In this document: one piece after another, positions 1 through 64,000 of the stretch | How positions within the stretch are numbered: position 1 is the stretch's first letter | Layout of the letters: each line of letters begins with the position of its first letter | Assembly: GCA_017556795.1 (NCBI GenBank) | Contig: JAFYLZ010000004.1 | Span: 1-64,000 of the forward strand | Origin: Candidatus Saccharimonadota bacterium | GTDB lineage: Bacteria > Patescibacteriota > Saccharimonadia > Saccharimonadales > Saccharimonadaceae | DNA: 64,000 bases | Direction: 5' to 3' | Made by a program: the position numbers and the translations under genes | The notes under the pieces: generated by a model | The model's database searches: none | The model's input: the letters and a program-made list of their open reading frames with translations, nothing else | What the model was told of the DNA's origin: nothing

Positions 1-294
<294 letters not shown>

Positions 295-352
295 TTGAGA
301 AGGAATTGATGCGCTTGAAACAGCAATGTTGCAAGTAGCTAGGTCGGTTACG

Positions 353-380
353 GTTATGTCGAGTAAGCTTAGGACATAAC
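353..380 (+). other. Hairpin in 16S 3' flank, possible processing stem
   Basis: GTTATGTC (353-360) and GACATAAC (373-380) form a perfect 8-bp stem with a 12-nt loop, about 60 nt past the mature 16S end. It could be an RNase III-type processing or stabilising hairpin of the precursor. This is inference from position and pairing. Confidence 0.5.
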
Positions 381-458
381 TTCATCTGATTTTCAGACGT
401 AACAAAAGCTAATAACACACGACTTTCGATGAAGATTGCACAACTAAGTTGTTAAGGA

Positions 459-484
459 ATCCGCCCCTAGGGGCGGATTTTTCG
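459..484 (+). terminator. Rho-independent terminator of the 16S transcript
   Basis: AATCCGCCCC and GGGGCGGATT form a near-perfect palindromic stem followed by TTTTT. It ends the rRNA transcript before any 23S sequence, showing that 16S is transcribed alone here. Confidence 0.9.
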
Positions 485-537
485 TTGCAAGTGAGGGGTG
501 ATTGATGTATGATAAACTTAAGTAATTAGGATAAACT

Positions 538-1005
538 ATGGCGAATAACGAGGAATTGCAAGAAAAAGCTAAACAGTTTGCTGAGAGCGTGTCCAGATAT
601 AGCCGCGCTAAAAAACTGGTTTGGGGATGCGGTATTGGGTTGTGGGTTTTGGCTTGCATCATAAGCCTTATAGTGTTCGATGTCCAATACGATGCGGCTT
701 GGAATAGTTCTGGGGAAAAGGGGGCTGGGGCACTCGCTTTGCTCGTTGGAGGAACAGCCATGCTCCTCTATGGCTTAGGTATTGCTATCTCTGCTCTTGG
801 TGTGGTAATATTGGTAATTTGCGTGACGACGCATATTATTAAGAGTAAATTACGCGCGAAAATGACGATTTTTATGAAAGAGATGAAGGCTAATGGGTAT
901 TCGAAAGAAGAGGTTGGCCGTAGTTTGGTGGCGGCGGACATGCCAGAGCTTGATGTTTGGAAATGTCTAGGATTAGTGTTTGGAAAGGAAGAGGAGAAAA
1001 AGTGA
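538..1005 (+). CDS. Small membrane protein, paralogue of the next gene
   Basis: Unrecognised 155-aa protein. It has a charged, probably helical N-terminus (residues 1-27), a transmembrane segment near 29-48, a second long hydrophobic region near 65-105, and a basic then acidic cytoplasmic-type C-terminal helix. The C-terminus has the pattern F-KE---G-s+eEv---L with a final CL--vFG. The same pattern ends the following gene product, so the two are likely tandem paralogues. AGGA lies 8 nt before the ATG, and a TATGAT-like -10 lies upstream. The stop TGA overlaps the next ATG (TGATG), implying translational coupling. Function unknown; a lineage-specific membrane protein is the most I can say. Confidence 0.8.
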   Translation: MANNEELQEKAKQFAESVSRYSRAKKLVWGCGIGLWVLACIISLIVFDVQYDAAWNSSGEKGAGALALLVGGTAMLLYGLGIAISALGVVILVICVTTHIIKSKLRAKMTIFMKEMKANGYSKEEVGRSLVAADMPELDVWKCLGLVFGKEEEKK

Positions 1006-1469
1006 TGAAAAAACAAGAAGAAATTCAAGCAAAGGTAGAGGCTTTTTATGCCAGTCGTAAAGCACGTAATGCTAAGTTTTCGTCAGAAGCCAAGAGGGCA
1101 TTGGTCGCCGTGCTGGTTGGGGCTTGTATAGTCTTGTTGATTTTTGGCTCACTTTTGTGGTTCTCTCGAAAATATTATACGGGCTCCGCAGATCCATTCG
1201 GCGCAGTGGTGGCCGTCACTACTTTTGCCATGGTTCTTTATCCAAGCATAGCGGTTGCTGTTATTTTTGCGATTTGGAAAGTGGCAAGCATTTTATTTAA
1301 GCTGGGTAAAAAATGGAAAAAAGAAGACGAGGAACGAGATAGTTTCGTGAAGGAGCTCATTTCTTTGGGGTGTACGCGCAAGGAAATAGAGGACTATTTG
1401 TCTGAACTTTCGGAGACAGAAGTTAAGGAATGCTTAGATCAAGCATTCGGTGACAGTGAAGCCGAATAA
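1005..1469 (+). CDS. Small membrane protein, paralogue of the previous gene
   Basis: Unrecognised 154-aa protein. The open frame extends upstream to 957, but the ATG at 1005 overlaps the preceding stop as TGATG and has GGAAGAGGAG just upstream, so I choose it. Layout: a lysine-rich helical N-terminus, two hydrophobic stretches (roughly residues 28-52 and 62-95), then a charged C-terminal helix with FVKELISLGCTRKEIEDYL and a terminal ECLDQAFG. These match FMKEMKANGYSKEEV and KCLGLVFG of the upstream protein in order and spacing. The pair probably forms a two-gene unit acting at the membrane. Function unknown. Confidence 0.8.
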   Translation: MKKQEEIQAKVEAFYASRKARNAKFSSEAKRALVAVLVGACIVLLIFGSLLWFSRKYYTGSADPFGAVVAVTTFAMVLYPSIAVAVIFAIWKVASILFKLGKKWKKEDEERDSFVKELISLGCTRKEIEDYLSELSETEVKECLDQAFGDSEAE

Positions 1470-1480
1470 TATCGCCAAGG

Positions 1481-1489
1481 TGTTATAAT
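1481..1489 (+). promoter_or_regulatory. Extended -10, leaderless promoter of the SpoU gene
   Basis: TGTTATAAT ends at 1489; only 7 nt separate it from the ATG at 1497, with no SD. The transcript should start at or next to the ATG. Confidence 0.75.
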
Positions 1490-1496
1490 AGCCTTT

Positions 1497-2018
1497 ATGG
1501 AAGACACCCGTAATCTAGTTGATGAATACAAGGGCCTCAGTAATGAAGAGGTTTTTGAGGCGCTATCGAAAAAGCGCAATACTTTAGAGGTGGCGATCGA
1601 GAACGTGGAACACGATTTTAATATTGGAACAGTAGTGAGAAACGCCAACTCGTTTAATGTTTCCAAAGTACATATTATTGGTAAGAAGAAATACAACCGC
1701 CGCGGGGCGATGTGTACGGATAAGTATCTTGAGATTTTGCATTGGGATAATATTGGAGACTTTTTGGCGAGCCAAGAGGGAAGGGAGCTGGTGGCGATCG
1801 AGAACAATACGCCGCGCGCTTTACCTCTGGGTGACAAGAAATTTACAGAGAAGACGACGCTGATCTTTGGCAGTGAAAACAACGGTATTTCGGCGGAGCT
1901 ATTAGAGAAGGCGCATGATGTGCGCTATATCGAGAGCTTTGGCTCGACGCGTTCGGTGAACGTCGGTGTGGCCTCCGGTATTGCCATGTATGAATGGGTG
2001 AGACAGCTGGTTTTATAG
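1497..2018 (+). CDS. SpoU/TrmH-family RNA 2'-O-methyltransferase
   Basis: 173-aa SPOUT methyltransferase that would methylate a ribose 2'-OH in tRNA or rRNA using SAM. All three SpoU motifs are visible: motif 1 NIGTVVRNANSFN (from residue 42), motif 2 TLIFGSENNGIS, and motif 3 STRSVNVGVASGIAMYEW, where the knot binds SAM. It is the size of a bare catalytic domain without the N-terminal RNA-binding domain of longer TrmH/RlmB proteins, so the substrate cannot be assigned. It is a single gene between a leaderless-type promoter and a terminator. Confidence 0.88.
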   Translation: MEDTRNLVDEYKGLSNEEVFEALSKKRNTLEVAIENVEHDFNIGTVVRNANSFNVSKVHIIGKKKYNRRGAMCTDKYLEILHWDNIGDFLASQEGRELVAIENNTPRALPLGDKKFTEKTTLIFGSENNGISAELLEKAHDVRYIESFGSTRSVNVGVASGIAMYEWVRQLVL

Positions 2019-2055
2019 GGGTAGTACGGCTTTTGCCAAGGAATTAAGACAAAAG

Positions 2056-2082
2056 AAAAATCGCCTATTTTGGGCGATTTTT
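2056..2082 (+). terminator. Rho-independent terminator after the SpoU gene
   Basis: AAAAATCGCC and GGCGATTTTT pair across a 7-nt loop and end in a T-run. Confidence 0.9.
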
Positions 2083-2173
2083 GTAGGTCATATATATCTT
2101 AAGTAGCCTCGTAGTTTGCAGTCTACTCAAGACACCTACATTATATATCATGGCGTGAATAAAGTCAATAGCG

Positions 2174-2202
2174 TTTTTCCACAAAGCGTGGAAAAATCCA
2201 CG
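2174..2202. promoter_or_regulatory. Overlapping palindromes with TTTTCCAC boxes
   Basis: TTTTTCCAC (2174-2182) and GTGGAAAAA (2188-2196) form a 9-bp inverted repeat. The right arm also belongs to a second palindrome, CGTGGAAAAATCCACG (2187-2202). TTTTCCACA fits the loose DnaA-box pattern TTWTNCACA. Related dyads occur in intergenic DNA at 23974-23998 and 25448-25473. It lies 40 bp upstream of a strong promoter and may be a regulator or DnaA site. The rest of the 2083-2237 gap shows no gene. Confidence 0.45.
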
Positions 2203-2207
2203 AGCGG

Positions 2208-2221
2208 TTTGTTCGGTTTTT
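2208..2221 (+). repeat. Copy of 14-bp dispersed repeat TTTGTTCGGTTTTT
   Basis: Exact 14-mer also at 19528-19541 and 23906-23919, with a 13-nt copy at 31802-31814; all are on the + strand. Confidence 0.7.
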
Positions 2222-2237
2222 ACTAAGCAGAAACGTG

Positions 2238-2266
2238 TTGACAAAACTAAAGCGCTATGCTATAAT
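2238..2266 (+). promoter_or_regulatory. Consensus sigma70 promoter of the uORF/KGG unit
   Basis: TTGACA (2238-2243), a 17-bp spacer, and TATAAT (2261-2266) preceded by TGC: a full-consensus extended promoter, the best in the window. The ATG of a 16-codon ORF begins 6 nt after the -10. Confidence 0.92.
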
Positions 2267-2272
2267 AAGCAT

Positions 2273-2323
2273 ATGCACTCTGTTGGGAGTGGTTTTGATA
2301 TTAAGAATTTGGTGGGCAGATAG
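2273..2323 (+). CDS. Leaderless upstream mini-ORF (16 aa)
   Basis: The ATG lies exactly 6 nt after a consensus -10 box, the same spacing as the leaderless genes in this window. It reads MHSVGSGFDIKNLVGR and then TAG (2321-2323). That stop overlaps the TAGGAG Shine-Dalgarno of the downstream KGG gene (ATG at 2337). A leaderless 70S ribosome would therefore terminate on the next gene's SD, which suggests translational coupling or control. No homology recognised; it may be translated without the peptide mattering. Confidence 0.5.
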   Translation: MHSVGSGFDIKNLVGR

Positions 2324-2336
2324 GAGTTCTAGAGAA

Positions 2337-2540
2337 ATGGCTGGAACTAAAGCTGGCGGCATGAAAGCTGCTGCTACCAATAAAGCCAAATATGGCAAAG
2401 AGTTTTACGCTCGTATTGGTAAAAAAGGTGGTGAAAACGGTCATACTGGCGGTTTCGCTGCTAATCCGGCTCTCGCTCGTATCGCTGGTGCTAAAGGTGG
2501 ACGTATTTCACGTCGTGGCCCAGCTAAGAAAGAGGCCTAA
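2337..2540 (+). CDS. KGG-domain (YciG/GsiB-like) small protein
   Basis: 67-aa glycine- and lysine-rich hydrophilic protein with the KGG (stress-induced repeat) signature: an N-terminal GTKAGGMKAAATN segment, then YARIGKKGGENGHTGGFAA, then ARIAGAKGGRISRRG. The family is linked to general stress in Bacillus (GsiB) and enterobacteria (YciG); its molecular role is unclear. I reject the longer frame starting at 2235, whose hydrophobic N-terminus would overlap the -35/-10 promoter. The ATG at 2337 has AGGAG 10 nt upstream. A consensus promoter and a strong terminator suggest an abundant transcript. Confidence 0.85.
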   Translation: MAGTKAGGMKAAATNKAKYGKEFYARIGKKGGENGHTGGFAANPALARIAGAKGGRISRRGPAKKEA

Positions 2541-2542
2541 CA

Positions 2543-2573
2543 AAAAAATAATCCCTTCGGGGATTATTTTTTT
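2543..2573. terminator. Bidirectional terminator between convergent genes
   Basis: AAATAATCCC-TTCG-GGGATTATTT with A-runs on one side and T-runs on the other. It serves the KGG gene on + and the metallopeptidase-like gene on -. Confidence 0.9.
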
Positions 2574-2982
2574 AGCGTTCACAATGCGGGCAGTGATAGG
2601 CGCCATCTGGGGTCTGGTATCTGGTGAGCCCGCATTTTTTGCAGCGTGACTTCTGGTGGAGCCAGTCGCGATAGGTGTCGAGCTCGGTTTCAACGAGTTC
2701 TTCGTCGATCGTGACTGCGGGGCCTTTAGTAGTAAGCTCGGCTGCCACCTCTTTGGCCTTTTCCCAAGCGGCGCGCTCCATCTTGAGGCGTTCGATGTCG
2801 GTAGCAAAGTCGGTGTGGTGAAGTAGGGCATGACCAAGCTCGTGGAGCAGGAGGGAATCAAAATTCGGCGTATTTTCGACGTAGCAGATGGTGCGCGGGG
2901 CGCGAAAAGAGAACTTTTTGCCGGACTTAAAATGTAGGTCCGGATAAGCATTTTCGAGCGTTTTTAAGAGAGAATTAGACAT
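2572..2982 (-). CDS. ImmA/IrrE-like HExxH protein with C-terminal zinc ribbon
   Basis: 136-aa protein. The N-terminal half resembles the ImmA/IrrE metallopeptidase fold: a zinc-binding LLLHELGHALLHH helix near residues 45-57 and downstream acidic helices (MERAAWEKAKEVAAEL) that could give the third ligand. The C-terminus has a four-cysteine zinc ribbon: CKKC, then CPHC 17 residues later. ImmA/IrrE proteins cleave repressors in mobile elements or DNA-damage responses, but no repressor partner lies next to it. A single gene, divergent from rpsA, with no clear SD. Protease activity is inferred from the motif only. Confidence 0.7.
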   Translation of the reverse strand: MSNSLLKTLENAYPDLHFKSGKKFSFRAPRTICYVENTPNFDSLLLHELGHALLHHTDFATDIERLKMERAAWEKAKEVAAELTTKGPAVTIDEELVETELDTYRDWLHQKSRCKKCGLTRYQTPDGAYHCPHCER

Positions 2983-3063
2983 ATTTAACCATGAGCTTAT
3001 TGAACAAATTATTTATACAATTAGTATAGCACACGGCGGGGAAGCTGAGAGTAAATAAAGGGG

Positions 3064-3092
3064 TGGACTTTTTGCGGATTTTTTGCTAAAAT
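3064..3092 (+). promoter_or_regulatory. Candidate promoter of rpsA
   Basis: TGGACT (3064-3069), a 17-bp spacer and an extended -10 TGCTAAAAT (3084-3092). Transcription from about 3099 would begin right at the leader hairpin. Confidence 0.55.
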
Positions 3093-3101
3093 TAAGGGAA
3101 T

Positions 3102-3145
3102 TTCAGGTTCATTCAAAAGCGGGGGGATTTTTGAATGAGCCTGAA
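3102..3145 (+). promoter_or_regulatory. Long leader hairpin in front of rpsA
   Basis: A 17-nt left arm (3102-3118, starting TTCAGGTTCATTC) pairs with 3129-3145 with a single G-T wobble. The 10-nt loop contains six consecutive G residues. It lies between the predicted start of transcription and the AAAGG ribosome site (ATG at 3163) and has no T-run, so it is not a terminator. A translational operator for S1 is the natural guess. Confidence 0.75.
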
Positions 3146-3162
3146 GAAAGGAAAATATAATA

Positions 3163-4233
3163 ATGGCAAAAACTGCCAAAGTAACTATGGATGACCTCCT
3201 CGCAGGAAGCGAAGAATCATTCAAACATGTTGTCGCAGGTGACACCGTTAAAGGTACGGTCTTATCTGTTAAGAAGCACGAGGTTTTGATTGACCTCGGC
3301 GCACAAGGTGTTGGTCTCGTACCACGCCGCGAAGCTGGTTTCGCTCGCAACCTTAAGGTTGGCGACGAAGTTACAGTTTCTGTTATCGAAGCCGAGATGG
3401 AAGATGGTTACGTACTTCTTTCACTTCGCAAAGCAGTCAAAGATAAAGGATGGGACGAAATTCAAGCCAAACTTGATACGGCTGAAATCGTCGAAGTCAC
3501 TCCATTTGACGCCAACCGTGGCGGTCTCTTGGTGGAATACGAAGGTATTCGTGGCTTCTTGCCAGTCTCTCAGCTCTCAGCTGAGCACTACCCAAGGGTT
3601 GGCTCTGCTGATAAAGACGAGATTTTGCAACGTTTGAACTCGTTGGTTGGCAAGGCAATTCGTGTCCGTATTCTTGATGCTAACAAGAAAGAAAACAAGC
3701 TTATCTTCTCTGAGAAGGAAGCTATCAAAGACGGTCTTGCTGAACGCTTCGCCGAACTCAAAGTTGGTGATGTCGTTAAAGGCGTAGTGACTGGCGTGGT
3801 TGACTTTGGTGTCTTCGTTAACGTTGACGGTATCGAAGGCTTGGTCCACATTTCTGAGATCTCTTGGGAACGTGTTAACAACCCAGCTGATTACGTTAAG
3901 GTTGGTGAAACCATCGAAGCTAAGATTATTGCAATCGACAAAGAGCGCTTGTCTCTCTCGATGAAACAACTCGTTGAGGATCCATGGATCTCTGAAGTTG
4001 AGAATCTTAAGAAAGGTTCAAAGGTGGAAGGTACGATTACTCGTATTACCCCATTTGGTGCTTTCGTTCAGATTTCTCCAGCTGTTGAGGCCTTGGTGCA
4101 TGTTTCTGAGCTTGGCGAAGGTTCTGATGTCGACCCAGAGAAAATCTTTACTTTGAACGAACGCAAAGATTTCAAGGTGCTCGATATCGACAAAGAAGGT
4201 CGCAAGATCTCTCTTTCTATCGCTAAGAAATAA
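3163..4233 (+). CDS. rpsA: 30S ribosomal protein S1
   Basis: 356-aa protein with four S1 OB-fold repeats (roughly residues 20-88, 105-175, 193-262 and 280-350). Repeats carry the usual VDFGVFVNVDGIEGLVHISE pattern; the fourth reads ITPFGAFVQISPAVEALVHVSE. It binds mRNA on the 30S subunit and helps recruit structured or weak-SD messages. E. coli S1 has six domains; four are common in Gram-positives and reduced genomes. The start ATG has AAAGGAAAA upstream. A single gene with its own terminator and a strong leader hairpin suggesting autoregulation. Leaderless messages, common here, generally do not need S1. Confidence 0.95.
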   Translation: MAKTAKVTMDDLLAGSEESFKHVVAGDTVKGTVLSVKKHEVLIDLGAQGVGLVPRREAGFARNLKVGDEVTVSVIEAEMEDGYVLLSLRKAVKDKGWDEIQAKLDTAEIVEVTPFDANRGGLLVEYEGIRGFLPVSQLSAEHYPRVGSADKDEILQRLNSLVGKAIRVRILDANKKENKLIFSEKEAIKDGLAERFAELKVGDVVKGVVTGVVDFGVFVNVDGIEGLVHISEISWERVNNPADYVKVGETIEAKIIAIDKERLSLSMKQLVEDPWISEVENLKKGSKVEGTITRITPFGAFVQISPAVEALVHVSELGEGSDVDPEKIFTLNERKDFKVLDIDKEGRKISLSIAKK

Positions 4234-4248
4234 GCATTAGCAAAATTC

Positions 4249-4277
4249 AAAAAACTGCCTTTTCCGGGCAGTTTTTT
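4249..4277 (+). terminator. Terminator after rpsA
   Basis: CTGCC/GGCAG stem flanked by A6 and T6. A TATAAT at 4280-4285 directly follows and probably drives the next operon, which has the SD TAAGGAG before its ATG at 4304. Confidence 0.88.
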
Positions 4278-4303
4278 GGTATAATAAAGCCTAAGGAGAA
4301 TTA

Positions 4304-6025
4304 ATGAAAAAGAGAGAATACGAGGAGCGTCCTTGGATTAAATTCTATGAGGAAGAGGGGCTTCCGGCGAACTTGGAGTATCCAGACTGTTCAATGGTTG
4401 ATATGGTGCTAAAGAGTGCCGAGGAGTGGCCAGACAATATGGCATACTCTTATTACGGACACAAAGTCACCTACAAGAACTTTGTTAAAAAGATTGAGAA
4501 AGCAGCGCGCGCATTAAAGAACTACGGCGTTAAAGAAGGCGACCGTGTGACGATCTGTATGCCGAATACGCCAGAGGCTTTGACGATGGTTTATGCGGTG
4601 AATATGGTCGGTGCAGTGGCTAATATGGTGCACCCGCTTTCTTCGGAGAAGGAAATTGAATATTACATCCGTGCAGCAGAGTCGAAATATGTCTTAGTGT
4701 TTGATGCGATGTTCGATAAGGTCTATCGTCTCTGTGACTCAGCTGGCTTGTCACGTATTATCGTAGTGCGACCATCGGATGGCCTAGGCTTTTTGAAGAA
4801 GAAAATGTACCGCTTGTTGCATGTTAAGAAGGTGCGCTTACCATTTAATGATTCACGTGTGGTGCTTTGGGAAGATTTCATTGCGAACTCTTATTTCTAT
4901 CAAGGCGAAGTGTACGAAAAACGTGGTGCAAACGACCTGGCAGCGATTCTTTACTCTGGCGGTACGACTGGTGCGCCAAAGGGAATTATGCTCTCAAACT
5001 TGAACTTTAACGCCCTCGGCATGATGGCGACGACCGTGATTCGTCAGGCTGTTCCGGGAGCATCGATTCTAGCAATTTTGCCGAACTTCCATGCTTTCGG
5101 TCTCGGTGTGTGTATGCATACACCTCTATCGAAGGGCATGGGTGTGATTTTGATCCCTGTATTCTCGCATAAACAATTTGCTGATATTATCCGCAAGAAC
5201 GAGCCGAACTTTATCGCCGGTGTGCCAACGCTTTATGAATCTCTCATTAATACCAAGCTCAAACCAGATGATTTGAAGTCCGTGAATGCGGTGATTTGTG
5301 GTGGCGACGCCTTGAATTCAACCCTGCGCGATAAGGTGAACGCCTATCTAAAGGCGCATGGCTCTAAGGCAAAGATTCGTGTCGGTTTTGGTTTGACCGA
5401 AGCCTGCGGCGCAACCTGTCTTTCGCCAGAAAACTCGTTTAAGGATGGCATCATTGGTGCGCCTTTCCCGGATATGTATTTCAAGATTGTTAAAATCGGT
5501 ACGTTTGAGCGCGCTAAAGATGGCGAAGAGGGTGAGATTTGTATTTCTGGTCCACTCGTGATGATGGGATATCTCAACGATGATGCTGAAACGGCACGAG
5601 CCGTGCACCTACACGACGACGGTCACGTGTGGCTACACACGGGCGATATTGGCTATTTGAATAAAGACGATCATTTCATTTACTTTACGCAACGTTTGAA
5701 ACGAATTATTGTGTCGTCTGGATACAATATTTATCCAACCTATCTCGAATCGGTGATTAATTCGCACGAAGGTGTGTTAACTTCAACGGTTATCGGGGTA
5801 GATCACCCACACAAGGGCCAGGTGGCCAAGGCCTTCATTGTGTTAAAACCTGGATACAAGGCTGGTAAAAAAATTGAACGAGAAATCCGCGAACTGCTTG
5901 AACGCCATGTGGCGATCTACGCTTTGCCAGCATCGTACGAATTTCGTGACAAGTTACCAACAACGTTAGTTGGCAAGGTCGCCTTCAAGAAGCTTGAAGA
6001 CGAAGAACGTGCTAAGAAAAAATAA
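4304..6025 (+). CDS. AMP-forming acyl-CoA synthetase family protein
   Basis: 573-aa adenylate-forming enzyme of the ANL superfamily. Visible motifs: P-loop YSGGTTGAPKG (from residue 217), GFGLTEACG (aromatic/Glu motif), the WLHTGDIGYL hinge-region motif, LKRIIVSSGYNIYP, and the C-terminal catalytic lysine in GKVAFKK. The family activates a carboxylic acid with ATP and then usually transfers it to CoA. It most resembles long-chain fatty acid-CoA ligases, but substrate cannot be read from sequence. Patescibacteria generally lack fatty acid synthesis, so it may activate host-derived acids. First gene of an apparent operon with glmS (14-nt gap) and an FNT transporter. Confidence 0.88.
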   Translation: MKKREYEERPWIKFYEEEGLPANLEYPDCSMVDMVLKSAEEWPDNMAYSYYGHKVTYKNFVKKIEKAARALKNYGVKEGDRVTICMPNTPEALTMVYAVNMVGAVANMVHPLSSEKEIEYYIRAAESKYVLVFDAMFDKVYRLCDSAGLSRIIVVRPSDGLGFLKKKMYRLLHVKKVRLPFNDSRVVLWEDFIANSYFYQGEVYEKRGANDLAAILYSGGTTGAPKGIMLSNLNFNALGMMATTVIRQAVPGASILAILPNFHAFGLGVCMHTPLSKGMGVILIPVFSHKQFADIIRKNEPNFIAGVPTLYESLINTKLKPDDLKSVNAVICGGDALNSTLRDKVNAYLKAHGSKAKIRVGFGLTEACGATCLSPENSFKDGIIGAPFPDMYFKIVKIGTFERAKDGEEGEICISGPLVMMGYLNDDAETARAVHLHDDGHVWLHTGDIGYLNKDDHFIYFTQRLKRIIVSSGYNIYPTYLESVINSHEGVLTSTVIGVDHPHKGQVAKAFIVLKPGYKAGKKIEREIRELLERHVAIYALPASYEFRDKLPTTLVGKVAFKKLEDEERAKKK

Positions 6026-6039
6026 AGGAGGATACTAAT

Positions 6040-7860
6040 ATGTGCGGTATCGTAGGCTACGTTGGAAATCAACCAGCTGAGGGGGTTTTGTTAAACGGAT
6101 TAAAAAGGTTGGAGTATCGTGGGTATGACTCGTCTGGTATTGCGACCCTTGATGATAAGGAACAGCCGCATTTGGTGCGCGCGGTGGGCAAGATCGCAGA
6201 GCTTGAAAAAGCTTTGATAAAGACGCCGCTTACGGGGAACATGGGTATTGGCCATACGCGTTGGGCGACGCACGGTGGGGTGACCGTCGAGAACGCGCAT
6301 CCGCATCATGTCGAGAATGTTTTCCTGGTACATAACGGTATTATTGAAAACTTTAAAGATATCAAGGCGTTCTTAAAGAAACAGAAATTCAATTCTGACA
6401 CCGATTCAGAGGTGTTGGCGGCGTTGATTAACCATTATTACAAGAACGGTACGAAGCTAGAGGACGCCGTGGCTAAGGCTTTGAAGAAGGTGCGTGGCAC
6501 CTATGGTATTGCGGTGTTCTCGCCACTTGAACCAGGGAAGATTGTAACTGCTAGGCTCGGTAGCCCACTTGTAATCGGCCTTGGTAACGGGGAAACGATT
6601 ATCGCTTCTGACGCATCGGCTTTGCTTGGCTACACTCGTAAGGCAATCTATCTTAACGATGGCGAGATGGCGGTTTGTACGGCGGATAAGGTGAATGTGT
6701 TTGATTTGAGTCTCAAGGTGGTCGATAACAGCCCAGAGGAAATTGAGGGTGACGCATCGCAAATTCAGAAGGGCGGCTACGATCACTTCCTCTTAAAAGA
6801 GATTATGGAGCAGCCAACAACTTTGCTGAATACCTTGTCTGGTCGCGTGGACGCTAAGAAGGGGACGTTGCGCCTTGGCGGGCCGAACCTGACCCCAAGT
6901 GAAATCAATAAGATTGAGCATGTCGTGATTGTGGGCTGTGGTACGGCGTATTACGCTGGGTTGCTCGCTTCGTATTACATGGAACAGTTGGTACCAAACC
7001 TAACTACAGAGGTGGTGGTGGCATCGGAATATCGTTATCGTTCCTTCCATTTGCCAAAGAATTCAGTGGCGCTCGTGGTCTCGCAATCTGGTGAGACGGC
7101 TGATACGTTGGCATGTCTGCGTGAGATTAAGAAGCGCGGCGTGAAGACGTTTGGCATCGTGAATGTAGTTGGTTCGACGATTGCAAGGGAAGTGGACGGC
7201 GGTACTTATATTTATGCTGGCCCAGAGATGTCTGTGGCTTCGACTAAGGCCTTTACGGCGCAGGCGGTGGCAATGTTAATCTTTGCTGGTATGTTGGCGG
7301 GGCATCGTGGCGGTGATCCAGCCAAGTTACATCAGTTGGCTGAGGAATTAGTGGCTTTGCCAGATGAAATTGCGAAGGTTTTGAAAAAACACCAAGGTCA
7401 AATCGAGAAGTTAGCTAAGAAATATGCCAAATACGAAGACGCATTCTTCCTCGGTCGCGATACGGCCTATCCGATTGCACTCGAGGGCGCATTGAAGCTC
7501 AAAGAGATTTCTTACATCCACGCTGAGGGTTACGCTTCTGGTGAGCTCAAGCATGGCCCAATCGCATTGGTTGACGAGACGTTCTTTGAGGTGTTCTCGA
7601 TTTTGGATAACTGGTTATTCGAGAAGTCGATTGGCGGTCTTCAGGAGGTGCGCGCACGTGGTGGCAGGGCAATCGTGTTTACCGATTCGAAGCGTGAGAT
7701 TGAGGCGGATGATGTCGTAAGGATTGATACTGATATCAAGATGATCACGCCGCTTCTTATTAATGTCTTACAACAGCTGTTTGCTTACTACGTAGCGGTG
7801 AAACGCGGTAACGATGTGGACCAACCACGCAACTTAGCAAAATCAGTAACGGTGGAATAA
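6040..7860 (+). CDS. glmS: Glutamine-fructose-6-phosphate aminotransferase (isomerising)
   Basis: 606-aa GlmS, making glucosamine-6-phosphate from fructose-6-phosphate and glutamine, the entry to UDP-GlcNAc and peptidoglycan. The mature N-terminus MCGIVGYVG supplies catalytic Cys2. The class II glutaminase domain includes GHTRWATHG. Two SIS domains follow (GCGTAYYAG, SQSGETADT, and LGRDTAYPIALEGALKLKEISYIHAEGYASGELKHG split over the second). The end, LAKSVTVE, is the conserved catalytic tail. A perfect AAGGAGG (6025-6031) sits 8 nt before the ATG. No glmS ribozyme is seen in the short upstream gap. Confidence 0.97.
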   Translation: MCGIVGYVGNQPAEGVLLNGLKRLEYRGYDSSGIATLDDKEQPHLVRAVGKIAELEKALIKTPLTGNMGIGHTRWATHGGVTVENAHPHHVENVFLVHNGIIENFKDIKAFLKKQKFNSDTDSEVLAALINHYYKNGTKLEDAVAKALKKVRGTYGIAVFSPLEPGKIVTARLGSPLVIGLGNGETIIASDASALLGYTRKAIYLNDGEMAVCTADKVNVFDLSLKVVDNSPEEIEGDASQIQKGGYDHFLLKEIMEQPTTLLNTLSGRVDAKKGTLRLGGPNLTPSEINKIEHVVIVGCGTAYYAGLLASYYMEQLVPNLTTEVVVASEYRYRSFHLPKNSVALVVSQSGETADTLACLREIKKRGVKTFGIVNVVGSTIAREVDGGTYIYAGPEMSVASTKAFTAQAVAMLIFAGMLAGHRGGDPAKLHQLAEELVALPDEIAKVLKKHQGQIEKLAKKYAKYEDAFFLGRDTAYPIALEGALKLKEISYIHAEGYASGELKHGPIALVDETFFEVFSILDNWLFEKSIGGLQEVRARGGRAIVFTDSKREIEADDVVRIDTDIKMITPLLINVLQQLFAYYVAVKRGNDVDQPRNLAKSVTVE

Positions 7861-7870
7861 GGAGTTTATC

Positions 7871-8485
7871 ATGAATAAATGGTTAGAATTAATTAGAAAA
7901 AGTGCGGGCGCGGCAGTTTTGATTGGGCTAGGGAACTTTGCGCTTTTAAAACTTGGTAATCCGCTTGGCCCAATCATTTTTGCCTTTGGGCTGCTTGGTG
8001 TTTGTTATCTGGGGCAGAACCTATTTACGGGGAAGTGTGGGTTTTTGTTCCAGGATAAGATTCCGGTACTAGATCTGCTGGTGATTTTGGTGGTCAACTT
8101 GGTGGCTGGCTATCTGGTTGGCATGGCATTTGCGGCGGCTGATCCAAGCATTGTGCCGGCAGCGAGCGACAAGGTAGCAAGCTGGGACTTCTCGATGGCC
8201 TACTTCATTAAATCCATACTCTGCGGCGTGGTGATGTATTTGGCGGTAGCAATCTATAAGAAGGGTTCGCCGCTTGGGATTATCTTTGGCATTCCACTCT
8301 TTATCTTCTGCGGTTTTCAGCACTGTATCGCTAACGTGATTACGATGGGTGTGGCAACTGGGTTCTCTTGGAGCTTGGCGCTTGCTGTGGCAGGGAACTT
8401 TGCCGGGTCGCTACTGATTTGGCTGCTGGCTGGCGAATATGGAAAAGTAACAACTAAAACCAAAATTAAAACGACGAAAAAATAG
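7871..8485 (+). CDS. Formate/nitrite transporter (FNT) family membrane protein
   Basis: 204 aa with about six hydrophobic segments. FNT hallmarks: GPIIFAFGLLGVCYLGQNLFTG near residues 33-57 (the NLFTG loop equivalent to ELFTG of FocA), the inverted-repeat partner CGFQHCIANVITMG with the central His of the FNT filter, and GNFAGSLLIW. FNT channels conduct small monovalent anions such as formate, lactate, nitrite or hydrosulfide. It is shorter than the usual 260-280 aa, with reduced termini. TAAGGAG overlaps the glmS stop, so it is the third gene of that operon. Export of a fermentation acid would fit a fermentative epibiont; that is inference. Confidence 0.8.
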   Translation: MNKWLELIRKSAGAAVLIGLGNFALLKLGNPLGPIIFAFGLLGVCYLGQNLFTGKCGFLFQDKIPVLDLLVILVVNLVAGYLVGMAFAAADPSIVPAASDKVASWDFSMAYFIKSILCGVVMYLAVAIYKKGSPLGIIFGIPLFIFCGFQHCIANVITMGVATGFSWSLALAVAGNFAGSLLIWLLAGEYGKVTTKTKIKTTKK

Positions 8486-8585
8486 TCACAAAAAGCTCTT
8501 GTTTTTTTGAAGCCGGAGTGATATATGTTAGTTAGAGTGTTTAGGGTTAAATAAAAATTACAAAACTTTAAAAGAGGGTCATATT

Positions 8586-11500
8586 ATGACGAGTAAGCAA
8601 ATTACCCGTTTTGTCATGTTAGAATTTTTGCGCGTTACAGCGGTTTTTGCTGTTGCGATTACGATTGCTGTATCTATTGGGCTCTCTTTGAAAAATACGT
8701 CTGCGCCGGCTGATCGTGTTGCCGATGCCGATAATGTTGAGCTTAGCCCACTAGTTAATATTAATGAATTGCCAGAAGAATTCATGGAAACTTATCTTAA
8801 TGATTATACGAAGTTGGCTTCTGGCGACAACAAGGAAAATATTTTGATTGTGGCTTCGGCTACTCCGCTTGCTGATACGTTTGGTGCGAAAACCGTGGTG
8901 TCGGCGGCGAATAACCAATATTTCTTGGAGTACGCTTCGAGTGAAGAAAAAGATTATGCGTTTGAACAAATCAGTGATTTGTCAGATGTAGATGTATATA
9001 AAAATGAAGAATGCTTACTCGACGACTTTGAATCGGATGGTGCTGGTAGCGCTGGCGGTTCGGATTATAATTCTTGGGGTATTGAAAAAATGGGTCTCGA
9101 TCACGCTTCCGAATTAGTCGAAAACTATTCTGGTAAGAGCGACATAGTGGTGGCAGTGATCGACTCCGGTCTTGACGTTAAAGCGTTTAATGAACAGTTT
9201 AGCGGTAAGTTGGCCGGTGAATATAATATATTGAATCCAGAACTTGGTTTGACCGACGAGGCTGGCCACGGTTCCCACGTGGCTGGAACTATTGCGGAAG
9301 GTACACCATCGAACGTGAAGATTTTTCCAGTGAAGATTTCTACTTACGGGAGTATGTATACGACGGATATTATTGCAGGGGTCGACTACGTGAATTATTA
9401 CACCGATGCTGACGTCGTGAATATGAGTTTGGGCGGCCCAAGTGCAGACCGAGCCGAGCATCTTTCTTTATCTGCGTTGTCGGCAAACAATACTACCATT
9501 GTGGCTGCTGCTGGAAACGATGGCATGGATATGCCATCGTATCCAGCAGCTTTCGATATGACGATTTCGGTTGCTGCGGTTGATTCAAGTTTGAATTTAG
9601 CAACTTTCTCCAACTATGGCTCGACGATTGATTTTGCTGCTCCTGGCGTTGATGTTTTTTCTATAGGCGGCAAGATGAGTGGCACTTCTATGGCGAGCCC
9701 ACACGTGGCGGCCGCTGCGGCTATCGCAAAGAGCTTTAATAAGTCGCTGACGCTTGAACAAGTTAAGGATTTCTTGAAGACTCGCACCATTGACTTGGGC
9801 GCCGAGGGTTGGGACCACCAGTTTGGTTATGGCTTTATTGATTTTAATGGCGCTTCGCTTTGTGTGAGCGGAGATTTATCTTGTGATGAATTTTCGATTT
9901 TGAGGGCGAAGAGAGAAAGTGGCATAGAGGTTGTTGACCCGGTTTTGACGCCATATAACTATGGTAGCGTAACGAACGTTTTGGCGACAAAGATGAAGGT
10001 ATATAACAGTGATGGGACTTACACAATTAATCCTTTAGGTGATTTTGGTACCGATGTTGAAATTTCCGGATACAACCCTTACGCTTCTGGCGAACAGACA
10101 GTCACGGTGTCTTATGGTGGTTTTACGGATAGTTTCCGCGTAACTAATCCAGGCTCTTGGGATAGTGGCTGGGAATATTATACCGAAGTTGACTTAACGG
10201 CGGAACACGAAGAGTTCACTTATTTAGGGACCTATTTTGACCACGGCCTAGACATTAAGACGCTTTATTTCCCAGAAAGGGTTGATGGGCACACTATAGA
10301 TGGTGTTGGCGGAAGAGGCTGTTTGTTTGGCGGTTCACAATGTGGTCGTCCGGATTCGGAAGACGCTAAGATTTATGAAACCTTTGTTTTGCCAGAGTCT
10401 ATAACAGCTATTGGCTATATGGGCTTAGCTGGCGATCGGGATGGCAATGAATATTTTAGCGATCTTCGACTTGAGAATCTTCATAAAATTGTTAGCCTTG
10501 CTCCAAAAATTAAAGTCTATGATAGTGGGTTGTCGTCCCTGTATGGCCTAGTTAGGATTGAAGGTAGGGTGGCTTTTGTTGAATCGTATTTTGCCGATGG
10601 GGATTCTAGTATGCGCACGTTGGATGGTTGGGGTGCTTTTCAGCAAGATAAATATCTAGAAGAGGTTACTTTGGCGGATGGAACTAAGTTTATCCCTACT
10701 GTTGCTTTTGGTAGTTGCGCCTCTTTGAAAACGATTGATCTTCCAGCCACCGTTGAAAGCATTGGGGGTGATGCTTTTAGCAATACTGGCCTTAGGAGAA
10801 TCGATCTTAGCGGCGTTACTCAAATTGAAGACGGTGCCTTCGAAGGAGCTAATCTTGAAGAGGTATATATTCCGGCTACACTGACGGACATCCGCGGAAA
10901 TGTTTTCAGCTCTAACGCTTATTTGTCGAGGATTGTTGTTGCTGATGGTAACCCGGTTTATGACAGCCGCGATGACAGCAATGCCGTTATCGAAACTTCT
11001 ACGAATAAAATGATTATCGGTACCAATAATACTGTTATTCCACAATCGGTTCGATCAATTGGCCAAAATGTGTTTAGCGGTTTGAGTCAACTCAATGAAC
11101 TGGTTGTGCCAGAAGGCGTAGAAAGTATAGGGGCATTCGCTTTTAATAGAGTGGTGAGCCAAAAAGTAGTTCTTCCGCGTTCATTGAATAATTTTGATGA
11201 GGTGGCCGTCATTGGTGGTGCATATGTCGTCTTCTGGGTTCATGATGATACCTACGCCAAGGATAGAGTGGCTGAGCTCGGGTTGCCATATGTCTTGATT
11301 GGTCATACGGAAGATAACTACATAAGAATTTATGATTATGGAACCGTGTTGCTTGATGAAAACTACACATTTACTGCTACTGAGAAAATTACGCCAGACA
11401 AATTGGTGATAGTGGTCTACTATTATGACGCTACGACTGGCGAGGCATTTGAATATCCTGAGGTTATTGAAGACTACGAAGTCATTTATAACGAAGGTCG

Positions 11501-12899
11501 CAGCGAGTCGCTATTGGGTGGCTATAACTACGTCGTCCTTAAGTTCGACACCGGATTTGGTTATAAAGGTCTTACAGTTGAGGGCGCCTTTATGGCGGCT
11601 AAGTTAACTCCGGAATTTGAAATTCCGACCGGTTTGTCTGCCTATGCTGGGGAGCCACTGGCCAATGTAGCACTGCCGGAGGGATTCTCTTGGATTGATG
11701 ATGGTGAATTTGTTGAAGAATCGAAGACGGAATACTTGGCAAGGTTTAGTGCGGGAGACAGTAACTATAATGATGTGTATGGCATCCCGATTCCTATAGA
11801 AGTCATAGTCGGAACGACGTTTGTCGAGATCTTCCCAGATGCGAATTTGCGAAGTTGCATTTTGAACGAGCTGAACGACGGTGGTGCTGAGATAACGGAA
11901 GACAATATTAATCTGGACGACGTTTATGGACTAACTAGCCTGACGTGTGTTCCTGAAAATGAATCCGAAAAGATTGTTAATGCACGCGGTATTGAAAAAT
12001 TGACTGCGCTAGAGTCGCTTGATCTTTCCGGAAATGCAATCGAAAAAATAAATTTGAAAAACAATACTGCTCTTGAAAGCCTTGATTTGCTTGGTAATAG
12101 TCTGGAGAAAATCGATCTTTCCAACAATACCGCACTAGACTACCTTGCAGTTAACGAAGTATTTATCAATACTTCTGCCTATGCTGAATATATTTACGAT
12201 GGGGAAGATGCGCAATTAGTTATGGATATTTCTGGGCTTGGTTTCTTGAAGCCTGGGGCGTTCTCGGTGGGTGACGCGACATACAATCCAGAGACTGGCT
12301 ATATCTTCTTTGGCGATGAAGCAACGGAATATATAACGAGGGGCGGTATCTATTCTGGAGCTGTGATTGCTCAGTATACTTCTTCTGGCGAAATTGTCCA
12401 ATATACTATTGGCGGTCATCCTCGCAATGTTTATGTGAATCTTTATGCTGATGGAGCAAGCCTTGGTCTGCTAGATTTGGGCGGCGCAAGAAATAAAAGC
12501 TTCTTCACCGGAGAGAGAATGAAAAAACGAGACTTTATCAGCTTGGTTGCACAAGTTTCTAATTTGAGCGCGGACTATGTCCTGGAAAACATGGTAAGGC
12601 TTGCGGGGGTCGACGATGAATATATCGTGGTTGGCCAGGACGATCTTGAGTTTACTCTCTATTTTGAAAACTTGAGGACCAAGAAGGCTATGCCGGTTGA
12701 CCCAGATACTCCAGATACGCCTACCGACGACGATGACGATGATGATCCTGCGGTGCCAAACACCGGACGAGGGTTCTTGGCAAACTTTGGCATTTATCAG
12801 CCACTTGCCGCTACCGTTCCTATTATGATGTTCTTCGTAATTCGCCTTGCTCGCAAATCTCGCAAGCAAAAGACTAGCCGCGAACACGGCGTGAGATAA
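8586..12899 (+). CDS. Surface subtilase (S8) with leucine-rich repeats and VPNTG anchor
   Basis: 1437-aa modular exoprotein. An N-terminal signal or anchor helix spans residues 14-34. The S8 peptidase domain has Asp193 (VAVIDSGLD), His228 (GHGSHVAG), oxyanion Asn311 (AAAGNDG) and Ser368 (GTSMASPHVA), all present, so it is likely active. Beyond about residue 420 come a beta-rich region, BspA-type LRR_5 repeats (about 690-870, such as LKTIDLPATVESIGGDAF), further beta domains, and a short internalin-type LRR block near 1140 (LESLDLSGNAIEKI). The tail has a PDTPDTP spacer, an Asp run, VPNTG at 1390-1394, a hydrophobic stretch and a final RLARKSRKQK: a sortase-type sorting signal. A sortase is encoded at 47434-48558. 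Probable adhesin-protease acting on the host surface. Confidence 0.9.
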   Translation: MTSKQITRFVMLEFLRVTAVFAVAITIAVSIGLSLKNTSAPADRVADADNVELSPLVNINELPEEFMETYLNDYTKLASGDNKENILIVASATPLADTFGAKTVVSAANNQYFLEYASSEEKDYAFEQISDLSDVDVYKNEECLLDDFESDGAGSAGGSDYNSWGIEKMGLDHASELVENYSGKSDIVVAVIDSGLDVKAFNEQFSGKLAGEYNILNPELGLTDEAGHGSHVAGTIAEGTPSNVKIFPVKISTYGSMYTTDIIAGVDYVNYYTDADVVNMSLGGPSADRAEHLSLSALSANNTTIVAAAGNDGMDMPSYPAAFDMTISVAAVDSSLNLATFSNYGSTIDFAAPGVDVFSIGGKMSGTSMASPHVAAAAAIAKSFNKSLTLEQVKDFLKTRTIDLGAEGWDHQFGYGFIDFNGASLCVSGDLSCDEFSILRAKRESGIEVVDPVLTPYNYGSVTNVLATKMKVYNSDGTYTINPLGDFGTDVEISGYNPYASGEQTVTVSYGGFTDSFRVTNPGSWDSGWEYYTEVDLTAEHEEFTYLGTYFDHGLDIKTLYFPERVDGHTIDGVGGRGCLFGGSQCGRPDSEDAKIYETFVLPESITAIGYMGLAGDRDGNEYFSDLRLENLHKIVSLAPKIKVYDSGLSSLYGLVRIEGRVAFVESYFADGDSSMRTLDGWGAFQQDKYLEEVTLADGTKFIPTVAFGSCASLKTIDLPATVESIGGDAFSNTGLRRIDLSGVTQIEDGAFEGANLEEVYIPATLTDIRGNVFSSNAYLSRIVVADGNPVYDSRDDSNAVIETSTNKMIIGTNNTVIPQSVRSIGQNVFSGLSQLNELVVPEGVESIGAFAFNRVVSQKVVLPRSLNNFDEVAVIGGAYVVFWVHDDTYAKDRVAELGLPYVLIGHTEDNYIRIYDYGTVLLDENYTFTATEKITPDKLVIVVYYYDATTGEAFEYPEVIEDYEVIYNEGRSESLLGGYNYVVLKFDTGFGYKGLTVEGAFMAAKLTPEFEIPTGLSAYAGEPLANVALPEGFSWIDDGEFVEESKTEYLARFSAGDSNYNDVYGIPIPIEVIVGTTFVEIFPDANLRSCILNELNDGGAEITEDNINLDDVYGLTSLTCVPENESEKIVNARGIEKLTALESLDLSGNAIEKINLKNNTALESLDLLGNSLEKIDLSNNTALDYLAVNEVFINTSAYAEYIYDGEDAQLVMDISGLGFLKPGAFSVGDATYNPETGYIFFGDEATEYITRGGIYSGAVIAQYTSSGEIVQYTIGGHPRNVYVNLYADGASLGLLDLGGARNKSFFTGERMKKRDFISLVAQVSNLSADYVLENMVRLAGVDDEYIVVGQDDLEFTLYFENLRTKKAMPVDPDTPDTPTDDDDDDDPAVPNTGRGFLANFGIYQPLAATVPIMMFFVIRLARKSRKQKTSREHGVR

Positions 12900-12910
12900 G
12901 GAATACGGAA

Positions 12911-13972
12911 ATGGAAGAATTAAGGATTGCGAATTCTGAGGTCATGGCTGGCTCGCAAGAGCAAAAAGAGTCAATGGAGCAGCCTTTTGATAAGGAAATC
13001 ATCGATAGTCTAAACAATTACTGTGAAAATTTGGAAAATGAGCAGAGAAGGGAATTTGCAGATCAGCCAGACATGCTCTCGAAGCTCAATGTGCATTTTC
13101 CAACCGTCTGGCATGTTGCCAAACAGATGGACCCGGAGAACAAAACTTTGCATCTTGCGGCGCGCTTTCACGATTATGGTCGAGCAGTTCAATTTAGAAA
13201 AAGTGGTACGTTTAATGATGGAACGCTAGGTTCAGAATTTGACCATCACGTGCTTGGCGAACAGGCTTTTACGGATGATGCGTTGGCGGTTCTTGCCGGG
13301 GCCGTTCCGGAAATGGCGTTGGTAGAAAGCGAGCGTTCTGGGGTGTTGCTTGCGGTGCAGTCTACTATTAAGTTGCATGGCATGAAAGGGAAGGCTTTTT
13401 CTGAGGACTTTGCCGAACTAGAGGCTAAGTATCCAGGGGTGGCGGAAATTGTCGATAAGGTGTCAGTAATTGACGATATTGCCAACGGAACGCAGTGCGT
13501 AAACTATCTGCTACGCGAAGGACAAGAGTGGGCTAAGAACGTATCGAAGGGCGGGTTTATTCCTGACGAAAACGCTACGAGCAAAGACGTTACGCCGCAC
13601 GTAATGGAACTACTCCGCGATGCGACGAGCTTTAATCGTAACGCGGAATGTAAAACCTATCCAGATTATTATCTGTTTGGCGCGTTTTTGGCGGCTAGGA
13701 ACTTGAAAAATCCTAAGACGCGCGACTTGACCATAGAAGCTATGAATATGCCGGTGATGATGATGTCTTATGCTGCAAAGAAAGAAATGGTGGACGGGGA
13801 AGAGAAGACGGTGAACGTATTAGTGTCTGAAAGTTTTCCAAACACGATGGAGGCGTTTAAGCATCTCTTTGAAAGTGAGATAAATCCAGATGACGCCAAA
13901 GAGGCTTACTCTATTCTAGAGAATTATTACAAATATGGAACACCGGATAACCCTGAGCAAAAACAGGGGTAG
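12911..13972 (+). CDS. HD-domain phosphohydrolase-like protein
   Basis: 353 aa. Metal-binding HD residues are visible in order: His in VHFPTVWHVAKQM, the HD pair in ARFHDYGRAVQF, and a double His in EFDHHVLGEQAF. This is the order H...HD...HH seen in HD-superfamily phosphohydrolases. The C-terminal half (DNA-independent, all-helical by eye) is not recognised. Substrate unknown; nucleotides or cyclic dinucleotides are family possibilities. The ATG lies 11 nt after the subtilase stop with GGAA upstream, so the two genes probably share a transcript, ended by a terminator at 13994. Confidence 0.7.
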   Translation: MEELRIANSEVMAGSQEQKESMEQPFDKEIIDSLNNYCENLENEQRREFADQPDMLSKLNVHFPTVWHVAKQMDPENKTLHLAARFHDYGRAVQFRKSGTFNDGTLGSEFDHHVLGEQAFTDDALAVLAGAVPEMALVESERSGVLLAVQSTIKLHGMKGKAFSEDFAELEAKYPGVAEIVDKVSVIDDIANGTQCVNYLLREGQEWAKNVSKGGFIPDENATSKDVTPHVMELLRDATSFNRNAECKTYPDYYLFGAFLAARNLKNPKTRDLTIEAMNMPVMMMSYAAKKEMVDGEEKTVNVLVSESFPNTMEAFKHLFESEINPDDAKEAYSILENYYKYGTPDNPEQKQG

Positions 13973-13993
13973 CGATTGACTTTTCGCTTTAAG

Positions 13994-14018
13994 AAGACCC
14001 GCTTTGCCGGGTCTTTTT
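13994..14018 (+). terminator. Terminator after the HD gene
   Basis: AAGACCCG/CGGGTCTT stem with a 6-nt loop and T6 tail. Confidence 0.9.
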
Positions 14019-14049
14019 TACGAATCAAAAAATGGACTCTCGTCCAATG

Positions 14050-14067
14050 TGGCTCCCGGGACTGGAC
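14050..14067. repeat. 18-bp partial copy of the tRNA-Asn 3' end
   Basis: TGGCTCCCGGGACTGGAC is identical to 14238-14255, which is the CCA end, acceptor strand and T-stem of the tRNA-Asn gene. The two copies are in direct orientation 188 bp apart. This resembles the att-type duplication left by integration at a tRNA 3' end, although the DNA between is too short to carry a gene. Confidence 0.6.
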
Positions 14068-14068
14068 A

Positions 14069-14093
14069 ATGCTTTTTGCTTTGCAAAAAGCAT
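14069..14093. repeat. Perfect 11-bp hairpin between the tRNA-Asn end copies
   Basis: ATGCTTTTTGC and GCAAAAAGCAT with a TTT loop. A second perfect hairpin follows at 14114-14141 (AAAAATCCAAA / TTTGGATTTTT). The 14019-14195 stretch otherwise shows no coding potential. Confidence 0.65.
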
Positions 14094-14195
14094 AACGCCG
14101 GGCGTCGGCTCAAAAAAATCCAAAACAAGATTTGGATTTTTATTCGCCTCCTACGGCGTCCGAACCTTCGGTTCTTTGTCTAGTCTCCAAAAGTA

Positions 14196-14238
14196 ATGAA
14201 TAAAAAATAATGCCTTCCAGGCATTCTTTTTTATTCAT
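14196..14238 (-). terminator. Long-stem terminator of tRNA-Asn
   Basis: AATGCC/GGCATT core extended by A6/T6 and by ATGAAT/ATTCAT, giving a stem of about 20 bp. It lies directly after the tRNA CCA end on the minus strand and would also stop + strand reading. Confidence 0.8.
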
Positions 14239-14312
14239 GGCTCCCGGGACTGGACTCGAACCAGCAACCTCGAAGTTAACAGCTTCTTGCTCCACCATTG
14301 AGCTACCCGGGA
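14238..14312 (-). tRNA. tRNA-Asn (GTT)
   Basis: On the minus strand the acceptor TCCCGGG pairs with CCCGGGA, followed by discriminator G and an encoded CCA. The D-stem is GCTC/GAGC. The anticodon loop is CTGTTAA with anticodon GTT. The T-arm is CTGG-TTCGAGT-CCAG. A 27-43 A-G mismatch is the only irregularity. Confidence 0.95.
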
Positions 14313-14320
14313 ATGGGTCT

Positions 14321-14350
14321 ATTATAGCATATTTTTCGGTTTTGTGATAA
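14321..14350 (-). promoter_or_regulatory. Promoter of tRNA-Asn
   Basis: On the minus strand TTATCA, an 18-bp spacer, and TGC plus TATAAT (14321-14326), ending 8 nt before the tRNA. Confidence 0.7.
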
Positions 14351-14423
14351 AATAATAGAAGTTTTTAAGAAGGCGACGCCGGCTGAGATTTTATTACGGC
14401 CAAAAAGTCGAGAAAGGAAGCTG

Positions 14424-16196
14424 ATGGACGAGCAGAAAAAAGTCATTCAAATTGCTGGCTCAATTACGGTAGATGAACTCGCTAAAGCCCTGGGGCTTTC
14501 GGTGACGTCGCTGATTGGTGAGCTTTTCAAAAATGGTATCGTAGCGACGATTAATCAACGTCTTGATTTTGAGACCGCTTCGATCATTATCGATGAACTT
14601 GGTATGGAGAACGTGGTGCTCGAGCGCAAGAACACTGCAACCAAGACCTCTGATATTAGGCACGAACTCTCCGATAAGGCAATCGCACGTCCACCGGTGG
14701 TGGCGGTGATGGGTCACGTCGACCATGGTAAGACGACCCTGCTTGATACTTTGCTCGGTAAAAAGACCGCCGAAGGTGAGGCTGGTGGTATTACTCAGCA
14801 CATTTCGGCTTATCAGTTGAAACACGAGGATCGCTGGATTACTTTCCTCGATACCCCTGGTCATGAGGCTTTTGCGGCAATTCGCCAACACGGCGCAATG
14901 CTGACTGATATCGTGGTGATTGTGGTGGCAGCCGACGATGGCGTCAAACCGCAGACCGTAGAGGCAATTAAGTTCGCACAGAGCGCAAACGCTAAGATTA
15001 TCGTAGCAATCAACAAGATTGACCGCGATGGCGCCGATGTGCCACGCACGATGGCTGACCTTTCTCAACACGGTTTGCAGCCAGAGGAATGGGGTGGTGA
15101 TATCGTGATGGTGCCGATTTCGGCTAAGGTTGGTACTAACCTCGACAAGTTGCTCGACATGATTCTTTTAACTGCTGATATTGAAGAGCTCAAGGCTGAC
15201 GTTGATATACCAGCTGAGGGTCTCGTAATTGAATCCCACATGGAAACTGGCCGTGGTTCAGTGGTGAACTTGCTCGTGACCGGTGGGGAACTGAAAGTTG
15301 GTGAGTATATTGTGGCCGGTTCGACCTACGGTAAAATCCGCACCATGCTAGATTGGCGTGGTAAACCAAAGGGCAAGGCTACCCCATCTATCCCTGTAAC
15401 GATTACTGGTTTTAAGGATTTGCCGAGCTTTGGTGATCGCTTCGTAGAAGTTGCCGATGAAAAGACCGCTCGCAAGATGTCTCTCCTTAACGCACAAGCG
15501 ATGGCTGACGAGTCTGCCTCGGCTAACGTTACTTCGACTGATCTTCTCCGTATGATGAACACCGCTGATAATTCGAAAGTCTTTAACGTGATTATTAAGG
15601 GCGACGTGCTCGGCTCGGTGACCTCGGTAGTTGATTCTTTGAAATTGATTGATACTAAGGGCGAAATTACTCTCAACATTGTTTCGACCGGCGTCGGTGA
15701 CATCAACGAAAACGATGTCTACATGGCGGCTGGCGAGAACACCGTGGTTTATGGCTTTAACGTGTCGGTGCCAATCAACATCTCAAAGATGGCGGCACGT
15801 GACGGTGTGCCGATTAAGACTTACAAAGTGATTTATGAATTGCTCGATGATGCCAAGCACGAAATGGAGAACTTGCTCGACGCTGAGGTCGTGGAAGAAG
15901 ACCAAGGCGAAATGAAGATTAAGGGCGTGTTTAGGACCGAAAAGACTTCGATTATTGCTGGTGGCGAAGTGCTAACTGGCGTAGTGAAACCTGGCATGCT
16001 CGCTCGTGTGATTCGCGATAAGACTTATATTGGCGAGGTTGAAGTGACTTCTGTCCAGAAGGAAAAGATGGACGTGAAAGAGTTGGCCGCTGGTGAAACT
16101 GGTGGTTTGGCGCTAAAGACCGAGCATAAAATTACGGTTGAACTTAATGACCGCTTGAAATTCTTCACTCGTGAGATGAAGAAGAAAACGTTGTAG
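14424..16196 (+). CDS. infB: Translation initiation factor IF-2
   Basis: 590-aa IF-2, the GTPase that places fMet-tRNA on the 30S subunit and promotes subunit joining. A short IF2_N module (residues about 5-55) precedes the G domain with G1 GHVDHGKTT, G3 DTPGHEAF, G4 NKID and G5 SAK. Domains II-IV follow, with the C-terminal fMet-binding barrel. It lacks the long N-terminal extension of proteobacterial IF-2, as is typical of reduced genomes. The ATG is preceded by GAAAGGAAG. A TGATAAAAT-type -10 lies upstream near 14345-14353. Fmt and Def, which make and then remove fMet, are encoded nearby on the other strand. Confidence 0.97.
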   Translation: MDEQKKVIQIAGSITVDELAKALGLSVTSLIGELFKNGIVATINQRLDFETASIIIDELGMENVVLERKNTATKTSDIRHELSDKAIARPPVVAVMGHVDHGKTTLLDTLLGKKTAEGEAGGITQHISAYQLKHEDRWITFLDTPGHEAFAAIRQHGAMLTDIVVIVVAADDGVKPQTVEAIKFAQSANAKIIVAINKIDRDGADVPRTMADLSQHGLQPEEWGGDIVMVPISAKVGTNLDKLLDMILLTADIEELKADVDIPAEGLVIESHMETGRGSVVNLLVTGGELKVGEYIVAGSTYGKIRTMLDWRGKPKGKATPSIPVTITGFKDLPSFGDRFVEVADEKTARKMSLLNAQAMADESASANVTSTDLLRMMNTADNSKVFNVIIKGDVLGSVTSVVDSLKLIDTKGEITLNIVSTGVGDINENDVYMAAGENTVVYGFNVSVPINISKMAARDGVPIKTYKVIYELLDDAKHEMENLLDAEVVEEDQGEMKIKGVFRTEKTSIIAGGEVLTGVVKPGMLARVIRDKTYIGEVEVTSVQKEKMDVKELAAGETGGLALKTEHKITVELNDRLKFFTREMKKKTL

Positions 16197-16209
16197 AACA
16201 AAACGGTTG

Positions 16210-16218
16210 TGCTATAAT
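16210..16218 (+). promoter_or_regulatory. Leaderless promoter of the 16225 gene
   Basis: TGCTATAAT ends 6 nt before the ATG at 16225; no SD. Confidence 0.78.
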
Positions 16219-16224
16219 CAAGAT

Positions 16225-16521
16225 ATGAAACCAATTGATGAAGCTTTTTTGGCGGAAGTGGGTCTTGCCGCGATGCCGGAACAAAAGAAACGAGATTTTC
16301 TAGCTTTCGTACAAGAAGAGCTGGAGGTGCGCATTGGCGAACGCATCGCAAAAGGTTTGCCAGAAGTTAAGTTGAACGAATTTGATATGATTACTGATCG
16401 CGAAGAAGCGACCAAGTGGCTCGAGGCCAACCGTCCTGATTATCGCGAGATTGTCGAGCGTACGATTAGGGAACTTAAAGAAGAAATTCGCGCAAATAGT
16501 TCAAAACTGATGAACATGTAA
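16225..16521 (+). CDS. Small helical protein, DUF5663-like
   Basis: 98 aa, probably all helical. The frame opens at 16207, but that start would sit inside the -10 box, so I use ATG 16225 (MKPIDEAFLAEVGL). The segment LGL/VGL-A-MPEQKKRDFLAFVQEELEVRIGERIAKGLPE resembles DUF5663, a short helical domain frequent in Patescibacteria; this is a recollection and tentative. Leaderless promoter upstream and terminator just after the stop make it monocistronic. Function unknown. Confidence 0.7.
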   Translation: MKPIDEAFLAEVGLAAMPEQKKRDFLAFVQEELEVRIGERIAKGLPEVKLNEFDMITDREEATKWLEANRPDYREIVERTIRELKEEIRANSSKLMNM

Positions 16522-16523
16522 TT

Positions 16524-16553
16524 AAAATAGAGCGTCTAGGCGCTCTATTTTTT
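16524..16553. terminator. Bidirectional terminator, overlaps end of fmt
   Basis: AAATAGAGCG and CGCTCTATTT with a TCTAGG loop, flanked by A- and T-runs. It ends the 16225 gene on + and fmt on -; the fmt stop lies inside it. Confidence 0.85.
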
Positions 16554-17312
16554 ATATCCGTTAAGGAAGCTTTTGGCATCCATCGCCTTGCGACCTTCGG
16601 GTTGGAGGCGGTCGACGGAGATTTTTTTACCGTCTGCACAGGTGATGGTGATTGGAGAATCGTCGGCGAGGCGCGCCTCTAAGACGATACATTTAATACC
16701 AAAGAAAGTGTATTTTGGTTTTGGAAAACCTTGATAGGCGATGATTTTGCGGTAGGTGGTGCTTGCGTCGTCCGTCTCTGGGGTGAGTTCGCCCATGGAG
16801 CGGTCGAACTTGCCGCAGAAGGTGGCTTTAGTCTCGTCTTGTATAGTTGGCTCTGGGAGATTGTCGATGTTTTCGACTAGCCAGTTAGCGCCGGTCTTGG
16901 CCAAGGCTTCGTAAATTTCGGCCTTATTAAGGGGTAGATTCTCGAGAGTGTTTTGGTAATAGATTGGGCCAGCATCCATGGCTTTGGCGAGTTTCATGAT
17001 GGAAACAGAGAACTTGTCGTCGCCGTTTAAGATGGCAGATTCGATTGGCGAGGCGCCGCGGTACTCTGGCAAAAGGGAAGGATGGATATTCAAGATGCCT
17101 TCTGGTTCGAAAATATCGAGAACGTCAGCTTTAATCATGACACCAAAAGAGGCGAGAATGCCTTTTGCCTCTGGGTTTTTGGCTTTTAACTCTTTAACGG
17201 TCTCGAGGTCTTCCTTGGTGCGAGCATGAAAAATAATCTCAAAATGATCTTTTAAAACCTCTAAAGCGGCATCGGCGAGGGGGCCATTGCCAAAGAAAAT
17301 AATCTTATTCAT
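16545..17312 (-). CDS. fmt: Methionyl-tRNA formyltransferase
   Basis: 255 aa, shorter than the usual 310. The Rossmann-like formyltransferase domain carries the catalytic Asn-His-Asp set: Asn and His in LNIHPSLLPEYRGASPI and Asp in KAMDAGPIYY. A reduced C-terminal OB domain follows. It formylates Met-tRNAfMet for IF-2. The start overlaps the end of def by 8 bp, giving a def-fmt operon as in many bacteria. The SLLPEYRGASPIE loop matches the family's SLLPxxRGAAPIQ with small substitutions. Confidence 0.93.
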   Translation of the reverse strand: MNKIIFFGNGPLADAALEVLKDHFEIIFHARTKEDLETVKELKAKNPEAKGILASFGVMIKADVLDIFEPEGILNIHPSLLPEYRGASPIESAILNGDDKFSVSIMKLAKAMDAGPIYYQNTLENLPLNKAEIYEALAKTGANWLVENIDNLPEPTIQDETKATFCGKFDRSMGELTPETDDASTTYRKIIAYQGFPKPKYTFFGIKCIVLEARLADDSPITITCADGKKISVDRLQPEGRKAMDAKSFLNGYKK

Positions 17313-17877
17313 CAGGGAAGAGCTCTTTGTTATCTTTGATTTCTTGATCGTAGTCGACTGGGTCGAGGTCGCCTTTGTCGTTCATCTTGTAGAAGGCTTT
17401 TGGCTCGTCTTTAATGTGGTCGATAAAGAGGATGCCGTCGAGGTGGTCAATTTCGTGTAAGAGGACGCGGGCCAAATCTTGCTCAACCTTGATGCGAACC
17501 TCGGTGCCATCTTCGAGTTTGGCCTTAATCTTTGCCTTGGTTGGGCGCGGCACGAGGCCATAATAGAATGGAACAGAGAGACAGCCTTCATAATCGGTCT
17601 TGATTTTGCCTTCGGTTTTGATGACCTCTGGGTTAATCAGAGCGGTGAAGTTGTTGTTCTCTTTATCTTCCATGTCGTCGCGTACGATGATAATGCGCTT
17701 GTTGACGCCCATCTGAGGGGCGGCCATAGCGGCGGAGAGCTCATAAGGGTGCTCTTTCTCCCAGTCAAGGGAAAGCTTGCGCATGTCGTCAATAATCTTT
17801 TTGATTTCATCATCAATAACACCGACTTTGGTCGATTTCTGACGGAGACGTGGATCTGGTGTAGTGATGATTTTCAT
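17305..17877 (-). CDS. def: Peptide deformylase
   Basis: 190-aa metalloenzyme that removes the formyl group from nascent proteins. The three family motifs are present: motif 1 SAAMAAPQMGV (GxGxAAxQ with Ala/Met replacing the first Gly residues), motif 2 EGCLSVP supplying the metal-binding Cys, and motif 3 LLHEIDHLDG (HExDH) supplying two His and the catalytic Glu. First gene of a two-gene unit with fmt, from a leaderless-type promoter. Confidence 0.95.
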   Translation of the reverse strand: MKIITTPDPRLRQKSTKVGVIDDEIKKIIDDMRKLSLDWEKEHPYELSAAMAAPQMGVNKRIIIVRDDMEDKENNNFTALINPEVIKTEGKIKTDYEGCLSVPFYYGLVPRPTKAKIKAKLEDGTEVRIKVEQDLARVLLHEIDHLDGILFIDHIKDEPKAFYKMNDKGDLDPVDYDQEIKDNKELFPDE

Positions 17878-17883
17878 AGAGTT

Positions 17884-17892
17884 ATTATATCA
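17884..17892 (-). promoter_or_regulatory. Leaderless promoter of def
   Basis: Minus-strand TGATATAAT ends 6 nt before the ATG at 17877-17875. Confidence 0.78.
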
Positions 17893-17935
17893 CGGATACG
17901 GTTATTTGGCAAAGGGAGGGGTAGAGTGCTAATGC

Positions 17936-19873
17936 TTATAACAGGGATGGTGGGTCGAGGGAAACGTGGACACTCGGGTCGAGATTCTTCAGCGCGTTTA
18001 AGAGTTTTGGCCTGGAGTTGGAGCGGACGACGATTTGCCAGACAAAGCCGCGGCTAGTGTGCTCATGGAAGGCTGGGGTCGGTGGGGAAACGCGAAGTTC
18101 AGGGGTTTTGATCAGTTCGCGGTAGGTGGCGCGAATCTTTTTGACAGCGGTGGATTCGGTTTTTTGGGCGAGTTCAAGCTTAGCTACGAAGGCGAACGGC
18201 GGGAAATGGGCGGTTTTGCGCTTTGGTAACAGATAGTCGACGAAGGATTCGTAATCATTCTCGACAGCAAACTTCAAAACAGGGGAATCTGGCTTGAAGG
18301 TTTGGACGATGACTTCGGCGGTATCGAGGTGGCCACGACCGACGCGCCCGATGACCTGGGTAATTAGCTCAAAGGTGCGCTCCTCGGCGGAATAATCAGG
18401 GAGAAAGAGGCCGGCGTCTGCCTGGACGATGCCAACGGTGGCGAGCTTTGGTAGATCGAGGCCCTTAGCGACGGTCTGGGTGCCGATAATAATATCAACG
18501 TCGCCGTTTTTAACGGCGTCATACATGGCGTCTAAAGAGGTGGATTTGTTATTATCGCCATCAAAACGCATGATCTTGGCGTCTTTAAAGAGGCGTTTTA
18601 TCTCAGACTCGAGAAGTTTGGTACCGAACCCCTTATGGAGAAGCTTTGGAGAGCCGCAGGCCGGGCAGACGTTGGGGACGCGCTGCTTGTGCCCGCAGGT
18701 ATGACAGAGAAGCTCGTAGGTGTCGGCGTGGAGCGTAAGAGGTAGATAGCAGTGTGGACAGAGAAGACTTTCGCCACAGTCTTCGCAGATGCTAAGAGGT
18801 GCGGAGCCGCGGCGGTTATGGAAGATCAGGGTTTGCTGTTTTTTGGCCAGGTTCTCTGTAATAGATTGCAATAACTGATTAGAAAAGTAGCGGTTTTTGC
18901 TGAAATTCTCGCGATTTTTGAAATCGATGATGGAAATATCAGGGGTGAAAGCGGTAGATTTGGCCTTTTCCTTGATAGTCACCAGGGAATCACGCATTTT
19001 TGCCAGATAGAAATCCTCGATTAAAGGGGTGGCGGAGCCGTCGACGCAGTCGATGCCGAGGGTTTTAGCGATGAAACTGGCGGCGCGAAGGGCGGAATAT
19101 TTAGGGGTGTTCTCTTGGTAATAGGTAGATTCGTGGCACTCGTCGATAATGATGAGGCCAAGGTTTTTGACAGGGGCGAACAGGGCAGAGCGCGGGCCGA
19201 TAATGATAGAGGCGGCATCAGAGTGGAGCAGGGACTCCCAGATCTTGTGGCGCTCGGCCTCAGTTTTCTTGGAATGAATCAGGATGACTTTTTGGCCAAA
19301 AGTCTCTTCAAAAACCCGAACAAGTTGGCTGGTTAAGGAGATTTCTGGCACTAAAAGTATGGTGGACTTTTGCTGTTTTAGGGCATTTTTAGCCATTTCT
19401 AGGTATATATTAGTTTTGCCGCTTCCCGTTACGCCAAACAGCAGTTTGGTGGCTTCTTGGCCGTTTTTTAAGGCCTGAATGGCATTTTTTTGGTGGGTAT
19501 TAAGCTCAATGAGCGGCAGTTTTGGGGTTTGTTCGGTTTTTTGTGCGGTTTTGGTGGTTTGGCGGCGGTTTTTGGTGATGCCGGTAGGGAGGAGAAGATT
19601 GAGAACGTTCGGTAGAGGCGTCAAATAATATTCGGATAGCCAAACAGCGAGCTTAACCAGGTGCTTTGGCAAAGGTTCCGAATATAAGACGCGGTTAATC
19701 GGCTTGGTAGGAAAATCTGGCTTCGCAACTTTTTTGTAAACGAGGCCCACAGTCTTGGTTTTTCCCAGGGGTATTTCGACGATTTGACCAATTTTTAGCT
19801 CTTCTTCAGAGGAGTAGGTCAAAAAATCGGCATCTTTGCGAAAAATTTTCCCAGGGATCACCTCATAAAACAT
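17936..19873 (-). CDS. priA: Primosomal protein N' (replication restart helicase)
   Basis: 645-aa PriA, a 3'-5' helicase that reloads the replisome at collapsed forks. Visible: N-terminal DNA-binding region, Walker A GVTGSGKTNIY, Walker B IIDECHES, a zinc-binding insertion with CEDCGESLLCPHC and CHTCGHKQRVPNVCPAC, and helicase motif VIGRVGRG. It is compact (E. coli PriA is 732 aa) but motif-complete. The coding region contains one copy of the TTTGTTCGGTTTTT repeat (19528-19541, + strand sense). Single gene with a leaderless-type promoter. Confidence 0.95.
   Translation of the reverse strand: MFYEVIPGKIFRKDADFLTYSSEEELKIGQIVEIPLGKTKTVGLVYKKVAKPDFPTKPINRVLYSEPLPKHLVKLAVWLSEYYLTPLPNVLNLLLPTGITKNRRQTTKTAQKTEQTPKLPLIELNTHQKNAIQALKNGQEATKLLFGVTGSGKTNIYLEMAKNALKQQKSTILLVPEISLTSQLVRVFEETFGQKVILIHSKKTEAERHKIWESLLHSDAASIIIGPRSALFAPVKNLGLIIIDECHESTYYQENTPKYSALRAASFIAKTLGIDCVDGSATPLIEDFYLAKMRDSLVTIKEKAKSTAFTPDISIIDFKNRENFSKNRYFSNQLLQSITENLAKKQQTLIFHNRRGSAPLSICEDCGESLLCPHCYLPLTLHADTYELLCHTCGHKQRVPNVCPACGSPKLLHKGFGTKLLESEIKRLFKDAKIMRFDGDNNKSTSLDAMYDAVKNGDVDIIIGTQTVAKGLDLPKLATVGIVQADAGLFLPDYSAEERTFELITQVIGRVGRGHLDTAEVIVQTFKPDSPVLKFAVENDYESFVDYLLPKRKTAHFPPFAFVAKLELAQKTESTAVKKIRATYRELIKTPELRVSPPTPAFHEHTSRGFVWQIVVRSNSRPKLLNALKNLDPSVHVSLDPPSLL
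19528..19541 (+). repeat. Copy of 14-bp dispersed repeat, inside priA
   Basis: Exact TTTGTTCGGTTTTT on the + strand, antisense to priA. Confidence 0.65.
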
Positions 19874-19879
19874 ATCTTA

Positions 19880-19885
19880 ATTATA
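19880..19885 (-). promoter_or_regulatory. Leaderless promoter of priA
   Basis: Minus-strand TATAAT (after TG) ends 6 nt before the ATG at 19873. Confidence 0.75.
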
Positions 19886-19922
19886 CACTATAAAAATGTT
19901 GTATTTTTTACAGGATTTCATG

Positions 19923-19928
19923 TATAAT
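19923..19928 (+). promoter_or_regulatory. -10 box of the wHTH gene (leadered)
   Basis: TATAAT 22 nt before the ATG at 19951; a GAGAGG ribosome site lies between, so this unit has a normal leader. Confidence 0.65.
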
Positions 19929-19950
19929 AAATTAAGAAAAGAGAGGTTAC

Positions 19951-20241
19951 ATGTTAGATATGTTGGTGACTTCCAGGGTGAGGAGGAAGATTATCGTTGT
20001 ATTTTCAAAATACCCGGATTTTAAAACCCACGTACGCGGGTTGGCCAAATTAATTAAGGAGGATCCAGGTAATATCCAGCGCGAGTTGACAAAACTAACC
20101 GCGGCCAAGTTTTTGATTATGACAAAAAAAGGCAATACGCGCATTTATCAGACCAACAAGCAGTACCCGATTTTGAAAGAGCTTCAGAGCATTGTGATTA
20201 AGAGCCAACGGGGAAGTAAACCAAGTAAAACGATTGGCTAA
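19951..20241 (+). CDS. Winged-helix DNA-binding protein
   Basis: 96 aa with an ArsR/MarR-like winged helix: helix pair THVRGLAKLIKEDPGNIQRELTKL with the recognition helix at its end, then a wing KKGNTRIYQTNKQYPI. The layout resembles the short winged-helix regulators of archaea and Patescibacteria that respond to growth conditions. No ligand cysteines are seen. Its stop TAA is 1 nt from the recJ ATG (TAATATG), so it may be cotranslated with recJ. Target unknown. Confidence 0.75.
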   Translation: MLDMLVTSRVRRKIIVVFSKYPDFKTHVRGLAKLIKEDPGNIQRELTKLTAAKFLIMTKKGNTRIYQTNKQYPILKELQSIVIKSQRGSKPSKTIG

Positions 20242-20242
20242 T

Positions 20243-21835
20243 ATGAGTCGGCTGTTTGAGCGTTTAATGGAGAAACGTGGCATTACGGCCGATTTTTTGC
20301 ATCCAGAGTATGAGAAGCTGCCGGACCCGCTGCTACTCCCAGATATGGAAAAGGGGATAGAGCGAATTCTTAGCGCGATTGATAAGGGGGAGAAGATTTT
20401 GGTTTATGGCGATTACGACGTGGATGGCGTAACGGCGAGCACGGTGATGGCGGAGGCTTTGGAGCTAGCGGGGGCGGCCCCAGTTGAGATTATGTTGCCG
20501 GATCGTTTTGCGGATGGTTATGGCATGAGCCCGAAGCTGATAGACAGGGCAGTGAAGGGCGGGTTCTCCCTGGTGGTGACGGTGGACTGTGGTTCGAGGA
20601 ACTTTGAAATTATTGATGAGCTAAACAAGAATAAGATTGATACGGTGGTGACGGATCACCATGAGTGCGAAGATGAGGTGCCGGCGGCCGTAGCAGTAAT
20701 TAATCCGAAGCGCAAAGATTATACCGGTTTTCGCGATTTGGCTGGGGTGGCAGTAGCTTTTAAGGTGGCGCAAGCGCTGGTTTTAAAGGGGCGAATCCCG
20801 GCCGGACAAGAGAAATGGCTGCTTGATTTGGTTTTGATTGGTACGATCTGTGACAATATGGCCCTAGTGGACGAGAATCGTATTCTTGGGTTCTTTGGTA
20901 TGAAGGTGCTCGAGAAGACGCGCCGAGTTGGCCTGATTGAACTAATGAGGAATGCTGGTACGAAGAAGATTAATAGCGAAGCAATTGGTTTTCAGATTGG
21001 GCCGAGGCTGAATGCGGCTGGCAGGATTGAGTCGGCAGAGTTGGCTTTGAAGTTAGTACGTACGAAGAGCCGAGTCGAGGCAGCGGCCTTGGCTAACCAG
21101 CTCGAGGAGCTTAATAAAAAACGCCGCACTGAGCAGCGGGCTGCGGTGGAGGAGATCAAGAAGCGTGGCTTTGATGACGAGCCGGTAATTATTGTATCTG
21201 GCCAGTGGCACGAGGGGGTGCTAGGAATTATCGCTGGGCGTTTGGTAGAAGAATATAAAAAGCCGGCCTTTGTTTTGACCGAGGTGGCCGATGGAATGTT
21301 GAAGGGGTCGGGGCGTAGCTTTGGTGAGTTTAATTTGGCTGAGGCTTTGGCGGCGGTGCCGGTGGCGTCTGGCGGTGGACATGCTGGTGCAGCCGGTGTG
21401 AGAGTTGAAAAAGAGAAGTTTGAAGAGTTTAAACAGGAAATCAATGATTATTACAAGAGCCTAAAGCTAAAGGACCAGGAGCGATTCTTGAGCGAGAGTG
21501 CTGACCTCGACGTGCGAGAACTGGGCGATTTCTCTCTGGAATTTTTGCAAGAACTAGCCAGTTTGGAACCGTTTGGCGAGGGGAATCTGGAGCCGGTGTT
21601 CTGCCTGAGTGAGGTTGAGGTGGTGGAGCCTCGCAGGATCGGTAGCGAAATGAACCACCTGAGTTTAATGGTGCGCGGTGACGACAATAAGACAATGAAA
21701 CTGCTCGCATTTAGCGCGCCAGAGCAGTGGTTTAGGCTTATGCCAGGGGAGAAAGCGAATATTTTAGTAAAGATTTTTGCGAATGAGTGGAATGGCGTGA
21801 CCTCGGTGGAGGGGCGTATTCTCGACATTTTATGA
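20243..21835 (+). CDS. recJ: Single-stranded-DNA-specific exonuclease RecJ
   Basis: About 530-aa RecJ, a 5'-3' ssDNA exonuclease of recombination and mismatch repair. DHH phosphoesterase motifs: VYGDYDVDGVTAS (motif I), VTVDCGS, VTDHHECED (DHH), and DHHA1-type GGGHAGAAGVRV. A C-terminal OB domain follows. A TTG at 20234 would add three residues; I prefer ATG 20243, directly after the upstream stop (coupled). The TGA stop at 21833-21835 is also the TG element of the rnhA promoter. Confidence 0.93.
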   Translation: MSRLFERLMEKRGITADFLHPEYEKLPDPLLLPDMEKGIERILSAIDKGEKILVYGDYDVDGVTASTVMAEALELAGAAPVEIMLPDRFADGYGMSPKLIDRAVKGGFSLVVTVDCGSRNFEIIDELNKNKIDTVVTDHHECEDEVPAAVAVINPKRKDYTGFRDLAGVAVAFKVAQALVLKGRIPAGQEKWLLDLVLIGTICDNMALVDENRILGFFGMKVLEKTRRVGLIELMRNAGTKKINSEAIGFQIGPRLNAAGRIESAELALKLVRTKSRVEAAALANQLEELNKKRRTEQRAAVEEIKKRGFDDEPVIIVSGQWHEGVLGIIAGRLVEEYKKPAFVLTEVADGMLKGSGRSFGEFNLAEALAAVPVASGGGHAGAAGVRVEKEKFEEFKQEINDYYKSLKLKDQERFLSESADLDVRELGDFSLEFLQELASLEPFGEGNLEPVFCLSEVEVVEPRRIGSEMNHLSLMVRGDDNKTMKLLAFSAPEQWFRLMPGEKANILVKIFANEWNGVTSVEGRILDIL

Positions 21836-21841
21836 TATAAT
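21833..21841 (+). promoter_or_regulatory. Leaderless promoter of rnhA
   Basis: TGATATAAT ends 6 nt before the ATG at 21848; its TGA is the recJ stop codon. Confidence 0.78.
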
Positions 21842-21847
21842 AGACCC

Positions 21848-22264
21848 ATGAAAATTCTTTGGACTGACGGTAGCGCTTCACCAAATCCTGGCCCAGGTGG
21901 TTTTGCCGTGATGGAAAACGGTAAGCCGGTGCGACTAGGGGCAGAAAACCCGTCTACCAATATCCGTATGGAGGGTTTGGCCATGATTGCGGCGATTGAA
22001 TACGCTGGCGATGAGGGCTGCGAAATCCATTCGGACTCAGAATTTTGGATTAATGTTTTGACGAAATGGGCGCCGGGCTGGGAAGCTAACGGCTGGAAGA
22101 AGAAAACTGGCCCAATTCAAAATTTGGACATTGTACAAAAACTTTATTCACTTTATCAAGCGTATCCGGTGAAACTGATTTGGGTGCGCGGACACGTTGG
22201 AACTGAATATAATGAGCTCGCCGATGAGTGGGCAAACAAAGCACGTAAAGGAGAAACTCTATGA
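21848..22264 (+). CDS. rnhA: Ribonuclease HI
   Basis: 138-aa RNase H type 1, degrading RNA in RNA-DNA hybrids. The active site residues are visible: Asp in WTDGSASPNPGPGG, Glu in RMEGLAMIAAIEY, Asp in IHSDSEFW, and a final Asp in GTEYNELADEWA; the loop His is in VRGHVGTEYN. Length is close to the E. coli enzyme (155). The end overlaps the next start by ATGA. Confidence 0.95.
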   Translation: MKILWTDGSASPNPGPGGFAVMENGKPVRLGAENPSTNIRMEGLAMIAAIEYAGDEGCEIHSDSEFWINVLTKWAPGWEANGWKKKTGPIQNLDIVQKLYSLYQAYPVKLIWVRGHVGTEYNELADEWANKARKGETL

Positions 22265-22797
22265 AAAAGATCATTGTTAAATGCAAGTTAGCTAGCCGCG
22301 AAGGCTTTGTTGATAAGCTTTCTGATATCGAGATGGAGTTCTCGCCAATCTATTGGCAACACGACCGCGTTTACGTGCCAAAAGGCTACAAGAGGGGAAT
22401 TAACATGCCTCGCCTCTTGATGCGTACCGAGATGAAAGCGGTAGACAAACCAGCTAAATACTATTTGATTTTGAAGCGCCATATCGAAGACTCCGGCGTG
22501 GACGTGGTGGATGAGACCGTAGTTAAAGATTATACCGAGATGGTAAACATCATTTTGCAGCTTGGGTTTAAGCCACAAAAAGAAGTGTCACGTCGTCGCC
22601 AGGAAATCAAGATGAGCGAAGATACGTCTCTATATCTTGATAAGATTGATGGCACCAATGGCTCATTCGCGAAGCTTGAGACTAACCTGAAGGAAGGCGA
22701 TTCCGTAGAAGATGTGAAGAATGACCTCTTAAAAACTCTCGCTGTCTTTGGCGAGAAGAACGTGGTCGAAATGTCTTACTCAGAGATTGATTACTAA
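22261..22797 (+). CDS. CYTH-domain protein
   Basis: 178 aa. The pattern fits the CYTH triphosphate tunnel fold: initial KKIIVKCKL strand (degenerate ExExK), RVYVPKGY, RLLMRTEMK, KYYLILKRHIEDSGVDVVDETVV, LGFKPQKEVSRRRQEI, YLDKIDGTNGSFAKLET. Family members are class IV adenylate cyclases, thiamine triphosphatases or tripolyphosphatases; which applies here cannot be read. Overlaps rnhA by 4 nt and is followed by a strong terminator. Confidence 0.75.
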   Translation: MKKIIVKCKLASREGFVDKLSDIEMEFSPIYWQHDRVYVPKGYKRGINMPRLLMRTEMKAVDKPAKYYLILKRHIEDSGVDVVDETVVKDYTEMVNIILQLGFKPQKEVSRRRQEIKMSEDTSLYLDKIDGTNGSFAKLETNLKEGDSVEDVKNDLLKTLAVFGEKNVVEMSYSEIDY

Positions 22798-22798
22798 C

Positions 22799-22830
22799 AA
22801 AAAAGCCGCCCTTAAAAGGGGCGGTTTTTT
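22799..22830. terminator. Bidirectional terminator between convergent genes
   Basis: CCGCCC/GGGCGG stem with A-run and T6 flanks; serves the CYTH gene (+) and the KwaB-like gene (-). Confidence 0.9.
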
Positions 22831-22835
22831 GATGC

Positions 22836-23813
22836 TTAGCCGCGTGGTGGTTCGCCGTCTGGCTCGCCGAGTAATTTCTTGGATTTGATTTCGTAGCGGC
22901 GACCGTTGACTGGCGAGACGTAGTAGTCTTCGTTCAAAAGATTTACAAACATCGTAAGGTCTTTGTCGTCCATAATAATAATGGAGCCATCGTCGTCGGT
23001 CATGAGGTCGAGCTGCATCTCGTCGGCATAATTGATGAGTTCTTTTTGTGGCATCTCGGAAGCGATGTCCATAGCTTGGAGCTTCTTTAAGATAGGCTTC
23101 TTGTACTCGAGGAGGGAATTAAGCGTGACACCTTCGGCGAAGGAGAGCTTGTATTTGTCGGTGAGCTCTTTGGCTTTAGCCTCGGCGATTACCTGGGATT
23201 TGTAATCATATTGGAAAAGGTTTTCGAATTTAGATTGGTTAAAGATAACGATGTTGCCATCGATGATAGCGACTTGGTTGTCATCTGGCATCTTAAGCGC
23301 GACTTCGGCAGAGAATGGCTCAAAGCTCTCGCCGTTGATCTCCCAGCTAGAGGCGCCCTTGAGCGCGCTAGAGGCGGAAATGGCCTTTGCGATGTAGAAG
23401 GTCTTGGTGCCGGCGTCGCCACCAGGGTAGGTGAAGCGAGCGATGATACCCTTGATCTTCTTGAATTCGTATTCGTTATCAGAGAAAATCGCGATGTCTT
23501 TATATTCGTTCTCGATGAGGTGGATAAGGGTTTCGGCACGGCCGACCTTGTCGAGATTGGTGCGGTAGATGACGTTTTCTTCGCCATCGGCCTTTTCGTA
23601 CTCGCGGCATTCCAGGCCTTTGTTGGCTTCTTCAATAATGAATTTAACGGCAGACTGCATGAACAAAGCTTTGACGCTATTTGTTAATTTGTCTGAGTAC
23701 TTAATTTTGAAAGGCGTATAATTTTTGTTGAATAAAAATAGTTCGGCACTGACGTTGTTTTTGATTTCGTCAATTTCATTGGCCCATAGAAAGACATCGA
23801 AATTTTTTTCCAT
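22836..23813 (-). CDS. DUF4868 / KwaB-like protein (possible anti-phage)
   Basis: 325-aa soluble protein. Its order of features fits DUF4868, the family of the Kiwa defence effector KwaB: an N-terminal part with NTP-like AIFSDNEYEFKKIKGIIARF, then LKMPDDNQVAIIDGNIVIFNQSKFENLFQYD (the 'non-self strand, IF, FExxF' core), a helical middle, and the ending VNLLNEDYYVSPVNGRRYEI followed by KSKKLL. KwaB in Kiwa pairs with the membrane protein KwaA; no KwaA-like gene is adjacent here, so it is an orphan. The ATG has GAGGAAAA upstream. Assignment is from remembered family patterns and needs a profile search. Confidence 0.6.
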   Translation of the reverse strand: MEKNFDVFLWANEIDEIKNNVSAELFLFNKNYTPFKIKYSDKLTNSVKALFMQSAVKFIIEEANKGLECREYEKADGEENVIYRTNLDKVGRAETLIHLIENEYKDIAIFSDNEYEFKKIKGIIARFTYPGGDAGTKTFYIAKAISASSALKGASSWEINGESFEPFSAEVALKMPDDNQVAIIDGNIVIFNQSKFENLFQYDYKSQVIAEAKAKELTDKYKLSFAEGVTLNSLLEYKKPILKKLQAMDIASEMPQKELINYADEMQLDLMTDDDGSIIIMDDKDLTMFVNLLNEDYYVSPVNGRRYEIKSKKLLGEPDGEPPRG

Positions 23814-23839
23814 TTTTTCCTCACTTGATTATGCAATAT

Positions 23840-23848
23840 ATTGTAGCA
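23840..23848 (-). promoter_or_regulatory. Extended -10 of the KwaB-like gene
   Basis: Minus-strand TGCTACAAT, 26 nt before the ATG; a leadered unit with an SD. Confidence 0.65.
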
Positions 23849-23905
23849 CACAGGGCGGATATTAATCAAACAGGGAATTATACCTTTCCCACCGATGTTG
23901 GCCTC

Positions 23906-23919
23906 TTTGTTCGGTTTTT
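23906..23919 (+). repeat. Copy of 14-bp dispersed repeat
   Basis: Exact TTTGTTCGGTTTTT; a related ATGTTCGGGTTTTT follows at 23953-23966. Confidence 0.68.
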
Positions 23920-23973
23920 ATAACATAATTTTGGCTGGTTGAAAAGCATAGCATGTTCGGGTTTTTAACAGAG

Positions 23974-23998
23974 AGTTTTCCACACATTGTGGGAAACT
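23974..23998. promoter_or_regulatory. TTTTCCACA dyad upstream of the rsmH leader region
   Basis: AGTTTTCCACA (23974-23984) and TGTGGGAAACT (23988-23998) match at 10 of 11 inverted positions with a 3-nt centre. DnaA-box-like, like the dyads at 2174 and 25448. Confidence 0.45.
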
Positions 23999-24016
23999 AG
24001 GGGCCAAAAATAGGTC

Positions 24017-24045
24017 TTGATTTTTTTGAAAAAAAGGCTTACACT
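24017..24045 (+). promoter_or_regulatory. Candidate promoter of the structured leader/ncRNA
   Basis: TTGATT (24017-24022), a 17-bp spacer, TACACT (24040-24045). It would start an RNA about 50 nt before the large helix at 24104. Confidence 0.6.
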
Positions 24046-24103
24046 TAAGTCAGTGGAAAAAAGAAAATAAACACCACAAAAATCAAAAAGGTACATTAAC
24101 AAA

Positions 24104-24362
24104 GTTTGAGATCGGCCAACTAGGAGTTTCGGCGCGCGTTAAATTTAGCGAGACGCGTCACAGCAATCGTGCGTTCTTTCCTCAAAAAACACACCTCCCA
24201 ATTAAAACTCTATATTAGGTCTAAAAACCAACACAATAATCTCTCAACAACCATAACTCATGGTTAGCTTCGGCTGGCCGAATTGTGGTAGAAAATTGTG
24301 AAACACAAAAACTATAAGCAAAAAACAAAAACGCTGAAGTTTCTAGTTGAGCGATCTCAAAC
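24104..24362 (+). ncRNA. Candidate structured RNA or long leader ahead of rsmH
   Basis: A long-range helix closes this region: GTTTGAGATCG (24104-24114) pairs perfectly with CGATCTCAAAC (24352-24362), and after a 2x2 internal loop CAACTAG (24117-24123) pairs with CTAGTTG (24343-24349). Eighteen base pairs enclose 219 nt. Inside is a 7-bp stem with a UUCG tetraloop (24261-24280) that tolerates two G-U pairs, which suggests an RNA rather than a DNA function. No RNase P, tmRNA or SRP landmark is present. The right arm also contains the -35 of the rsmH promoter, so an operator role for the inverted repeat remains possible. No terminator is seen before rsmH. Confidence 0.5.
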
Positions 24363-24376
24363 GAAGAGTGTATAAT
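24347..24376 (+). promoter_or_regulatory. Leaderless promoter of rsmH
   Basis: TTGAGC (24347-24352), an 18-bp spacer, TATAAT (24371-24376), then 7 nt to the ATG at 24384. Confidence 0.75.
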
Positions 24377-24383
24377 TATACAC

Positions 24384-25256
24384 ATGGAAGAACTTCATAA
24401 ACCAGTTTTACTAACAGAAGTTCTGGAGGCCTTGAATCCTCAGTCTGGTGAGTCTTATCTAGATTTAACAGCAGGGTACGCAGGGCATGCCAGTAAGATT
24501 TTGGATGTGACACGGAATTATAAAGATTCAGTACTCGTGGATCGAGACGAAAACGCTGCAAAGTGTTTACGCGAGAAGCTTGGTCCGGCGATTACCATTA
24601 TGAACACGGATTTTTATAGCGCGGTGCTGCAGTTAATCGAGTGTGGAAAAACTTTTGATTTAGTATTAGCAGATTTTGGAGTTTCTTCTCCGCAACTAGA
24701 TATGGAAGAGAGAGGTTTCTCTTTCTCTAAGGATGGTCCTTTGGATATGAGGATGGACAGAAGGCAGACGTTGACGGCGGATGAAATTGTGAACCATTGG
24801 AGCGAAAGAAGGCTCGCGGAGATTTTTGTGAAGTACGGCGAAGAAAAACCGGGCAGAGCAAAAATGCTAGCGAGGGAAATTGTGCATCAAAGACCAGTAA
24901 AGGGAACGAAAGCCTTGGCGGAGATCATTGCTAGCAAATCGCGTTATAGCAAGACTCATCCGGCAACTCAGATTTTCCAGGCGATTAGAATTGTAGTCAA
25001 CAACGAGCTCGAAGAGATTGAAAAAACTTTGGAGCTTCTACCAAAGATTCTAAACCCTGGTGGCAGAGTCGCATTAATCACATTCCATAGTCTCGAAGAT
25101 CGTCTAGTAAAAGAATATTTCAGAGAAGCCAGCGAATATGGCGAAGAGTCCGAACTAAAAATTCTTAATAAGAAACCAATTGTTGCGGGGAAATCTGAGT
25201 TAGTTATCAACCCGCGCAGTCGTAGCGCAAAGCTGCGAGCCGCTGAGCGGATTTGA
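24384..25256 (+). CDS. rsmH: 16S rRNA (cytosine-1402 N4)-methyltransferase RsmH
   Basis: 290-aa MraW/RsmH, which methylates C1402 in the 16S decoding centre. SAM-binding motif I is YLDLTAGYAGHA (usual form DgTlGgGGH), followed by VLVDRDENA, and the family block DLVLADFGVSSPQLDMEERG with SFSKDGPLDMRMDR. The C-terminus has ALITFHSLEDRLVKEYF. It opens the division/cell-wall cluster, as in most bacteria, but no mraZ precedes it; a 570-bp non-coding region does. Leaderless-type promoter. Confidence 0.95.
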   Translation: MEELHKPVLLTEVLEALNPQSGESYLDLTAGYAGHASKILDVTRNYKDSVLVDRDENAAKCLREKLGPAITIMNTDFYSAVLQLIECGKTFDLVLADFGVSSPQLDMEERGFSFSKDGPLDMRMDRRQTLTADEIVNHWSERRLAEIFVKYGEEKPGRAKMLAREIVHQRPVKGTKALAEIIASKSRYSKTHPATQIFQAIRIVVNNELEEIEKTLELLPKILNPGGRVALITFHSLEDRLVKEYFREASEYGEESELKILNKKPIVAGKSELVINPRSRSAKLRAAERI

Positions 25257-25293
25257 TAAAAATAAAAACCAAACAACAAAAAAAGGAGGCAAC

Positions 25294-25359
25294 ATGCCAA
25301 AGCAAATCGTTGTCGCGGGACGCTCTCGCACGCAAACCATCAAGGTTAGCTTCCGCTAA
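25294..25359 (+). CDS. 21-aa basic micro-ORF between rsmH and ftsL
   Basis: A perfect AAAGGAGG sits 6 nt before an ATG that opens 21 codons, starting MPKQIVVAGRSRTQ and ending VSFR, rich in Arg and Lys (net positive). It is too good an SD to ignore. It lies 37 nt after rsmH, followed at once by stable hairpins and then ftsL. It could be a leader peptide controlling the downstream division genes or a small protein. No homology recognised. Confidence 0.6.
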   Translation: MPKQIVVAGRSRTQTIKVSFR

Positions 25360-25373
25360 ATTATGTCTTTAAA

Positions 25374-25397
25374 CGGGTGGGGAATTAACCCCACCCG
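25374..25397 (+). promoter_or_regulatory. Stable hairpin after the micro-ORF
   Basis: CGGGTGGGG and CCCCACCCG pair perfectly with an AATTAA loop; no T-run follows, so it is not a terminator. A smaller hairpin GGGCC-GGAAA-GGCTC lies at 25423-25437. Confidence 0.65.
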
Positions 25398-25447
25398 CAC
25401 AAAGGCAGCGAGGGGGCGACATGGGCCGGAAAGGCTCACCAATTTAG

Positions 25448-25473
25448 AGTTTTCCATAGGAGTGTGGAAAAAC
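25448..25473. promoter_or_regulatory. TTTTCCAcA-type dyad before ftsL
   Basis: AGTTTTCCATA (25448-25458) and TGTGGAAAAAC (25463-25473) form an imperfect dyad related to those at 2174 and 23974. Confidence 0.4.
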
Positions 25474-25484
25474 GTATGACCTTC

Positions 25485-25534
25485 CCGGGCGGGCAACCAG
25501 TTCACTTTTAGCTCTGAGCTGGTACGCCACCCGG
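25485..25534 (+). promoter_or_regulatory. GC-rich stem in the ftsL leader
   Basis: Two 16-nt arms (25485-25500 and 25519-25534) pair as CCGGG/CCCGG, GG/CC and ACCAG/CTGGT with small internal loops, 40 nt before ftsL. Together with the hairpins above it makes the 25360-25575 gap a structured leader. Confidence 0.5.
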
Positions 25535-25575
25535 ACTAAGACAAATATCAAAATAAACAGCGAGAAAATTATAAA

Positions 25576-25929
25576 ATGAGAAATCAAACTTACATGACGA
25601 GAAGAGCCGGGGTTACGACCACGATGAATTTTTCGCGTAATCGCAATACGATTCGCCATGCGTCACGCAGATTAGGTCCGATTTCCCAGGTTGTAATTGT
25701 AGGTTTAATTACTTTGTCATTTGGCTTGATCTATGTGGCAGAGGGAACTAAAGCTACGGGATATGATTATCAAATTTCGTCGGTAGAATCAGAAATTTCT
25801 GAGATGGAGGCGAAGAAAGAAGATTTGGCAGTCGAGAAAGCTCGTTTGACATCCGTTGCAAATGCCAAAAACAGCACGATTGCTGCTATAATGGAAGATG
25901 CAACAGTTTCAGGATATGCCGCGGATTAA
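25576..25929 (+). CDS. FtsL-like division protein
   Basis: 117 aa with the FtsL/FtsB topology: basic cytoplasmic N-terminus (residues 1-36), one transmembrane helix (about 38-60, VVIVGLITLSFGLIYVA), then an extracytoplasmic coiled coil with heptad-like SSVESEISEMEAKKEDL. Sequence identity in this family is low, so the call relies on topology and its place between rsmH and ftsI. An alternative start is ATG 25594. The end overlaps ftsI by 32 nt. Confidence 0.75.
   Translation: MRNQTYMTRRAGVTTTMNFSRNRNTIRHASRRLGPISQVVIVGLITLSFGLIYVAEGTKATGYDYQISSVESEISEMEAKKEDLAVEKARLTSVANAKNSTIAAIMEDATVSGYAAD
25884..25892 (+). promoter_or_regulatory. Internal extended -10 in front of ftsI
   Basis: TGCTATAAT inside the ftsL coding region ends 5 nt before ATG 25898. 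It would allow ftsI expression apart from ftsL. Confidence 0.55.
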
Positions 25930-27658
25930 ATTTTTACGAAATGTGATTTTAGCTGCACTCGGGTTAATCGTGGTGCGGCTATTTTTTATCCAAGTGGTAG
26001 AACATGATATTTGGGTTGAAAAGGCTTCGGCGCAACAGACTTTGCTAGAGACAATTGTGGCCAAACGTGGTGATATATATATGATGGATGGCGAGGAGCC
26101 GGTGAAGGTAGTGATGAATCAAAAGGTTTATTCGATTATTATTGACCCGCAGGTGACGAAAAAAGATGAGCTAAAAGAATTAATGAGTAAATACGCCGAG
26201 GATTATTTGACGGCTGATATTGATGAAGTTTACGAAGTGGAAGGTTTGCGATATTCGGTGATTGCTAGAAATATTCCAAGGGAGCTCGCTGCAAAGATTT
26301 CGGAAGAGGGTGTTGGCGGTGTGTGGTTCCAGGAAAATAACCGTCGCGTTTATTCGGAAGGTGAAATGGCAGCGCAGGCGCTGGGCTTTGTGAACTCGGA
26401 TGGCGTTGGTCAATATGGTATTGAAGGGTCTTTGAATGAGAAATTAGCAGGGAAAAACGGGCTTCTTAAAACCATTTCGGATGTTAATAATATCGCACTT
26501 TCAATCGGTAGTGATAATGTAAAAATCCCAGCCGTGGACGGTGAGGATGTAGTATTGACGCTTGACCGTGGTTTGCAAAAAACTACAGAGGAAATTTTGG
26601 CCGATGCGCTTGATGAGACCGTGGATGGTTCGACTAATGCGGCAGCACTGATTATGGACCCAAATACTGGCGAAGTTTTGTCGATGGCTAGCGTGCCGAC
26701 CTATGATCCGGCAGAATATGACGAAGTACAAGATTGGACGGCTTATCTCAACTATGTAACGGAAGTGCCATATGAGCCAGCTAGTGTTTGTAAGACTTTT
26801 GTCTTTACGGCGGCCATCAATGAAGGAGTAATGACTCCGGAATCGACATATTATAATACTGGCGAAACCGTAGTGGAAACCGCAACGATTAATAACGCAT
26901 CAAAGAGCCCAGTAGTGTATGGCACCATCAACATGCAAACGGCTTTAAGCTGGTCGCTTAATACTGGTAGTATTCAGGCCCTCAAATGGTTGGGTGGTGA
27001 TTCTGATAATGTGAACGAGGCTGGTCGTGAAAAGCTCTACGAATATTATCAGCGTTTTCGCCTAGGCAAATTAACCGGCATTGAAGTTAACGAGGCAGAG
27101 GGAATTGTGCATGCGCCAAACGAAGAAGGTTTGTATGCGCCAAATTTGACCTATGCTGAAATGACCTTTGGCCAGGGTACAAGCTTGACGATGATTCAAG
27201 TGGCCTCGGCTTTTTCGGGAATCGTAAATGGTGGATATATGGTGTCACCAACGATGTTAAAAGGCGTGATGAAAGACGGGAAGCTAGTTGCTAATCAATA
27301 TGATGGTAAGGACGATTATCAGGTAATTACCTCTGATACGAGCGAAACGATGCGCGAGATGTTGCACGAGACTAGAAGCCTATACGCGAAGAAAGACCCG
27401 GATGGTTATTATCTAGGCGGTAAGACTGGTACTGGTCAGGTTTATTTGGAAGATTTGGGCCGTTATAGTGATCCGGACGGGGAAACAACGGCGACTTATC
27501 TCGGCTTTGGTGGTGCAGCGGGGGAGTTGCCAAAATACGTGATAATGGTTAAAATGTGGGGGAGTGGAGCCCATTCGGACGCTAACTACGCAAAGACAAT
27601 ATTTGATAAATTGTCTGATGTAATGATTGATTATTTTAAAATAAAACCGAGGGAATAA
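25898..27658 (+). CDS. ftsI: Peptidoglycan transpeptidase FtsI (class B PBP)
   Basis: 586-aa septal penicillin-binding protein. N-terminal transmembrane helix (about residues 13-30), PBP dimer domain with RGDIYMMDG, then the transpeptidase domain: Ser296 in YEPASVCKTF (SxxK), SLNTG (SxN), and Lys509 in LGGKTGTGQ (KTG). It cross-links peptidoglycan at the septum with FtsW. The start is ATG 25898 (5 nt after a -10 box) or ATG 25916. The stop overlaps mraY as TAATG. Confidence 0.95.
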   Translation: MQQFQDMPRIKFLRNVILAALGLIVVRLFFIQVVEHDIWVEKASAQQTLLETIVAKRGDIYMMDGEEPVKVVMNQKVYSIIIDPQVTKKDELKELMSKYAEDYLTADIDEVYEVEGLRYSVIARNIPRELAAKISEEGVGGVWFQENNRRVYSEGEMAAQALGFVNSDGVGQYGIEGSLNEKLAGKNGLLKTISDVNNIALSIGSDNVKIPAVDGEDVVLTLDRGLQKTTEEILADALDETVDGSTNAAALIMDPNTGEVLSMASVPTYDPAEYDEVQDWTAYLNYVTEVPYEPASVCKTFVFTAAINEGVMTPESTYYNTGETVVETATINNASKSPVVYGTINMQTALSWSLNTGSIQALKWLGGDSDNVNEAGREKLYEYYQRFRLGKLTGIEVNEAEGIVHAPNEEGLYAPNLTYAEMTFGQGTSLTMIQVASAFSGIVNGGYMVSPTMLKGVMKDGKLVANQYDGKDDYQVITSDTSETMREMLHETRSLYAKKDPDGYYLGGKTGTGQVYLEDLGRYSDPDGETTATYLGFGGAAGELPKYVIMVKMWGSGAHSDANYAKTIFDKLSDVMIDYFKIKPRE

Positions 27659-28680
27659 TGAAAATAAGTGACGAAATGTTTTATGGATTAATTCTAGCGA
27701 TTGGCGCATTCCTTTTTTCGATGCTACTGACGCCGTTTTATACACACTTTGCTTATAAGCACAAGTTCTGGAAGAAACAGAAAAAGGAAACTGTGACCGG
27801 TGATGCTTTGCCGATTATGACTAAGCTGCACGCGCACAAATTTAAACGTCCTTTCCCGACGATGGCAGGCCTAATTGGTTTGATTGCTATCCCGGTAATT
27901 ACATTATTCTTTAACCTCGATCGTGGTCAAACCTGGTTGGTGCTAGCGGCTTATGCGGCCGGTGGTGTGATCGGTATGATTGATGATTTTATCAACGTGT
28001 TTGGTTCTGGCAAGGGCGCAGCGGGCCTACGTGGTCCAGTGAAATTCTTTATGATTACTGCGGTCGGTATCGCGCTTGGCTGGTTCTTTGCTGAGAAGAT
28101 TGGCTGGACGAGCTTGATGGTACCATATGTTGGCAGGATTGATCTTGGCGTGGTTGGTATGATTATAATTTTTGCCTTTGCAATCGTGGCAACGGCAAAC
28201 TCGGTGAATATTACTGACGGTCTAGATGGTTTGTCTGGTGGTCTATCGATGTTGGCTTACGGTGCATTTGGTGTGATTGCAATGCTTCAGGGTCAATATT
28301 TACTCTTTGGTTTCTGTATGACCGTGGTTGGTTGGCTACTTTCTTACATTTGGTTCAACGTGCCGCCGGCTCGTTTCATGATGGGGGATACAGGGTCGTT
28401 TGCGCTGGGCGCCGGGCTTGGTGTGGTGGCAATGATGACCAATTCATTCTTACTTTTGCCAGTGATCGGTTTGTTGTTTGTCGTAGAAACTGGTTCAAGC
28501 TTGATTCAAATTACTTCGAAAAAATTATTCCATCGCAAAGTATTTATTTCAGCGCCGCTTCATCATCATCTCGAAGCTAAGGGCTGGGGGGAAGCAAAGA
28601 TTGTGATGCGCTTCTGGATTATTGGCGGCGTGATGGCGATTCTAGGGGTGTTCCTCGCGGTAACTGGCGGAGTGATTTAA
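27658..28680 (+). CDS. mraY: Phospho-N-acetylmuramoyl-pentapeptide transferase
   Basis: 340-aa polytopic membrane enzyme that makes lipid I from UDP-MurNAc-pentapeptide and undecaprenyl phosphate. Family landmarks: VIGMIDDFINV (Asp-rich motif), NSVNITDGLDGLSGG, MGDTGSFALGAGLG, and the cytoplasmic APLHHHLEAKGWGEAK His-rich loop. About ten transmembrane segments. Coupled to ftsI and ftsW by TAATG overlaps. Confidence 0.96.
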   Translation: MKISDEMFYGLILAIGAFLFSMLLTPFYTHFAYKHKFWKKQKKETVTGDALPIMTKLHAHKFKRPFPTMAGLIGLIAIPVITLFFNLDRGQTWLVLAAYAAGGVIGMIDDFINVFGSGKGAAGLRGPVKFFMITAVGIALGWFFAEKIGWTSLMVPYVGRIDLGVVGMIIIFAFAIVATANSVNITDGLDGLSGGLSMLAYGAFGVIAMLQGQYLLFGFCMTVVGWLLSYIWFNVPPARFMMGDTGSFALGAGLGVVAMMTNSFLLLPVIGLLFVVETGSSLIQITSKKLFHRKVFISAPLHHHLEAKGWGEAKIVMRFWIIGGVMAILGVFLAVTGGVI

Positions 28681-29912
28681 TGCAAGTAAGGGTGCGGAAA
28701 CACAAAAGCGATTTGGCAATTCTTTTTGCGGTGATTGCACTGCTTGCGATTGGATCGGTGATTATTTATGCAATTGGCCCAATGCGCGCAAACGTGCTGA
28801 ATTCGGCATACGGAATGGATTATGCACCGGATTATTTCTTTACGCACCATTTACTGAGCGTGGTTTTGTCGCTTGCAGTATTCTTTATCGCATTCAAATT
28901 AATCCCGCGCGAGAAGATTAGTGCCTTTTCGAAATGGTTTTTAATTGCGGCACTTGCGGCTTCGGCTTTGCTTTGGATTTTGTCAAAAACTGGTAGTTCG
29001 ATTGCGGTTTGCGAACTGGGCGCTTGTCGTTGGCTCAAAGTGGCTGGCGTGAGCTTCCAGCCAGCAGAGCTTTTGAAAATTAGCTTAGTGATTTATCTTG
29101 CGAACTTTATTGAGCGCAAAAAAGAAGAAGGGCAGATTGGCAAAAAAGATTTTTGGATTCCGATTGCGGTGATCTCGGCTTTATCGCTGTTGTTTGTAGT
29201 TGTCTTGCAAAGTGACCTTGGTACTGGCCTTGCGATTATGGCGATTATTCTTAGCATTTTGCTGGTTAGCGGTATCCCGATGAAACAATTCTTGGCGGTA
29301 ATCGGCGTGATTGTGGCCGGTGGCGTAGCGGTGGTTTTGATGACTCCGTATCGCTTGGAACGCGTGATGACTTTTATGAGCGGCGGCACTGACGAATCGA
29401 GCTATCACGTTGACAACGCCATGGTGGCAATTGGTACGGGCGGCTTGTTTGGCGTTGGAGTAGGGAACTCTGTACAGGCAACCGGTTATTTGCCAGAATC
29501 GATTAATGACTCCGTGTTTGCTGTGATGGGTGAAACGTTTGGTTTGATTGGCCTTGTTGTAGTGATCGGTATTTTCGCCGTGATTTTGCTCAGAACCTTG
29601 AAGGTGATAGAGGGAACGGAAGATATGGAAGGACGACTAATTGCGACTGGTGTGTTTGCGTGGATCGCGACACACGTGGTGGTGAACATCATGGCGATGA
29701 CGGGTTTGATCCCGGTGACCGGCGTGACGTTGCCACTGATGTCTTATGGTGGTACGAGTATGGTCTTTATTTCGTTTGGTCTAGGGCTCGTTATGCAACT
29801 TTCGTGTTATACTAGTAGAGAGGTAAAGAAGAAAAATGAAAATATTAGTAGTGGGCGGGGGCTCGGGAGGACACATCACTCCAGCCGTAGCCGTAGTGCG
29901 GGAAATTCTTAA
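28680..29912 (+). CDS. ftsW: SEDS glycosyltransferase FtsW
   Basis: 410-aa SEDS protein polymerising lipid II at the septum. About ten transmembrane helices; conserved blocks WLKVAGVSFQPAELLKISLV, LQSDLGTGLAIM, YHVDNAMVAIGTGGLFGVG, and TGVTLPLMSYGGTSMV. The basic C-terminal tail (KKKNENISSGRG onward) is read from 77 nt that also encode the N-terminus of MurG in another frame. FtsW rather than RodA is chosen from its place between mraY and murG. Confidence 0.93.
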   Translation: MQVRVRKHKSDLAILFAVIALLAIGSVIIYAIGPMRANVLNSAYGMDYAPDYFFTHHLLSVVLSLAVFFIAFKLIPREKISAFSKWFLIAALAASALLWILSKTGSSIAVCELGACRWLKVAGVSFQPAELLKISLVIYLANFIERKKEEGQIGKKDFWIPIAVISALSLLFVVVLQSDLGTGLAIMAIILSILLVSGIPMKQFLAVIGVIVAGGVAVVLMTPYRLERVMTFMSGGTDESSYHVDNAMVAIGTGGLFGVGVGNSVQATGYLPESINDSVFAVMGETFGLIGLVVVIGIFAVILLRTLKVIEGTEDMEGRLIATGVFAWIATHVVVNIMAMTGLIPVTGVTLPLMSYGGTSMVFISFGLGLVMQLSCYTSREVKKKNENISSGRGLGRTHHSSRSRSAGNS

Positions 29913-31068
29913 AGTTCGACCAAGAGCTAGAATTGAATTTTGGACCGATTTTAAATATCACAAAAACGTCACCAAGTTGACGACCGAAATTGGTGTGGCG
30001 TGGGGCGAAGAATTGAAGCGCCCAATTAAAGAGTCTTATATTCGCGTGCGAAGAGTACCAGCAGGGAAGTTGCATCGCTATGCGGGTTGGAAATTCTCGG
30101 ATTATTTCAAACATTTTGATATTACTTTGAAAGACTTAATCATTGGTAATTTTTTGGGCTTCTTTGGCTTTCTCGGCGGTTTGATTACTTGTTTCTTCCG
30201 CATGGTCAGGAAGAGTAGCCGTCCGGACGTGATTTTCCTTAAAGGCGGGTACGTGTGTTTGCCGGTTGGTTTGATCGCTAAGCGCTTTAAGATTCCGTTT
30301 GTAATTCACGAGTCCGATGCGGTGCCGGGTTTGGCTAACCGTGTTTTGATGAATAAAGCGACCAAGGTGGCGTTTGGTGTGCCTTTGTCTGATGAAGTAA
30401 TGGAAAAACATCCGAATTACGTTTGGACTGGTATCCCAGTGGGTTCGGAATTTAAGGAAGTGTCTGGCGCTAAGCAGATGTCGCTTAAGAAAGCCTTTGG
30501 TTTTTCGGCAGAGAAGCCTCTGCTCGTGGTGACTGGTGGTAGCCAGGGCTCGAAGAATCTTAACGAAGCGATTCGCGCAATTTTGCCGGAACTTTTGAAG
30601 TTCACTTCGGTTGGTCTAGTAGCGGGGCGCAAGCATTACGAGGATATGACTGATTTGAAGCGCTACGAAAACTGGGACAAAGCTGAGCTCGAATCGAATT
30701 TCCGTATGTGGGAATTTAACACGACGATGGACGAATTAATGGGTGCAGCCGACGTGGTGATATCGAGGGCTGGTGCTACGACGATCGCCGAGATGGCAGC
30801 GCTGAAAAAAGCCACTGTATTAGTCCCATTTGGTCGTTTGCCAGGCGGACATCAGACTAAGAATGCTGAGAGACTAGAAAAACTTGGAGCGGTAGTGGTT
30901 GTTGATGACGACAAGATGGTAGAGAACCCGACATTGTTACTTGATGCTGTGCGTGAGCTGATGCGTAGCCCAAGAAAACGGGCTGATATGGCAGAGAAAT
31001 TGCACAAAGAGGCTCGCGGTGATGCCGCTAAGAGCTTAGCAGAGATAGTTCTAGAGGTAGCAGGATAG
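29836..31068 (+). CDS. murG: UDP-GlcNAc:lipid I GlcNAc transferase MurG
   Basis: 410-aa GT28 glycosyltransferase converting lipid I to lipid II at the inner membrane face. The N-terminal glycine loop is VVGGGSGGHITPA, the middle has VTGGSQGSKNLNEAI, and the UDP-GlcNAc site is SRAGATTIAEMAALKKATVLV with GGHQTKNA. It is longer than E. coli MurG (355) through an insertion near residues 90-120 with a hydrophobic segment (NFLGFFGFLGGLITCFF) that may aid membrane attachment. The ATG has GAGAGGTAAAG upstream and overlaps ftsW by 77 nt; TATACT at 29806-29811 may be an internal promoter. Confidence 0.95.
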   Translation: MKILVVGGGSGGHITPAVAVVREILKVRPRARIEFWTDFKYHKNVTKLTTEIGVAWGEELKRPIKESYIRVRRVPAGKLHRYAGWKFSDYFKHFDITLKDLIIGNFLGFFGFLGGLITCFFRMVRKSSRPDVIFLKGGYVCLPVGLIAKRFKIPFVIHESDAVPGLANRVLMNKATKVAFGVPLSDEVMEKHPNYVWTGIPVGSEFKEVSGAKQMSLKKAFGFSAEKPLLVVTGGSQGSKNLNEAIRAILPELLKFTSVGLVAGRKHYEDMTDLKRYENWDKAELESNFRMWEFNTTMDELMGAADVVISRAGATTIAEMAALKKATVLVPFGRLPGGHQTKNAERLEKLGAVVVVDDDKMVENPTLLLDAVRELMRSPRKRADMAEKLHKEARGDAAKSLAEIVLEVAG

Positions 31069-31069
31069 G

Positions 31070-31711
31070 ATGGGCAAAAAAGAGAAGGGAAAAGCGCCTG
31101 AAAACGCTAATGATATAAAGCCACCAAAGTTGGCTAGTCGTAGGATTAATCGTAAATCCGGGATCAAACTGGGCCGCACGATTGCTGGCAAGAGGGAACG
31201 ACTAGAAACTTCTTCGGAGAGAATGGCGGCCAGGAAAAAAGTGCAAAAGCGCAAAATTGTGCGTTTTTCGGTGACTATTCTGATTTTTTTGGTATTTTTT
31301 GGCATTGCGGCGTATTTTATGATTTCGATGTTGAATAAAGATGCCGAGCTGGCCGAGGACGAAGTTAAAATCGAAGTTTCGTTTAATCCAACGATTGAAA
31401 TTGTGGACGAGGACGCTGCGACTTCCGGCAAGTCGATTACGGCGCGTATGCGCAGCTATATTGGCCAGGCCGAAGTCGATTTTAAGGATCTTGGCTATCA
31501 GCCGGTAAAGGCGGTGGTGCCATCTGGCTCGATTCGCGAGGTGGATTTTTACCTGGAAGGTGTGAGCGGCTACATCAAGACCACGATTGACCGCGGCACT
31601 GGCGTGACCGTTGAGGATGCCGACAGGATGATCCAATATCTGGAAGAAGAGGACGAAACAGATTTCGAATACATCGATGTTAGGATAGACGGGAAGGCCT
31701 ACTGGAAGTAG
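31070..31711 (+). CDS. FtsQ/DivIB-like single-pass division protein
   Basis: 213 aa. A long basic cytoplasmic N-terminus (residues 1-64), one transmembrane helix (about 65-86, VTILIFLVFFGIAAYFMI), then an extracytoplasmic domain ending in FEYIDVRIDGKAYWK, which resembles the terminal strand 'yiDlR.....y' of FtsQ/DivIB. POTRA similarity is not obvious in the middle. Position after murG at the end of the cluster supports FtsQ. GGATAGG precedes the ATG, 1 nt after the murG stop. Confidence 0.6.
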   Translation: MGKKEKGKAPENANDIKPPKLASRRINRKSGIKLGRTIAGKRERLETSSERMAARKKVQKRKIVRFSVTILIFLVFFGIAAYFMISMLNKDAELAEDEVKIEVSFNPTIEIVDEDAATSGKSITARMRSYIGQAEVDFKDLGYQPVKAVVPSGSIREVDFYLEGVSGYIKTTIDRGTGVTVEDADRMIQYLEEEDETDFEYIDVRIDGKAYWK

Positions 31712-31727
31712 ATGGGAATAGGGAAAG

Positions 31728-31757
31728 ACCACCCCTGTTTAACAGAGGTGGTTTTTT
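31728..31757 (+). terminator. Terminator of the division cluster
   Basis: ACCACC/GGTGGT stem extended by CTG/CAG, T6 tail. Its left arm contains ACCCCTGT, the reverse complement of the ACAGGGGT word repeated downstream. Confidence 0.88.
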
Positions 31758-31801
31758 GAAGGTATGCCCCCCTGTTTCTGAAAGCATGCTTCTCTACCCT
31801 C

Positions 31802-31814
31802 TTGTTCGGTTTTT
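31802..31814 (+). repeat. 13-nt copy of the dispersed repeat
   Basis: TTGTTCGGTTTTT, the same sense as the other copies. Confidence 0.65.
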
Positions 31815-32034
31815 GTTCTGTAAAAAGGGGGTATATACGTATGGGAAGAGAACTGCATATGTAAAATAACAGGGGAAAACAAAAAAAGGGAATAAAAACG
31901 GGGAAATGTCAAATTTGAAAAAATAGCTGTGAAAGGCGGCGTGAAAGGATTTTAGGACATTGGCTTGTGGAAAAGTCAAATAATCGGGCCTAAGTGGGCT
32001 CAAAATGCGACATTAGGGGTGCCCAGGATAAGTT

Positions 32035-32053
32035 ACAGGGGTGTAACAGGGGT
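32035..32053 (+). repeat. ACAGGGGT direct-repeat pair 1
   Basis: ACAGGGGT at 32035-32042 and 32046-32053: 11-bp period, one helical turn. A lone half-site ACAGGGGA lies at 31869-31876. Confidence 0.75.
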
Positions 32054-32246
32054 GGCTGATCCGGCGGGGCTTCAGAATCGCTTCTAGGCCGTTTTTAAGA
32101 GTAAATTTAGGTATTTAATTAAAAATAAATCCGACCAGTAACGACGCACGTGTGAAATGGGGATGAATGGGGCTGTTTCCCTTGGTTCCCCTAGCCAGAA
32201 TCGCTTTTTGGGCGATTGTTGATGCGGACCCGGATTTACAGGGTAT

Positions 32247-32274
32247 ATGTCGCAAAATATGTATTGTGCGACAT
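32247..32274. other. 28-bp dyad with 11-6-11 layout (dif-like geometry)
   Basis: Left arm ATGTCGCAAAA (32247-32257), 6-bp centre TATGTA, right arm TTGTGCGACAT (32264-32274). The arms are inverted copies at 10 of 11 positions. Size and centre resemble a Xer dif site (B. subtilis dif has centre TATATA), but the arms do not match the usual XerD core. TGCGACATT recurs at 32006-32014. Could equally be an operator. Confidence 0.4.
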
Positions 32275-32344
32275 TGAGTTTGTATTTGAAAGCCGATTGA
32301 CTTTACGTCTTTTGCAGGTAGATTTTAATCTGCTTATGGATATT

Positions 32345-32364
32345 TAGGCCCTGCGGCCTTTTTT
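32345..32364 (+). terminator. Terminator-like hairpin without an assigned gene
   Basis: AGGCC-CTGC-GGCCT followed by T5. It implies a + strand transcript ending inside the non-coding region, or read-through control. Confidence 0.6.
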
Positions 32365-32481
32365 GTTATGTGTGATTTCCTATTGTTGGTGGTTCGTGTT
32401 TATTGTTCTGTGGTTGGTGGTCGGTTTTCATTTATTATTTTAGGTAGTGGATCCGATGTTTACGGGGCTAACAGAGAAGTA

Positions 32482-32500
32482 ACAGGGGTAGAACAGGGGT
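32482..32500 (+). repeat. ACAGGGGT direct-repeat pair 2
   Basis: ACAGGGGTAGAACAGGGGT, 11-bp period; identical to pair 3. Confidence 0.75.
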
Positions 32501-32593
32501 CAAAAATAGCTTGCTTACAGCATATATATGGGGTGGAATAGGGGTTCATAAGTGGGCTATAAGGGTCCTATAGGGTCAAAAGCCGGCTGTTCT

Positions 32594-32612
32594 ACAGGGG
32601 TAGAACAGGGGT
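32594..32612 (+). repeat. ACAGGGGT direct-repeat pair 3
   Basis: ACAGGGGTAGAACAGGGGT followed by GGGG, 20 bp past the 3' end of the minus-strand TraG-like gene. Confidence 0.75.
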
Positions 32613-32631
32613 GGGGAAGCATAGAAAAACT

Positions 32632-35322
32632 CTATTTCCCTTTCCTGCGCTTCTTGGAATTGTTTTTGCGTGGAGCTTGATTCTCTTTGTTCTCTGCTTC
32701 CTTGGCGGCGGCCAGCTTAGCAAGATCTTTTAATCCGAGTGATTCCTTGCCCTCTGCGGCGTTTGGGCTGATTTTTTGCTTGATCATATCGCCTTGCGGG
32801 GTTGGATTCTTTGGGAACTTTGGCTGATATTTAAAGTTCGGTTTTTGTTCGGGCCTAACCATAAGGACCTCTTGGCGACCAGAGTCGGAAAGTTCTTTCT
32901 TATACTTCTCTGATTGCTCAATGGTTTCCTTAATTTCTGCCTCAACTGCGGCGCGTGGACGGGCGTAATTGGCGCGTGAATGGGCCACAATGGCGTCAAA
33001 GTTATCCTTTGGTGTATGAGGAATAGAAAGCGTCGTAGCGGAGAATGCAGGCACCTTCTCGCCGCCGATAATCATCGAAATGATGAAGTTGCGGTTGTTG
33101 AGCTGAATGATATCAGACTCTTCGAAAGTTGGCTCAAATTGCTTAATAAGGACTGGTGCGTCGTCGGCAGACACGCGGAAACTAATAGTTGTACCAACGT
33201 TGCCAAAGACGGCGTCACGGACCGAGTCAGTCATTTGTGAGACGTATTGGTTGGCCACGGTGAGGTTAAGACCGTATTTACGAGCCTCAGAAAGGATCAC
33301 GGCGAAGGAGTCGGTGGCAAAGTTCTGAAACTCATCTACGTAGAGGTAGAATGGGCGACGATCTTCGATATTGGCGATGTCGGAGCGGCTCATGGCGGCA
33401 AGCTGAACCTTGGTGACGAGGAAGGCGCCGAGAATGGCAGCGTTGTCTTCGCCGATTAAGCCTTTAGAAAGGTTAACGACGAGAATCTTGCCTTCGTCCA
33501 TGATTTTGCGGATGTTAAAGCTGGACTTTGGCTGGCCGATAATATTACGAATAATTGGGTTGGCGGTAAAGGCACCAACCTTGTTAAGGACTGGGGCGAT
33601 TGATTCGTTAACCTGCTTTTCATTCCATTGGCCGAACTCGTGTTTCCAGAATTGAAGCACGGTAACGTCGGTACAATACTCGAGGGTTTCTTTGCGGAAT
33701 TCTTTATCGGTAAGAATACGGGAAATATCAAGCAGGGTGGTTTCTGGGCGGTCGAGCAATGCTAGAAGGGTATAACGCAAGATATGCTCAAGACGTGGAC
33801 CCCAGGAATCGCCGAACATACGCTTAAGTACGCCGATAACCTCGGAACAAATGTTCGGTTTGCGGGATGGGTCGTAAACTTCGAGCGGGTTGAAGGCAAC
33901 TGGATAGTCGACATCGGCAGGGTTGAAGTAGATAACGTCTTTAATACGTGATTCTGGCACGAAGCGGAGGTTGTCGGTGGCGAAATCGCCATGCGGATCA
34001 ATAATACAATAACCTTGGTTGTAGAAAGTATCAGAGAGAGCTAAGAGTTCGAGAAGGCCGCTTTTCCCTGCCCCGGTCTGGCCAATAATATAAATATGAC
34101 GTGAACGATCGCGGCGGAGCAAACCGAATTGGTGGTTAATACCACGGAAGTTAGTAAGGCCAAAGGCGGAAATATTTTCGTCGACTGATGGCATACCGGT
34201 GAGAACTGGAAGCTTGGCTGGTGGTTCAGCAGTCTTGGAATTAGCCCAGACGATATTAGGGGTCTCCACGGAGGTGTGTGGGAGGTGATAAACTGATGCG
34301 AGCTCGGAAATATTAAGAATAAAGCCATGATCGCTGAATTGGCGCATTTTGTAGGCGTCGAGGTCGTTTGGATTGAAGCTACCGCCAATCATCTTGAAGC
34401 CGTTAAGGTTGGTAGAGTTATATTGTTTAAACGTACCAACGAGGGCTTGCATATTTAATTTGGCGTCAACATCGGATTTGCCGAGGTAGGCAAGGCGAAT
34501 TTTGACTTCGTAGCCAAGCTTGGTAGCCTTTTCTTCGGCTTTAGCGATACGAGTTTTGTCGCGTTCGGAGAGCTCGATTTTTTCGTCGGAACCAGTACCG
34601 CCGGCTGGTGGACGGAACAGAGCGCCGAAGGCTTCAACGACCCAGGCCCAGTCAATACCAGAAAAGAGTGGCTTGCGGCCAGCTTTGACGCGTTTGACCC
34701 AGGTATCGGTGGTCTTTTTATGCCAATCGTCTGGGATTGGGCGAGCGAGAATCTGAATCCAAAGTTCTTCGGAATTGTCTGGATCGAGCTTAGCCAAAGT
34801 ACCAGTAATACCGGCAAGCGGGTCGACTTCGAACGTATCGAACGTTTTAATCGGCAAAACTTCGTTATCGGTAAGAGCGAGCTCAGAAGAGTAAGTGACT
34901 GGATATTTGCCACGATCGTCAACATAATCTTCGCTCATGGTGTGGATTTGGACGGTCGGATATTGAGAATAAATCTGGCCTTCGACAAAGCTTTGCAAAA
35001 CCTTTGGCACCCAGACGTAGAAGCGGATTTGGCCGGCAGTGGAAACGATTTCAAAAGACAAATGCTCTTGCACGCCACCAGAATTTTTGAGCTCGGATTT
35101 GTCGCGCAAAATACCGTGGAGAGAAGCGAATAATTGCTCGGCAGCAAGCTCTTTTTTGTCGTTGGTGCGTGGAATTTCGAGCATCAAAAGCACTGAGTCG
35201 ACGTTGAGTACTTTGAGTTTGTTGAGTTTTTTATAGTTTCTATAGGTTAAGAATGCCAAAATTGCTACAGCTGGTATCCAAACGATTGGCATAAGAATGA
35301 AATGTATAATGCTCTCCAACAT
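32632..35322 (-). CDS. Membrane-anchored TraG/HerA-type ATPase
   Basis: 896 aa. One N-terminal transmembrane helix (about residues 5-27), a 350-residue domain of unknown function, then a DNA-translocase-like ATPase core: Walker A GQTGAGKS at 414-421, IIDPHGDFA, and Walker B YLYVDEFQNF with Asp663-Glu664, followed by a sensor-like QYVSQM. This is the type IV secretion DNA-binding / conjugation coupling-protein class, common in Patescibacteria. The C-terminal tail after 790 is Lys/Pro-rich and disordered. No VirB4, relaxase or pilus genes are adjacent. The ATG is 9 nt after a TGATAAAAT-type -10, with AAAGG in between. Confidence 0.85.
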   Translation of the reverse strand: MLESIIHFILMPIVWIPAVAILAFLTYRNYKKLNKLKVLNVDSVLLMLEIPRTNDKKELAAEQLFASLHGILRDKSELKNSGGVQEHLSFEIVSTAGQIRFYVWVPKVLQSFVEGQIYSQYPTVQIHTMSEDYVDDRGKYPVTYSSELALTDNEVLPIKTFDTFEVDPLAGITGTLAKLDPDNSEELWIQILARPIPDDWHKKTTDTWVKRVKAGRKPLFSGIDWAWVVEAFGALFRPPAGGTGSDEKIELSERDKTRIAKAEEKATKLGYEVKIRLAYLGKSDVDAKLNMQALVGTFKQYNSTNLNGFKMIGGSFNPNDLDAYKMRQFSDHGFILNISELASVYHLPHTSVETPNIVWANSKTAEPPAKLPVLTGMPSVDENISAFGLTNFRGINHQFGLLRRDRSRHIYIIGQTGAGKSGLLELLALSDTFYNQGYCIIDPHGDFATDNLRFVPESRIKDVIYFNPADVDYPVAFNPLEVYDPSRKPNICSEVIGVLKRMFGDSWGPRLEHILRYTLLALLDRPETTLLDISRILTDKEFRKETLEYCTDVTVLQFWKHEFGQWNEKQVNESIAPVLNKVGAFTANPIIRNIIGQPKSSFNIRKIMDEGKILVVNLSKGLIGEDNAAILGAFLVTKVQLAAMSRSDIANIEDRRPFYLYVDEFQNFATDSFAVILSEARKYGLNLTVANQYVSQMTDSVRDAVFGNVGTTISFRVSADDAPVLIKQFEPTFEESDIIQLNNRNFIISMIIGGEKVPAFSATTLSIPHTPKDNFDAIVAHSRANYARPRAAVEAEIKETIEQSEKYKKELSDSGRQEVLMVRPEQKPNFKYQPKFPKNPTPQGDMIKQKISPNAAEGKESLGLKDLAKLAAAKEAENKENQAPRKNNSKKRRKGK

Positions 35323-35346
35323 GATACCTTTATTTTATCATAAAAC

Positions 35347-36375
35347 TTAAGCTATGGTGTAGGAATTCTTGTCTACTTTTTTGAAGAAAGTTTTGTTCTG
35401 GAGGTTGAGCAAAATGGTGGTTTCTTTGACTTTGCGGGTCTTGAGGACGCGCTTGACGATTTCTTCGCGGGTGAGTGGTTCGCCGGCGTTCTCGAGGATG
35501 TCCTTGATAATTTCGGCGACGGTACCCTTTGAATAGCCCCAAGATTTGAGAGCGTAGATACCACGACCAATCAAAATAAAGCGAGGATCTTTGATGAGTT
35601 CGTTGTGAATAGCTTGAATAGTAACGTTTTTGCGTTTGAAGTTAGATTCAGCGATTTCCTTGGCGATATCAGAGAAATGCATTGGCTCTTTCTTGGTTTC
35701 AAGGATGACAAAAATCTTATCGCGGATGTTCTTTGGGTTAACAGCTGGCCATTTGGTAAGGCCATAAAGACCATTCAAAGATGCGAGTTGCTTAGAAATT
35801 GACGCAACGGCTTTAATGTGATTAGGATGCTCATAATTTAGTTTGTCGTCAAGCTCGTTCAAGGTCATTGGGCTCTTGTGCTCTTTGATAATATTAACGA
35901 TTTCGTCAATTTTCTTGCGCATCTCTTTTTCGTTGCCGTCTTTAGCAATAGCGACTGCGGCATAGTATTTGTCGTTCTCTTCTACAACGGTAAGGTTGTT
36001 GCTAAAGGTAGCAATAAAATAAAGGCCGGTCCTCTCTGCGTTGTTAGTGGATCGGTTGTAGATTTTGTCGGCGAGGTCGGAAATTTTAGCGGTACGACCC
36101 ATTTCATCAAGATTTCTGATAATGATTTTTTCAGCGGCTGCGAGTTCGCTAATCTTATTCTCTTCTGCGGAAATACGAAGACGAATCAAGATAGCTTTTT
36201 CGAGCTGACGGACGCGTTCGCGTGTAATAGATAGCATTTCCCCGATTTGTTCAAGGGTTTCTTTGTTGCCGTTTAATCCAAAACGACGTGAGATAATTTC
36301 TTTTTCGCGGTCTTGTTCAATAATTGAAAGACTGCCAGAGATTGCTTTTTTTAGGATTTCCGCATTTTGATCCAT
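35347..36375 (-). CDS. Sigma-70 region 4 fused to HARE-type winged helices
   Basis: 342-aa putative transcription factor. Residues about 21-66 are a sigma-70 region 4 helix-turn-helix (SRRFGLNGNKETLEQIGEML, then SITRERVRQLEKAILIRLR) that would contact a -35 element or RNA polymerase. No region 2 is present, so it cannot be a full sigma factor. The remainder is a chain of winged-helix modules, one of them HARE-HTH/RpoE-delta-like (PMHFSDIAKEIAESNF with DPRFILIGRGIYAL). The frame opens at 36396, but ATG 36375 has AAAGGAAC before it. A consensus promoter precedes it. Confidence 0.8.
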   Translation of the reverse strand: MDQNAEILKKAISGSLSIIEQDREKEIISRRFGLNGNKETLEQIGEMLSITRERVRQLEKAILIRLRISAEENKISELAAAEKIIIRNLDEMGRTAKISDLADKIYNRSTNNAERTGLYFIATFSNNLTVVEENDKYYAAVAIAKDGNEKEMRKKIDEIVNIIKEHKSPMTLNELDDKLNYEHPNHIKAVASISKQLASLNGLYGLTKWPAVNPKNIRDKIFVILETKKEPMHFSDIAKEIAESNFKRKNVTIQAIHNELIKDPRFILIGRGIYALKSWGYSKGTVAEIIKDILENAGEPLTREEIVKRVLKTRKVKETTILLNLQNKTFFKKVDKNSYTIA

Positions 36376-36422
36376 TAAAGTGTTCCTTTTTTCCACCTCT
36401 GTTATTGATATAAATTTTTAAT

Positions 36423-36451
36423 ATGATACCATTTTTTATCACAGTTGTCAA
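36423..36451 (-). promoter_or_regulatory. Promoter of the sigma R4-HARE gene
   Basis: Minus-strand TTGACA (36446-36451), 17-bp spacer, TATCAT (36423-36428), about 48 nt before the ATG. Confidence 0.82.
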
Positions 36452-36565
36452 CTATGATTTCTCCCGGCATTTAAATATATTGTAGCATATTTTTTGAGAA
36501 TTTAGAAAAAAAATATTTAAAAGTTTTAAACATTAGTGAATTGTTACTTAATAATTACTTCTTGG

Positions 36566-36601
36566 CATGAAAAAAGCCCCGGACGTTCCGTTATCCGGGG
36601 C
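36566..36601 (-). terminator. Terminator of topA
   Basis: GCCCCGGA/TCCGGGGC stem with a 10-nt loop; on the minus strand it is followed by a T-run. It lies 70 nt past the topA stop. The rest of the 36452-36671 gap shows nothing else. Confidence 0.82.
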
Positions 36602-36671
36602 GGCAGACAAGTGGCAAAGGCTTGCCAAGATTCATAGAGGTCCGTTATGACCGAATATTATTATAGCGTAG

Positions 36672-38960
36672 TTACGCCTTTTTGGCAACGGCTTTCTTCT
36701 TGGTGGTTTTTCTTGTGGCGCGGCGCTTAGTCTTTGGCTTGTTAGCAAGATATTCTTTAGCCTGTTCCAAAGTGACGGTTTTTGGATCGACGTCTTTTGG
36801 CACGCGCACAAAGTTGCGGCGGCCTGGACCCTTAACGTATGGGCCGTAGGCGCCATTAATGATCTGGATTTCGTCCCAGTCGGCAATAATAGAGTCAACT
36901 TTAGCCTGATAGAGCGGGAGGGCCTCGTCGATAGTGACGGTGTACGGATCGAGGTCTTTGACCGGAATATTATATTTACCAGCCTTGAGATATGGGCCAA
37001 ATGGACCGTTGGCAGCAATGATTTCGGTGCCGTCTTTGGCGGTGCCAAGTACGCGCGGCAGGGTTGGCAAAGCGAGCTGGGTGAGAGCTTGCTCCAAAGT
37101 AACGGTTTTAACGGATTTGCGCTTTGGCAAAGGAGCAAAACGTGGTTTCTTGCCAGTTTCCTTTTCGTTACCGCCGAGCTGGATGAAGCCACCATTTTTG
37201 CCGATTTTGGCATAGATTGGATCGCCAGTCTCTGGGTCGTGGCCGAGCAAGCGTGAATTATTATAGCGTTCGACGCCATCGGCGGCGAGAACGGTGTTTC
37301 TGAACGGACCGTAGAAGTCACGGAGCATTTTGACGCGCTCGAGCTTGGCTTCGGCGATGAGATCGAGGTCTTTTTCGATGTTAGCGGTAAATTTATAGTC
37401 AACAATATTTTTGAAATTATCAACCAAGAAATCAGAGACGAGTTCGCCGATTGGGGTTGGAATGAGCTTGCCTTTGTTGGCGCCAGTTTTTTCGGTAGCT
37501 TTTTCGCGTTTGATTTCAGAAGCTGGCTTGACGGTAAGGGCAACTACCTCGCGGTCTTCCCCTTCGGATTCGCCCTTAATCACGTAGCCGCGAGCCTGGA
37601 TGGCGGTCATAATTGAAGCATAAGTAGATGGGCGACCAATGCCGAGCTCCTCGAGTTTTTTGACGAGTGAACCCTCGGTGTAACGAGCGGCTGGTTTGGC
37701 AAAAGTTTGCTTGGCGGTGAGTTCGCAGAGATTGACTGGATCGCCTTTTTTCAGATGTGGAAGCTCCAAATCTTTGGATTTGCCGTAGACTTTGAGGAAA
37801 CCGTCGAAGATCACGACTTCGCCTTTGGCGACGAATTGTTTGCCGTTTCCTTCGATTTCAATGTTGGTCTTGGCGACTTTGGCACTGGCCATTTGGGTGG
37901 CGACGGTGCGAGACCAGATTAGCTGATAAAGACGGCGTTCGTAATCGTTTTTGCCAGCAGTGGTGTTTTCGATGTGGGTTGGACGAATGGCTTCGTGGGC
38001 TTCTTGGGCGGAAGCATCTTTAGTCTTGAACGTGCGGACTTTAAGATAGTTTTTGCCAAAATGAGTTTCGATGTAGCTAGCGATGGCGGCAACGGCTTGA
38101 GATGAAAGATTGAGGGAGTCGGTACGGTGGTAAGTAATTAAACCAGCCTGGTAGAGACCCTGAGCGGCCGTCATAGTGGTGCGGGAGCTAAAACCGAGTT
38201 TGGAGTTGGCTTCGATTTGAAGCGCTGCGGTAGTGAGCGGAACCGGATTGCTCTTGCTGCCTTCGGTTTCTTCGACGTTTGAAACGGCAAACTTGGCATC
38301 TTTCAAATCATTTAATAGAGTAGTAGCCTCTTCTTCGGTGGCTGGGTTGTTCCCTTCTAGACTGGCCGTGAATTTGGCTTGATTTTCGAATTCGCCACTT
38401 ACTTTAAAGCTGGACTTTGATTCGAATTTTTCGATATCTTTTTCGCGCTCGACGATGAGGCGGAGGGCTGGCGACTGGACACGGCCGGCTGAAATAGCGC
38501 CTGGAACTTTGCGGCGGACGATGTCGGAAAGATCATAACCTACGAGCATATCGAGGGTTTGACGGGCTTGCTGAGAATAAACCATGTCCATATCGACGGT
38601 GCGTGGATTTTCGATGGCTTTTTCGAGAGCTGGCTTGGTAATTTCGTGGAAAGTGATCCTGGCGGTGTCTTTTGGCAGATTCAAAACTTCAAGAAGATGC
38701 CAAGAAATTGATTCTCCTTCGCGGTCTTCATCGGTCGCGAGCCAGATTTTGTCGGATTCTTTAACGGCTTTTTTCAGCGCGCTAATGATTTTGGTGTGTT
38801 CTGGATCAATTTCATAAGTCACGTCGAAGGTGGTTTTGTTGACTTTGGTGTCTTTTCTGATGTGCCCAACAGAGGCGAGCACCTGAAAATCATTGCCCAA
38901 ATATTTTTCAATAGTTTGTGCCTTGGCAGGAGACTCGACGATGACTAGGTTTTTTGACAT
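36672..38960 (-). CDS. topA: DNA topoisomerase I
   Basis: 762-aa type IA topoisomerase relaxing negative supercoils. TOPRIM acidic residues in NLVIVESPAKA and ATDEDREGE; the active-site tyrosine is Tyr277 in LITYHRTDS; the gate region has GRPSTYASIM. The C-terminus lacks classical zinc fingers but carries repeated topoisomerase C-terminal modules (GPFGPYLKAGKYNIP, GAYGPYVKGPG) and a basic tail of KKT/KKKAV. The frame extends upstream to 38987, but ATG 38960 begins the conserved MSKNLVIVESPAK and sits 7 nt after a -10 box. Confidence 0.96.
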   Translation of the reverse strand: MSKNLVIVESPAKAQTIEKYLGNDFQVLASVGHIRKDTKVNKTTFDVTYEIDPEHTKIISALKKAVKESDKIWLATDEDREGESISWHLLEVLNLPKDTARITFHEITKPALEKAIENPRTVDMDMVYSQQARQTLDMLVGYDLSDIVRRKVPGAISAGRVQSPALRLIVEREKDIEKFESKSSFKVSGEFENQAKFTASLEGNNPATEEEATTLLNDLKDAKFAVSNVEETEGSKSNPVPLTTAALQIEANSKLGFSSRTTMTAAQGLYQAGLITYHRTDSLNLSSQAVAAIASYIETHFGKNYLKVRTFKTKDASAQEAHEAIRPTHIENTTAGKNDYERRLYQLIWSRTVATQMASAKVAKTNIEIEGNGKQFVAKGEVVIFDGFLKVYGKSKDLELPHLKKGDPVNLCELTAKQTFAKPAARYTEGSLVKKLEELGIGRPSTYASIMTAIQARGYVIKGESEGEDREVVALTVKPASEIKREKATEKTGANKGKLIPTPIGELVSDFLVDNFKNIVDYKFTANIEKDLDLIAEAKLERVKMLRDFYGPFRNTVLAADGVERYNNSRLLGHDPETGDPIYAKIGKNGGFIQLGGNEKETGKKPRFAPLPKRKSVKTVTLEQALTQLALPTLPRVLGTAKDGTEIIAANGPFGPYLKAGKYNIPVKDLDPYTVTIDEALPLYQAKVDSIIADWDEIQIINGAYGPYVKGPGRRNFVRVPKDVDPKTVTLEQAKEYLANKPKTKRRATRKTTKKKAVAKKA

Positions 38961-38967
38961 ATATATA

Positions 38968-38976
38968 ATAATAGCA
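38968..38976 (-). promoter_or_regulatory. Leaderless promoter of topA
   Basis: Minus-strand TGCTATTAT ends 7 nt before the ATG. Confidence 0.68.
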
Positions 38977-39019
38977 CACCCATGCAAGCATAGGCGGTTT
39001 CGTAAGAAATTTTGGGCAC

Positions 39020-39331
39020 CAAAAAACCTCAGGTAAGGGTGGGCATCACCTGAGGTTTTTTGGCCCTCTAACGCATCTCTTTTGACACCGGGAGAACCCC
39101 GGAAGCGCGACCCACCTCACACAATATTGGGGCCCGCCGGTTAGAGGGATTGCTATGCCTTCGAAATTGATCCCCGTAAGTGGAGGTAATACTTAAAGGC
39201 TCCAAACGCTAATAGAAGATTGTTTGAAGTCTGGGGGTTTCAAAAGCACGCAATTTCTGCTACAGTCTAAATGTTGTAGCCGAAATTATTATTTATTTAG
39301 GTGCGGTGTGGAACCGGAATGGTTCCAACTG
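39020..39331 (-). ncRNA. Candidate structured non-coding RNA, about 310 nt
   Basis: A consensus promoter on the minus strand (39338-39366) and a strong terminator (39021-39062) bracket 312 nt with no ORF of note. Helices, read on the minus strand: GGAACC/GGTTCC near the 5' end; AATTTC-GCTACA with TGTAGC-GAAATT; a long helix of TTGC, TGCTTTTGAAA and CCCC with GGGG, TTTCGAAGGCA and GCAA (G-U pairs tolerated); inside it CTTCAAAC/GTTTGGAG; and a 3' domain closed by CCCTCTAAC/GTTAGAGGG with an internal CCGGG/CCCGG hairpin. No RNase P (GAGGAAAGTCC), tmRNA T-loop or SRP (GGAAG..AGCAG) signature is found. Identity unknown. Confidence 0.6.
39021..39062 (-). terminator. Terminator of the minus-strand ncRNA
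   Basis: AAAAAACCTCAGGT and ACCTGAGGTTTTTT form a perfect 14-bp stem; works on the minus strand (T6). It may also stop + reading. Confidence 0.88.
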
Positions 39332-39337
39332 TCTTTA

Positions 39338-39366
39338 ATTATATCACTTGAGGAAAAAAATGTCAA
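39338..39366 (-). promoter_or_regulatory. Consensus promoter of the minus-strand ncRNA
   Basis: Minus-strand TTGACA (39361-39366), exactly 17 bp, then TGA plus TATAAT (39338-39343). The -35 overlaps the dprA start codon (39360-39362), so ncRNA and dprA transcription could interfere. Confidence 0.88.
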
Positions 39367-40277
39367 CACTTTTTTCACACTTTTACAGCAAAATCAACCA
39401 AATTTCCCCCCTGGAGAATAATTTTACAGGGGTGCTTGACGCTATTGCGGTTAAGCCTAAAATGTTGTATTTTCGTGGTAAAATGCCCGAAAATATGATG
39501 GATGACGATTTGACGAAGCGGCCGAAAAGTGTTGCAATTGTGGGAACGCGACATTGTACGAAATACGGAGAAGAAATTGCCTACAAAATGGCTTTTGAGC
39601 TGGCGAAGCGGGGCGTGGTGGTGATTTCGGGTTTGGCTTATGGGATTGATTCGATCGCGCACCAGGCAGCCTTAGATGCGGGCGGAGTGACGGTTGCGGT
39701 ACTTGGTACGCCGATTGATCGAATTTACCCCAGGGCGCACGAGGGGTTGGCGCGCGAAATAGTGGAAAAAGGCGGCATGATTCTATCTGAATACGCTGCG
39801 GGCGAGAAGGTCTATCCAAAAACCTCGTTTTTGGCCCGTAACAGGCTGATTGCGGGGCTTGCGGATGCGGTAGTGATAGTTGAAGCGGCGGAGCGTTCTG
39901 GCTCGCTCAACACGGCTATGCACGCCTTGGACCAGGGTAAGGAGTTGTTCGTGGTGCCGGGAGATATCACCCATCCGATGTCTGCCGGGTGTAATAAATT
40001 GTTAAAACAGGGGGCGAACCCCTATACTGATATAGATGATTTGCTAGATTTCTTCTTCCCGAAGCGTCAAAAAGCTGGGTTAAAACAGATGGTGATTTTT
40101 GGCGACACGCCAGAGGAGCTTTCCCTGATAAAATTAATGCATGATGGTATCAAAAACGGTGAAGAGATGATCAAAAAAACAGAGATGCCAGTGGCGATTT
40201 TTAATCAAACAATTACGATGCTCGAGATTAAAGGCCTAGTGCGGAGCCTAGGTGCGAATCAATGGATGTTAAAATAG
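39360..40277 (+). CDS. dprA: DNA-processing protein DprA
   Basis: 305-aa DprA, which loads RecA on incoming ssDNA during natural transformation. The Rossmann-like core is evident: VAIVGTRHCTKYGEE, GVVVISGLAYGIDSIAHQAAL, VLGTPIDRIYP, LARNRLIAGLADAVVIVEA, ERSGSLNTAMHALDQG, FVVPGDITHPMSAGCNKLL. A C-terminal winged-helix-like tail follows. Start ATG 39360 with TGAGG 7 nt upstream (the frame opens at a TTG at 39348). It suggests competence, often reported in Patescibacteria. The end overlaps the convergent pth by 50 nt. Confidence 0.94.
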   Translation: MSTLFSHFYSKINQISPLENNFTGVLDAIAVKPKMLYFRGKMPENMMDDDLTKRPKSVAIVGTRHCTKYGEEIAYKMAFELAKRGVVVISGLAYGIDSIAHQAALDAGGVTVAVLGTPIDRIYPRAHEGLAREIVEKGGMILSEYAAGEKVYPKTSFLARNRLIAGLADAVVIVEAAERSGSLNTAMHALDQGKELFVVPGDITHPMSAGCNKLLKQGANPYTDIDDLLDFFFPKRQKAGLKQMVIFGDTPEELSLIKLMHDGIKNGEEMIKKTEMPVAIFNQTITMLEIKGLVRSLGANQWMLK

Positions 40278-40752
40278 CAGGCAGCTGTTCGCGTTCCGTA
40301 TCTGTAAATTTGGACAAAACAAAGTCGATATCGCCGATTTTGTGGCGGAGTTCGTCGTTCCCTGTGCCGAGGCGAAGGCGTGGGAAATCTTCGGTGCCAA
40401 GTTCGGCAATTACGGATTTAAGGCCGTTATTGCCGCCAGCTGAGCCTTTGGCGCGGTAGCGGGTTTTGCCGAATTCAAGCTCAAAATCGTCACAAATAAT
40501 TAAGAGGTCATCAGGGGAGATTTTGTAGAAATTCATGAAGTTTTTGACCACTTTACCAGAGTCGTTGTAGAAGCTTTGTGGCTTGATCAAGAAAGTATCG
40601 CCGACGCGGGCCCAAATGGCGTTGAATTTCGGTGTTTTTTCCCAGTTAATCCGGTGAACTTTGCAATAAAAATCTAGCGCCAAGAAGCCAAAATTGTGGC
40701 GGGTAAAATTATACTGATTGCCGGGGTTTCCGAAGCCAACGATTAATTTCAT
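40228..40752 (-). CDS. pth: Peptidyl-tRNA hydrolase
   Basis: 174-aa Pth, rescuing peptidyl-tRNAs that drop off the ribosome. Catalytic His is in NFTRHNFGFLALD, with supporting Asn in VGFGNPG and SFYNDSG, and Asp in IICDDFELEFG; GSAGGNNGLKSV is the conserved Gly-rich loop. Slightly shorter than E. coli (194). Its leaderless-type promoter sits in the 15-bp gap after der. Confidence 0.95.
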   Translation of the reverse strand: MKLIVGFGNPGNQYNFTRHNFGFLALDFYCKVHRINWEKTPKFNAIWARVGDTFLIKPQSFYNDSGKVVKNFMNFYKISPDDLLIICDDFELEFGKTRYRAKGSAGGNNGLKSVIAELGTEDFPRLRLGTGNDELRHKIGDIDFVLSKFTDTEREQLPAILTSIDSHLGSALGL

Positions 40753-40758
40753 AGGGTC

Positions 40759-40767
40759 ATTATACCA
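40759..40767 (-). promoter_or_regulatory. Leaderless promoter of pth
   Basis: Minus-strand TGGTATAAT ends 6 nt before ATG 40752. Confidence 0.78.
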
Positions 40768-42081
40768 TTAATCTTTTTTATCTGAGCGGTAAGAGAACAT
40801 GATAGGGGTACCAACAAATGGGTACTTTTCGCGGATTTTGCGCTCAAGGAAGCGTTTCCAGGACCAGTGCAAGAGTTCAAGGTCGTGACCATGCACCACA
40901 AACCAAGGTGGGCAAGTATCGGTTTGAACGATGTATTTTGGCTTTGGACGGGTGTTTTTGAGGCCGGCCGGAGCGTGTTCAATGATTGCTTCGGTAAGAA
41001 TCTTGTTAAGTTCAGATGTTTTGATTTCGAGGTTGCGATTTGCCACGATATCAGAGGCGAGCTCAAAGAGTTTAGTGACGTTGGCGCCAGTTTCAGAGCT
41101 GGTGAGAAGTAGTGGGGCGAATGGCAAGAAGTTGTAGTCGCGTTCAAGTTCGTCCATGATGTGGTCGATTTCGTCGGCATCTACGAGGTCGGTCTTGGTG
41201 AGAACAATAATAATTCCCTTGCCAGCTTCGATGATTTGGCCAGCGAGTGATTGGTCGAGTTTGGAGTGGTATTCGGTAGAATCGACTAAGAGTGCACAGA
41301 CATCGGCCTCTTCGATGGCAGCGAGGGTGCGAATGGCAGAGAATTTCTCAATACCGACTTCGCGTTTGCCTGGTTTTCTGAGGCCAGCAGTATCAAGAAT
41401 CTCGATTGATTGACCTTTAAATTTGATGTTCACACGGTTAACGTCGCGCGTGGTTCCCTGGCGGGAGCTGACGACGGCCTGTTGTTTCTTGGCTAGCGAA
41501 TTAAAGAGGCTAGATTTGCCAACGTTTGGGCGGCCAATCAGAGCGAGTTTGATATCGGCCTTTTCGGCGGCTTTAACAGGGGTATTTTTGAGGTCGAGTT
41601 GCTTAATAATGGCGGCCTTGAGCTCGTTGGTGCCGCGGCCAGTAGTGGCAGAGGTGCGGTAGGTGTCATAAGATTTGATACCGAGTTTCAAAAATTCGAC
41701 GTCGTCGAGGCTCTCTTTTAGATCGGATTTATTAAGAACGAGCATCACTGGTTTTTTTGACTTAAGAGCAGCCTTGGCGATATTCTTATCTTTTTGATCT
41801 GGATATTTAGAGGAGTCCAGTGTGAGCAAGATTAAGTCAGCCACTTCGATAGCGTCGTTGATTTGATCCTGAATGCTGGCTTCGAAGTCGTCCTCTGGGT
41901 TTTTGAGACCAGCGGTATCGATAAGCAAAAATTTATCGTCGATGTTCGCGGCGACGTTATCGCGGGTGGTTCCCTCTTCGCGGGCCACAATAGCGATATT
42001 TTTATGAGCTAAACGGTTGAGCAAGCTGGATTTTCCAGCGTTGGTTTGGCCGATTAGGGCGACAATTTTTGACTTGTTCAT
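40768..42081 (-). CDS. der: Ribosome biogenesis GTPase Der (EngA)
   Basis: 437-aa double GTPase for 50S maturation. Two Era-like G domains: the first with GQTNAGKSS and DTAGLKN, the second with GRPNVGKSS, DTAGLRKPG and LTKTDLVD; a KH-like C-terminal domain ends with WFVVHGHDLELLHWSWKRFLE. The N-terminal P-loop has Thr-Asn in place of the usual Arg-Pro. I start at MNKSKIVALIG (42081), 7 nt after a -10 box, not at the open frame to 42204. Confidence 0.95.
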   Translation of the reverse strand: MNKSKIVALIGQTNAGKSSLLNRLAHKNIAIVAREEGTTRDNVAANIDDKFLLIDTAGLKNPEDDFEASIQDQINDAIEVADLILLTLDSSKYPDQKDKNIAKAALKSKKPVMLVLNKSDLKESLDDVEFLKLGIKSYDTYRTSATTGRGTNELKAAIIKQLDLKNTPVKAAEKADIKLALIGRPNVGKSSLFNSLAKKQQAVVSSRQGTTRDVNRVNIKFKGQSIEILDTAGLRKPGKREVGIEKFSAIRTLAAIEEADVCALLVDSTEYHSKLDQSLAGQIIEAGKGIIIVLTKTDLVDADEIDHIMDELERDYNFLPFAPLLLTSSETGANVTKLFELASDIVANRNLEIKTSELNKILTEAIIEHAPAGLKNTRPKPKYIVQTDTCPPWFVVHGHDLELLHWSWKRFLERKIREKYPFVGTPIMFSYRSDKKD

Positions 42082-42088
42082 AATATAT

Positions 42089-42097
42089 ACTATAACA
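42089..42097 (-). promoter_or_regulatory. Leaderless promoter of der
   Basis: Minus-strand TGTTATAGT ends 7 nt before ATG 42081. Confidence 0.65.
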
Positions 42098-42166
42098 CAA
42101 AAACAGAGATTTGTATAGAGGTAATGGTTGGCGGGATTGGCGGGAGGACGCTCGCTAAAGCTCGCT

Positions 42167-42200
42167 ATCCGCCTGCGGCGGGCGAACCCGCTGCGCGGAT
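42167..42200. repeat. GC-rich REP-like hairpin
   Basis: ATCCGC/GCGGAT outside and GCGGCGGG/CCCGCTGC inside with a CGAA loop and a 2-nt bulge. Composition is well above the local average. It sits between der and tRNA-Glu with a GCTCGCT direct repeat just before it. Confidence 0.55.
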
Positions 42201-42224
42201 TCAACGCTCACCAAAATAAGCAGA

Positions 42225-42251
42225 ATTAAAATAAGACTCCTGTGGAGTCTT
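42225..42251 (-). terminator. Terminator of tRNA-Glu
   Basis: AAGACTCC-ACA-GGAGTCTT on the minus strand, followed by ATTTTAATT; the stem can be extended by GAATTAAAA/TTTTAATTC. Confidence 0.75.
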
Positions 42252-42261
42252 CTTTTAATTC

Positions 42262-42338
42262 TGGTGATTCCGGCGGGAGTCGAACCCGCGATTTTCTGGA
42301 TGAGAACCAGACGTCCTAGACCACTAGACGACGGAACC
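42262..42338 (-). tRNA. tRNA-Glu (CTC)
   Basis: Acceptor GGTTCCG/CGGAATC, discriminator A, encoded CCA. Anticodon stem TCTGG/CCAGA with loop TTCTCAT, anticodon CTC. T-arm GCGGG-TTCGACT-CCCGC. The cognate gltX is 1.3 kb away on the same strand. Confidence 0.95.
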
Positions 42339-42362
42339 AAGTATGCTAATTTTAGCATACTT
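42339..42362. promoter_or_regulatory. 24-bp perfect palindrome with tRNA-Glu -10
   Basis: AAGTATGCTAA and TTAGCATACTT, 11-bp arms around TT. On the minus strand it contains TGCTAAAAT, an extended -10 for the tRNA. May be an operator or a cryptic terminator for the gene upstream. Confidence 0.6.
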
Positions 42363-42366
42363 GGGG

Positions 42367-43608
42367 TTAATAATCAACAGAGCCGTAGTCTGGCACAGCG
42401 GAAATCCAGGTTTGGCCAGGTACGAGTGCGACTTCGTTTCCTGAAGCGTCGTAGAATTTGATTTGGCTTTCACGGGAGTCTTTCTTCCAGGCGCCCTTGA
42501 TGGCTTTGCCGTTTTGGAAGATGTAAGCGGTGTTGGAGCCGATGGTTGTCATAGCTTCGTGGACGCCGTCCGAGGAGAGCCATTCATCGACAATCATCGC
42601 AATAACTACCGATGGAGATACTTGGGTTGTTGAGCAGTAATCTTGAGGATCTTTACCGTAGAGGTTCTCGTCTGGACATTGATATACTTCGTGAATGCCA
42701 CCGTAGGCGTACGAACGGTCGTAAGTGTTGGTTGAGCTATTGTAATTAAATACTGGGCTGAAGTTGTCGCCAGAATTGAAACTAAACTCGATAGTGGTGA
42801 CTTCTGGGTTCAAGGAAGACGTATCATAATCGGCTGCGGCGGTGATGTCTAATTCTTCGGCTTGGGAAGTGTAGCGATCTTTGCTAGCTTCTTCTGGAGT
42901 CATTCTGGTGAAACCAGAGACGTTAGAACTTTGGCGATCATAGTCTGAGCTATATTCGGCGAGCGCTCCTGGGGTAGTGAAGAGGTTGTTCCAAAGATGG
43001 TAGCCATATTCGCCACGGTACATGTAGGCGTAATCTTCGGAGAGATGTTTGTAATCGCGTACAGCGTCAACGGCTTCTTGCGAGCCACCGGCGTGCACGA
43101 TCGTACAATCAAATGGCACGTCCCAATCGAGATAATAAATACGAAGCGAGCGAATTGGGCCAATGATGGCGTTTTTTGGGTTTTGATAGATAGCAGCAAA
43201 GCGAGTAATGCCGCTTTCAGCGATTGCTTCAAACACAACGCCGGCGTCGGTGAGGCCAGTTTGCGGGCGAGCACCGTCGAGGCCGTTTGGAGTCTGGATA
43301 CAATAAACTGGAGAGTTCTTGAGGCTGGCGTCGGAGAGTGCTTCGCCGGTCAAATCGCTATAGACTTTGTCGTCAACTGTAGTAGGTTGGGATGGAAGAG
43401 TCGGGAAAGTTAAATCAGAGAGCATTTTTTCTGGGGACAAAAGCGCAACGGCTAAGCAGGCGCCACCGCCTAGAAAAGCCACGATACCAATAATCAAAAA
43501 GACCAAATTCTTTTTGGATTTGGTTGGTTCTTCGTTGATAGAAAAAGCCTTCTGGATATCTTCTGATATCTCGGCTTCAGTTTGTGGGGTAGATTTTTTG
43601 AACTTCAT
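42367..43608 (-). CDS. DUF3048 (YerB-like) membrane-anchored protein
   Basis: 413 aa. Cytoplasmic N-terminus with a transmembrane helix (about residues 33-55, LVFLIIGIVAFLGGGACLAVALL), linker, then the DUF3048 fold: DGARPQTGLTDAGVVFEAIAE, SGITRFAAIYQNP, IGPIRSLRIYYLDW, and VHAGGSQEAVDAVRDY match YerB (ARPQSGLxxAdivyE, TRFLAiyq, iGPvRSaR, HaGGS). Function unknown; YerB is linked to envelope processes. The C-terminal half has SPVFNYNSSTNTYDRS. Start ATG 43608 has GAGAAGAG upstream. Confidence 0.88.
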   Translation of the reverse strand: MKFKKSTPQTEAEISEDIQKAFSINEEPTKSKKNLVFLIIGIVAFLGGGACLAVALLSPEKMLSDLTFPTLPSQPTTVDDKVYSDLTGEALSDASLKNSPVYCIQTPNGLDGARPQTGLTDAGVVFEAIAESGITRFAAIYQNPKNAIIGPIRSLRIYYLDWDVPFDCTIVHAGGSQEAVDAVRDYKHLSEDYAYMYRGEYGYHLWNNLFTTPGALAEYSSDYDRQSSNVSGFTRMTPEEASKDRYTSQAEELDITAAADYDTSSLNPEVTTIEFSFNSGDNFSPVFNYNSSTNTYDRSYAYGGIHEVYQCPDENLYGKDPQDYCSTTQVSPSVVIAMIVDEWLSSDGVHEAMTTIGSNTAYIFQNGKAIKGAWKKDSRESQIKFYDASGNEVALVPGQTWISAVPDYGSVDY

Positions 43609-43666
43609 ACTCTTCTCGCTTATAGTTGTTTTTATTTTACCATAAGCGAGAAAGTTTTGTAGCCTT

Positions 43667-45100
43667 TTACAAAGCAGCGACAACGTTTTCTAGGCGTTTG
43701 ATAGAGATTTCTTTGCCAAGTACTTCGAGCGTAAGGTTGAGCGCAGGACTAAATGGAGCGAACGAAACGCCGAGGCGAATGAGACTGAATAATTCGGCTG
43801 GTTTTTTGCCGGTAGCGGCGAGAAGTTCGTTCAAAGCGTCTTGCAGGGCGTCGGCGTTCCAATCGGTGTCGGAAAGCTTAGCGATGGTCTGTTCGAGTAA
43901 GCCCTTGAGCTCGTCGGCTGGGATCTTTTTCAAGAACTTATTTTCGAGAATCATTGATGTGTCGATTTCTGGTTCGGCGAAGAAATAGGTCGTCATTGTT
44001 TTAAGGTCGGAAAGAGTTTTTAGACGATCATAGATAATTGCAAGTACGCGTTTTTTGTAATCGTCCGTAGCATCAGTTTCTGGCCAGAAGTCAGCGGTGC
44101 GAGTGTAAAGCGCATCAATTCCCTGCTCGTCGGCGATACGACGAATCCATTGGCCATTGAGCCAAAGCAATTTAACTTCGTCGTAGCGGGCGCCGGAATT
44201 TTGGATTTTATCAATCGAGAAGCGCTCAATTAGTTCGTCTTTCGTATAAATTTCTTGCTCGGTGCCGTCGTTCCAGCCAAGGCAGGCCAAGTAGTTGAGC
44301 ATGGCTTCTGGCAAGACACCGTCGTCGCGGTATTCAACTACGGATTTGGCGCCATCGCGTTTGCCGAGCTTCTTGTTCCCTTGTGGAGCCAAGATGTGTG
44401 GCAAAGAAACGAATTTAGGATGATTGATACCGAGAGCTTCGTAAATCGCTAGGTAGTTTGGCATAGAAGAAAGATATTCGACGCCGCGCATGATGTGGGT
44501 CACGCCCATTTCGGCATCGTCGACGATGTGGGCGAAGTTGTAGGTTGGAAGACCATCTTTTTTGATCAAAATAATATCATCGAGAACTTCTGGGCCGGTG
44601 TGCATGTCTCCCATGACTTCGTCATGCCAGCTGTATTCTTTTGGTTCGGCTTTGAAACGAAGCGGCATGCCAGGCTCCCATTCAGGGGTGTTTTCAGGGC
44701 GGAAATTACGATAAAGAAAAGGAACTTTTTTCTCGTTGCATTCGCGGCGATAAGCGTCGATTTGTTCTGGCGTGGTTGGATCGGCGTAGGCACGACCGGC
44801 GGCGATTAACTTTTTTGCCCAGGCAATATAGATGTCGCGGCGCTCAGTTTGGAAATACGGACCGTGTTCCCCGCCCACTTCTGGGCCTTCGTCCCAATCG
44901 AGACCGAGCCACTTAAGCGTATCTTCAATCAATTCGGTGGCGCCTTCGACATAACGAGCTTGGTCGGTGTCTTCGATGCGCAAAATCATTTTGCCACCAG
45001 TTTGTTTGGCGGTTAAATATGGGTAAATCGCAGAGCGAACGTTGCCAATATGAATATATCCAGTTGGGCTGGGTGCAAAACGAGTAATAGCTTTTTCCAT
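43667..45100 (-). CDS. gltX: Glutamyl-tRNA synthetase
   Basis: 477-aa class I synthetase. HIGH motif is HIGN at residues 17-20 (APSPTGYIHIGN), followed by LRIEDTDQARYVEG; KMSKS equivalent is KLGKRDGAKSV. A C-terminal helical anticodon-binding domain follows. Likely discriminating or non-discriminating charging cannot be told; no gatCAB is in the window. Near tRNA-Glu. Confidence 0.96.
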   Translation of the reverse strand: MEKAITRFAPSPTGYIHIGNVRSAIYPYLTAKQTGGKMILRIEDTDQARYVEGATELIEDTLKWLGLDWDEGPEVGGEHGPYFQTERRDIYIAWAKKLIAAGRAYADPTTPEQIDAYRRECNEKKVPFLYRNFRPENTPEWEPGMPLRFKAEPKEYSWHDEVMGDMHTGPEVLDDIILIKKDGLPTYNFAHIVDDAEMGVTHIMRGVEYLSSMPNYLAIYEALGINHPKFVSLPHILAPQGNKKLGKRDGAKSVVEYRDDGVLPEAMLNYLACLGWNDGTEQEIYTKDELIERFSIDKIQNSGARYDEVKLLWLNGQWIRRIADEQGIDALYTRTADFWPETDATDDYKKRVLAIIYDRLKTLSDLKTMTTYFFAEPEIDTSMILENKFLKKIPADELKGLLEQTIAKLSDTDWNADALQDALNELLAATGKKPAELFSLIRLGVSFAPFSPALNLTLEVLGKEISIKRLENVVAAL

Positions 45101-45106
45101 GGGCTA

Positions 45107-45115
45107 ATTATACCA
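45107..45115 (-). promoter_or_regulatory. Leaderless promoter of gltX
   Basis: Minus-strand TGGTATAAT ends 6 nt before ATG 45100. Confidence 0.78.
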
Positions 45116-45118
45116 TGT

Positions 45119-45946
45119 TTAAAGAGAAGTGGCGAGTGAAATAATCTGGTTTTTAGTGAGTGAATTTTCGTCAAAAGTGAGTTTATAGGCAATGCCGCCG
45201 TTAACCCAGGCAGCAGCCGAAGGTGTGATGTAGACGGTCAAGCCATGCTCGCGGATGGTCGAATAATTTTCTTTGAATTCTGGTTTAATATAGTTGTTCA
45301 AAAGCGTGGTAGAATCCCAGGAAGATTTTTCTTCGGAAAGAGTAAAGGTGTTGCCGCTGTGGTGCCTGAACGTCATGGAGATTTTTTCGCCTTCGGCACT
45401 GACGCCGTTTTGAGAATAACCAGCTGGGACGTAGTTTGGATAAGTTGGGTCGATACCGCTTTGCATGGCGGCGACGCGGAGTGAAAATTCTGGCATGTTG
45501 ATATTAACTAGATAAGCAATAGCGAGGATCGAAACGGTAGCGCAGCCGAGTGCGAGAATGATGCGGCCGAGACCGAATTTTGGACTGGTTTTGAGGGTTT
45601 TTTCTTCGGTTGGTTCTTCGACGGTTTTGAGAGCTTTTTTGATAGCAGCTTCTTTGAGTTCGCTAGCACTTGGTTTATTGGCGGCAGGGGCTGGAGCGGC
45701 TTTTTGCACGCGTACAGCAGCGACGACGCGAGGAGCGCGTTGTTTGCCGGCGAGACGTTCGGCATTGCGACGATTGATTTCGGCAGCGCGAGCTTGGCGT
45801 TTGGCTAGTTGCTCAGCGCGGTATTCTTCCATGACTTTCTCGCGAGAATCTTTTGAACCTGGACGTTGGACATACTTACGATTAAGAGTCGTTGATTGGC
45901 CCACCTTGCGATGAGCAGTAATAGTCCCACTGCCAGATTTGTTCAT
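45119..45946 (-). CDS. Single-pass membrane protein, DUF4367-like outer domain
   Basis: 275 aa. A 125-residue basic, Ala-rich cytoplasmic part (EEYRAEQLAKRQARAAEINR), one transmembrane helix (about residues 128-148), then an extracytoplasmic domain of about 110 aa. The latter (YVPAGYSQNGVSAEGEKISM, TLSEEKSSWD, LTVYITPSAAAWVNGGIAYKL) looks like the DUF4367 fold seen in anti-sigma and lipoprotein-type proteins. Function unknown. The leader has GAGG before the ATG; the -10 is near TATAAG at 45959-45964. Confidence 0.65.
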   Translation of the reverse strand: MNKSGSGTITAHRKVGQSTTLNRKYVQRPGSKDSREKVMEEYRAEQLAKRQARAAEINRRNAERLAGKQRAPRVVAAVRVQKAAPAPAANKPSASELKEAAIKKALKTVEEPTEEKTLKTSPKFGLGRIILALGCATVSILAIAYLVNINMPEFSLRVAAMQSGIDPTYPNYVPAGYSQNGVSAEGEKISMTFRHHSGNTFTLSEEKSSWDSTTLLNNYIKPEFKENYSTIREHGLTVYITPSAAAWVNGGIAYKLTFDENSLTKNQIISLATSL

Positions 45947-46020
45947 AATAGATACCTCGCTTATACTTAATTTTTATTTAACATTAGAAGAAACAAAAAT
46001 GCAAGAGCTTTTTTAATAAA

Positions 46021-46029
46021 TGGTATAAT
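46021..46029 (+). promoter_or_regulatory. Leaderless promoter of the PEGA gene
   Basis: TGGTATAAT ends 6 nt before ATG 46036. Confidence 0.78.
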
Positions 46030-46035
46030 TATTTT

Positions 46036-47433
46036 ATGGATCCTGAACAAGTAAAAAAACGCCAGACTCTGCGCGTATTGTTTTCGGAAGCAATGATGGT
46101 TTTGTCTGTCGTTGCGATTATGACAGTTTTGATTATGATTACATCTGGTTATTGGATTAACCAGAATTTTGAAGTTGAACGTCGCGGCATGCTCGAAGTG
46201 CTTTCTTCTCCAACCGGAGCGGATATTGTCGTGGACGGTGAAACGGCTTGGATGGCTAAGACCAATAGCAGCAGAATTCTTTCCAAGGGCGAGCACACTG
46301 TGACTATCAGTAAAGAGGGTTACGGCGATTGGACTAAAAAAGTGACAATCGAAGAGGGTTTGATGTATCGTGTGCCATATGTGCGTTTGTTCCCTAACGA
46401 GCGTGAGTTAGAAAAAGTTGGTGAAACAAGCGCGCGTTTAAGCAGCGTGTCGCCGGATCGTAGCTTGATGCTCTTAATAAATAATTCAACGACTTGGAAA
46501 ATGCTACACCTGAATGACGACAAGATTAGTGCGGCTGATTTTGATGTCTCGAAAGTCTTTGACAAAATTGGTGGAGTTGAAGCAATGGCTGGCATTGCCG
46601 GGATTGATTGGAACAAGGATGGCAATAGGGTCCTTTTGAAAGTCGTTTGGAACGAGAAAGATGAGTGGCTGCTTCTGGATTTGAAAAACGCCGAAAAGAG
46701 TGTAAGCCTGACCGAAGTGTTTGGTATGAATTTTGACACCGTGAAGTTTTTTGATAAAACCGGAGACGATCTCTTAGTTGTAGAAAGCGGCGAGTTGCGC
46801 AAGCTCGATGTTAGTGAGCAGTCGATTTCGAAGATCTTAGCCAGTAATGTGACGAATTTCAATACGTATGACGAAAGCATAGTCTATGTGGCTGATGGCA
46901 AAGTGAGCGTACTTAGAAAGTTTGATAGCGAAGCAATTGACTTGCTTGACGTGCAAGGTGACAGAATCTTTGCAGCATTAACCAGGTCTTATCGCGACAA
47001 TTATTTAACCGCCGTTGCGGACGGCGTACTCTCATTGTATAAAGGTCAGTTGCCGCGCAGTAAAGACGACGATAGCTTTGAACAAGTTTTTAGCGTTGAG
47101 ATCGGTTTGCTGCCAGAGCGCATTAAAATTGGTGCTGATGGCGATTTTGTGATTATGTCAAATGGTAAAAATATTGTTACTTTGGATATGGAGTCGGAAA
47201 GCGTGAGTAGGTTCGAGATAGAAGATGGCAAGGTTGGCTGGCTCGACGATTATTTGTTATACGTTGTTGATGGAGATGGCGACATGATTGCTTATGATTA
47301 TGATGGCTTGAATCGCCGGGAGCTTTCCAAAAACGCCTCACAACGTCTTAGTGCGACGGTTTCAGAAGATAATAGATGGCTTTACTATTTTAGTGATGGT
47401 TGGCTTGTTCGTGAAAGCTTGATTTTGAAATAA
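46036..47433 (+). CDS. PEGA-domain membrane protein
   Basis: 465 aa. An N-terminal transmembrane helix (about residues 19-40), a PEGA domain (about 50-120: VLSSPTGADIVVDGETAW, GEHTVTISKEGYGDW), then about 330 residues of repeating beta strands typical of a beta-propeller (LLLINNSTTWKMLHLNDDKI, NRVLLKVVWNEKDEWLLLDL). PEGA domains occur in surface and S-layer-associated proteins. Its stop directly abuts the stop of the convergent sortase gene with no gap. Function unknown; envelope role likely. Confidence 0.8.
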   Translation: MDPEQVKKRQTLRVLFSEAMMVLSVVAIMTVLIMITSGYWINQNFEVERRGMLEVLSSPTGADIVVDGETAWMAKTNSSRILSKGEHTVTISKEGYGDWTKKVTIEEGLMYRVPYVRLFPNERELEKVGETSARLSSVSPDRSLMLLINNSTTWKMLHLNDDKISAADFDVSKVFDKIGGVEAMAGIAGIDWNKDGNRVLLKVVWNEKDEWLLLDLKNAEKSVSLTEVFGMNFDTVKFFDKTGDDLLVVESGELRKLDVSEQSISKILASNVTNFNTYDESIVYVADGKVSVLRKFDSEAIDLLDVQGDRIFAALTRSYRDNYLTAVADGVLSLYKGQLPRSKDDDSFEQVFSVEIGLLPERIKIGADGDFVIMSNGKNIVTLDMESESVSRFEIEDGKVGWLDDYLLYVVDGDGDMIAYDYDGLNRRELSKNASQRLSATVSEDNRWLYYFSDGWLVRESLILK

Positions 47434-48558
47434 TTATTTTCCAGTTAGCCAGTTCCAAATACCTTCAAAGAAGGATGGTTCGTTGGCTGGCATCGTGGTG
47501 TCTTCGGTTGGTTTTTCAACTGCGACGTCGGTACTGCGTTCGGCGAGTTCGTAGCTTGGTGAAATTTGTTCGCCGGTAACTAGAAGGCGATTTTTACTAG
47601 TCCCAAGTGGTGTACAAGTAACCAATGTGATGAGTGGCTTGTCGGTATCCATCACGAGCGCGCTAACGTTACTTGGGTCAATAATTTGGCGTTTGTAGAC
47701 CGAATATGTATAGCGGATACCATTGTAGTTAACATAGATCAAATCACCGTCCTCGAGTCTTTCGAGACCGGAAAAAATGAATTTATATGGATTTGAATTG
47801 TAGACATCGCCAGCAGAGTGTCCGGTGATGACGAGGTTGCCGATTTCGCCCGGGAAGGCGCTAGCGCCAGCGATGCGATAGTGGGCTACCCCCTCATTCA
47901 TGGCCGACATGACTTCAGAAAGCGGAATATTAAAATGAATTGGTACGTTGACGTTGAGTTTTGGAATAATGAGGCGCGGTTCGTCTGATACAGCTGCGGT
48001 GACAGTTGGGTCAACCGATTCGATTTCGGAAGCGGCGTTATTCCCTGGTGCGACGTAGGCCATGATTGGCGCAAAAATTAAACGATTGTATTGCAAGAAT
48101 AGAATCAATAGGACGACGGTAGCGCCAGCAATGATAGGAATAAGTTTGCGATGACGACGGGTCTTTTTGGCTGATTCGGTAGCTTTTTTGCGGATGAAGC
48201 GGCGTAGCTCGGTTTCTTCGGTTTGAGGTTTCAAAATTGCTTCTTCTTCGGCCTTGTTGCGAGCATCTTTTAAGCGTTCTTTTTCGATATAATTTTTGGC
48301 AGCACTAGAATAGTATTCGCTGTAGTATTTCTGATAATAATTTTGCCAAGCAGAATGATATCTTTTCCAGGATTCGGAATTGATGGTAGGATTGATCTTT
48401 TCTTCCTTCATCGTGGAAGCGTTGTCGGTATGGTCTTCAAAAGATTTTTTGGCAGCATTAGCATAGGCCGCGAGGACCTTTTTTCTGGCAATCGAAGCCG
48501 TTGCCTGGCGCTGCAAGTCAGTACTATATTGGTACTGCCCACCTTTTTGTGAATCCAT
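47434..48558 (-). CDS. Sortase family transpeptidase
   Basis: 374 aa. A long charged cytoplasmic N-terminus (about 150 residues with Tyr-rich YQKYYSEYYSSA), a transmembrane helix (about 149-168), then the sortase barrel from about 190. His247 in LVITGHSAGD, Cys315 in ITLVTCTPLGTS and Arg324 in KNRLLVTG form the catalytic set. The TLVTCTPxG form is that of class C/D/E sortases. The extended N-terminus is unusual. A plausible substrate is the VPNTG-tailed subtilase at 8586-12899. Leaderless-type promoter. Confidence 0.93.
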   Translation of the reverse strand: MDSQKGGQYQYSTDLQRQATASIARKKVLAAYANAAKKSFEDHTDNASTMKEEKINPTINSESWKRYHSAWQNYYQKYYSEYYSSAAKNYIEKERLKDARNKAEEEAILKPQTEETELRRFIRKKATESAKKTRRHRKLIPIIAGATVVLLILFLQYNRLIFAPIMAYVAPGNNAASEIESVDPTVTAAVSDEPRLIIPKLNVNVPIHFNIPLSEVMSAMNEGVAHYRIAGASAFPGEIGNLVITGHSAGDVYNSNPYKFIFSGLERLEDGDLIYVNYNGIRYTYSVYKRQIIDPSNVSALVMDTDKPLITLVTCTPLGTSKNRLLVTGEQISPSYELAERSTDVAVEKPTEDTTMPANEPSFFEGIWNWLTGK

Positions 48559-48564
48559 ACAAAA

Positions 48565-48573
48565 AGTATAACA
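48565..48573 (-). promoter_or_regulatory. Leaderless promoter of the sortase gene
   Basis: Minus-strand TGTTATACT ends 6 nt before ATG 48558. Confidence 0.72.
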
Positions 48574-48606
48574 TAAATTGGGGTTTTATGATAAAATAAA
48601 AGATAT

Positions 48607-48693
48607 GGGCGAATGGCGGAATTGGTAGACGCGCCAGACTCAAAATCTAGTTCCAGCAATGGAGTGAGGGTTCGATTCCCTCTTCGCCCACCA
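48607..48693 (+). tRNA. tRNA-Leu (CAA)
   Basis: Acceptor GGGCGAA/TTCGCCC, discriminator A, encoded CCA. The long variable arm marks class II. Anticodon loop CTCAAAA with anticodon CAA. T-arm AGGG-TTCGATT-CCCT. TGATAAAAT at 48590-48598 is its probable -10. Confidence 0.95.
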
Positions 48694-48715
48694 AAGTTTA
48701 GGTGTAAGGAGGTGA

Positions 48716-49804
48716 ATGAAAAAAATAATATTAGCATTTGGTTTGTTATTAACATTCTTGCCAATCAACGCTTCAGCTTGCGTGAATGGTCCAGAAGGCA
48801 CAGACGCTAATTGTGAAGAAACTGTAGAACAGACGGAGCAAACACGTTTTTCGGTCGGTGATAACTTGGTCACTAGTGGCGAAAAAAAGAAGAGCTCCTT
48901 TTTTGCTGGTAGCGAAATCACAGATAGCTCGCTCGTAACTGGCCCAGCTTTTGTGGCTGGCAATAAATTGGATTTGAGCGGTAAATACGAATATGGTTTT
49001 CATGTTGGCAATGGCGTCACGATTAACGGTACTTATGAAAAGGACTTGTTTGCTGTTGGCAATAGCTTAGTAATTGAAAAAGATGCAAAATTGCCGCGCG
49101 ACGTGTTTATTGCTGGTAATGTTGTAACGATTCGTGCTGATATTTCTGGCGACGTATTCATTGCTGCTAATAAATTAGTGCTTGAAAATGTCGCGATTGA
49201 AGGCGATTTGAACGTCGTGTTGAACACGCTCGAAATCAAAGGCGAAGTCAAAATTGGTAAGACTTTGACGCGTAATAATGACGCAAAAGTAAGTGGTGAA
49301 TTTGCAAGCGTTGGCAAAGAAGAAGTTTACGAAAAACCTCAAGTTTCGATTAACCCAATTATGTCGACCTTGTTCGCGCTTGGTGGCAAGTTGGTAGTGA
49401 TGTTGATCTTTATGTTGATTGGCAAGAAATTCTTCAAGAAGTTAGTCGACTTTATCCAGAGCGCAACCGGTGAAGATATGAAAAAGGCAGTATGGATTGG
49501 CCTAGCCGCTATTGTCGCAGCTCCGCTTGCCGCTCTTGCGTTACTGTTCACGGTTGTTGGCGTACCGGCTGCTTTGGTAATCGGTGGTCTCTACGTCATC
49601 TTGATGTATCTTGGCTCAATTATTACTGCTGTTTATTTGAACGAAAGATTCTTGAAGATTAAGAATGGCATGATTGGCGCAACGCTTGGACTCACGATCC
49701 TATCCGTACTATGCATGGCTCCATATCTTGGTTCGTTGATTGGTCTGATTGCTTCCGTCTTTGGTGCTAGCTTGATGATAAGAATTCTGTTCTGGAACGA
49801 TTAG
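48716..49804 (+). CDS. Secreted/membrane polymer-forming (bactofilin-like) protein
   Basis: 362 aa. A signal peptide (residues 1-20, IILAFGLLLTFLPINASA), then a right-handed beta-helix-type region with short regular repeats (GPAFVAGNKLDLSGKYEYG, DVFIAGNVVTIRADISGDVF) as in bactofilins and polymer-forming cytoskeletal proteins, here predicted outside the cytoplasm. The C-terminal third has four hydrophobic helices. A full AAGGAGGTGA (48706-48715) abuts the ATG, 22 nt after tRNA-Leu, so they may share a transcript. Next genes follow with 1-nt gaps. Confidence 0.8.
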   Translation: MKKIILAFGLLLTFLPINASACVNGPEGTDANCEETVEQTEQTRFSVGDNLVTSGEKKKSSFFAGSEITDSSLVTGPAFVAGNKLDLSGKYEYGFHVGNGVTINGTYEKDLFAVGNSLVIEKDAKLPRDVFIAGNVVTIRADISGDVFIAANKLVLENVAIEGDLNVVLNTLEIKGEVKIGKTLTRNNDAKVSGEFASVGKEEVYEKPQVSINPIMSTLFALGGKLVVMLIFMLIGKKFFKKLVDFIQSATGEDMKKAVWIGLAAIVAAPLAALALLFTVVGVPAALVIGGLYVILMYLGSIITAVYLNERFLKIKNGMIGATLGLTILSVLCMAPYLGSLIGLIASVFGASLMIRILFWND

Positions 49805-49805
49805 T

Positions 49806-51038
49806 ATGAAAATCGCGTTTTTTACTGATGCTTATCTCGATATAACTGGCGGCGTGCAAACTGCCGTCGAGGCGCAGAAAAGAACGCTAGAAAATTTGGG
49901 GCATACTATCTACTTGTTCACCCCGGGCTTTAAGCGTACTGATATGCAAATTAAGCAATTAGAAAAACAAAATATTTTTGTGGTGCCGACATGTAAGTTT
50001 TTGTTCCGTGGGATAATTCCGGTTGCGCGTCGCCCGCGCGTGATTGAAAGATGGGTTCTAAAAAGGCATCCAGAAATTAAAGATTTTGACATCTGCCACA
50101 TCCACTATGAGGGTGGTTGTTCGATTGCTGGCGTGCGTTTGGCACGCAAGTTCAATATACCAGTTGTGCAGACGATGCACGGGCGCGAAGACGTGGGACT
50201 GGAGAGTTTGATTCCGTTTGGCTTGCGTAGTTTTGTTGGTTCGTCCTTAAATTGTTTTCATAGCTGGTATTTGCCGCATAAAACAAAAGTCAAAAAAGAT
50301 AACTTTTTGGCGCCAACTAGAGCAAGAGCGAAAATGTGGTCACTAATGGTCAATCACGCCAATCAAGCAGATTTGGTATTGACTCCGTCTGAACATTTTC
50401 AGAAAAAATTAATACACTACGGCGTTAAGCGTCCAATGGCGGTGTTGCCGAACGGTGTGGCGGATGAGCGTTTCGAAAAAGTTGAGACTAGAAGCTTGCG
50501 TACGGATGAGCCGATGCGAATTATTTGGCATAACCGAGTGAGCAGTGAAAAGAGATTGATGCCATTTTTGGAGGCATTAAGTTTGGCTGGCGGAAATTAT
50601 GTGATGGACGTGTTTGGCGATGGCAACGAGCTAAAGAAAGCTCGCCGCTTAGTGAAGCGCTTTAAAATGTCGGTTAAATTGCACGGCGCAACGAGCTTCG
50701 ATCGATTGATCGGTAAGCTACGCGAAAGTCATTTGGATGTTTTGACCTCGTACAATTACGATACTTTTGGTATGACTTTGATCGAAGCGGAAGTGGCTGG
50801 CGTGCCGGTATTCTTCTGTGATCCGGACATGGAAGAAATTGCCGCGCCGGGAGGATACGTTAAAAGTAATGGTGCAGATGCTAAATCGATGGCGGAAGCT
50901 TTGAAAGATCTGGTGGCACATCCGGAACGTATCGAAAAAATGAGCGCAGCAATGTTGAAGCATCGCAACGAAGTCAGACAGTCTGAGCGCGTGCAAATGT
51001 TGTTAGGCTATTATCAAAAAGTAATTAAGAAAGGCTAG
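49806..51038 (+). CDS. GT4-family glycosyltransferase
   Basis: 410 aa, GT-B fold. N-terminal AFFTDAYLDITGGVQTAVEA (nucleotide-sugar GT4 start), QTMHGREDVG, and the C-terminal donor site HNRVSSEKRLMPFLEAL, GDGNELKKA, and TFGMTLIEAEVAGVPVF with the ExxxxxE pair. It resembles diacylglycerol glucosyl- or phosphatidylinositol mannosyltransferases; acceptor unknown. Coupled to the CDP-alcohol phosphatidyltransferase downstream, which suggests glycolipid synthesis. Confidence 0.88.
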   Translation: MKIAFFTDAYLDITGGVQTAVEAQKRTLENLGHTIYLFTPGFKRTDMQIKQLEKQNIFVVPTCKFLFRGIIPVARRPRVIERWVLKRHPEIKDFDICHIHYEGGCSIAGVRLARKFNIPVVQTMHGREDVGLESLIPFGLRSFVGSSLNCFHSWYLPHKTKVKKDNFLAPTRARAKMWSLMVNHANQADLVLTPSEHFQKKLIHYGVKRPMAVLPNGVADERFEKVETRSLRTDEPMRIIWHNRVSSEKRLMPFLEALSLAGGNYVMDVFGDGNELKKARRLVKRFKMSVKLHGATSFDRLIGKLRESHLDVLTSYNYDTFGMTLIEAEVAGVPVFFCDPDMEEIAAPGGYVKSNGADAKSMAEALKDLVAHPERIEKMSAAMLKHRNEVRQSERVQMLLGYYQKVIKKG

Positions 51039-51039
51039 C

Positions 51040-51669
51040 ATGAAATACTTGGCAGACGTTTTGACTTTTTCGAGAATCCTAATGTCTATATTTTTGATTG
51101 TTTGGGGCATCGTAGGCGGCAATGTGGACGTGTTCTGCGTGGTTTTCGCGATTGCTGAGCTAACCGATTCATTTGACGGCTATTGCTCGCGTAAATGGCC
51201 ATTTAAAAACCCGCCAGCCTATCGCAAGTTTGCGGTTGGTATCGATATTTTTGCCGACATGCTGCTTTGGTTTTCGGCAATGTTATTCTTTATTTTGAGA
51301 ATTAATTTGGCGGTTGGCCTCAGCGTTGCTATTGCGGTGGCGGTGATTGCCGGGTTGATTGAAATTATTGTTTATCGCAGGTTCTTTGGACATCCGGACA
51401 ACTTTGCTAAGGGTTCGCTTTGTGATCGCAATTTCCCGCTAGCTAAAAAAGTTATTATGGCAAGGCGCTGGCTTTATCTAGCTACGATTGCTCTCATCGT
51501 TTGCTGGGCGCTCTGGGTGACGAGCTGGCCAATGGCTGCAAAATGCGCTTTGTATGGTGTTTGCGTGGTGGTGGCAGTGTTCTTGTGGTTCTTCCTGAAA
51601 ACACGCCGCGAAAACATTTCGCGCGACGCAATTGAGTTAGAAGAAAAACTTAAAAAAGCGCAGAAATAG
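51040..51669 (+). CDS. CDP-alcohol phosphatidyltransferase family protein
   Basis: 209 aa with about five transmembrane segments. The catalytic signature is DSFDGYCSR then GIDIFADML (DxxDGxxxR...GxxxDxxxD, with Gly-Ile-Asp in a variant spacing). Family members make phosphatidylglycerol-phosphate, cardiolipin or PI-type lipids. Which alcohol is used is not readable. Third gene of the bactofilin-GT4 unit; its 3' end overlaps the convergent gene by 20 nt. Confidence 0.8.
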   Translation: MKYLADVLTFSRILMSIFLIVWGIVGGNVDVFCVVFAIAELTDSFDGYCSRKWPFKNPPAYRKFAVGIDIFADMLLWFSAMLFFILRINLAVGLSVAIAVAVIAGLIEIIVYRRFFGHPDNFAKGSLCDRNFPLAKKVIMARRWLYLATIALIVCWALWVTSWPMAAKCALYGVCVVVAVFLWFFLKTRRENISRDAIELEEKLKKAQK

Positions 51670-52426
51670 TTGCGTTTTCGAATTGATTTGGATTGTATAA
51701 ATTAAAGACGGCGATCTTGCTGGCCGCTTCACCCATCCAAAGAGTAAGTGGCGTGTAGGCGGTTTTTTCGATTGGCACAGCCGAAACATTGCCGTTTTTA
51801 GCGACAAGGATTTGCCCGTTATGGAGCGTAATGATTGAAGCTGGGTAGCTTAATGTAAATTTATGCAGAGCTTCGGCGATTTGCATTAATGGCTGAGAGA
51901 GCAAGATAACTTTTGGATAATAAACGGCGCGGAAGAGCTTCTGCAGGCTTGGTAGTGGAGCAAAATAGCAAAGCTGTTCGTTCATGAGTAATGGCTCGAG
52001 ATTGCTAGAAAGAATAATATCAATGGTGTCACGCGTGAGCAGGGTTGGTTTTTCGGCCTTCTCGCAAGCTTCTGCGATAGCTCTTGCCGTGATGTTATTC
52101 TTCGAAAAGTCGCCTACGAGCAAATTGAAATCTGATAAATTAAATAAACTTTTTAATTCTTCCGATTCGGCAAAAGAGCCAGAATCGGTGGCCGGCAAGA
52201 AAACGAGGTTCTCGATTGGCGGCAGAGTTTTTTCGAGGCTTTTTGGTAAGGCAATTTTGAGTTCTTTGATTGGGAAATTGGCCGAGATGCTCTCGGCGGT
52301 TTTGATGACGGTACGGAAGTTTTGGTTATTGCCACCCATGACGAACATGCTTCCCTGTTTTTGATCTGGGATATTCCAAGCAAGTTCGCTGAATGGATTG
52401 GTTTCGTATTTATGAAAGTAGTCCAT
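51650..52426 (-). CDS. Ribokinase-fold protein, possibly NAD(P)H-hydrate dehydratase-like
   Basis: 258 aa, not firmly recognised. GSMFVMGGNNQNFRTVIKTAES, LPKSLEKTLPPIENLVFLPA, NLLVGDFSKNNITARAIAEA and TRDTIDIIL follow the strand-helix order of the YjeF C-terminal (NnrD) fold. The usual catalytic Asp loop (GTGDVLAG) is not seen; TPLTLWMGEAA stands at the expected place. It could be a degenerate or diverged member. Overlaps xth by 1 nt (operon smpB-xth-this). Confidence 0.5.
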   Translation of the reverse strand: MDYFHKYETNPFSELAWNIPDQKQGSMFVMGGNNQNFRTVIKTAESISANFPIKELKIALPKSLEKTLPPIENLVFLPATDSGSFAESEELKSLFNLSDFNLLVGDFSKNNITARAIAEACEKAEKPTLLTRDTIDIILSSNLEPLLMNEQLCYFAPLPSLQKLFRAVYYPKVILLSQPLMQIAEALHKFTLSYPASIITLHNGQILVAKNGNVSAVPIEKTAYTPLTLWMGEAASKIAVFNLYNPNQFENATISALF

Positions 52427-53211
52427 TAGGCCTCCAGTTCGATTGAGATTGGGCAGTGGTCTGAACCTTGCACACCTTCGTGAATTTCGGCGCTTTTAAT
52501 TTTGCTTGCGATGGATTTTGAAACGAAGAAATAATCGATACGCCAACCGATGCCGCGAGCTCTAGCGTTAGCGCGCCAGGTCCACCAAGTGTAGCGACCG
52601 GTTTCGTCTGGATGAAGCGCGCGGAAAGTATCAACTAGACCAGCGTTAACGATATTATCGATTCCTTTTCTTTCTTCTTTGGTGTAGCCGGCGTTTTCCT
52701 CGTTGTCTTTTGGGCGAGCGAGATCGATTTCGGTATGCGCGGCGTTGAAATCACCGCAGACAACGACTGGCTTTTCTTTTTCAAGCGATTTTAAGTAGCT
52801 AAGGAAGGTTGGGTCCCAGAGTTTTTCGCGAAGTTTCAATCTTTCCAAGCTGTGCTTAGAGTTTGGTGTATAGACGTTAACTAGATAAAAATCTTCGAAT
52901 TCCGCAGTAAGTACACGACCTTCGGCGAGTGGGTCGCCAAATTGATCTTTGAAGTCTTGATCGGTTGGCAAACCATTTTGCACGGAAAGTGGTTTGATTT
53001 TGGTGAAGATTGCGGTGCCGGAATAGCCTGGGCGTTCGGCGGAATTCCAGAGTTCTTCGTATTCTGGTAAATCGATTTCGGCTTGGCCTTGTTTAGCCTT
53101 GGTTTCCTGCAAACAAAGAATGTCTGGCTGTTTTTCGTCGATAAATTTTTGAAAAGCGCCTTTGTTGATGATGGCGCGAAGGCCGTTAACGTTCCAGGAA
53201 TAAATGCGCAT
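52426..53211 (-). CDS. xth: Exodeoxyribonuclease III / AP endonuclease
   Basis: 261-aa ExoA-type enzyme cutting at abasic sites. Motifs: SWNVNGLRA, LQETKAK (Glu), YTPNSKH, CGDFNAAHTEID (Asp-Asn), WRIDYFFVS and GSDHCPI (Asp-His). Matches the length of the family (about 255-268). Start codon shares a base with the smpB stop. Confidence 0.96.
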   Translation of the reverse strand: MRIYSWNVNGLRAIINKGAFQKFIDEKQPDILCLQETKAKQGQAEIDLPEYEELWNSAERPGYSGTAIFTKIKPLSVQNGLPTDQDFKDQFGDPLAEGRVLTAEFEDFYLVNVYTPNSKHSLERLKLREKLWDPTFLSYLKSLEKEKPVVVCGDFNAAHTEIDLARPKDNEENAGYTKEERKGIDNIVNAGLVDTFRALHPDETGRYTWWTWRANARARGIGWRIDYFFVSKSIASKIKSAEIHEGVQGSDHCPISIELEA

Positions 53212-53624
53212 TAGTAACGTCCCCTTTCAATATCGCGTTTTTTGATGGTTTCGCGCTTGTCGTATTTCTTCTTACCTTTACCAGTGGCGATAACGAGTTT
53301 AATATAACGAGTTTCGGCGAGTAGCTTGACTGGAACGATAGCAAAGCCGTCGGCGCGGGCTTTGGCTAGACTCATGAGTTGGCGCTTGGTGGCGAGTAGC
53401 TTGATGTTTTCGGTATTTTCGGCGCCGAGCGTAAGATTGTTGAGCCAGAGCTCACCATTTCTAATAGTAATGAACGAGCCTTTGAGTTGAACGTGGTGGT
53501 CGCGGATTTTGCGCACCATTGGGCCGGATAAACACATGCCAACAGAAAGCTCTTCGCCGAGCCGATAATCATAATGCGCGCGACGATTCACAACGACTGC
53601 TGGACTGTTCTTGGCCTTTTTCAT
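53211..53624 (-). CDS. smpB: SsrA-binding protein SmpB
   Basis: 137-aa tmRNA partner for ribosome rescue. NRRAHYDY, a central OB barrel with GMCLSGPMVRKIR, LWLNNLT, and the C-terminal GKKKYDKRETIKKRD tail that occupies the mRNA channel. The tmRNA (ssrA) gene is not recognised in this window. Leaderless-type promoter. Confidence 0.95.
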   Translation of the reverse strand: MKKAKNSPAVVVNRRAHYDYRLGEELSVGMCLSGPMVRKIRDHHVQLKGSFITIRNGELWLNNLTLGAENTENIKLLATKRQLMSLAKARADGFAIVPVKLLAETRYIKLVIATGKGKKKYDKRETIKKRDIERGRY

Positions 53625-53630
53625 AAGCCA

Positions 53631-53639
53631 ATTATAGCA
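53631..53639 (-). promoter_or_regulatory. Leaderless promoter of smpB
   Basis: Minus-strand TGCTATAAT ends 6 nt before ATG 53624, in the 17-bp gap after dnaE. Confidence 0.78.
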
Positions 53640-53641
53640 TA

Positions 53642-56600
53642 TTAGGAGACTTTGACGTTGTCCGCCCCGACGAGACCGCGGAGTTTGGCGAGGAAGTCAT
53701 CGCTAACGTCGACGCTAAACGGCATGCGAAGCGGCTTCTTTTCTTCCCCGTCTTTCAGAACTAGAATGACTTCTTGGCAACCAAGATTGATGTCGCAGAG
53801 GCGGCGAATGCCGGTGAGGAGATCGGTGTCGTTTGGATTTTCGATAAGGATAAATAGGCGCTCTTTGCGTGGGTCTTTTGGCGGGGCGACGATTCTTGGC
53901 GGCTCTTCTTCGGTTTTGGTCCTCGCGGCAGAGACACGTTCGGCAGAGCTTTTGCTGTAGGTGCGTTTCTTTGGTGCGGCGACTGGTTCGGCGAGTTTGC
54001 TGCCGGTACGTTGGTAGTTTTCGAGCATATCGTCGGAAATTAATTCAACGGTTTCGGCGAGCACCTTGATTTCGGAGGTTGGGCGCCCATCTTTGTCGGT
54101 GGCGTTAACACGGCCATTAATGCGTACGACGTTGTCGACGACGAGCTTAGCGCTGCAAGACTCAAAGACTGACGGGAAGACGACGGCTTCGACTTCGCCG
54201 GTTTTGTTTTCGAGTTTGATGAAGGCCATCTTGGTATTGGATTTAGTCAGGATGGTGCGGATGTTGGTAATGATACCACCAATAACGATGTTCTTGTCGT
54301 TGTTCTCGGCGCTAATATACGAGAATGGATGGGTTTGCTCCTCGAAGTAAAGATCGTATTTATCAAGCGGGTGAGCGGATAGGTAGAGGCCCATCAAGTC
54401 GCGTTCCCAAAGCAATTGCTCCTTTTCGGAATATTGAGTTGGAGCTGGTTTGATTTCTGGTTCTGGAATAGCGCCAGCTGCGCCCATGGCACCAAACAAA
54501 TCGGTCTGGCCGGAGCCAACGTCTTTTTGGATTTTGGCACCGTAAGCCTGGATGCTTTCGAGGTTGAATAAGAGGTCTGAGCGAGAATAACCAAAACGGT
54601 CGAAGGCGCCGGTTTTGATAGCGGCTTCCCAAGATTTTTTATTGAACTTGGTCGAATCGACGCGTTTAGCAAAGTCGAAGATGGATTTGAATGGACCGTT
54701 TTTGTCGCGTTCTGGAATAACGATATCTTCGATAAGGGATTTGCCCATATTCTTAACGCCAGAAAGACCAAAGCGAATAGTTCTCTTGCCTCCGACGATA
54801 CCGAAGTCGCCATAAGACTCGTTGATATCTGGGCCAAGAACTTTGAGACCGATACGTTTACATTCAGAAATTTCGATAGCCAAGCGATCGGTCCAGCGCA
54901 TATCGGCGGTCATAAGAGCGGCCATAAAGGCGTCTGGATAATGCGCTTTGAGATAGGCGGTCCAATAAGCAACTAGGGCGTAGCATGCGGCGTGGGACTT
55001 GTTGAAACAGTAGTTTGCGAAGTCGAGAAGCTGGCTCCAGAAAGTCTCGGCGATTTCTTCGGTAGCACCACCAATTTTGACGGCACCCTCGATAAACTGC
55101 GGCTTGACCTTCTTCATGAGGTCGATCTTTTTCTTACCGACGGCCTTACGCAAAGTATCTGCCTGGCCACCGGTAAAGCCACACCATTCCTTGGAAATCT
55201 GCATGAACTGCTCCTGGTAAATCATAATACCGTAGGTATTTTTGAGCGAGTTTTCGAGGCCTGGGTGGAGATAAGTAATTGGCTCTTCCCCGTGTTTACG
55301 ACGAATGAACGAATCGATAAACTGCATTGGGCCTGGACGATAAAGTGCCACCATAGCGATGATGTCTTCAAACGAAGAAGCTTTGAGGTCTTTGAGATAA
55401 CGTTTCATGCCGGCAGATTCAAGCTGGAAAACGCCGGTCGTATCTGCACGCTGAAGCAATTTATAGGTCTCTTCGTCGTCGAGTGGTACGGAGTACATGT
55501 CGATATCGTTGTGGTAAACCTTGCGAATCATACGGAGCGCATTATTAATCACAGAAAGGTTGGAAAGGCCGAGGAAGTCCATTTTAAGAAGGCCGAGCTC
55601 TTCGACGGTACCCATTGGGAATTGAGCGGCGATTGGACCTTTAGCGGAAACTTCGAGCGGGAGGAACTTGACCAAATCGTCTGGTGCAATCACGACACCA
55701 CAAGCGTGCACGCCGTGGTTTCTGATGGTGCCTTCGAGACGCGAAGCGAAGTCGATAACTTCTTTGGAAATTGGGTTAGATTCGTATTCGGCTTTGAGAT
55801 CTGGAACGTCTTTGATGGCATCAGCAAGATGAACGTGATGCCCCATCACTGGGTCTGGGACCATTTTGGCCAAGCGGTCTGCTTCGGCGTATGGTACTTC
55901 GAGCACGCGAGCGACGTCGCGCACGGCGTTTTTAGCCATCATTTTACCGAAGGTAGCAATATTCGATACGCGAGCCTCGCCGTATTTGCCGGTACAATAT
56001 TCAATCACCTCATCGCGGCGAGTGTCTTGGATATCGGTATCGATATCTGGCATGGAGATACGGTCTGGGTTCAAGAAACGCTCAAAGAGCAAGTCGTACT
56101 TAAGTGGGTCAAGCTCGGTAATACGAAGTGCGTAAGCAAGCAAAGAGCCGGCAGCAGAACCACGACCTGGGCCGTAAACGATTCCCTGGTTTTTGCCCCA
56201 CATAATAAAGTCCTGAACGATAAGGAAGTAGCCGTTGTAGCCCATTTTATCGACCACAGAAAGCTCGTAGTCGATACGTGGGAGGATTTTTGTCGTTTCG
56301 CTACGATCCTTGTCGGCAGCTTCAAGTAGCTTGCGACAGGCTGGAACATCGAGCTTCTCGGCTTCTTCTTTAGTTTTATTGCAATAGCGAAAAACTAGGC
56401 CACGGAAGACGAGTTTGTCTAGATAGGATTTTTCGTCTTCGCCCTTTGGCACTGGGAATTTTGGAATCAAAATGCGGCCAAGTTGTAAGTCTACGTTGCA
56501 GCGGTCGGCGATACGCTTACTATTCAAGACGGCTTCTGGGCAGGTATCTTGCCAATGCTCGATGATTTCGTCCGCCGAGATAACGTGCAGGTCGAAATCT

Positions 56601-57364
56601 TTCAAAGTCATACGGTTTGGATCGGAAAGGTTGGATGCGGTGCCGACACAGAGCAAGACTTCGTGAGCGTCTTGGTCTTCGTGCTTTAGATAGTGGGCAT
56701 CGCAGGTGACGACGAGTGGCAAACCGAGTTCTTCGGCGTGAGCCATCAGCCAGTCGTTAACTTTCTTCTGTTCTGCAGAATGCGTAGAAGATTTCGGATG
56801 GCCGTGGTCTTGCATCTCGAGATAGAAACGGTCTTTGAAGACATTGCGATACCAATCAATTAATTCTAGCGCGCGTTTGTCGTCGTCGGCACGGATGGCT
56901 TCGGAAATTTCGGAACCCATACAACCAGAAAGACAAATGATTCCCTCGTTGTATTTTTCGAGCTCGTCGTGGTCGGTGCGCGGTTTGTAATATTTGCCGT
57001 GAATTTCGGCATTAGACATGATGCGACAGAGGTTTTCGAAACCCTGGTTGTTCATGGCGATCAAAGTAATATGAAAACGTTGCTTGTCGTGCGCAGGGTC
57101 CTTGTCGGTCATTTTGCGCGCAGCAACGTAGGATTCGAGGCCAAGGATTGGTTTAATGCCGGCATCGTTGCAACATTTATACAATTCGACTAGGCCGCTC
57201 ATGGTACCGTGGTCGGTAACGGCGACGGCTTCCATTCCCTGTTCTTTTACATAATCAACTAATTCAGGAATCTTTGTTAAGCCATCAAGCAAAGAGTAAT
57301 GGGTGTGGTTGTGGAGGTGGACAAAGTCGCTCGGCTTTAACTGAATCTTCTCTGGTTTTGACAT
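53642..57364 (-). CDS. dnaE: DNA polymerase III alpha subunit
   Basis: 1240-aa replicative polymerase (DnaE1-like). N-terminal PHP domain with HLHNHTHYSLLDG and VTDHGTMSG, so likely metal-binding. Polymerase core: GPGRGSAAGSLLAY, then PDIDTDIQD with catalytic aspartates, and GVFQLESAGMKRYLKDLK in the palm/fingers. C-terminal helix-hairpin-helix, an OB fold (ITNIRTILTKSNTKMAF) and a tail domain follow. Monocistronic with a leaderless-type promoter overlapping a long hairpin. A 445-codon antisense frame on + (54992-56329) is judged a shadow. Confidence 0.97.
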   Translation of the reverse strand: MSKPEKIQLKPSDFVHLHNHTHYSLLDGLTKIPELVDYVKEQGMEAVAVTDHGTMSGLVELYKCCNDAGIKPILGLESYVAARKMTDKDPAHDKQRFHITLIAMNNQGFENLCRIMSNAEIHGKYYKPRTDHDELEKYNEGIICLSGCMGSEISEAIRADDDKRALELIDWYRNVFKDRFYLEMQDHGHPKSSTHSAEQKKVNDWLMAHAEELGLPLVVTCDAHYLKHEDQDAHEVLLCVGTASNLSDPNRMTLKDFDLHVISADEIIEHWQDTCPEAVLNSKRIADRCNVDLQLGRILIPKFPVPKGEDEKSYLDKLVFRGLVFRYCNKTKEEAEKLDVPACRKLLEAADKDRSETTKILPRIDYELSVVDKMGYNGYFLIVQDFIMWGKNQGIVYGPGRGSAAGSLLAYALRITELDPLKYDLLFERFLNPDRISMPDIDTDIQDTRRDEVIEYCTGKYGEARVSNIATFGKMMAKNAVRDVARVLEVPYAEADRLAKMVPDPVMGHHVHLADAIKDVPDLKAEYESNPISKEVIDFASRLEGTIRNHGVHACGVVIAPDDLVKFLPLEVSAKGPIAAQFPMGTVEELGLLKMDFLGLSNLSVINNALRMIRKVYHNDIDMYSVPLDDEETYKLLQRADTTGVFQLESAGMKRYLKDLKASSFEDIIAMVALYRPGPMQFIDSFIRRKHGEEPITYLHPGLENSLKNTYGIMIYQEQFMQISKEWCGFTGGQADTLRKAVGKKKIDLMKKVKPQFIEGAVKIGGATEEIAETFWSQLLDFANYCFNKSHAACYALVAYWTAYLKAHYPDAFMAALMTADMRWTDRLAIEISECKRIGLKVLGPDINESYGDFGIVGGKRTIRFGLSGVKNMGKSLIEDIVIPERDKNGPFKSIFDFAKRVDSTKFNKKSWEAAIKTGAFDRFGYSRSDLLFNLESIQAYGAKIQKDVGSGQTDLFGAMGAAGAIPEPEIKPAPTQYSEKEQLLWERDLMGLYLSAHPLDKYDLYFEEQTHPFSYISAENNDKNIVIGGIITNIRTILTKSNTKMAFIKLENKTGEVEAVVFPSVFESCSAKLVVDNVVRINGRVNATDKDGRPTSEIKVLAETVELISDDMLENYQRTGSKLAEPVAAPKKRTYSKSSAERVSAARTKTEEEPPRIVAPPKDPRKERLFILIENPNDTDLLTGIRRLCDINLGCQEVILVLKDGEEKKPLRMPFSVDVSDDFLAKLRGLVGADNVKVS

Positions 57365-57370
57365 ATATTT

Positions 57371-57379
57371 ATTATACCA
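57371..57379 (-). promoter_or_regulatory. Leaderless promoter of dnaE
   Basis: Minus-strand TGGTATAAT ends 6 nt before ATG 57364. Its -35 region lies in the hairpin 57379-57463. Confidence 0.78.
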
Positions 57380-57463
57380 AAAAGGGCCGTGGCAAACAAA
57401 ATGTTCAGGATAAAATATTTCCTCGAACTAATTCTTTGTTTTATGCACTAGGTGGCCCTTTTT
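57379..57463. other. 85-nt extended imperfect hairpin upstream of dnaE
   Basis: Nested pairings: AAAAAGGGCC (57379-57388) with GGCCCTTTTT (57454-57463); AAACAAA (57394-57400) with TTTGTTT (57435-57441); GTTC and GGA (57403-57410) with TCC and GAAC (57420-57428). It could be a small RNA on either strand, or a cruciform/operator at the dnaE promoter. No SRP motif. The 57464-57536 stretch shows nothing else. Confidence 0.55.
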
Positions 57464-57536
57464 AGTTAAAAGTTGTGAGCCGTATAACCTACACTCTAAT
57501 TTCAAAATAACATAAGCATTTTTGGTTGTCAAGCAC

Positions 57537-57569
57537 AAAAATACCACAAATTTGATTTTTGTGGTATTT
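57537..57569 (-). terminator. Terminator of the YtxH-like unit
   Basis: AATACCACAAA/TTTGTGGTATT stem with T-run on the minus strand. Confidence 0.85.
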
Positions 57570-57578
57570 GGTGATTAC

Positions 57579-57800
57579 TTATTTCTTTTTAGCGGTTTTG
57601 GCCTTGACGGCTTTTTTAACTTCGCTGGCTTTTTTAGTAGCCTGCTTTTTAACTTTTTTAGCACCAGCTTTGATCTTGTCTTCATTTTTAGCGGCGAAGA
57701 CACCAGCTACAGCGCCGGCTGCAGCACCCAGCATAGCGCCAAGGAAAAACTTGCTGCCTTTCTTTTTCTCGGTCTTTTTAGTAGTTGCTTTTTTTGCCAT
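57579..57800 (-). CDS. YtxH-like small membrane protein
   Basis: 73 aa. Basic N-terminus, a Gly/Ala-rich transmembrane helix (residues 17-36, FFLGAMLGAAAGAVAGVFAA), then a Lys/Ala-rich amphipathic tail with KKVKKQATKKASEVKKA. This is the YtxH layout (stress-associated in Bacillus). AAAGGAG lies before the ATG; it overlaps the preceding gene by 23 nt. Exact role unknown. Confidence 0.75.
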   Translation of the reverse strand: MAKKATTKKTEKKKGSKFFLGAMLGAAAGAVAGVFAAKNEDKIKAGAKKVKKQATKKASEVKKAVKAKTAKKK

Positions 57801-58065
57801 CCCTTTTCTCCTTTGATTGATTTTTATATTTTGGATCTGTATATTTTTCTGCGAATGTTTTTACGACGCCGCCGATTGATGTCATTCCCTTGACGTTGTC
57901 TACAACGTCACTGGCACTATCGGCAATGTCTTGGCCTTTGATCACGATTTTCTTGACTTCTTTGGTAACGCCAATGAGTTTAGCGAGCAAGACGATGCCG
58001 AGAATCAAGAAGATCAATAAGGCGGTTGATAGGAATATAACTAAAATCCATTCTGCTACGTTCAT
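57778..58065 (-). CDS. DUF948-like single-pass membrane protein
   Basis: 95 aa. An N-terminal transmembrane helix (residues 6-30, WILVIFLSTALLIFLILGIVLLA) followed by a helical tail with VTKEVKKIVIKGQDIADSASDVVDNVKG. Layout like DUF948/YtxG, which in Firmicutes pairs with YtxH, as here. AAGGAG before the ATG. Function unknown. Confidence 0.72.
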   Translation of the reverse strand: MNVAEWILVIFLSTALLIFLILGIVLLAKLIGVTKEVKKIVIKGQDIADSASDVVDNVKGMTSIGGVVKTFAEKYTDPKYKNQSKEKRDGKKSNY

Positions 58066-58096
58066 TTTTTATTCTCCTTAAGGTTATTGTATCATA

Positions 58097-58972
58097 TTAG
58101 TTTTCGGAAACAAATTTACGAACATCGTCGGCGTAATCTGTATTGTTTAAAACATATTCGAGGTGCGACAAGAAATAGTTCTTTGGATCGCCGGTGGTAA
58201 CCCATTTGCCGGTAGTTTCTTTGACGTAGACGCGGCCAGTTGGAATAAGTGCGGCGATGGCGTCGGCGGTCCAGAGTTCGCCGTCTTTGCCGGTGTTGTT
58301 TGGATCGAGATACTTAAAGATTTCTGGAGTTAATAGATAGCGACCATATGAAGCAAGGTCGGAAGCAGCTTCTTCTGGGGCTGGTTTCTCGACTAGGCTG
58401 CGGAGAACGCTGGTTTCTTTGTCGTAATCAATGATACCATATTTTTTAACCTCTTCGTGCGGGACGGTTTGACCAGCGATGATCGCGGCAGCGTCTGGAT
58501 GGGCTTCGAAGGCATCCATTAAGTCTTGGACGGCTGGCGTACCAAGCACTAAGTCGTCTGAATAAATAGCTAAGAAGGCTTCATCGTCGTCGATGAAACG
58601 TTTGGCTGAGGCGAATGGTGAACCGTTGCCGTATGGCAAATCTTTGTCCTGAGTAATAACAGTGATTTTTGGTAGACTCAAAAGTTCTTTGACTGGCTCA
58701 AAGCGCTCAGCTTTACCCTGAGAGACAAGTAATTTTTCGATATGTGGAACTTGATTATTGAAGTAATCTTCATAGACGGCTTTGCCATCCTCGGTTGCAA
58801 CAATAATGATTTCTTCAATGCCGGATTTGGCGCATTCTTCTACAACAAACTGCATGACCGGCTTGTTGCCGATTGGTAGCATGCCTTTTGGAATGGTTTT
58901 AGTAATTGGAAGATAGCGGCTAGCAAAGCCGGCGTCGGTAATGATTGCCTTACGTGGCGTCTTGTAATTCAT
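58097..58972 (-). CDS. GalU-like UTP-glucose-1-phosphate uridylyltransferase
   Basis: 291-aa nucleotidyltransferase making a nucleoside-diphosphate sugar, probably UDP-glucose. Pattern: KAIITDAGFASRYLPITKTIPKGMLPIGNKPVMQFVVEE split over the signature, VATEDGKAVYEDYF, LPYGNGSPFASAKRFI, AIYSDDLVLGTP, VEKPAPEEA. The usual AAGxGTRxLP loop reads DAGFASRYLP, so the Gly-Thr is Ala-Ser and the NTP preference may differ. A leadered -10 TATAAT near 58994-58999 and AGGAGAT precede it. It could feed glycosyltransferases such as the one at 49.8 kb. Confidence 0.82.
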   Translation of the reverse strand: MNYKTPRKAIITDAGFASRYLPITKTIPKGMLPIGNKPVMQFVVEECAKSGIEEIIIVATEDGKAVYEDYFNNQVPHIEKLLVSQGKAERFEPVKELLSLPKITVITQDKDLPYGNGSPFASAKRFIDDDEAFLAIYSDDLVLGTPAVQDLMDAFEAHPDAAAIIAGQTVPHEEVKKYGIIDYDKETSVLRSLVEKPAPEEAASDLASYGRYLLTPEIFKYLDPNNTGKDGELWTADAIAALIPTGRVYVKETTGKWVTTGDPKNYFLSHLEYVLNNTDYADDVRKFVSEN

Positions 58973-59005
58973 GAGAATCTCCTTGAGACTCCATTATAGC
59001 ATAGA

Positions 59006-59632
59006 CTATTTTCTTTTGGAACTTTTGCTCTTGGCGGAGACTTTTTTGGTCTTTTTGGCAGATTCTTTGCGAGCTGCAATATCTTCTTGATTCTGATCGT
59101 AGTTGTGGACACCGTAGATGAAGCTGCTAATACCAACGACGAGCATGTAGGCGCCGAAGAAGCGGATGAAGGTGGAGATTTCGAAATCACCAGAGTTTAA
59201 GATGATGAAGCCCATCACTGCGCCACAGACACCAACCGAGATACGGATGAAGCGATCGGTGTTGTCTTCGGTAGCGACGATGCTATGGATGATGTCGATA
59301 ACACCAGAAACGGTGGTGTAGATAGCAAGTACGATGGTGCTGTAAGCGATGTTGTCGTGAGTAAACAGGAGGAGACAGAGCGCAGCAACAACGTCAACGA
59401 GCGAATCGATGACGGAGTTGATCCAGCCACGTTTTTTGGTGGAGTTGTAGAGTGCGCTTGATGCATCAACCACGCCCATGGTTAGCAAGAATATGCTAAT
59501 AAGGGATGAAGTTTGAGCAAAGTTAGTGACTTGCCCGGAGAGGCAGAAGAAGCCAGTGATGAGGGCTAAAGCGCCGCGGATGCAAAACACTAACCAGTGT
59601 TTGTCGATATATTTGCGTTTAATGTGTGCCAT
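59006..59632 (-). CDS. HdeD/DUF308-family membrane protein
   Basis: 208 aa, six transmembrane segments in paired repeats (WLVFCIRGALALITGFFCLS, SLISIFLLTMGVVDASSALY, and similar later), and a basic cytoplasmic tail (AKKTKKVSAKSKSSKRK). The architecture is that of HdeD/DUF308. Stress-related in E. coli; role here unknown. Leadered: TATAAT near 59668-59673, AAAGGAAC before the ATG. Single gene. Confidence 0.8.
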   Translation of the reverse strand: MAHIKRKYIDKHWLVFCIRGALALITGFFCLSGQVTNFAQTSSLISIFLLTMGVVDASSALYNSTKKRGWINSVIDSLVDVVAALCLLLFTHDNIAYSTIVLAIYTTVSGVIDIIHSIVATEDNTDRFIRISVGVCGAVMGFIILNSGDFEISTFIRFFGAYMLVVGISSFIYGVHNYDQNQEDIAARKESAKKTKKVSAKSKSSKRK

Positions 59633-59680
59633 GAAAAAGTTCCTTTTTTTATAATACTTATGTTTATTATAACATAAAAA

Positions 59681-60694
59681 CTAGACGTGGCGAACTTTTT
59701 TGCGGATGGTTTCGACGGTTTTATTGAGGAGATATTTGAATTTGTTCAAGATTAAATCGTGAGCTGGAGTATATTTGAATTCTTCGCAGCCAAAGGAACG
59801 TTTGAATTCTGAGACACCGTAGAAGCGGTGCTTGGTCTCGTCTAGACCAACGATGCCCCAAAGGTTGTAGCGTTTGATGCCACGTTTTCTGGCTTCGCGC
59901 ATGGCTTCCATATGTAGGAGCGGTGCGGCGGAATATTTGGTGCCAAGTGGGGACGAAACGCCGTAATGATAGCTAGCTTCGTTGCCGTAGAAAATTATGA
60001 AGTTTTCGGCGAGGATTTCGCCATCTTTTTTGGCGGTGTACATGATAACTTCGTTATTTTTGGCGAAAGCTGCAAATTGTTTGGTGAGGAAGTCTTCAGA
60101 AAAGGCGACAAAGCCTTGGCGTTTGGCGTGCTCTACTTCGAGATTATAGAAGGTTTTGACGATAGCTGGGTCAGTAGATGTTTCGACAGTAATTCCCTCT
60201 TTCTCGGCTTTTCTGAGTTTGCGGCGGAAGCCTTGTGAGGCGGCGGCGAGAATTTCTTCTTCGGATTTTTCGAGATTCAAAATACCGGCGTATTCAACCG
60301 AAAGATACATTGGCGCTTTTTTGAGGCCAAGCTCGTTCATGAGTTTAAGGGATTTGTCGGAAAGCTCTAACTGTGGGCGAACGCGAACGAATACACAGTG
60401 GTGTTTTTTACCCTGTTCTTCGACGTCTTTGAAGACGGTTTTTACAACTGATTTGTTTTTCCAGTCGAGAATTGGGCCACCAGCGATGGCCATGTAGGTG
60501 CCGCGCTTAGCAGTTTCGACGACGCCGGCATAGGCGGCGACGATTTTGTCGTCTTTATCTTTTAATAGACGACGGACAACTTGTTTGCCGCGACTGATGT
60601 GAAATTCGTAAAAATCCCAGGACTGCAAAAAGTTGGTATCTTCGAAAGATGTAATAAACTTATCCCATTCGGTACGACTTTCTGCGTCAATCAT
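59681..60694 (-). CDS. FemX/FemAB-like aminoacyltransferase 1
   Basis: 337 aa with the two-GNAT FemABX fold: NFLQSWDFYEFHISRGKQV at the start, AIAGGPILDWKN, FVRVRPQLELSD, then the core FRRKLRKAEKEGITVE and a second GNAT half with YTAKKDGEILAENFIIFYGNEASYHYG and GIKRYNLWGIVG. These enzymes add amino acids from tRNA to lipid II side chains (peptidoglycan bridges). A close paralogue lies just upstream in the transcript. It overlaps that gene by ATGA. Last gene of the operon. Confidence 0.88.
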   Translation of the reverse strand: MIDAESRTEWDKFITSFEDTNFLQSWDFYEFHISRGKQVVRRLLKDKDDKIVAAYAGVVETAKRGTYMAIAGGPILDWKNKSVVKTVFKDVEEQGKKHHCVFVRVRPQLELSDKSLKLMNELGLKKAPMYLSVEYAGILNLEKSEEEILAAASQGFRRKLRKAEKEGITVETSTDPAIVKTFYNLEVEHAKRQGFVAFSEDFLTKQFAAFAKNNEVIMYTAKKDGEILAENFIIFYGNEASYHYGVSSPLGTKYSAAPLLHMEAMREARKRGIKRYNLWGIVGLDETKHRFYGVSEFKRSFGCEEFKYTPAHDLILNKFKYLLNKTVETIRKKVRHV

Positions 60695-61662
60695 AGGTGC
60701 CTCTTTTTCTTGCGCGCGCGCTCAACGATGAGGTTCGGCAAATATTTAACTTTATTAATTATCAAATCGTGAGCCGGGACGTATTCGACGATCTCGCCAC
60801 CGAAACCAGTCTTGAAAGTGGTGACACCGGCGTAGCGGTGGTTTGGCTGGTTTGGCGGAGCGATGCCCCAGAGATTGAAGCGTTCAAGACCTTGGCTCTT
60901 AAGATCTTTGATAGCTTGCCAAAGCAAGACGTGAGCGCCTGGCAGTTTGCGGTTGAGCTCGGTAGAGGCTGCCTCGTAATAATCAGCTTCGCGGCCGTTA
61001 ATAATGATGAGGCCGTAAGCAACTGGTTTGCCTTCGTGCTTAGCGATATAAATAGTGGCGTTTTCGCCAAAGGCTTCGTGTTCGGCCAGCAAGGTTGGAA
61101 AGTTTGGTGGAATAAAGTGCTGGCGCTTTGCGGTTTCGTCTTGGACGTGATGGAATTCGAGGAAGGTTTCGCCGGCAGTAGATTTTTCGACGACGATGCC
61201 AAGTTTTTCGCCACGACGGACGTCGTAACGGGTTTGGCGACGCATGTTAGCTAAGAGTTCTTCTTCGGTTTTGGTGAGATCGATAATGACAGTGTGTTCT
61301 GCTGCGAGGTGCATTGGTGATGGCTTGAGATTTAGCTTGCTGAGAATCTCAAGGTTTTCGGCGGTGCGGCGGAGTTGTGGGCGAAGGCGCACAAAAACAC
61401 AGTGGTTTTGTACGGCGATTTTGCGGATTTTGGTGAAAACATCACGCAAGATTTCTGGGTTCTTCCAATCGATCAGTGGGCCGCACGGGATTTCGAGATA
61501 ACGACCACGCTTGGCGTTTTGGACAATCATCAAGGCGTAGCCACGGCCTTCGAATTCTTCAACAATAGTCTTTTTGCCGATGATTTCGTTGACGCGGCGC
61601 CATTCTGGGGATTGCAAGAAATTTGCTTCCGGGAAATCTTCTAGAACTTTTGCCCAACTCAT
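60691..61662 (-). CDS. FemX/FemAB-like aminoacyltransferase 2
   Basis: 323-aa paralogue of the neighbouring protein: NFLQSPEWRRVNEIIGKKT, EIPCGPLIDWKN, FVRLRPQLRRT, TRYDVRRGEKLGIVVE, YIAKHEGKPVAYGLIIINGREADYYE, GLERFNLWGIAPP in the same order. Two copies suggest a bridge of two residues or two different acceptors, as FemX/FemA/FemB act in series in staphylococci. Overlaps both neighbours by 4 nt. Confidence 0.88.
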   Translation of the reverse strand: MSWAKVLEDFPEANFLQSPEWRRVNEIIGKKTIVEEFEGRGYALMIVQNAKRGRYLEIPCGPLIDWKNPEILRDVFTKIRKIAVQNHCVFVRLRPQLRRTAENLEILSKLNLKPSPMHLAAEHTVIIDLTKTEEELLANMRRQTRYDVRRGEKLGIVVEKSTAGETFLEFHHVQDETAKRQHFIPPNFPTLLAEHEAFGENATIYIAKHEGKPVAYGLIIINGREADYYEAASTELNRKLPGAHVLLWQAIKDLKSQGLERFNLWGIAPPNQPNHRYAGVTTFKTGFGGEIVEYVPAHDLIINKVKYLPNLIVERARKKKRHL

Positions 61663-62765
61663 TTTTTGTATCCTTCAATTATTTTTAGTGCTGGTTTGAG
61701 GTCGGCTTCGGCGTAGTGCGTAGGAATATTGATGATTTCCTGAGCGATTCTGGTGGCGTTCGGGCAGGCAGCTTCGTCGAAGTGAACTTTTTTGTAAAGA
61801 CGTTCTGGCGCAATTGGTTTTTCGAACCAGAAGCCATCAAAATAATAACCATTTCGCTTAAGTTTTGCAAGTAGCTCGTCGCGATTGTTTACTAAGACGA
61901 ATTTGCGGATTGGTTGAGGGTTTTTCGGTAATTGTTCGAGTTGTTTTAAAGCGAGCTTGTAGACGAAGCGTGGAGCGCGACGGCTGAAATCGAGCTTGTT
62001 GTTGGCGGAGCGCTCGATTTGGTGAGTTTTTAAAAGGAAGCCCATCCACAAAGTGCCGAGTTTGATTTTGGTTAGAAGACGATAAAAAGCGCAGAAAGAC
62101 GGATAGAAACGAGCGCGGAAAAGATCTGAGAATTTTGGCCCTTTGGTTGGGGTTTTGATAGCTGGGGTATGTAAATCCCTAATAATAACGGCGCCGCCGG
62201 TGGTAGCATCGATGGATTTTTCTTTGCCAAACGAGAGAGCGGTAGCGACACCAACCGTGCCGATCTCACGACCGTCTTTATAATGTGCGCCAGTGCAGTG
62301 AGCCATGTCTTCGAAAATTTGGAAGTTGAATTTTGCGGCAAGTTTTTCGAACTTGGCGATATCGACTGGGATGCCAAGAGTATTTTGAATAATAATACCT
62401 TTAATGTCTGGGTGCTTGGCCAAGAGTTTTTCGAGGGTCTTATCGTCGTAATGCAAGGTTTCTGGATTGATGTCGGCAAAAATCGGGGTCATTTTGGCGG
62501 CCGTGATGGCTTCGATGACGGCGTGGCAGGTGAAGCCGTTCATGACAACTTTGCTGCCTGGTTCGAGCACGGTTTTTAGCGCGATGGCGAGAGCGGTGCG
62601 GCCGTTTTTGGTGACGGCAACATGAGCTTCGTCGCTGCCGTAACGCTTAGCAAGATGAGCGCAAAGTGCTTTTTGTGATTTTTTGGTACCAACGGCGAAA
62701 AGGTGGCCGAGGCGTTCGCCGGCAGAAAAACGACTGGCTTGGGCGAGAAAATAATGCTTAGACAT
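61659..62765 (-). CDS. DegT/DnrJ/EryC1-family PLP aminotransferase-like protein
   Basis: 368 aa. Fold type I features: VAVTKNGRTALAIALKTVL, VVMNGFTCHAVIEAI, GIIIQNTLGIPVDIAKF, FEDMAHCTGAHYKDGREIG, and the PLP lysine in LSFGKEKSIDATTGGAVI. Family members aminate sugar nucleotides for envelope glycans. The His-Cys after EDMA replaces the usual AAQS-type sequence. In an operon with FemX-like and MurF-like genes, it probably supplies an amino sugar or modified precursor. Confidence 0.82.
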   Translation of the reverse strand: MSKHYFLAQASRFSAGERLGHLFAVGTKKSQKALCAHLAKRYGSDEAHVAVTKNGRTALAIALKTVLEPGSKVVMNGFTCHAVIEAITAAKMTPIFADINPETLHYDDKTLEKLLAKHPDIKGIIIQNTLGIPVDIAKFEKLAAKFNFQIFEDMAHCTGAHYKDGREIGTVGVATALSFGKEKSIDATTGGAVIIRDLHTPAIKTPTKGPKFSDLFRARFYPSFCAFYRLLTKIKLGTLWMGFLLKTHQIERSANNKLDFSRRAPRFVYKLALKQLEQLPKNPQPIRKFVLVNNRDELLAKLKRNGYYFDGFWFEKPIAPERLYKKVHFDEAACPNATRIAQEIINIPTHYAEADLKPALKIIEGYKK

Positions 62766-63432
62766 TTTTTAATTCCTCCGCGATAGCGTCGGCGAGTTCT
62801 TCTGGGTGCGAAATGTATGGTGCATGAGTCCAATCTGGGAAGAATTTGAGATTTGAGTTCGGTAATCTCTCGTTCATTTTGTTGGCTTGGCGTGGCGGAG
62901 TGACGGTGTCTTTCTGGCCCCAAAGAATAGAAGCCGGAGTTGTGACTTTACTAATATCGAGAGACTTGTCGGATTCGAGCATGTTCTCGAGTGTGCGCTT
63001 CATGTTTTCTGGAGCTTTGCCGTAGTCGGTAGAACCGGTGATGCGATGGAAAGCTTTGTCGATAAATTTAATCTTGCGTAGTGGTTTGCCGATTTTAGCA
63101 ATAATCTTAACGATGGTTTTCTTGGCGGATGCCTCATAAACACCAGCGGCGTCGAGCAAAATGAGGTGTTTTAGCTTGGCTGGATTTTTGGAACAGAGAT
63201 TAAGTAAAATGCGGCCACCATTGGAATGACCTAATGCGACGGCGCCGTCTGGAATATTTTCGTTAGCCCAATCGACATAGCCGTCAATGGTCCAAACTTT
63301 TTTGGATGGAGCGGTGAGGCCTGGGACGTTCAAAAAGTGAACTTTGATTCCCTGCTTTTTTAATAATTCGAGTGTTTTATCCCAGCGCGTTGCATCATAG
63401 GACCACCCGTGGATGATGTACAGCTCTTTCAT
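62758..63432 (-). CDS. Alpha/beta hydrolase
   Basis: 224 aa. Ser nucleophile in ALGHSNGGRIL, Asp in LWGQKDTVTPP, His in DWTHAPYISHPEEL; oxyanion HGW near residue 8. No signal peptide, so cytoplasmic. Substrate unknown. Overlaps the next gene by 8 nt and the MurF-like gene by 4 nt. Confidence 0.88.
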   Translation of the reverse strand: MKELYIIHGWSYDATRWDKTLELLKKQGIKVHFLNVPGLTAPSKKVWTIDGYVDWANENIPDGAVALGHSNGGRILLNLCSKNPAKLKHLILLDAAGVYEASAKKTIVKIIAKIGKPLRKIKFIDKAFHRITGSTDYGKAPENMKRTLENMLESDKSLDISKVTTPASILWGQKDTVTPPRQANKMNERLPNSNLKFFPDWTHAPYISHPEELADAIAEELKNV

Positions 63433-64000
63433 GAATCAAGACCTCGTTTTTTGCGGCGCTTAACGGCAGCTGGTTCGCGGCGACAGAGTTTGTCGGCGTC
63501 TTCTGGGTTCTTGAGCAATTTTTCGATAATCCATTCGAGGTACTGGCTACCCTTAAAGAACAGGGTTTCTTTGCCGGTGACGTGTTTTTCAATATAGTCT
63601 AGTGCGCGGCGTGGATCGGTAGTGGTTTGGGCGGAAAGACCGAGCTCTTTGAGCTTTGGTGCGGTGTATTTTTTGGTACGTTCGCCAACCAAGATGATTT
63701 TTTCTGGTTCGACGTCGGCAATCAAATTAGCAAGCTTTTCGTGCTCTTCTTTTTCGATGGAGCCCTGGTCGACAATGTCGCCAATTACGAGCCATTTATG
63801 ATCGGTATGCATGAGGCGTGCCATTTCGAGGAACGAAGTCATCGAAATAAGATGCGCGTTGTAACTACTGTCGATAATTTTAATACCTTTAATTCCCTCA
63901 AAATATGAGCTACGGCTAGGCGGAACTCTGACACCAGAGAAGTCTGGTTTGAATGGGAGTTTGAGATATTTCATCAAATCTTGCAAAACTAAGAGATGGA
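63429..64000 (-). CDS. MurF-like Mur ligase, C-terminal part (continues beyond window)
   Basis: About 190 aa visible; the frame stays open to the window edge (...HLLVLQDLMKYL), so the N-terminal and ATP-binding domains lie outside. The C-terminal Mur ligase signature is IKIIDSSYNAHLISM (MurF: iDDsYNAnPxSM), with LVIGDIVDQGSIEKEEHEKL and GSQYLEWIIEKLL. MurF adds D-Ala-D-Ala to UDP-MurNAc-tripeptide; a related Mur-like ligase is also possible. First visible gene of the downstream FemX operon. Confidence 0.72.
   Translation of the reverse strand, partial: HLLVLQDLMKYLKLPFKPDFSGVRVPPSRSSYFEGIKGIKIIDSSYNAHLISMTSFLEMARLMHTDHKWLVIGDIVDQGSIEKEEHEKLANLIADVEPEKIILVGERTKKYTAPKLKELGLSAQTTTDPRRALDYIEKHVTGKETLFFKGSQYLEWIIEKLLKNPEDADKLCRREPAAVKRRKKRGLDS

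Follow-up and report, generated by a model that had tools for sequence, protein, structure and literature searches.

A conserved structured RNA with a boxA element and a long closing helix in the mraZ-rsmH division operon of Saccharimonadales

The region in front of rsmH

We analysed the DNA that precedes rsmH (mraW), the first gene of the division cluster, in a Candidatus Saccharimonadota bacterium (assembly GCA_017556795.1, contig JAFYLZ010000004.1; the analysed stretch of 64,000 nucleotides is referred to as the window). The features recovered at the locus, and what they rest on, were the following (window positions):

24017..24045, + strand: promoter of the RNA, -35 TTGATT (24017-24022), 17-nt spacer, -10 TACACT (24040-24045); sequence, same form and spacing in 17 of 19 same-genus loci
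24053..24077, + strand: 5' hairpin GTGG/CCAC of the predicted transcript; compensatory swap to TTAGCG/CGCTAA or GTAGAT/ATCTAC in same-genus loci
24091..24103, + strand: rRNA-type boxA (GTACATTAACAAA); boxA-like element 5' of the left arm across loci, boxA in the rrn leaders of relatives
24104..24134, + strand: closing helix P1, left arm; arm complementarity, folding against shuffles, covariation
24135..24157, + strand: stem 1 of a putative H-type pseudoknot (24135-24139 with 24153-24157); assigned from the sequence by comparison with the scored pseudoknots of relatives, genus alignment
24148..24170, + strand: pseudoknot stem 2 (24148-24151, in the loop of stem 1, with 24167-24170); GCGA/UCGU here, GCGG/CCGU in locus L004, longer in other genera
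24172..24179, + strand: second boxA-like element CGTTCTTT, internal to the RNA; G..C.TT kept in alignment A2
24191..24212, + strand: C-rich single strand ACACCTCCCAATTAAAACTCTA with hardly any variation; 35 of 43 same-genus genomes carry the exact pattern, alignments
24231..24248, + strand: near-invariant single strand ACACAATAA-TCTCTCAAC (AUAAGUCUCUCA in nearly all others); alignments and pattern search
24250..24290, + strand: variable hairpin, UUCG-capped in the window genome; folding, comparison with relatives
24301..24331, + strand: A/C-rich single strand (ACACAAAAAC...GCAAAAAACAAAAAC); alignments
24332..24362, + strand: closing helix P1, right arm, holding the -35 of rsmH; complementarity, covariation
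24347..24376, + strand: rsmH promoter, TTGAGC (24347-24352), 18-nt spacer, TATAAT (24371-24376), ATG 7 nt on; sequence, TATAAT kept in 18 of 19 same-genus loci
24368..24383, no strand: palindrome GTGTATAATTATACAC across the rsmH -10, reaching the start codon; sequence
24384..25256, + strand: rsmH (mraW); Pfam PF01795, E 1.2e-90

An earlier note on this DNA had described two 20-nt arms (24104-24123 and 24343-24362) that pair in 18 of 20 positions across 219 nt; these were recovered as described, and the complementarity extends to arms of 31 nt (24104-24134 and 24332-24362) that lie 197 nt apart and match in 25 of 31 positions (81%). The region 24000-24400 folds with a z-score of -6.1 against shuffles, and the segment enclosed by P1 (24104-24362) folds at -76.8 kcal/mol (z -7.1), a value that none of 200 shuffles equalled. 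The TTGATT-17-TACACT promoter and the overlap of the right arm with the -35 of rsmH were likewise found where the note had placed them, and mraZ, which it had reported as missing, gave no convincing match in a tblastn search over all 674,245 bases of the genome (best E 0.37). The UUCG hairpin is indeed present (~24262-24284), but it belongs to a segment that varies among relatives and lies outside the conserved core. Judging from the promoter positions, transcription of the RNA would start around 24052 and the rsmH mRNA of the window genome is probably leaderless.

Several further observations concern the surroundings of the RNA. The palindrome GTGTATAATTATACAC at 24368-24383 is perfect, and other genera also flank the -10 with inverted repeats (e.g. 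CCTCTAGTTTATACTAGAGGAATG in L231); such a palindrome may serve as an operator, or as a hairpin in read-through transcripts. The divergent neighbour of the RNA (22836-23813, - strand) encodes a KwaB-like protein (Kiwa anti-phage defence; Pfam PF16162, E 1.2e-10), relatives of which (77-87% identity) adjoin the RNA in 15 of the 20 same-genus loci fetched, the window included, so that the gene can be considered a stable neighbour. The contig starts with the 3' end of a 16S rRNA gene (1-293), the anti-SD region of which reads ATTACCTCCTTT.

Architecture and spread of the RNA

A blastn search matched the region in 23 of the 24 genus members searched, with the window genome among those counted, and all 16 genomes from other families were negative; in other genera of the same family we recognised the same elements upstream of rsmH by eye, despite the lack of a blastn match. 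An order-wide search with a core pattern (ACCTCAC N0-20 TAAGTCTCTCA) recovered 169 of 294 genomes and 96 of 143 genera, and the reversed control pattern recovered none. The matches carried the names Saccharibacteria, Saccharimonadia or Patescibacteria, apart from MAGs without a name and a single record under the label Sulfurimonas, a chance match in which the remainder of the RNA is absent. Among the 179 motif loci, rsmH lies directly downstream on the same strand in 171, seven end before it and one is the chance match. The gene immediately upstream is mraZ in 131 of the 145 distinct loci, and the place of the RNA throughout the order is between mraZ (or its lost place) and rsmH; in some loci the identities of MraZ and RNase III rest on sequence motifs or tblastn only.

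The architecture was derived from alignment A2, which holds 30 sequences spread over the order, the window included, with the variable hairpin cut out. P1 comprises 25 pairs in this alignment, and 94.6% of the 740 cells hold standard pairs, compared to 24-44% when the partner strand was slid by 1-3 columns; one position recurrently shows a mismatch (A.G or G.G). Two-sided changes occur in 22 of the 25 pairs and in 131 cells, where shuffles give 35.6 and none of 500 came as high, which provides the compensatory changes expected within the predicted helices of a structured RNA. The arms are therefore conserved as a pair, which was the check that the earlier note had proposed. Roughly a tenth of the cells are G-U pairs and, as these serve an RNA helix and not a DNA helix, P1 should act as RNA. 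Just inside the left arm most sequences can form an H-type pseudoknot, with different letters each time (e.g. GUGCG/CGCAC with ACAUUUG/CAAAUGU in L060 and AAGUGG/CCACUU with AGGG/CCCU in L120), and the mean score of these pseudoknots, obtained with a simple custom script, was 22.5 versus 7.8 in shuffles. The pseudoknot is followed by near-invariant single strands (GYACCUUNCUC, ACACCUCCC and CUCCACCUCACACAUAAGUCUCUCA; also ACAAAAACAAACA), then by the variable hairpin, two A/C-rich strands and the right arm. Conservation is higher within this enclosed segment than in the arms themselves. The genus of the window represents a divergent branch, in which ACACCUCCC was kept and the second ACCUC copy was lost. 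Neither an alternative-fold switch nor a conserved terminator was seen in the RNA.

A covariance model (R1) found a single copy in the window genome, the locus itself, and matched 38 of 380 genomes of the phylum, nearly all of them within the order. Outside the order it matched four of the five remaining genomes of the class and three genomes of other classes (E 3e-12, 2e-5 and 7e-5). All seven distant matches (L261-L267) lie directly behind mraZ, identified by Pfam in one case and by ORF resemblance in the others, and since the search was blind to the neighbours this is independent support that the weak matches are real as well. A boxA precedes the RNA in two of the three farthest matches (L265, AACCTTGACAATTAA; L266, AACTTTAACAAC). 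Five of the seven are followed by rsmH; in the other two (again L265 and L266, genomes G485 and G566) rsmH is missing at that place, and the RNA was kept between mraZ and an ftsL-like ORF with ftsI behind it, which ties the RNA to the mraZ-division operon rather than to rsmH as such. R1 gave no match in two complete genomes of other classes, one of which lacks a spacer between mraZ and rsmH while the other has a strongly structured spacer of 240 nt with A/C-rich strands (L334, ~7837-8084, - strand, genome G365), possibly a diverged relative of the RNA.

The arrangement of promoters differs between loci with and without mraZ. Where mraZ is upstream, the RNA begins at a median of 71 nt after the end of the mraZ match, and with a strict pattern a promoter was detected right before the RNA in only 3 of these 131 loci versus 8 of the 14 loci without mraZ, where at least two more promoters have a slightly longer spacing. 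Because promoters are so rarely seen between the two, the RNA is probably co-transcribed with mraZ where mraZ is present; the promoters found where mraZ was lost imply that the RNA outlives mraZ. A -10 element is located 4-12 nt before the ATG of rsmH in 52 of 141 loci (5% in shuffles), a distance that implies a leaderless rsmH mRNA. The alternative design, an A/C-rich spacer without a promoter before rsmH, implies co-transcription of the RNA and rsmH.

boxA and the relation to known RNAs

A boxA-like element (GYWCHTTAACAATTNA) was found upstream of P1 in 121 of 145 loci, compared to 5.7% of shuffled upstream regions, and the same element is carried by 16S gene leaders in the same order (GTTCATTAACAATTAGG, GTCCTTTGACAATTTAG and GTTATTTAACAATTTGG). 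We take it to be the rrn boxA consensus known from E. coli. Its distance to P1 ranges from 9 to 96 nt among the loci. The window genome encodes NusB (PF01029, E 1.3e-31), and an ORF that adjoins nusB resembles RNase III by motif only (signature NERLEFLGD). With a boxA consensus near the transcript start and a gene for NusB in the genome, the locus has the makings of a boxA-directed antitermination unit, and by analogy NusB-S10 would bind the boxA and alter elongation. Rho was not found in the window genome, and the family cut-off was reached in none of the 30 genomes searched, so that boxA should not serve against Rho here. The genus yielded one weak rho match and other families several; the latter are probably ATP-synthase-like proteins.

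No match to the locus was obtained among 4227 Rfam families, neither at the gathering threshold nor at E 10, and none was obtained for 12 relatives at E 1; a literature search found no description of the RNA. Specific candidates were also rejected: i) RNase P RNA (RF00010) gave no model match at the locus and has its own gene at G000:C1:16977-17302; ii) tmRNA (RF00023) gave neither a model match nor an ARAGORN call in the window and has its own gene at G000:C1:13547-13902; iii) 6S RNA (RF00013) was not matched in the window genome, and the one sub-threshold match among 30 genomes lies elsewhere; and iv) the mraW motif (RF01746) had no match with an E of 1 or below in any of 60 genomes of the order, with a positive control in Corynebacterium glutamicum. 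The tmRNA and RNase P RNA genes are ~3 kb apart in the window genome, and they are also near neighbours in the other members of the genus in which both were located; in other families they are mostly on different contigs.

The closest likeness is that to the pre-16S leader-trailer helix with its rrn boxA (rrnTAC). In both, a long helix (>20 bp) surrounds a conserved folded RNA and has a boxA 5' of its left strand, and NusB and a putative RNase III are encoded in the window genome too. Pre-16S of E. coli requires its leader-trailer helix, and tethering through boxA has been proposed to aid formation of that helix (PMC10250234). Unlike the pre-16S unit, the RNA encloses ~200 nt unrelated to 16S and sits in a division operon, and the distance from boxA to P1 varies more than that from boxA to boxC in E. 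coli, which is fixed; this variation counts against the pre-16S-like reading. The mraW RNA motif of Actinomycetales is situated upstream of mraW. It is among the conserved RNA structures listed in PMC2864571 and is linked by name to mraW/rsmH, but it has 107 positions and is not homologous to the RNA by covariance-model test. The raiA motif (ModT RNA; Bacillota and others) is likewise structured, of unexplained biochemistry and often beside a ribosome-related gene, but ModT RNA has variable neighbours (PMC11706538), whereas the RNA described here has a fixed place, and no Rfam match to raiA/ModT was obtained. Finally, noncoding decRNAs are excised from the transcript of the E. coli mraZ-rsmH-ftsL-ftsI operon (PMC6156199); these come from the same operon but lie inside coding sequences, whereas the RNA is intergenic and has its own boxA and helix. 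The RNA thus belongs to a known general kind but forms a new family that combines its features in an unusual way, resembling a small rrn unit in some respects without being rRNA.

Possible roles in the division operon

Comparison of the sequences across the order and beyond establishes the boxA, P1, the pseudoknot, the invariant single strands and the constant position, with mraZ in front and rsmH or ftsL behind. On balance we lean, by a little, towards the reading that this is a structured RNA kept in the mraZ-division operon, folded and processed like pre-16S, and functioning as a 5' control and processing module of the division transcript. The RNA would be transcribed with mraZ or, as in the window, from its own promoter where mraZ was lost. 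NusB and S10, bound to the boxA, would then keep the left arm close to RNA polymerase while the ~200 nt up to the right arm are made; P1 would close and become a substrate for RNase III, by which the RNA would be separated from the downstream mRNA. The folded RNA could subsequently act through its C-rich strand, its A/C-rich strands and the pseudoknot, and division might in this way be tied to ribosome supply. In the genus of the window the second promoter, within the right arm, would allow rsmH to be made without the RNA as well. We have moderate confidence that tethering of the left arm by a boxA complex helps P1 to form and that P1 is open to RNase III. With the same confidence we expect the RNA to work on the division transcript or, with nearly equal likelihood, as a free molecule. 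The RNA leader that the earlier note had put forward is borne out to the extent that the arms are kept as a pair with wide covariation and G-U pairs behind a conserved promoter, and control of the division cluster by an RNA is plausible; control of rsmH by it is not obligatory, given the 52 of 141 loci in which a separate -10 closely precedes the ATG of rsmH.

A serious contender, to which we attach somewhat less than an even chance, is a trans-acting structured noncoding RNA (like raiA/ModT, OLE or 6S) that is merely housed in the division operon, from which it would be excised to work elsewhere, where its anti-SD-like ACCUCC strands could, for instance, contact ribosomes or mRNAs. A function as free RNA is favoured by the near-invariant loops, which exceed the needs of a spacer or a processing signal, and is consistent with the pseudoknot, with the own promoter retained or gained once mraZ was lost, with the separate rsmH promoter in many loci and with the E. 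coli precedent of RNAs cut from this very transcript. The rRNA-type boxA suggests an abundant stable RNA, and 6S RNA was not detected in the window genome. The fixed place across the class and beyond argues the other way, if weakly, since the mraZ-rsmH order is itself conserved. Moreover, no target was found: complementarity to 16S is within the range of shuffles, and the core ACACACCUCCC resembles the decoding site of 16S (ACACACCGCCC) no more closely than shuffles can. In this connection we rejected the idea that the core imitates the site in 16S on which RsmH acts (ACACACC[G]CCC); the core does match 16S best at the decoding site, but an equally good score was reached by 27-50 of 200 shuffles, and the flanks of the core are not conserved across genera, so the resemblance is an attractive but unproved idea that does not reach significance.

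A riboswitch-like role, in which the RNA as rsmH leader would sense a small molecule (e.g. S-adenosylmethionine) through the pseudoknot, seems very unlikely to us. An A-rich linker within the H-type pseudoknot, the methyltransferase nature of RsmH and the closeness of the helix end to the rsmH start in many loci would fit such a sensor, but it is weakened by the lack of an Rfam riboswitch match and of a visible expression platform, by the rsmH promoters that often lie downstream of the RNA, and by the two genomes that keep the RNA with no rsmH behind it. The looping operator offered in the earlier note, a protein binding both arms and looping the DNA over the rsmH promoter, is hardly credible: the -35 inside the right arm and the palindrome over the -10 would suit it, but covariation keeps the pairing through G-U pairs, the arms vary among genera more than the segment between them, and many genera have no promoter at the right arm. 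Next to no weight can be given to Rho attenuation relieved by boxA, as in E. coli leaders of the suhB type, for although boxA is present and the C-rich, G-poor single strands resemble rut sites, their exact sequence is conserved, unlike that of rut sites, and the genomes searched lack a credible rho.

The widest interpretation of the RNA is a tentative one, possible but doubtful at present: the Patescibacteria would have an RNA class of their own, rRNA-like in build and maturation (boxA, leader-trailer-type helix, RNase III), which as a stable noncoding RNA from the division operon would couple ribosome synthesis to division in ultrasmall bacteria that lack Rho. Saccharibacteria are genetically tractable by natural transformation (PMC10633639), so that it is feasible to delete the RNA and to attempt rescue. 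A boxA unit of the rrn type that stands apart from rRNA, in Rho-less bacteria, makes roles of boxA beyond opposing Rho testable, such as the folding of long-range helices, and a previously undescribed, class-wide RNA of ~250-300 nt in the cell-division operon represents a missing piece of the biology of the Candidate Phyla Radiation.
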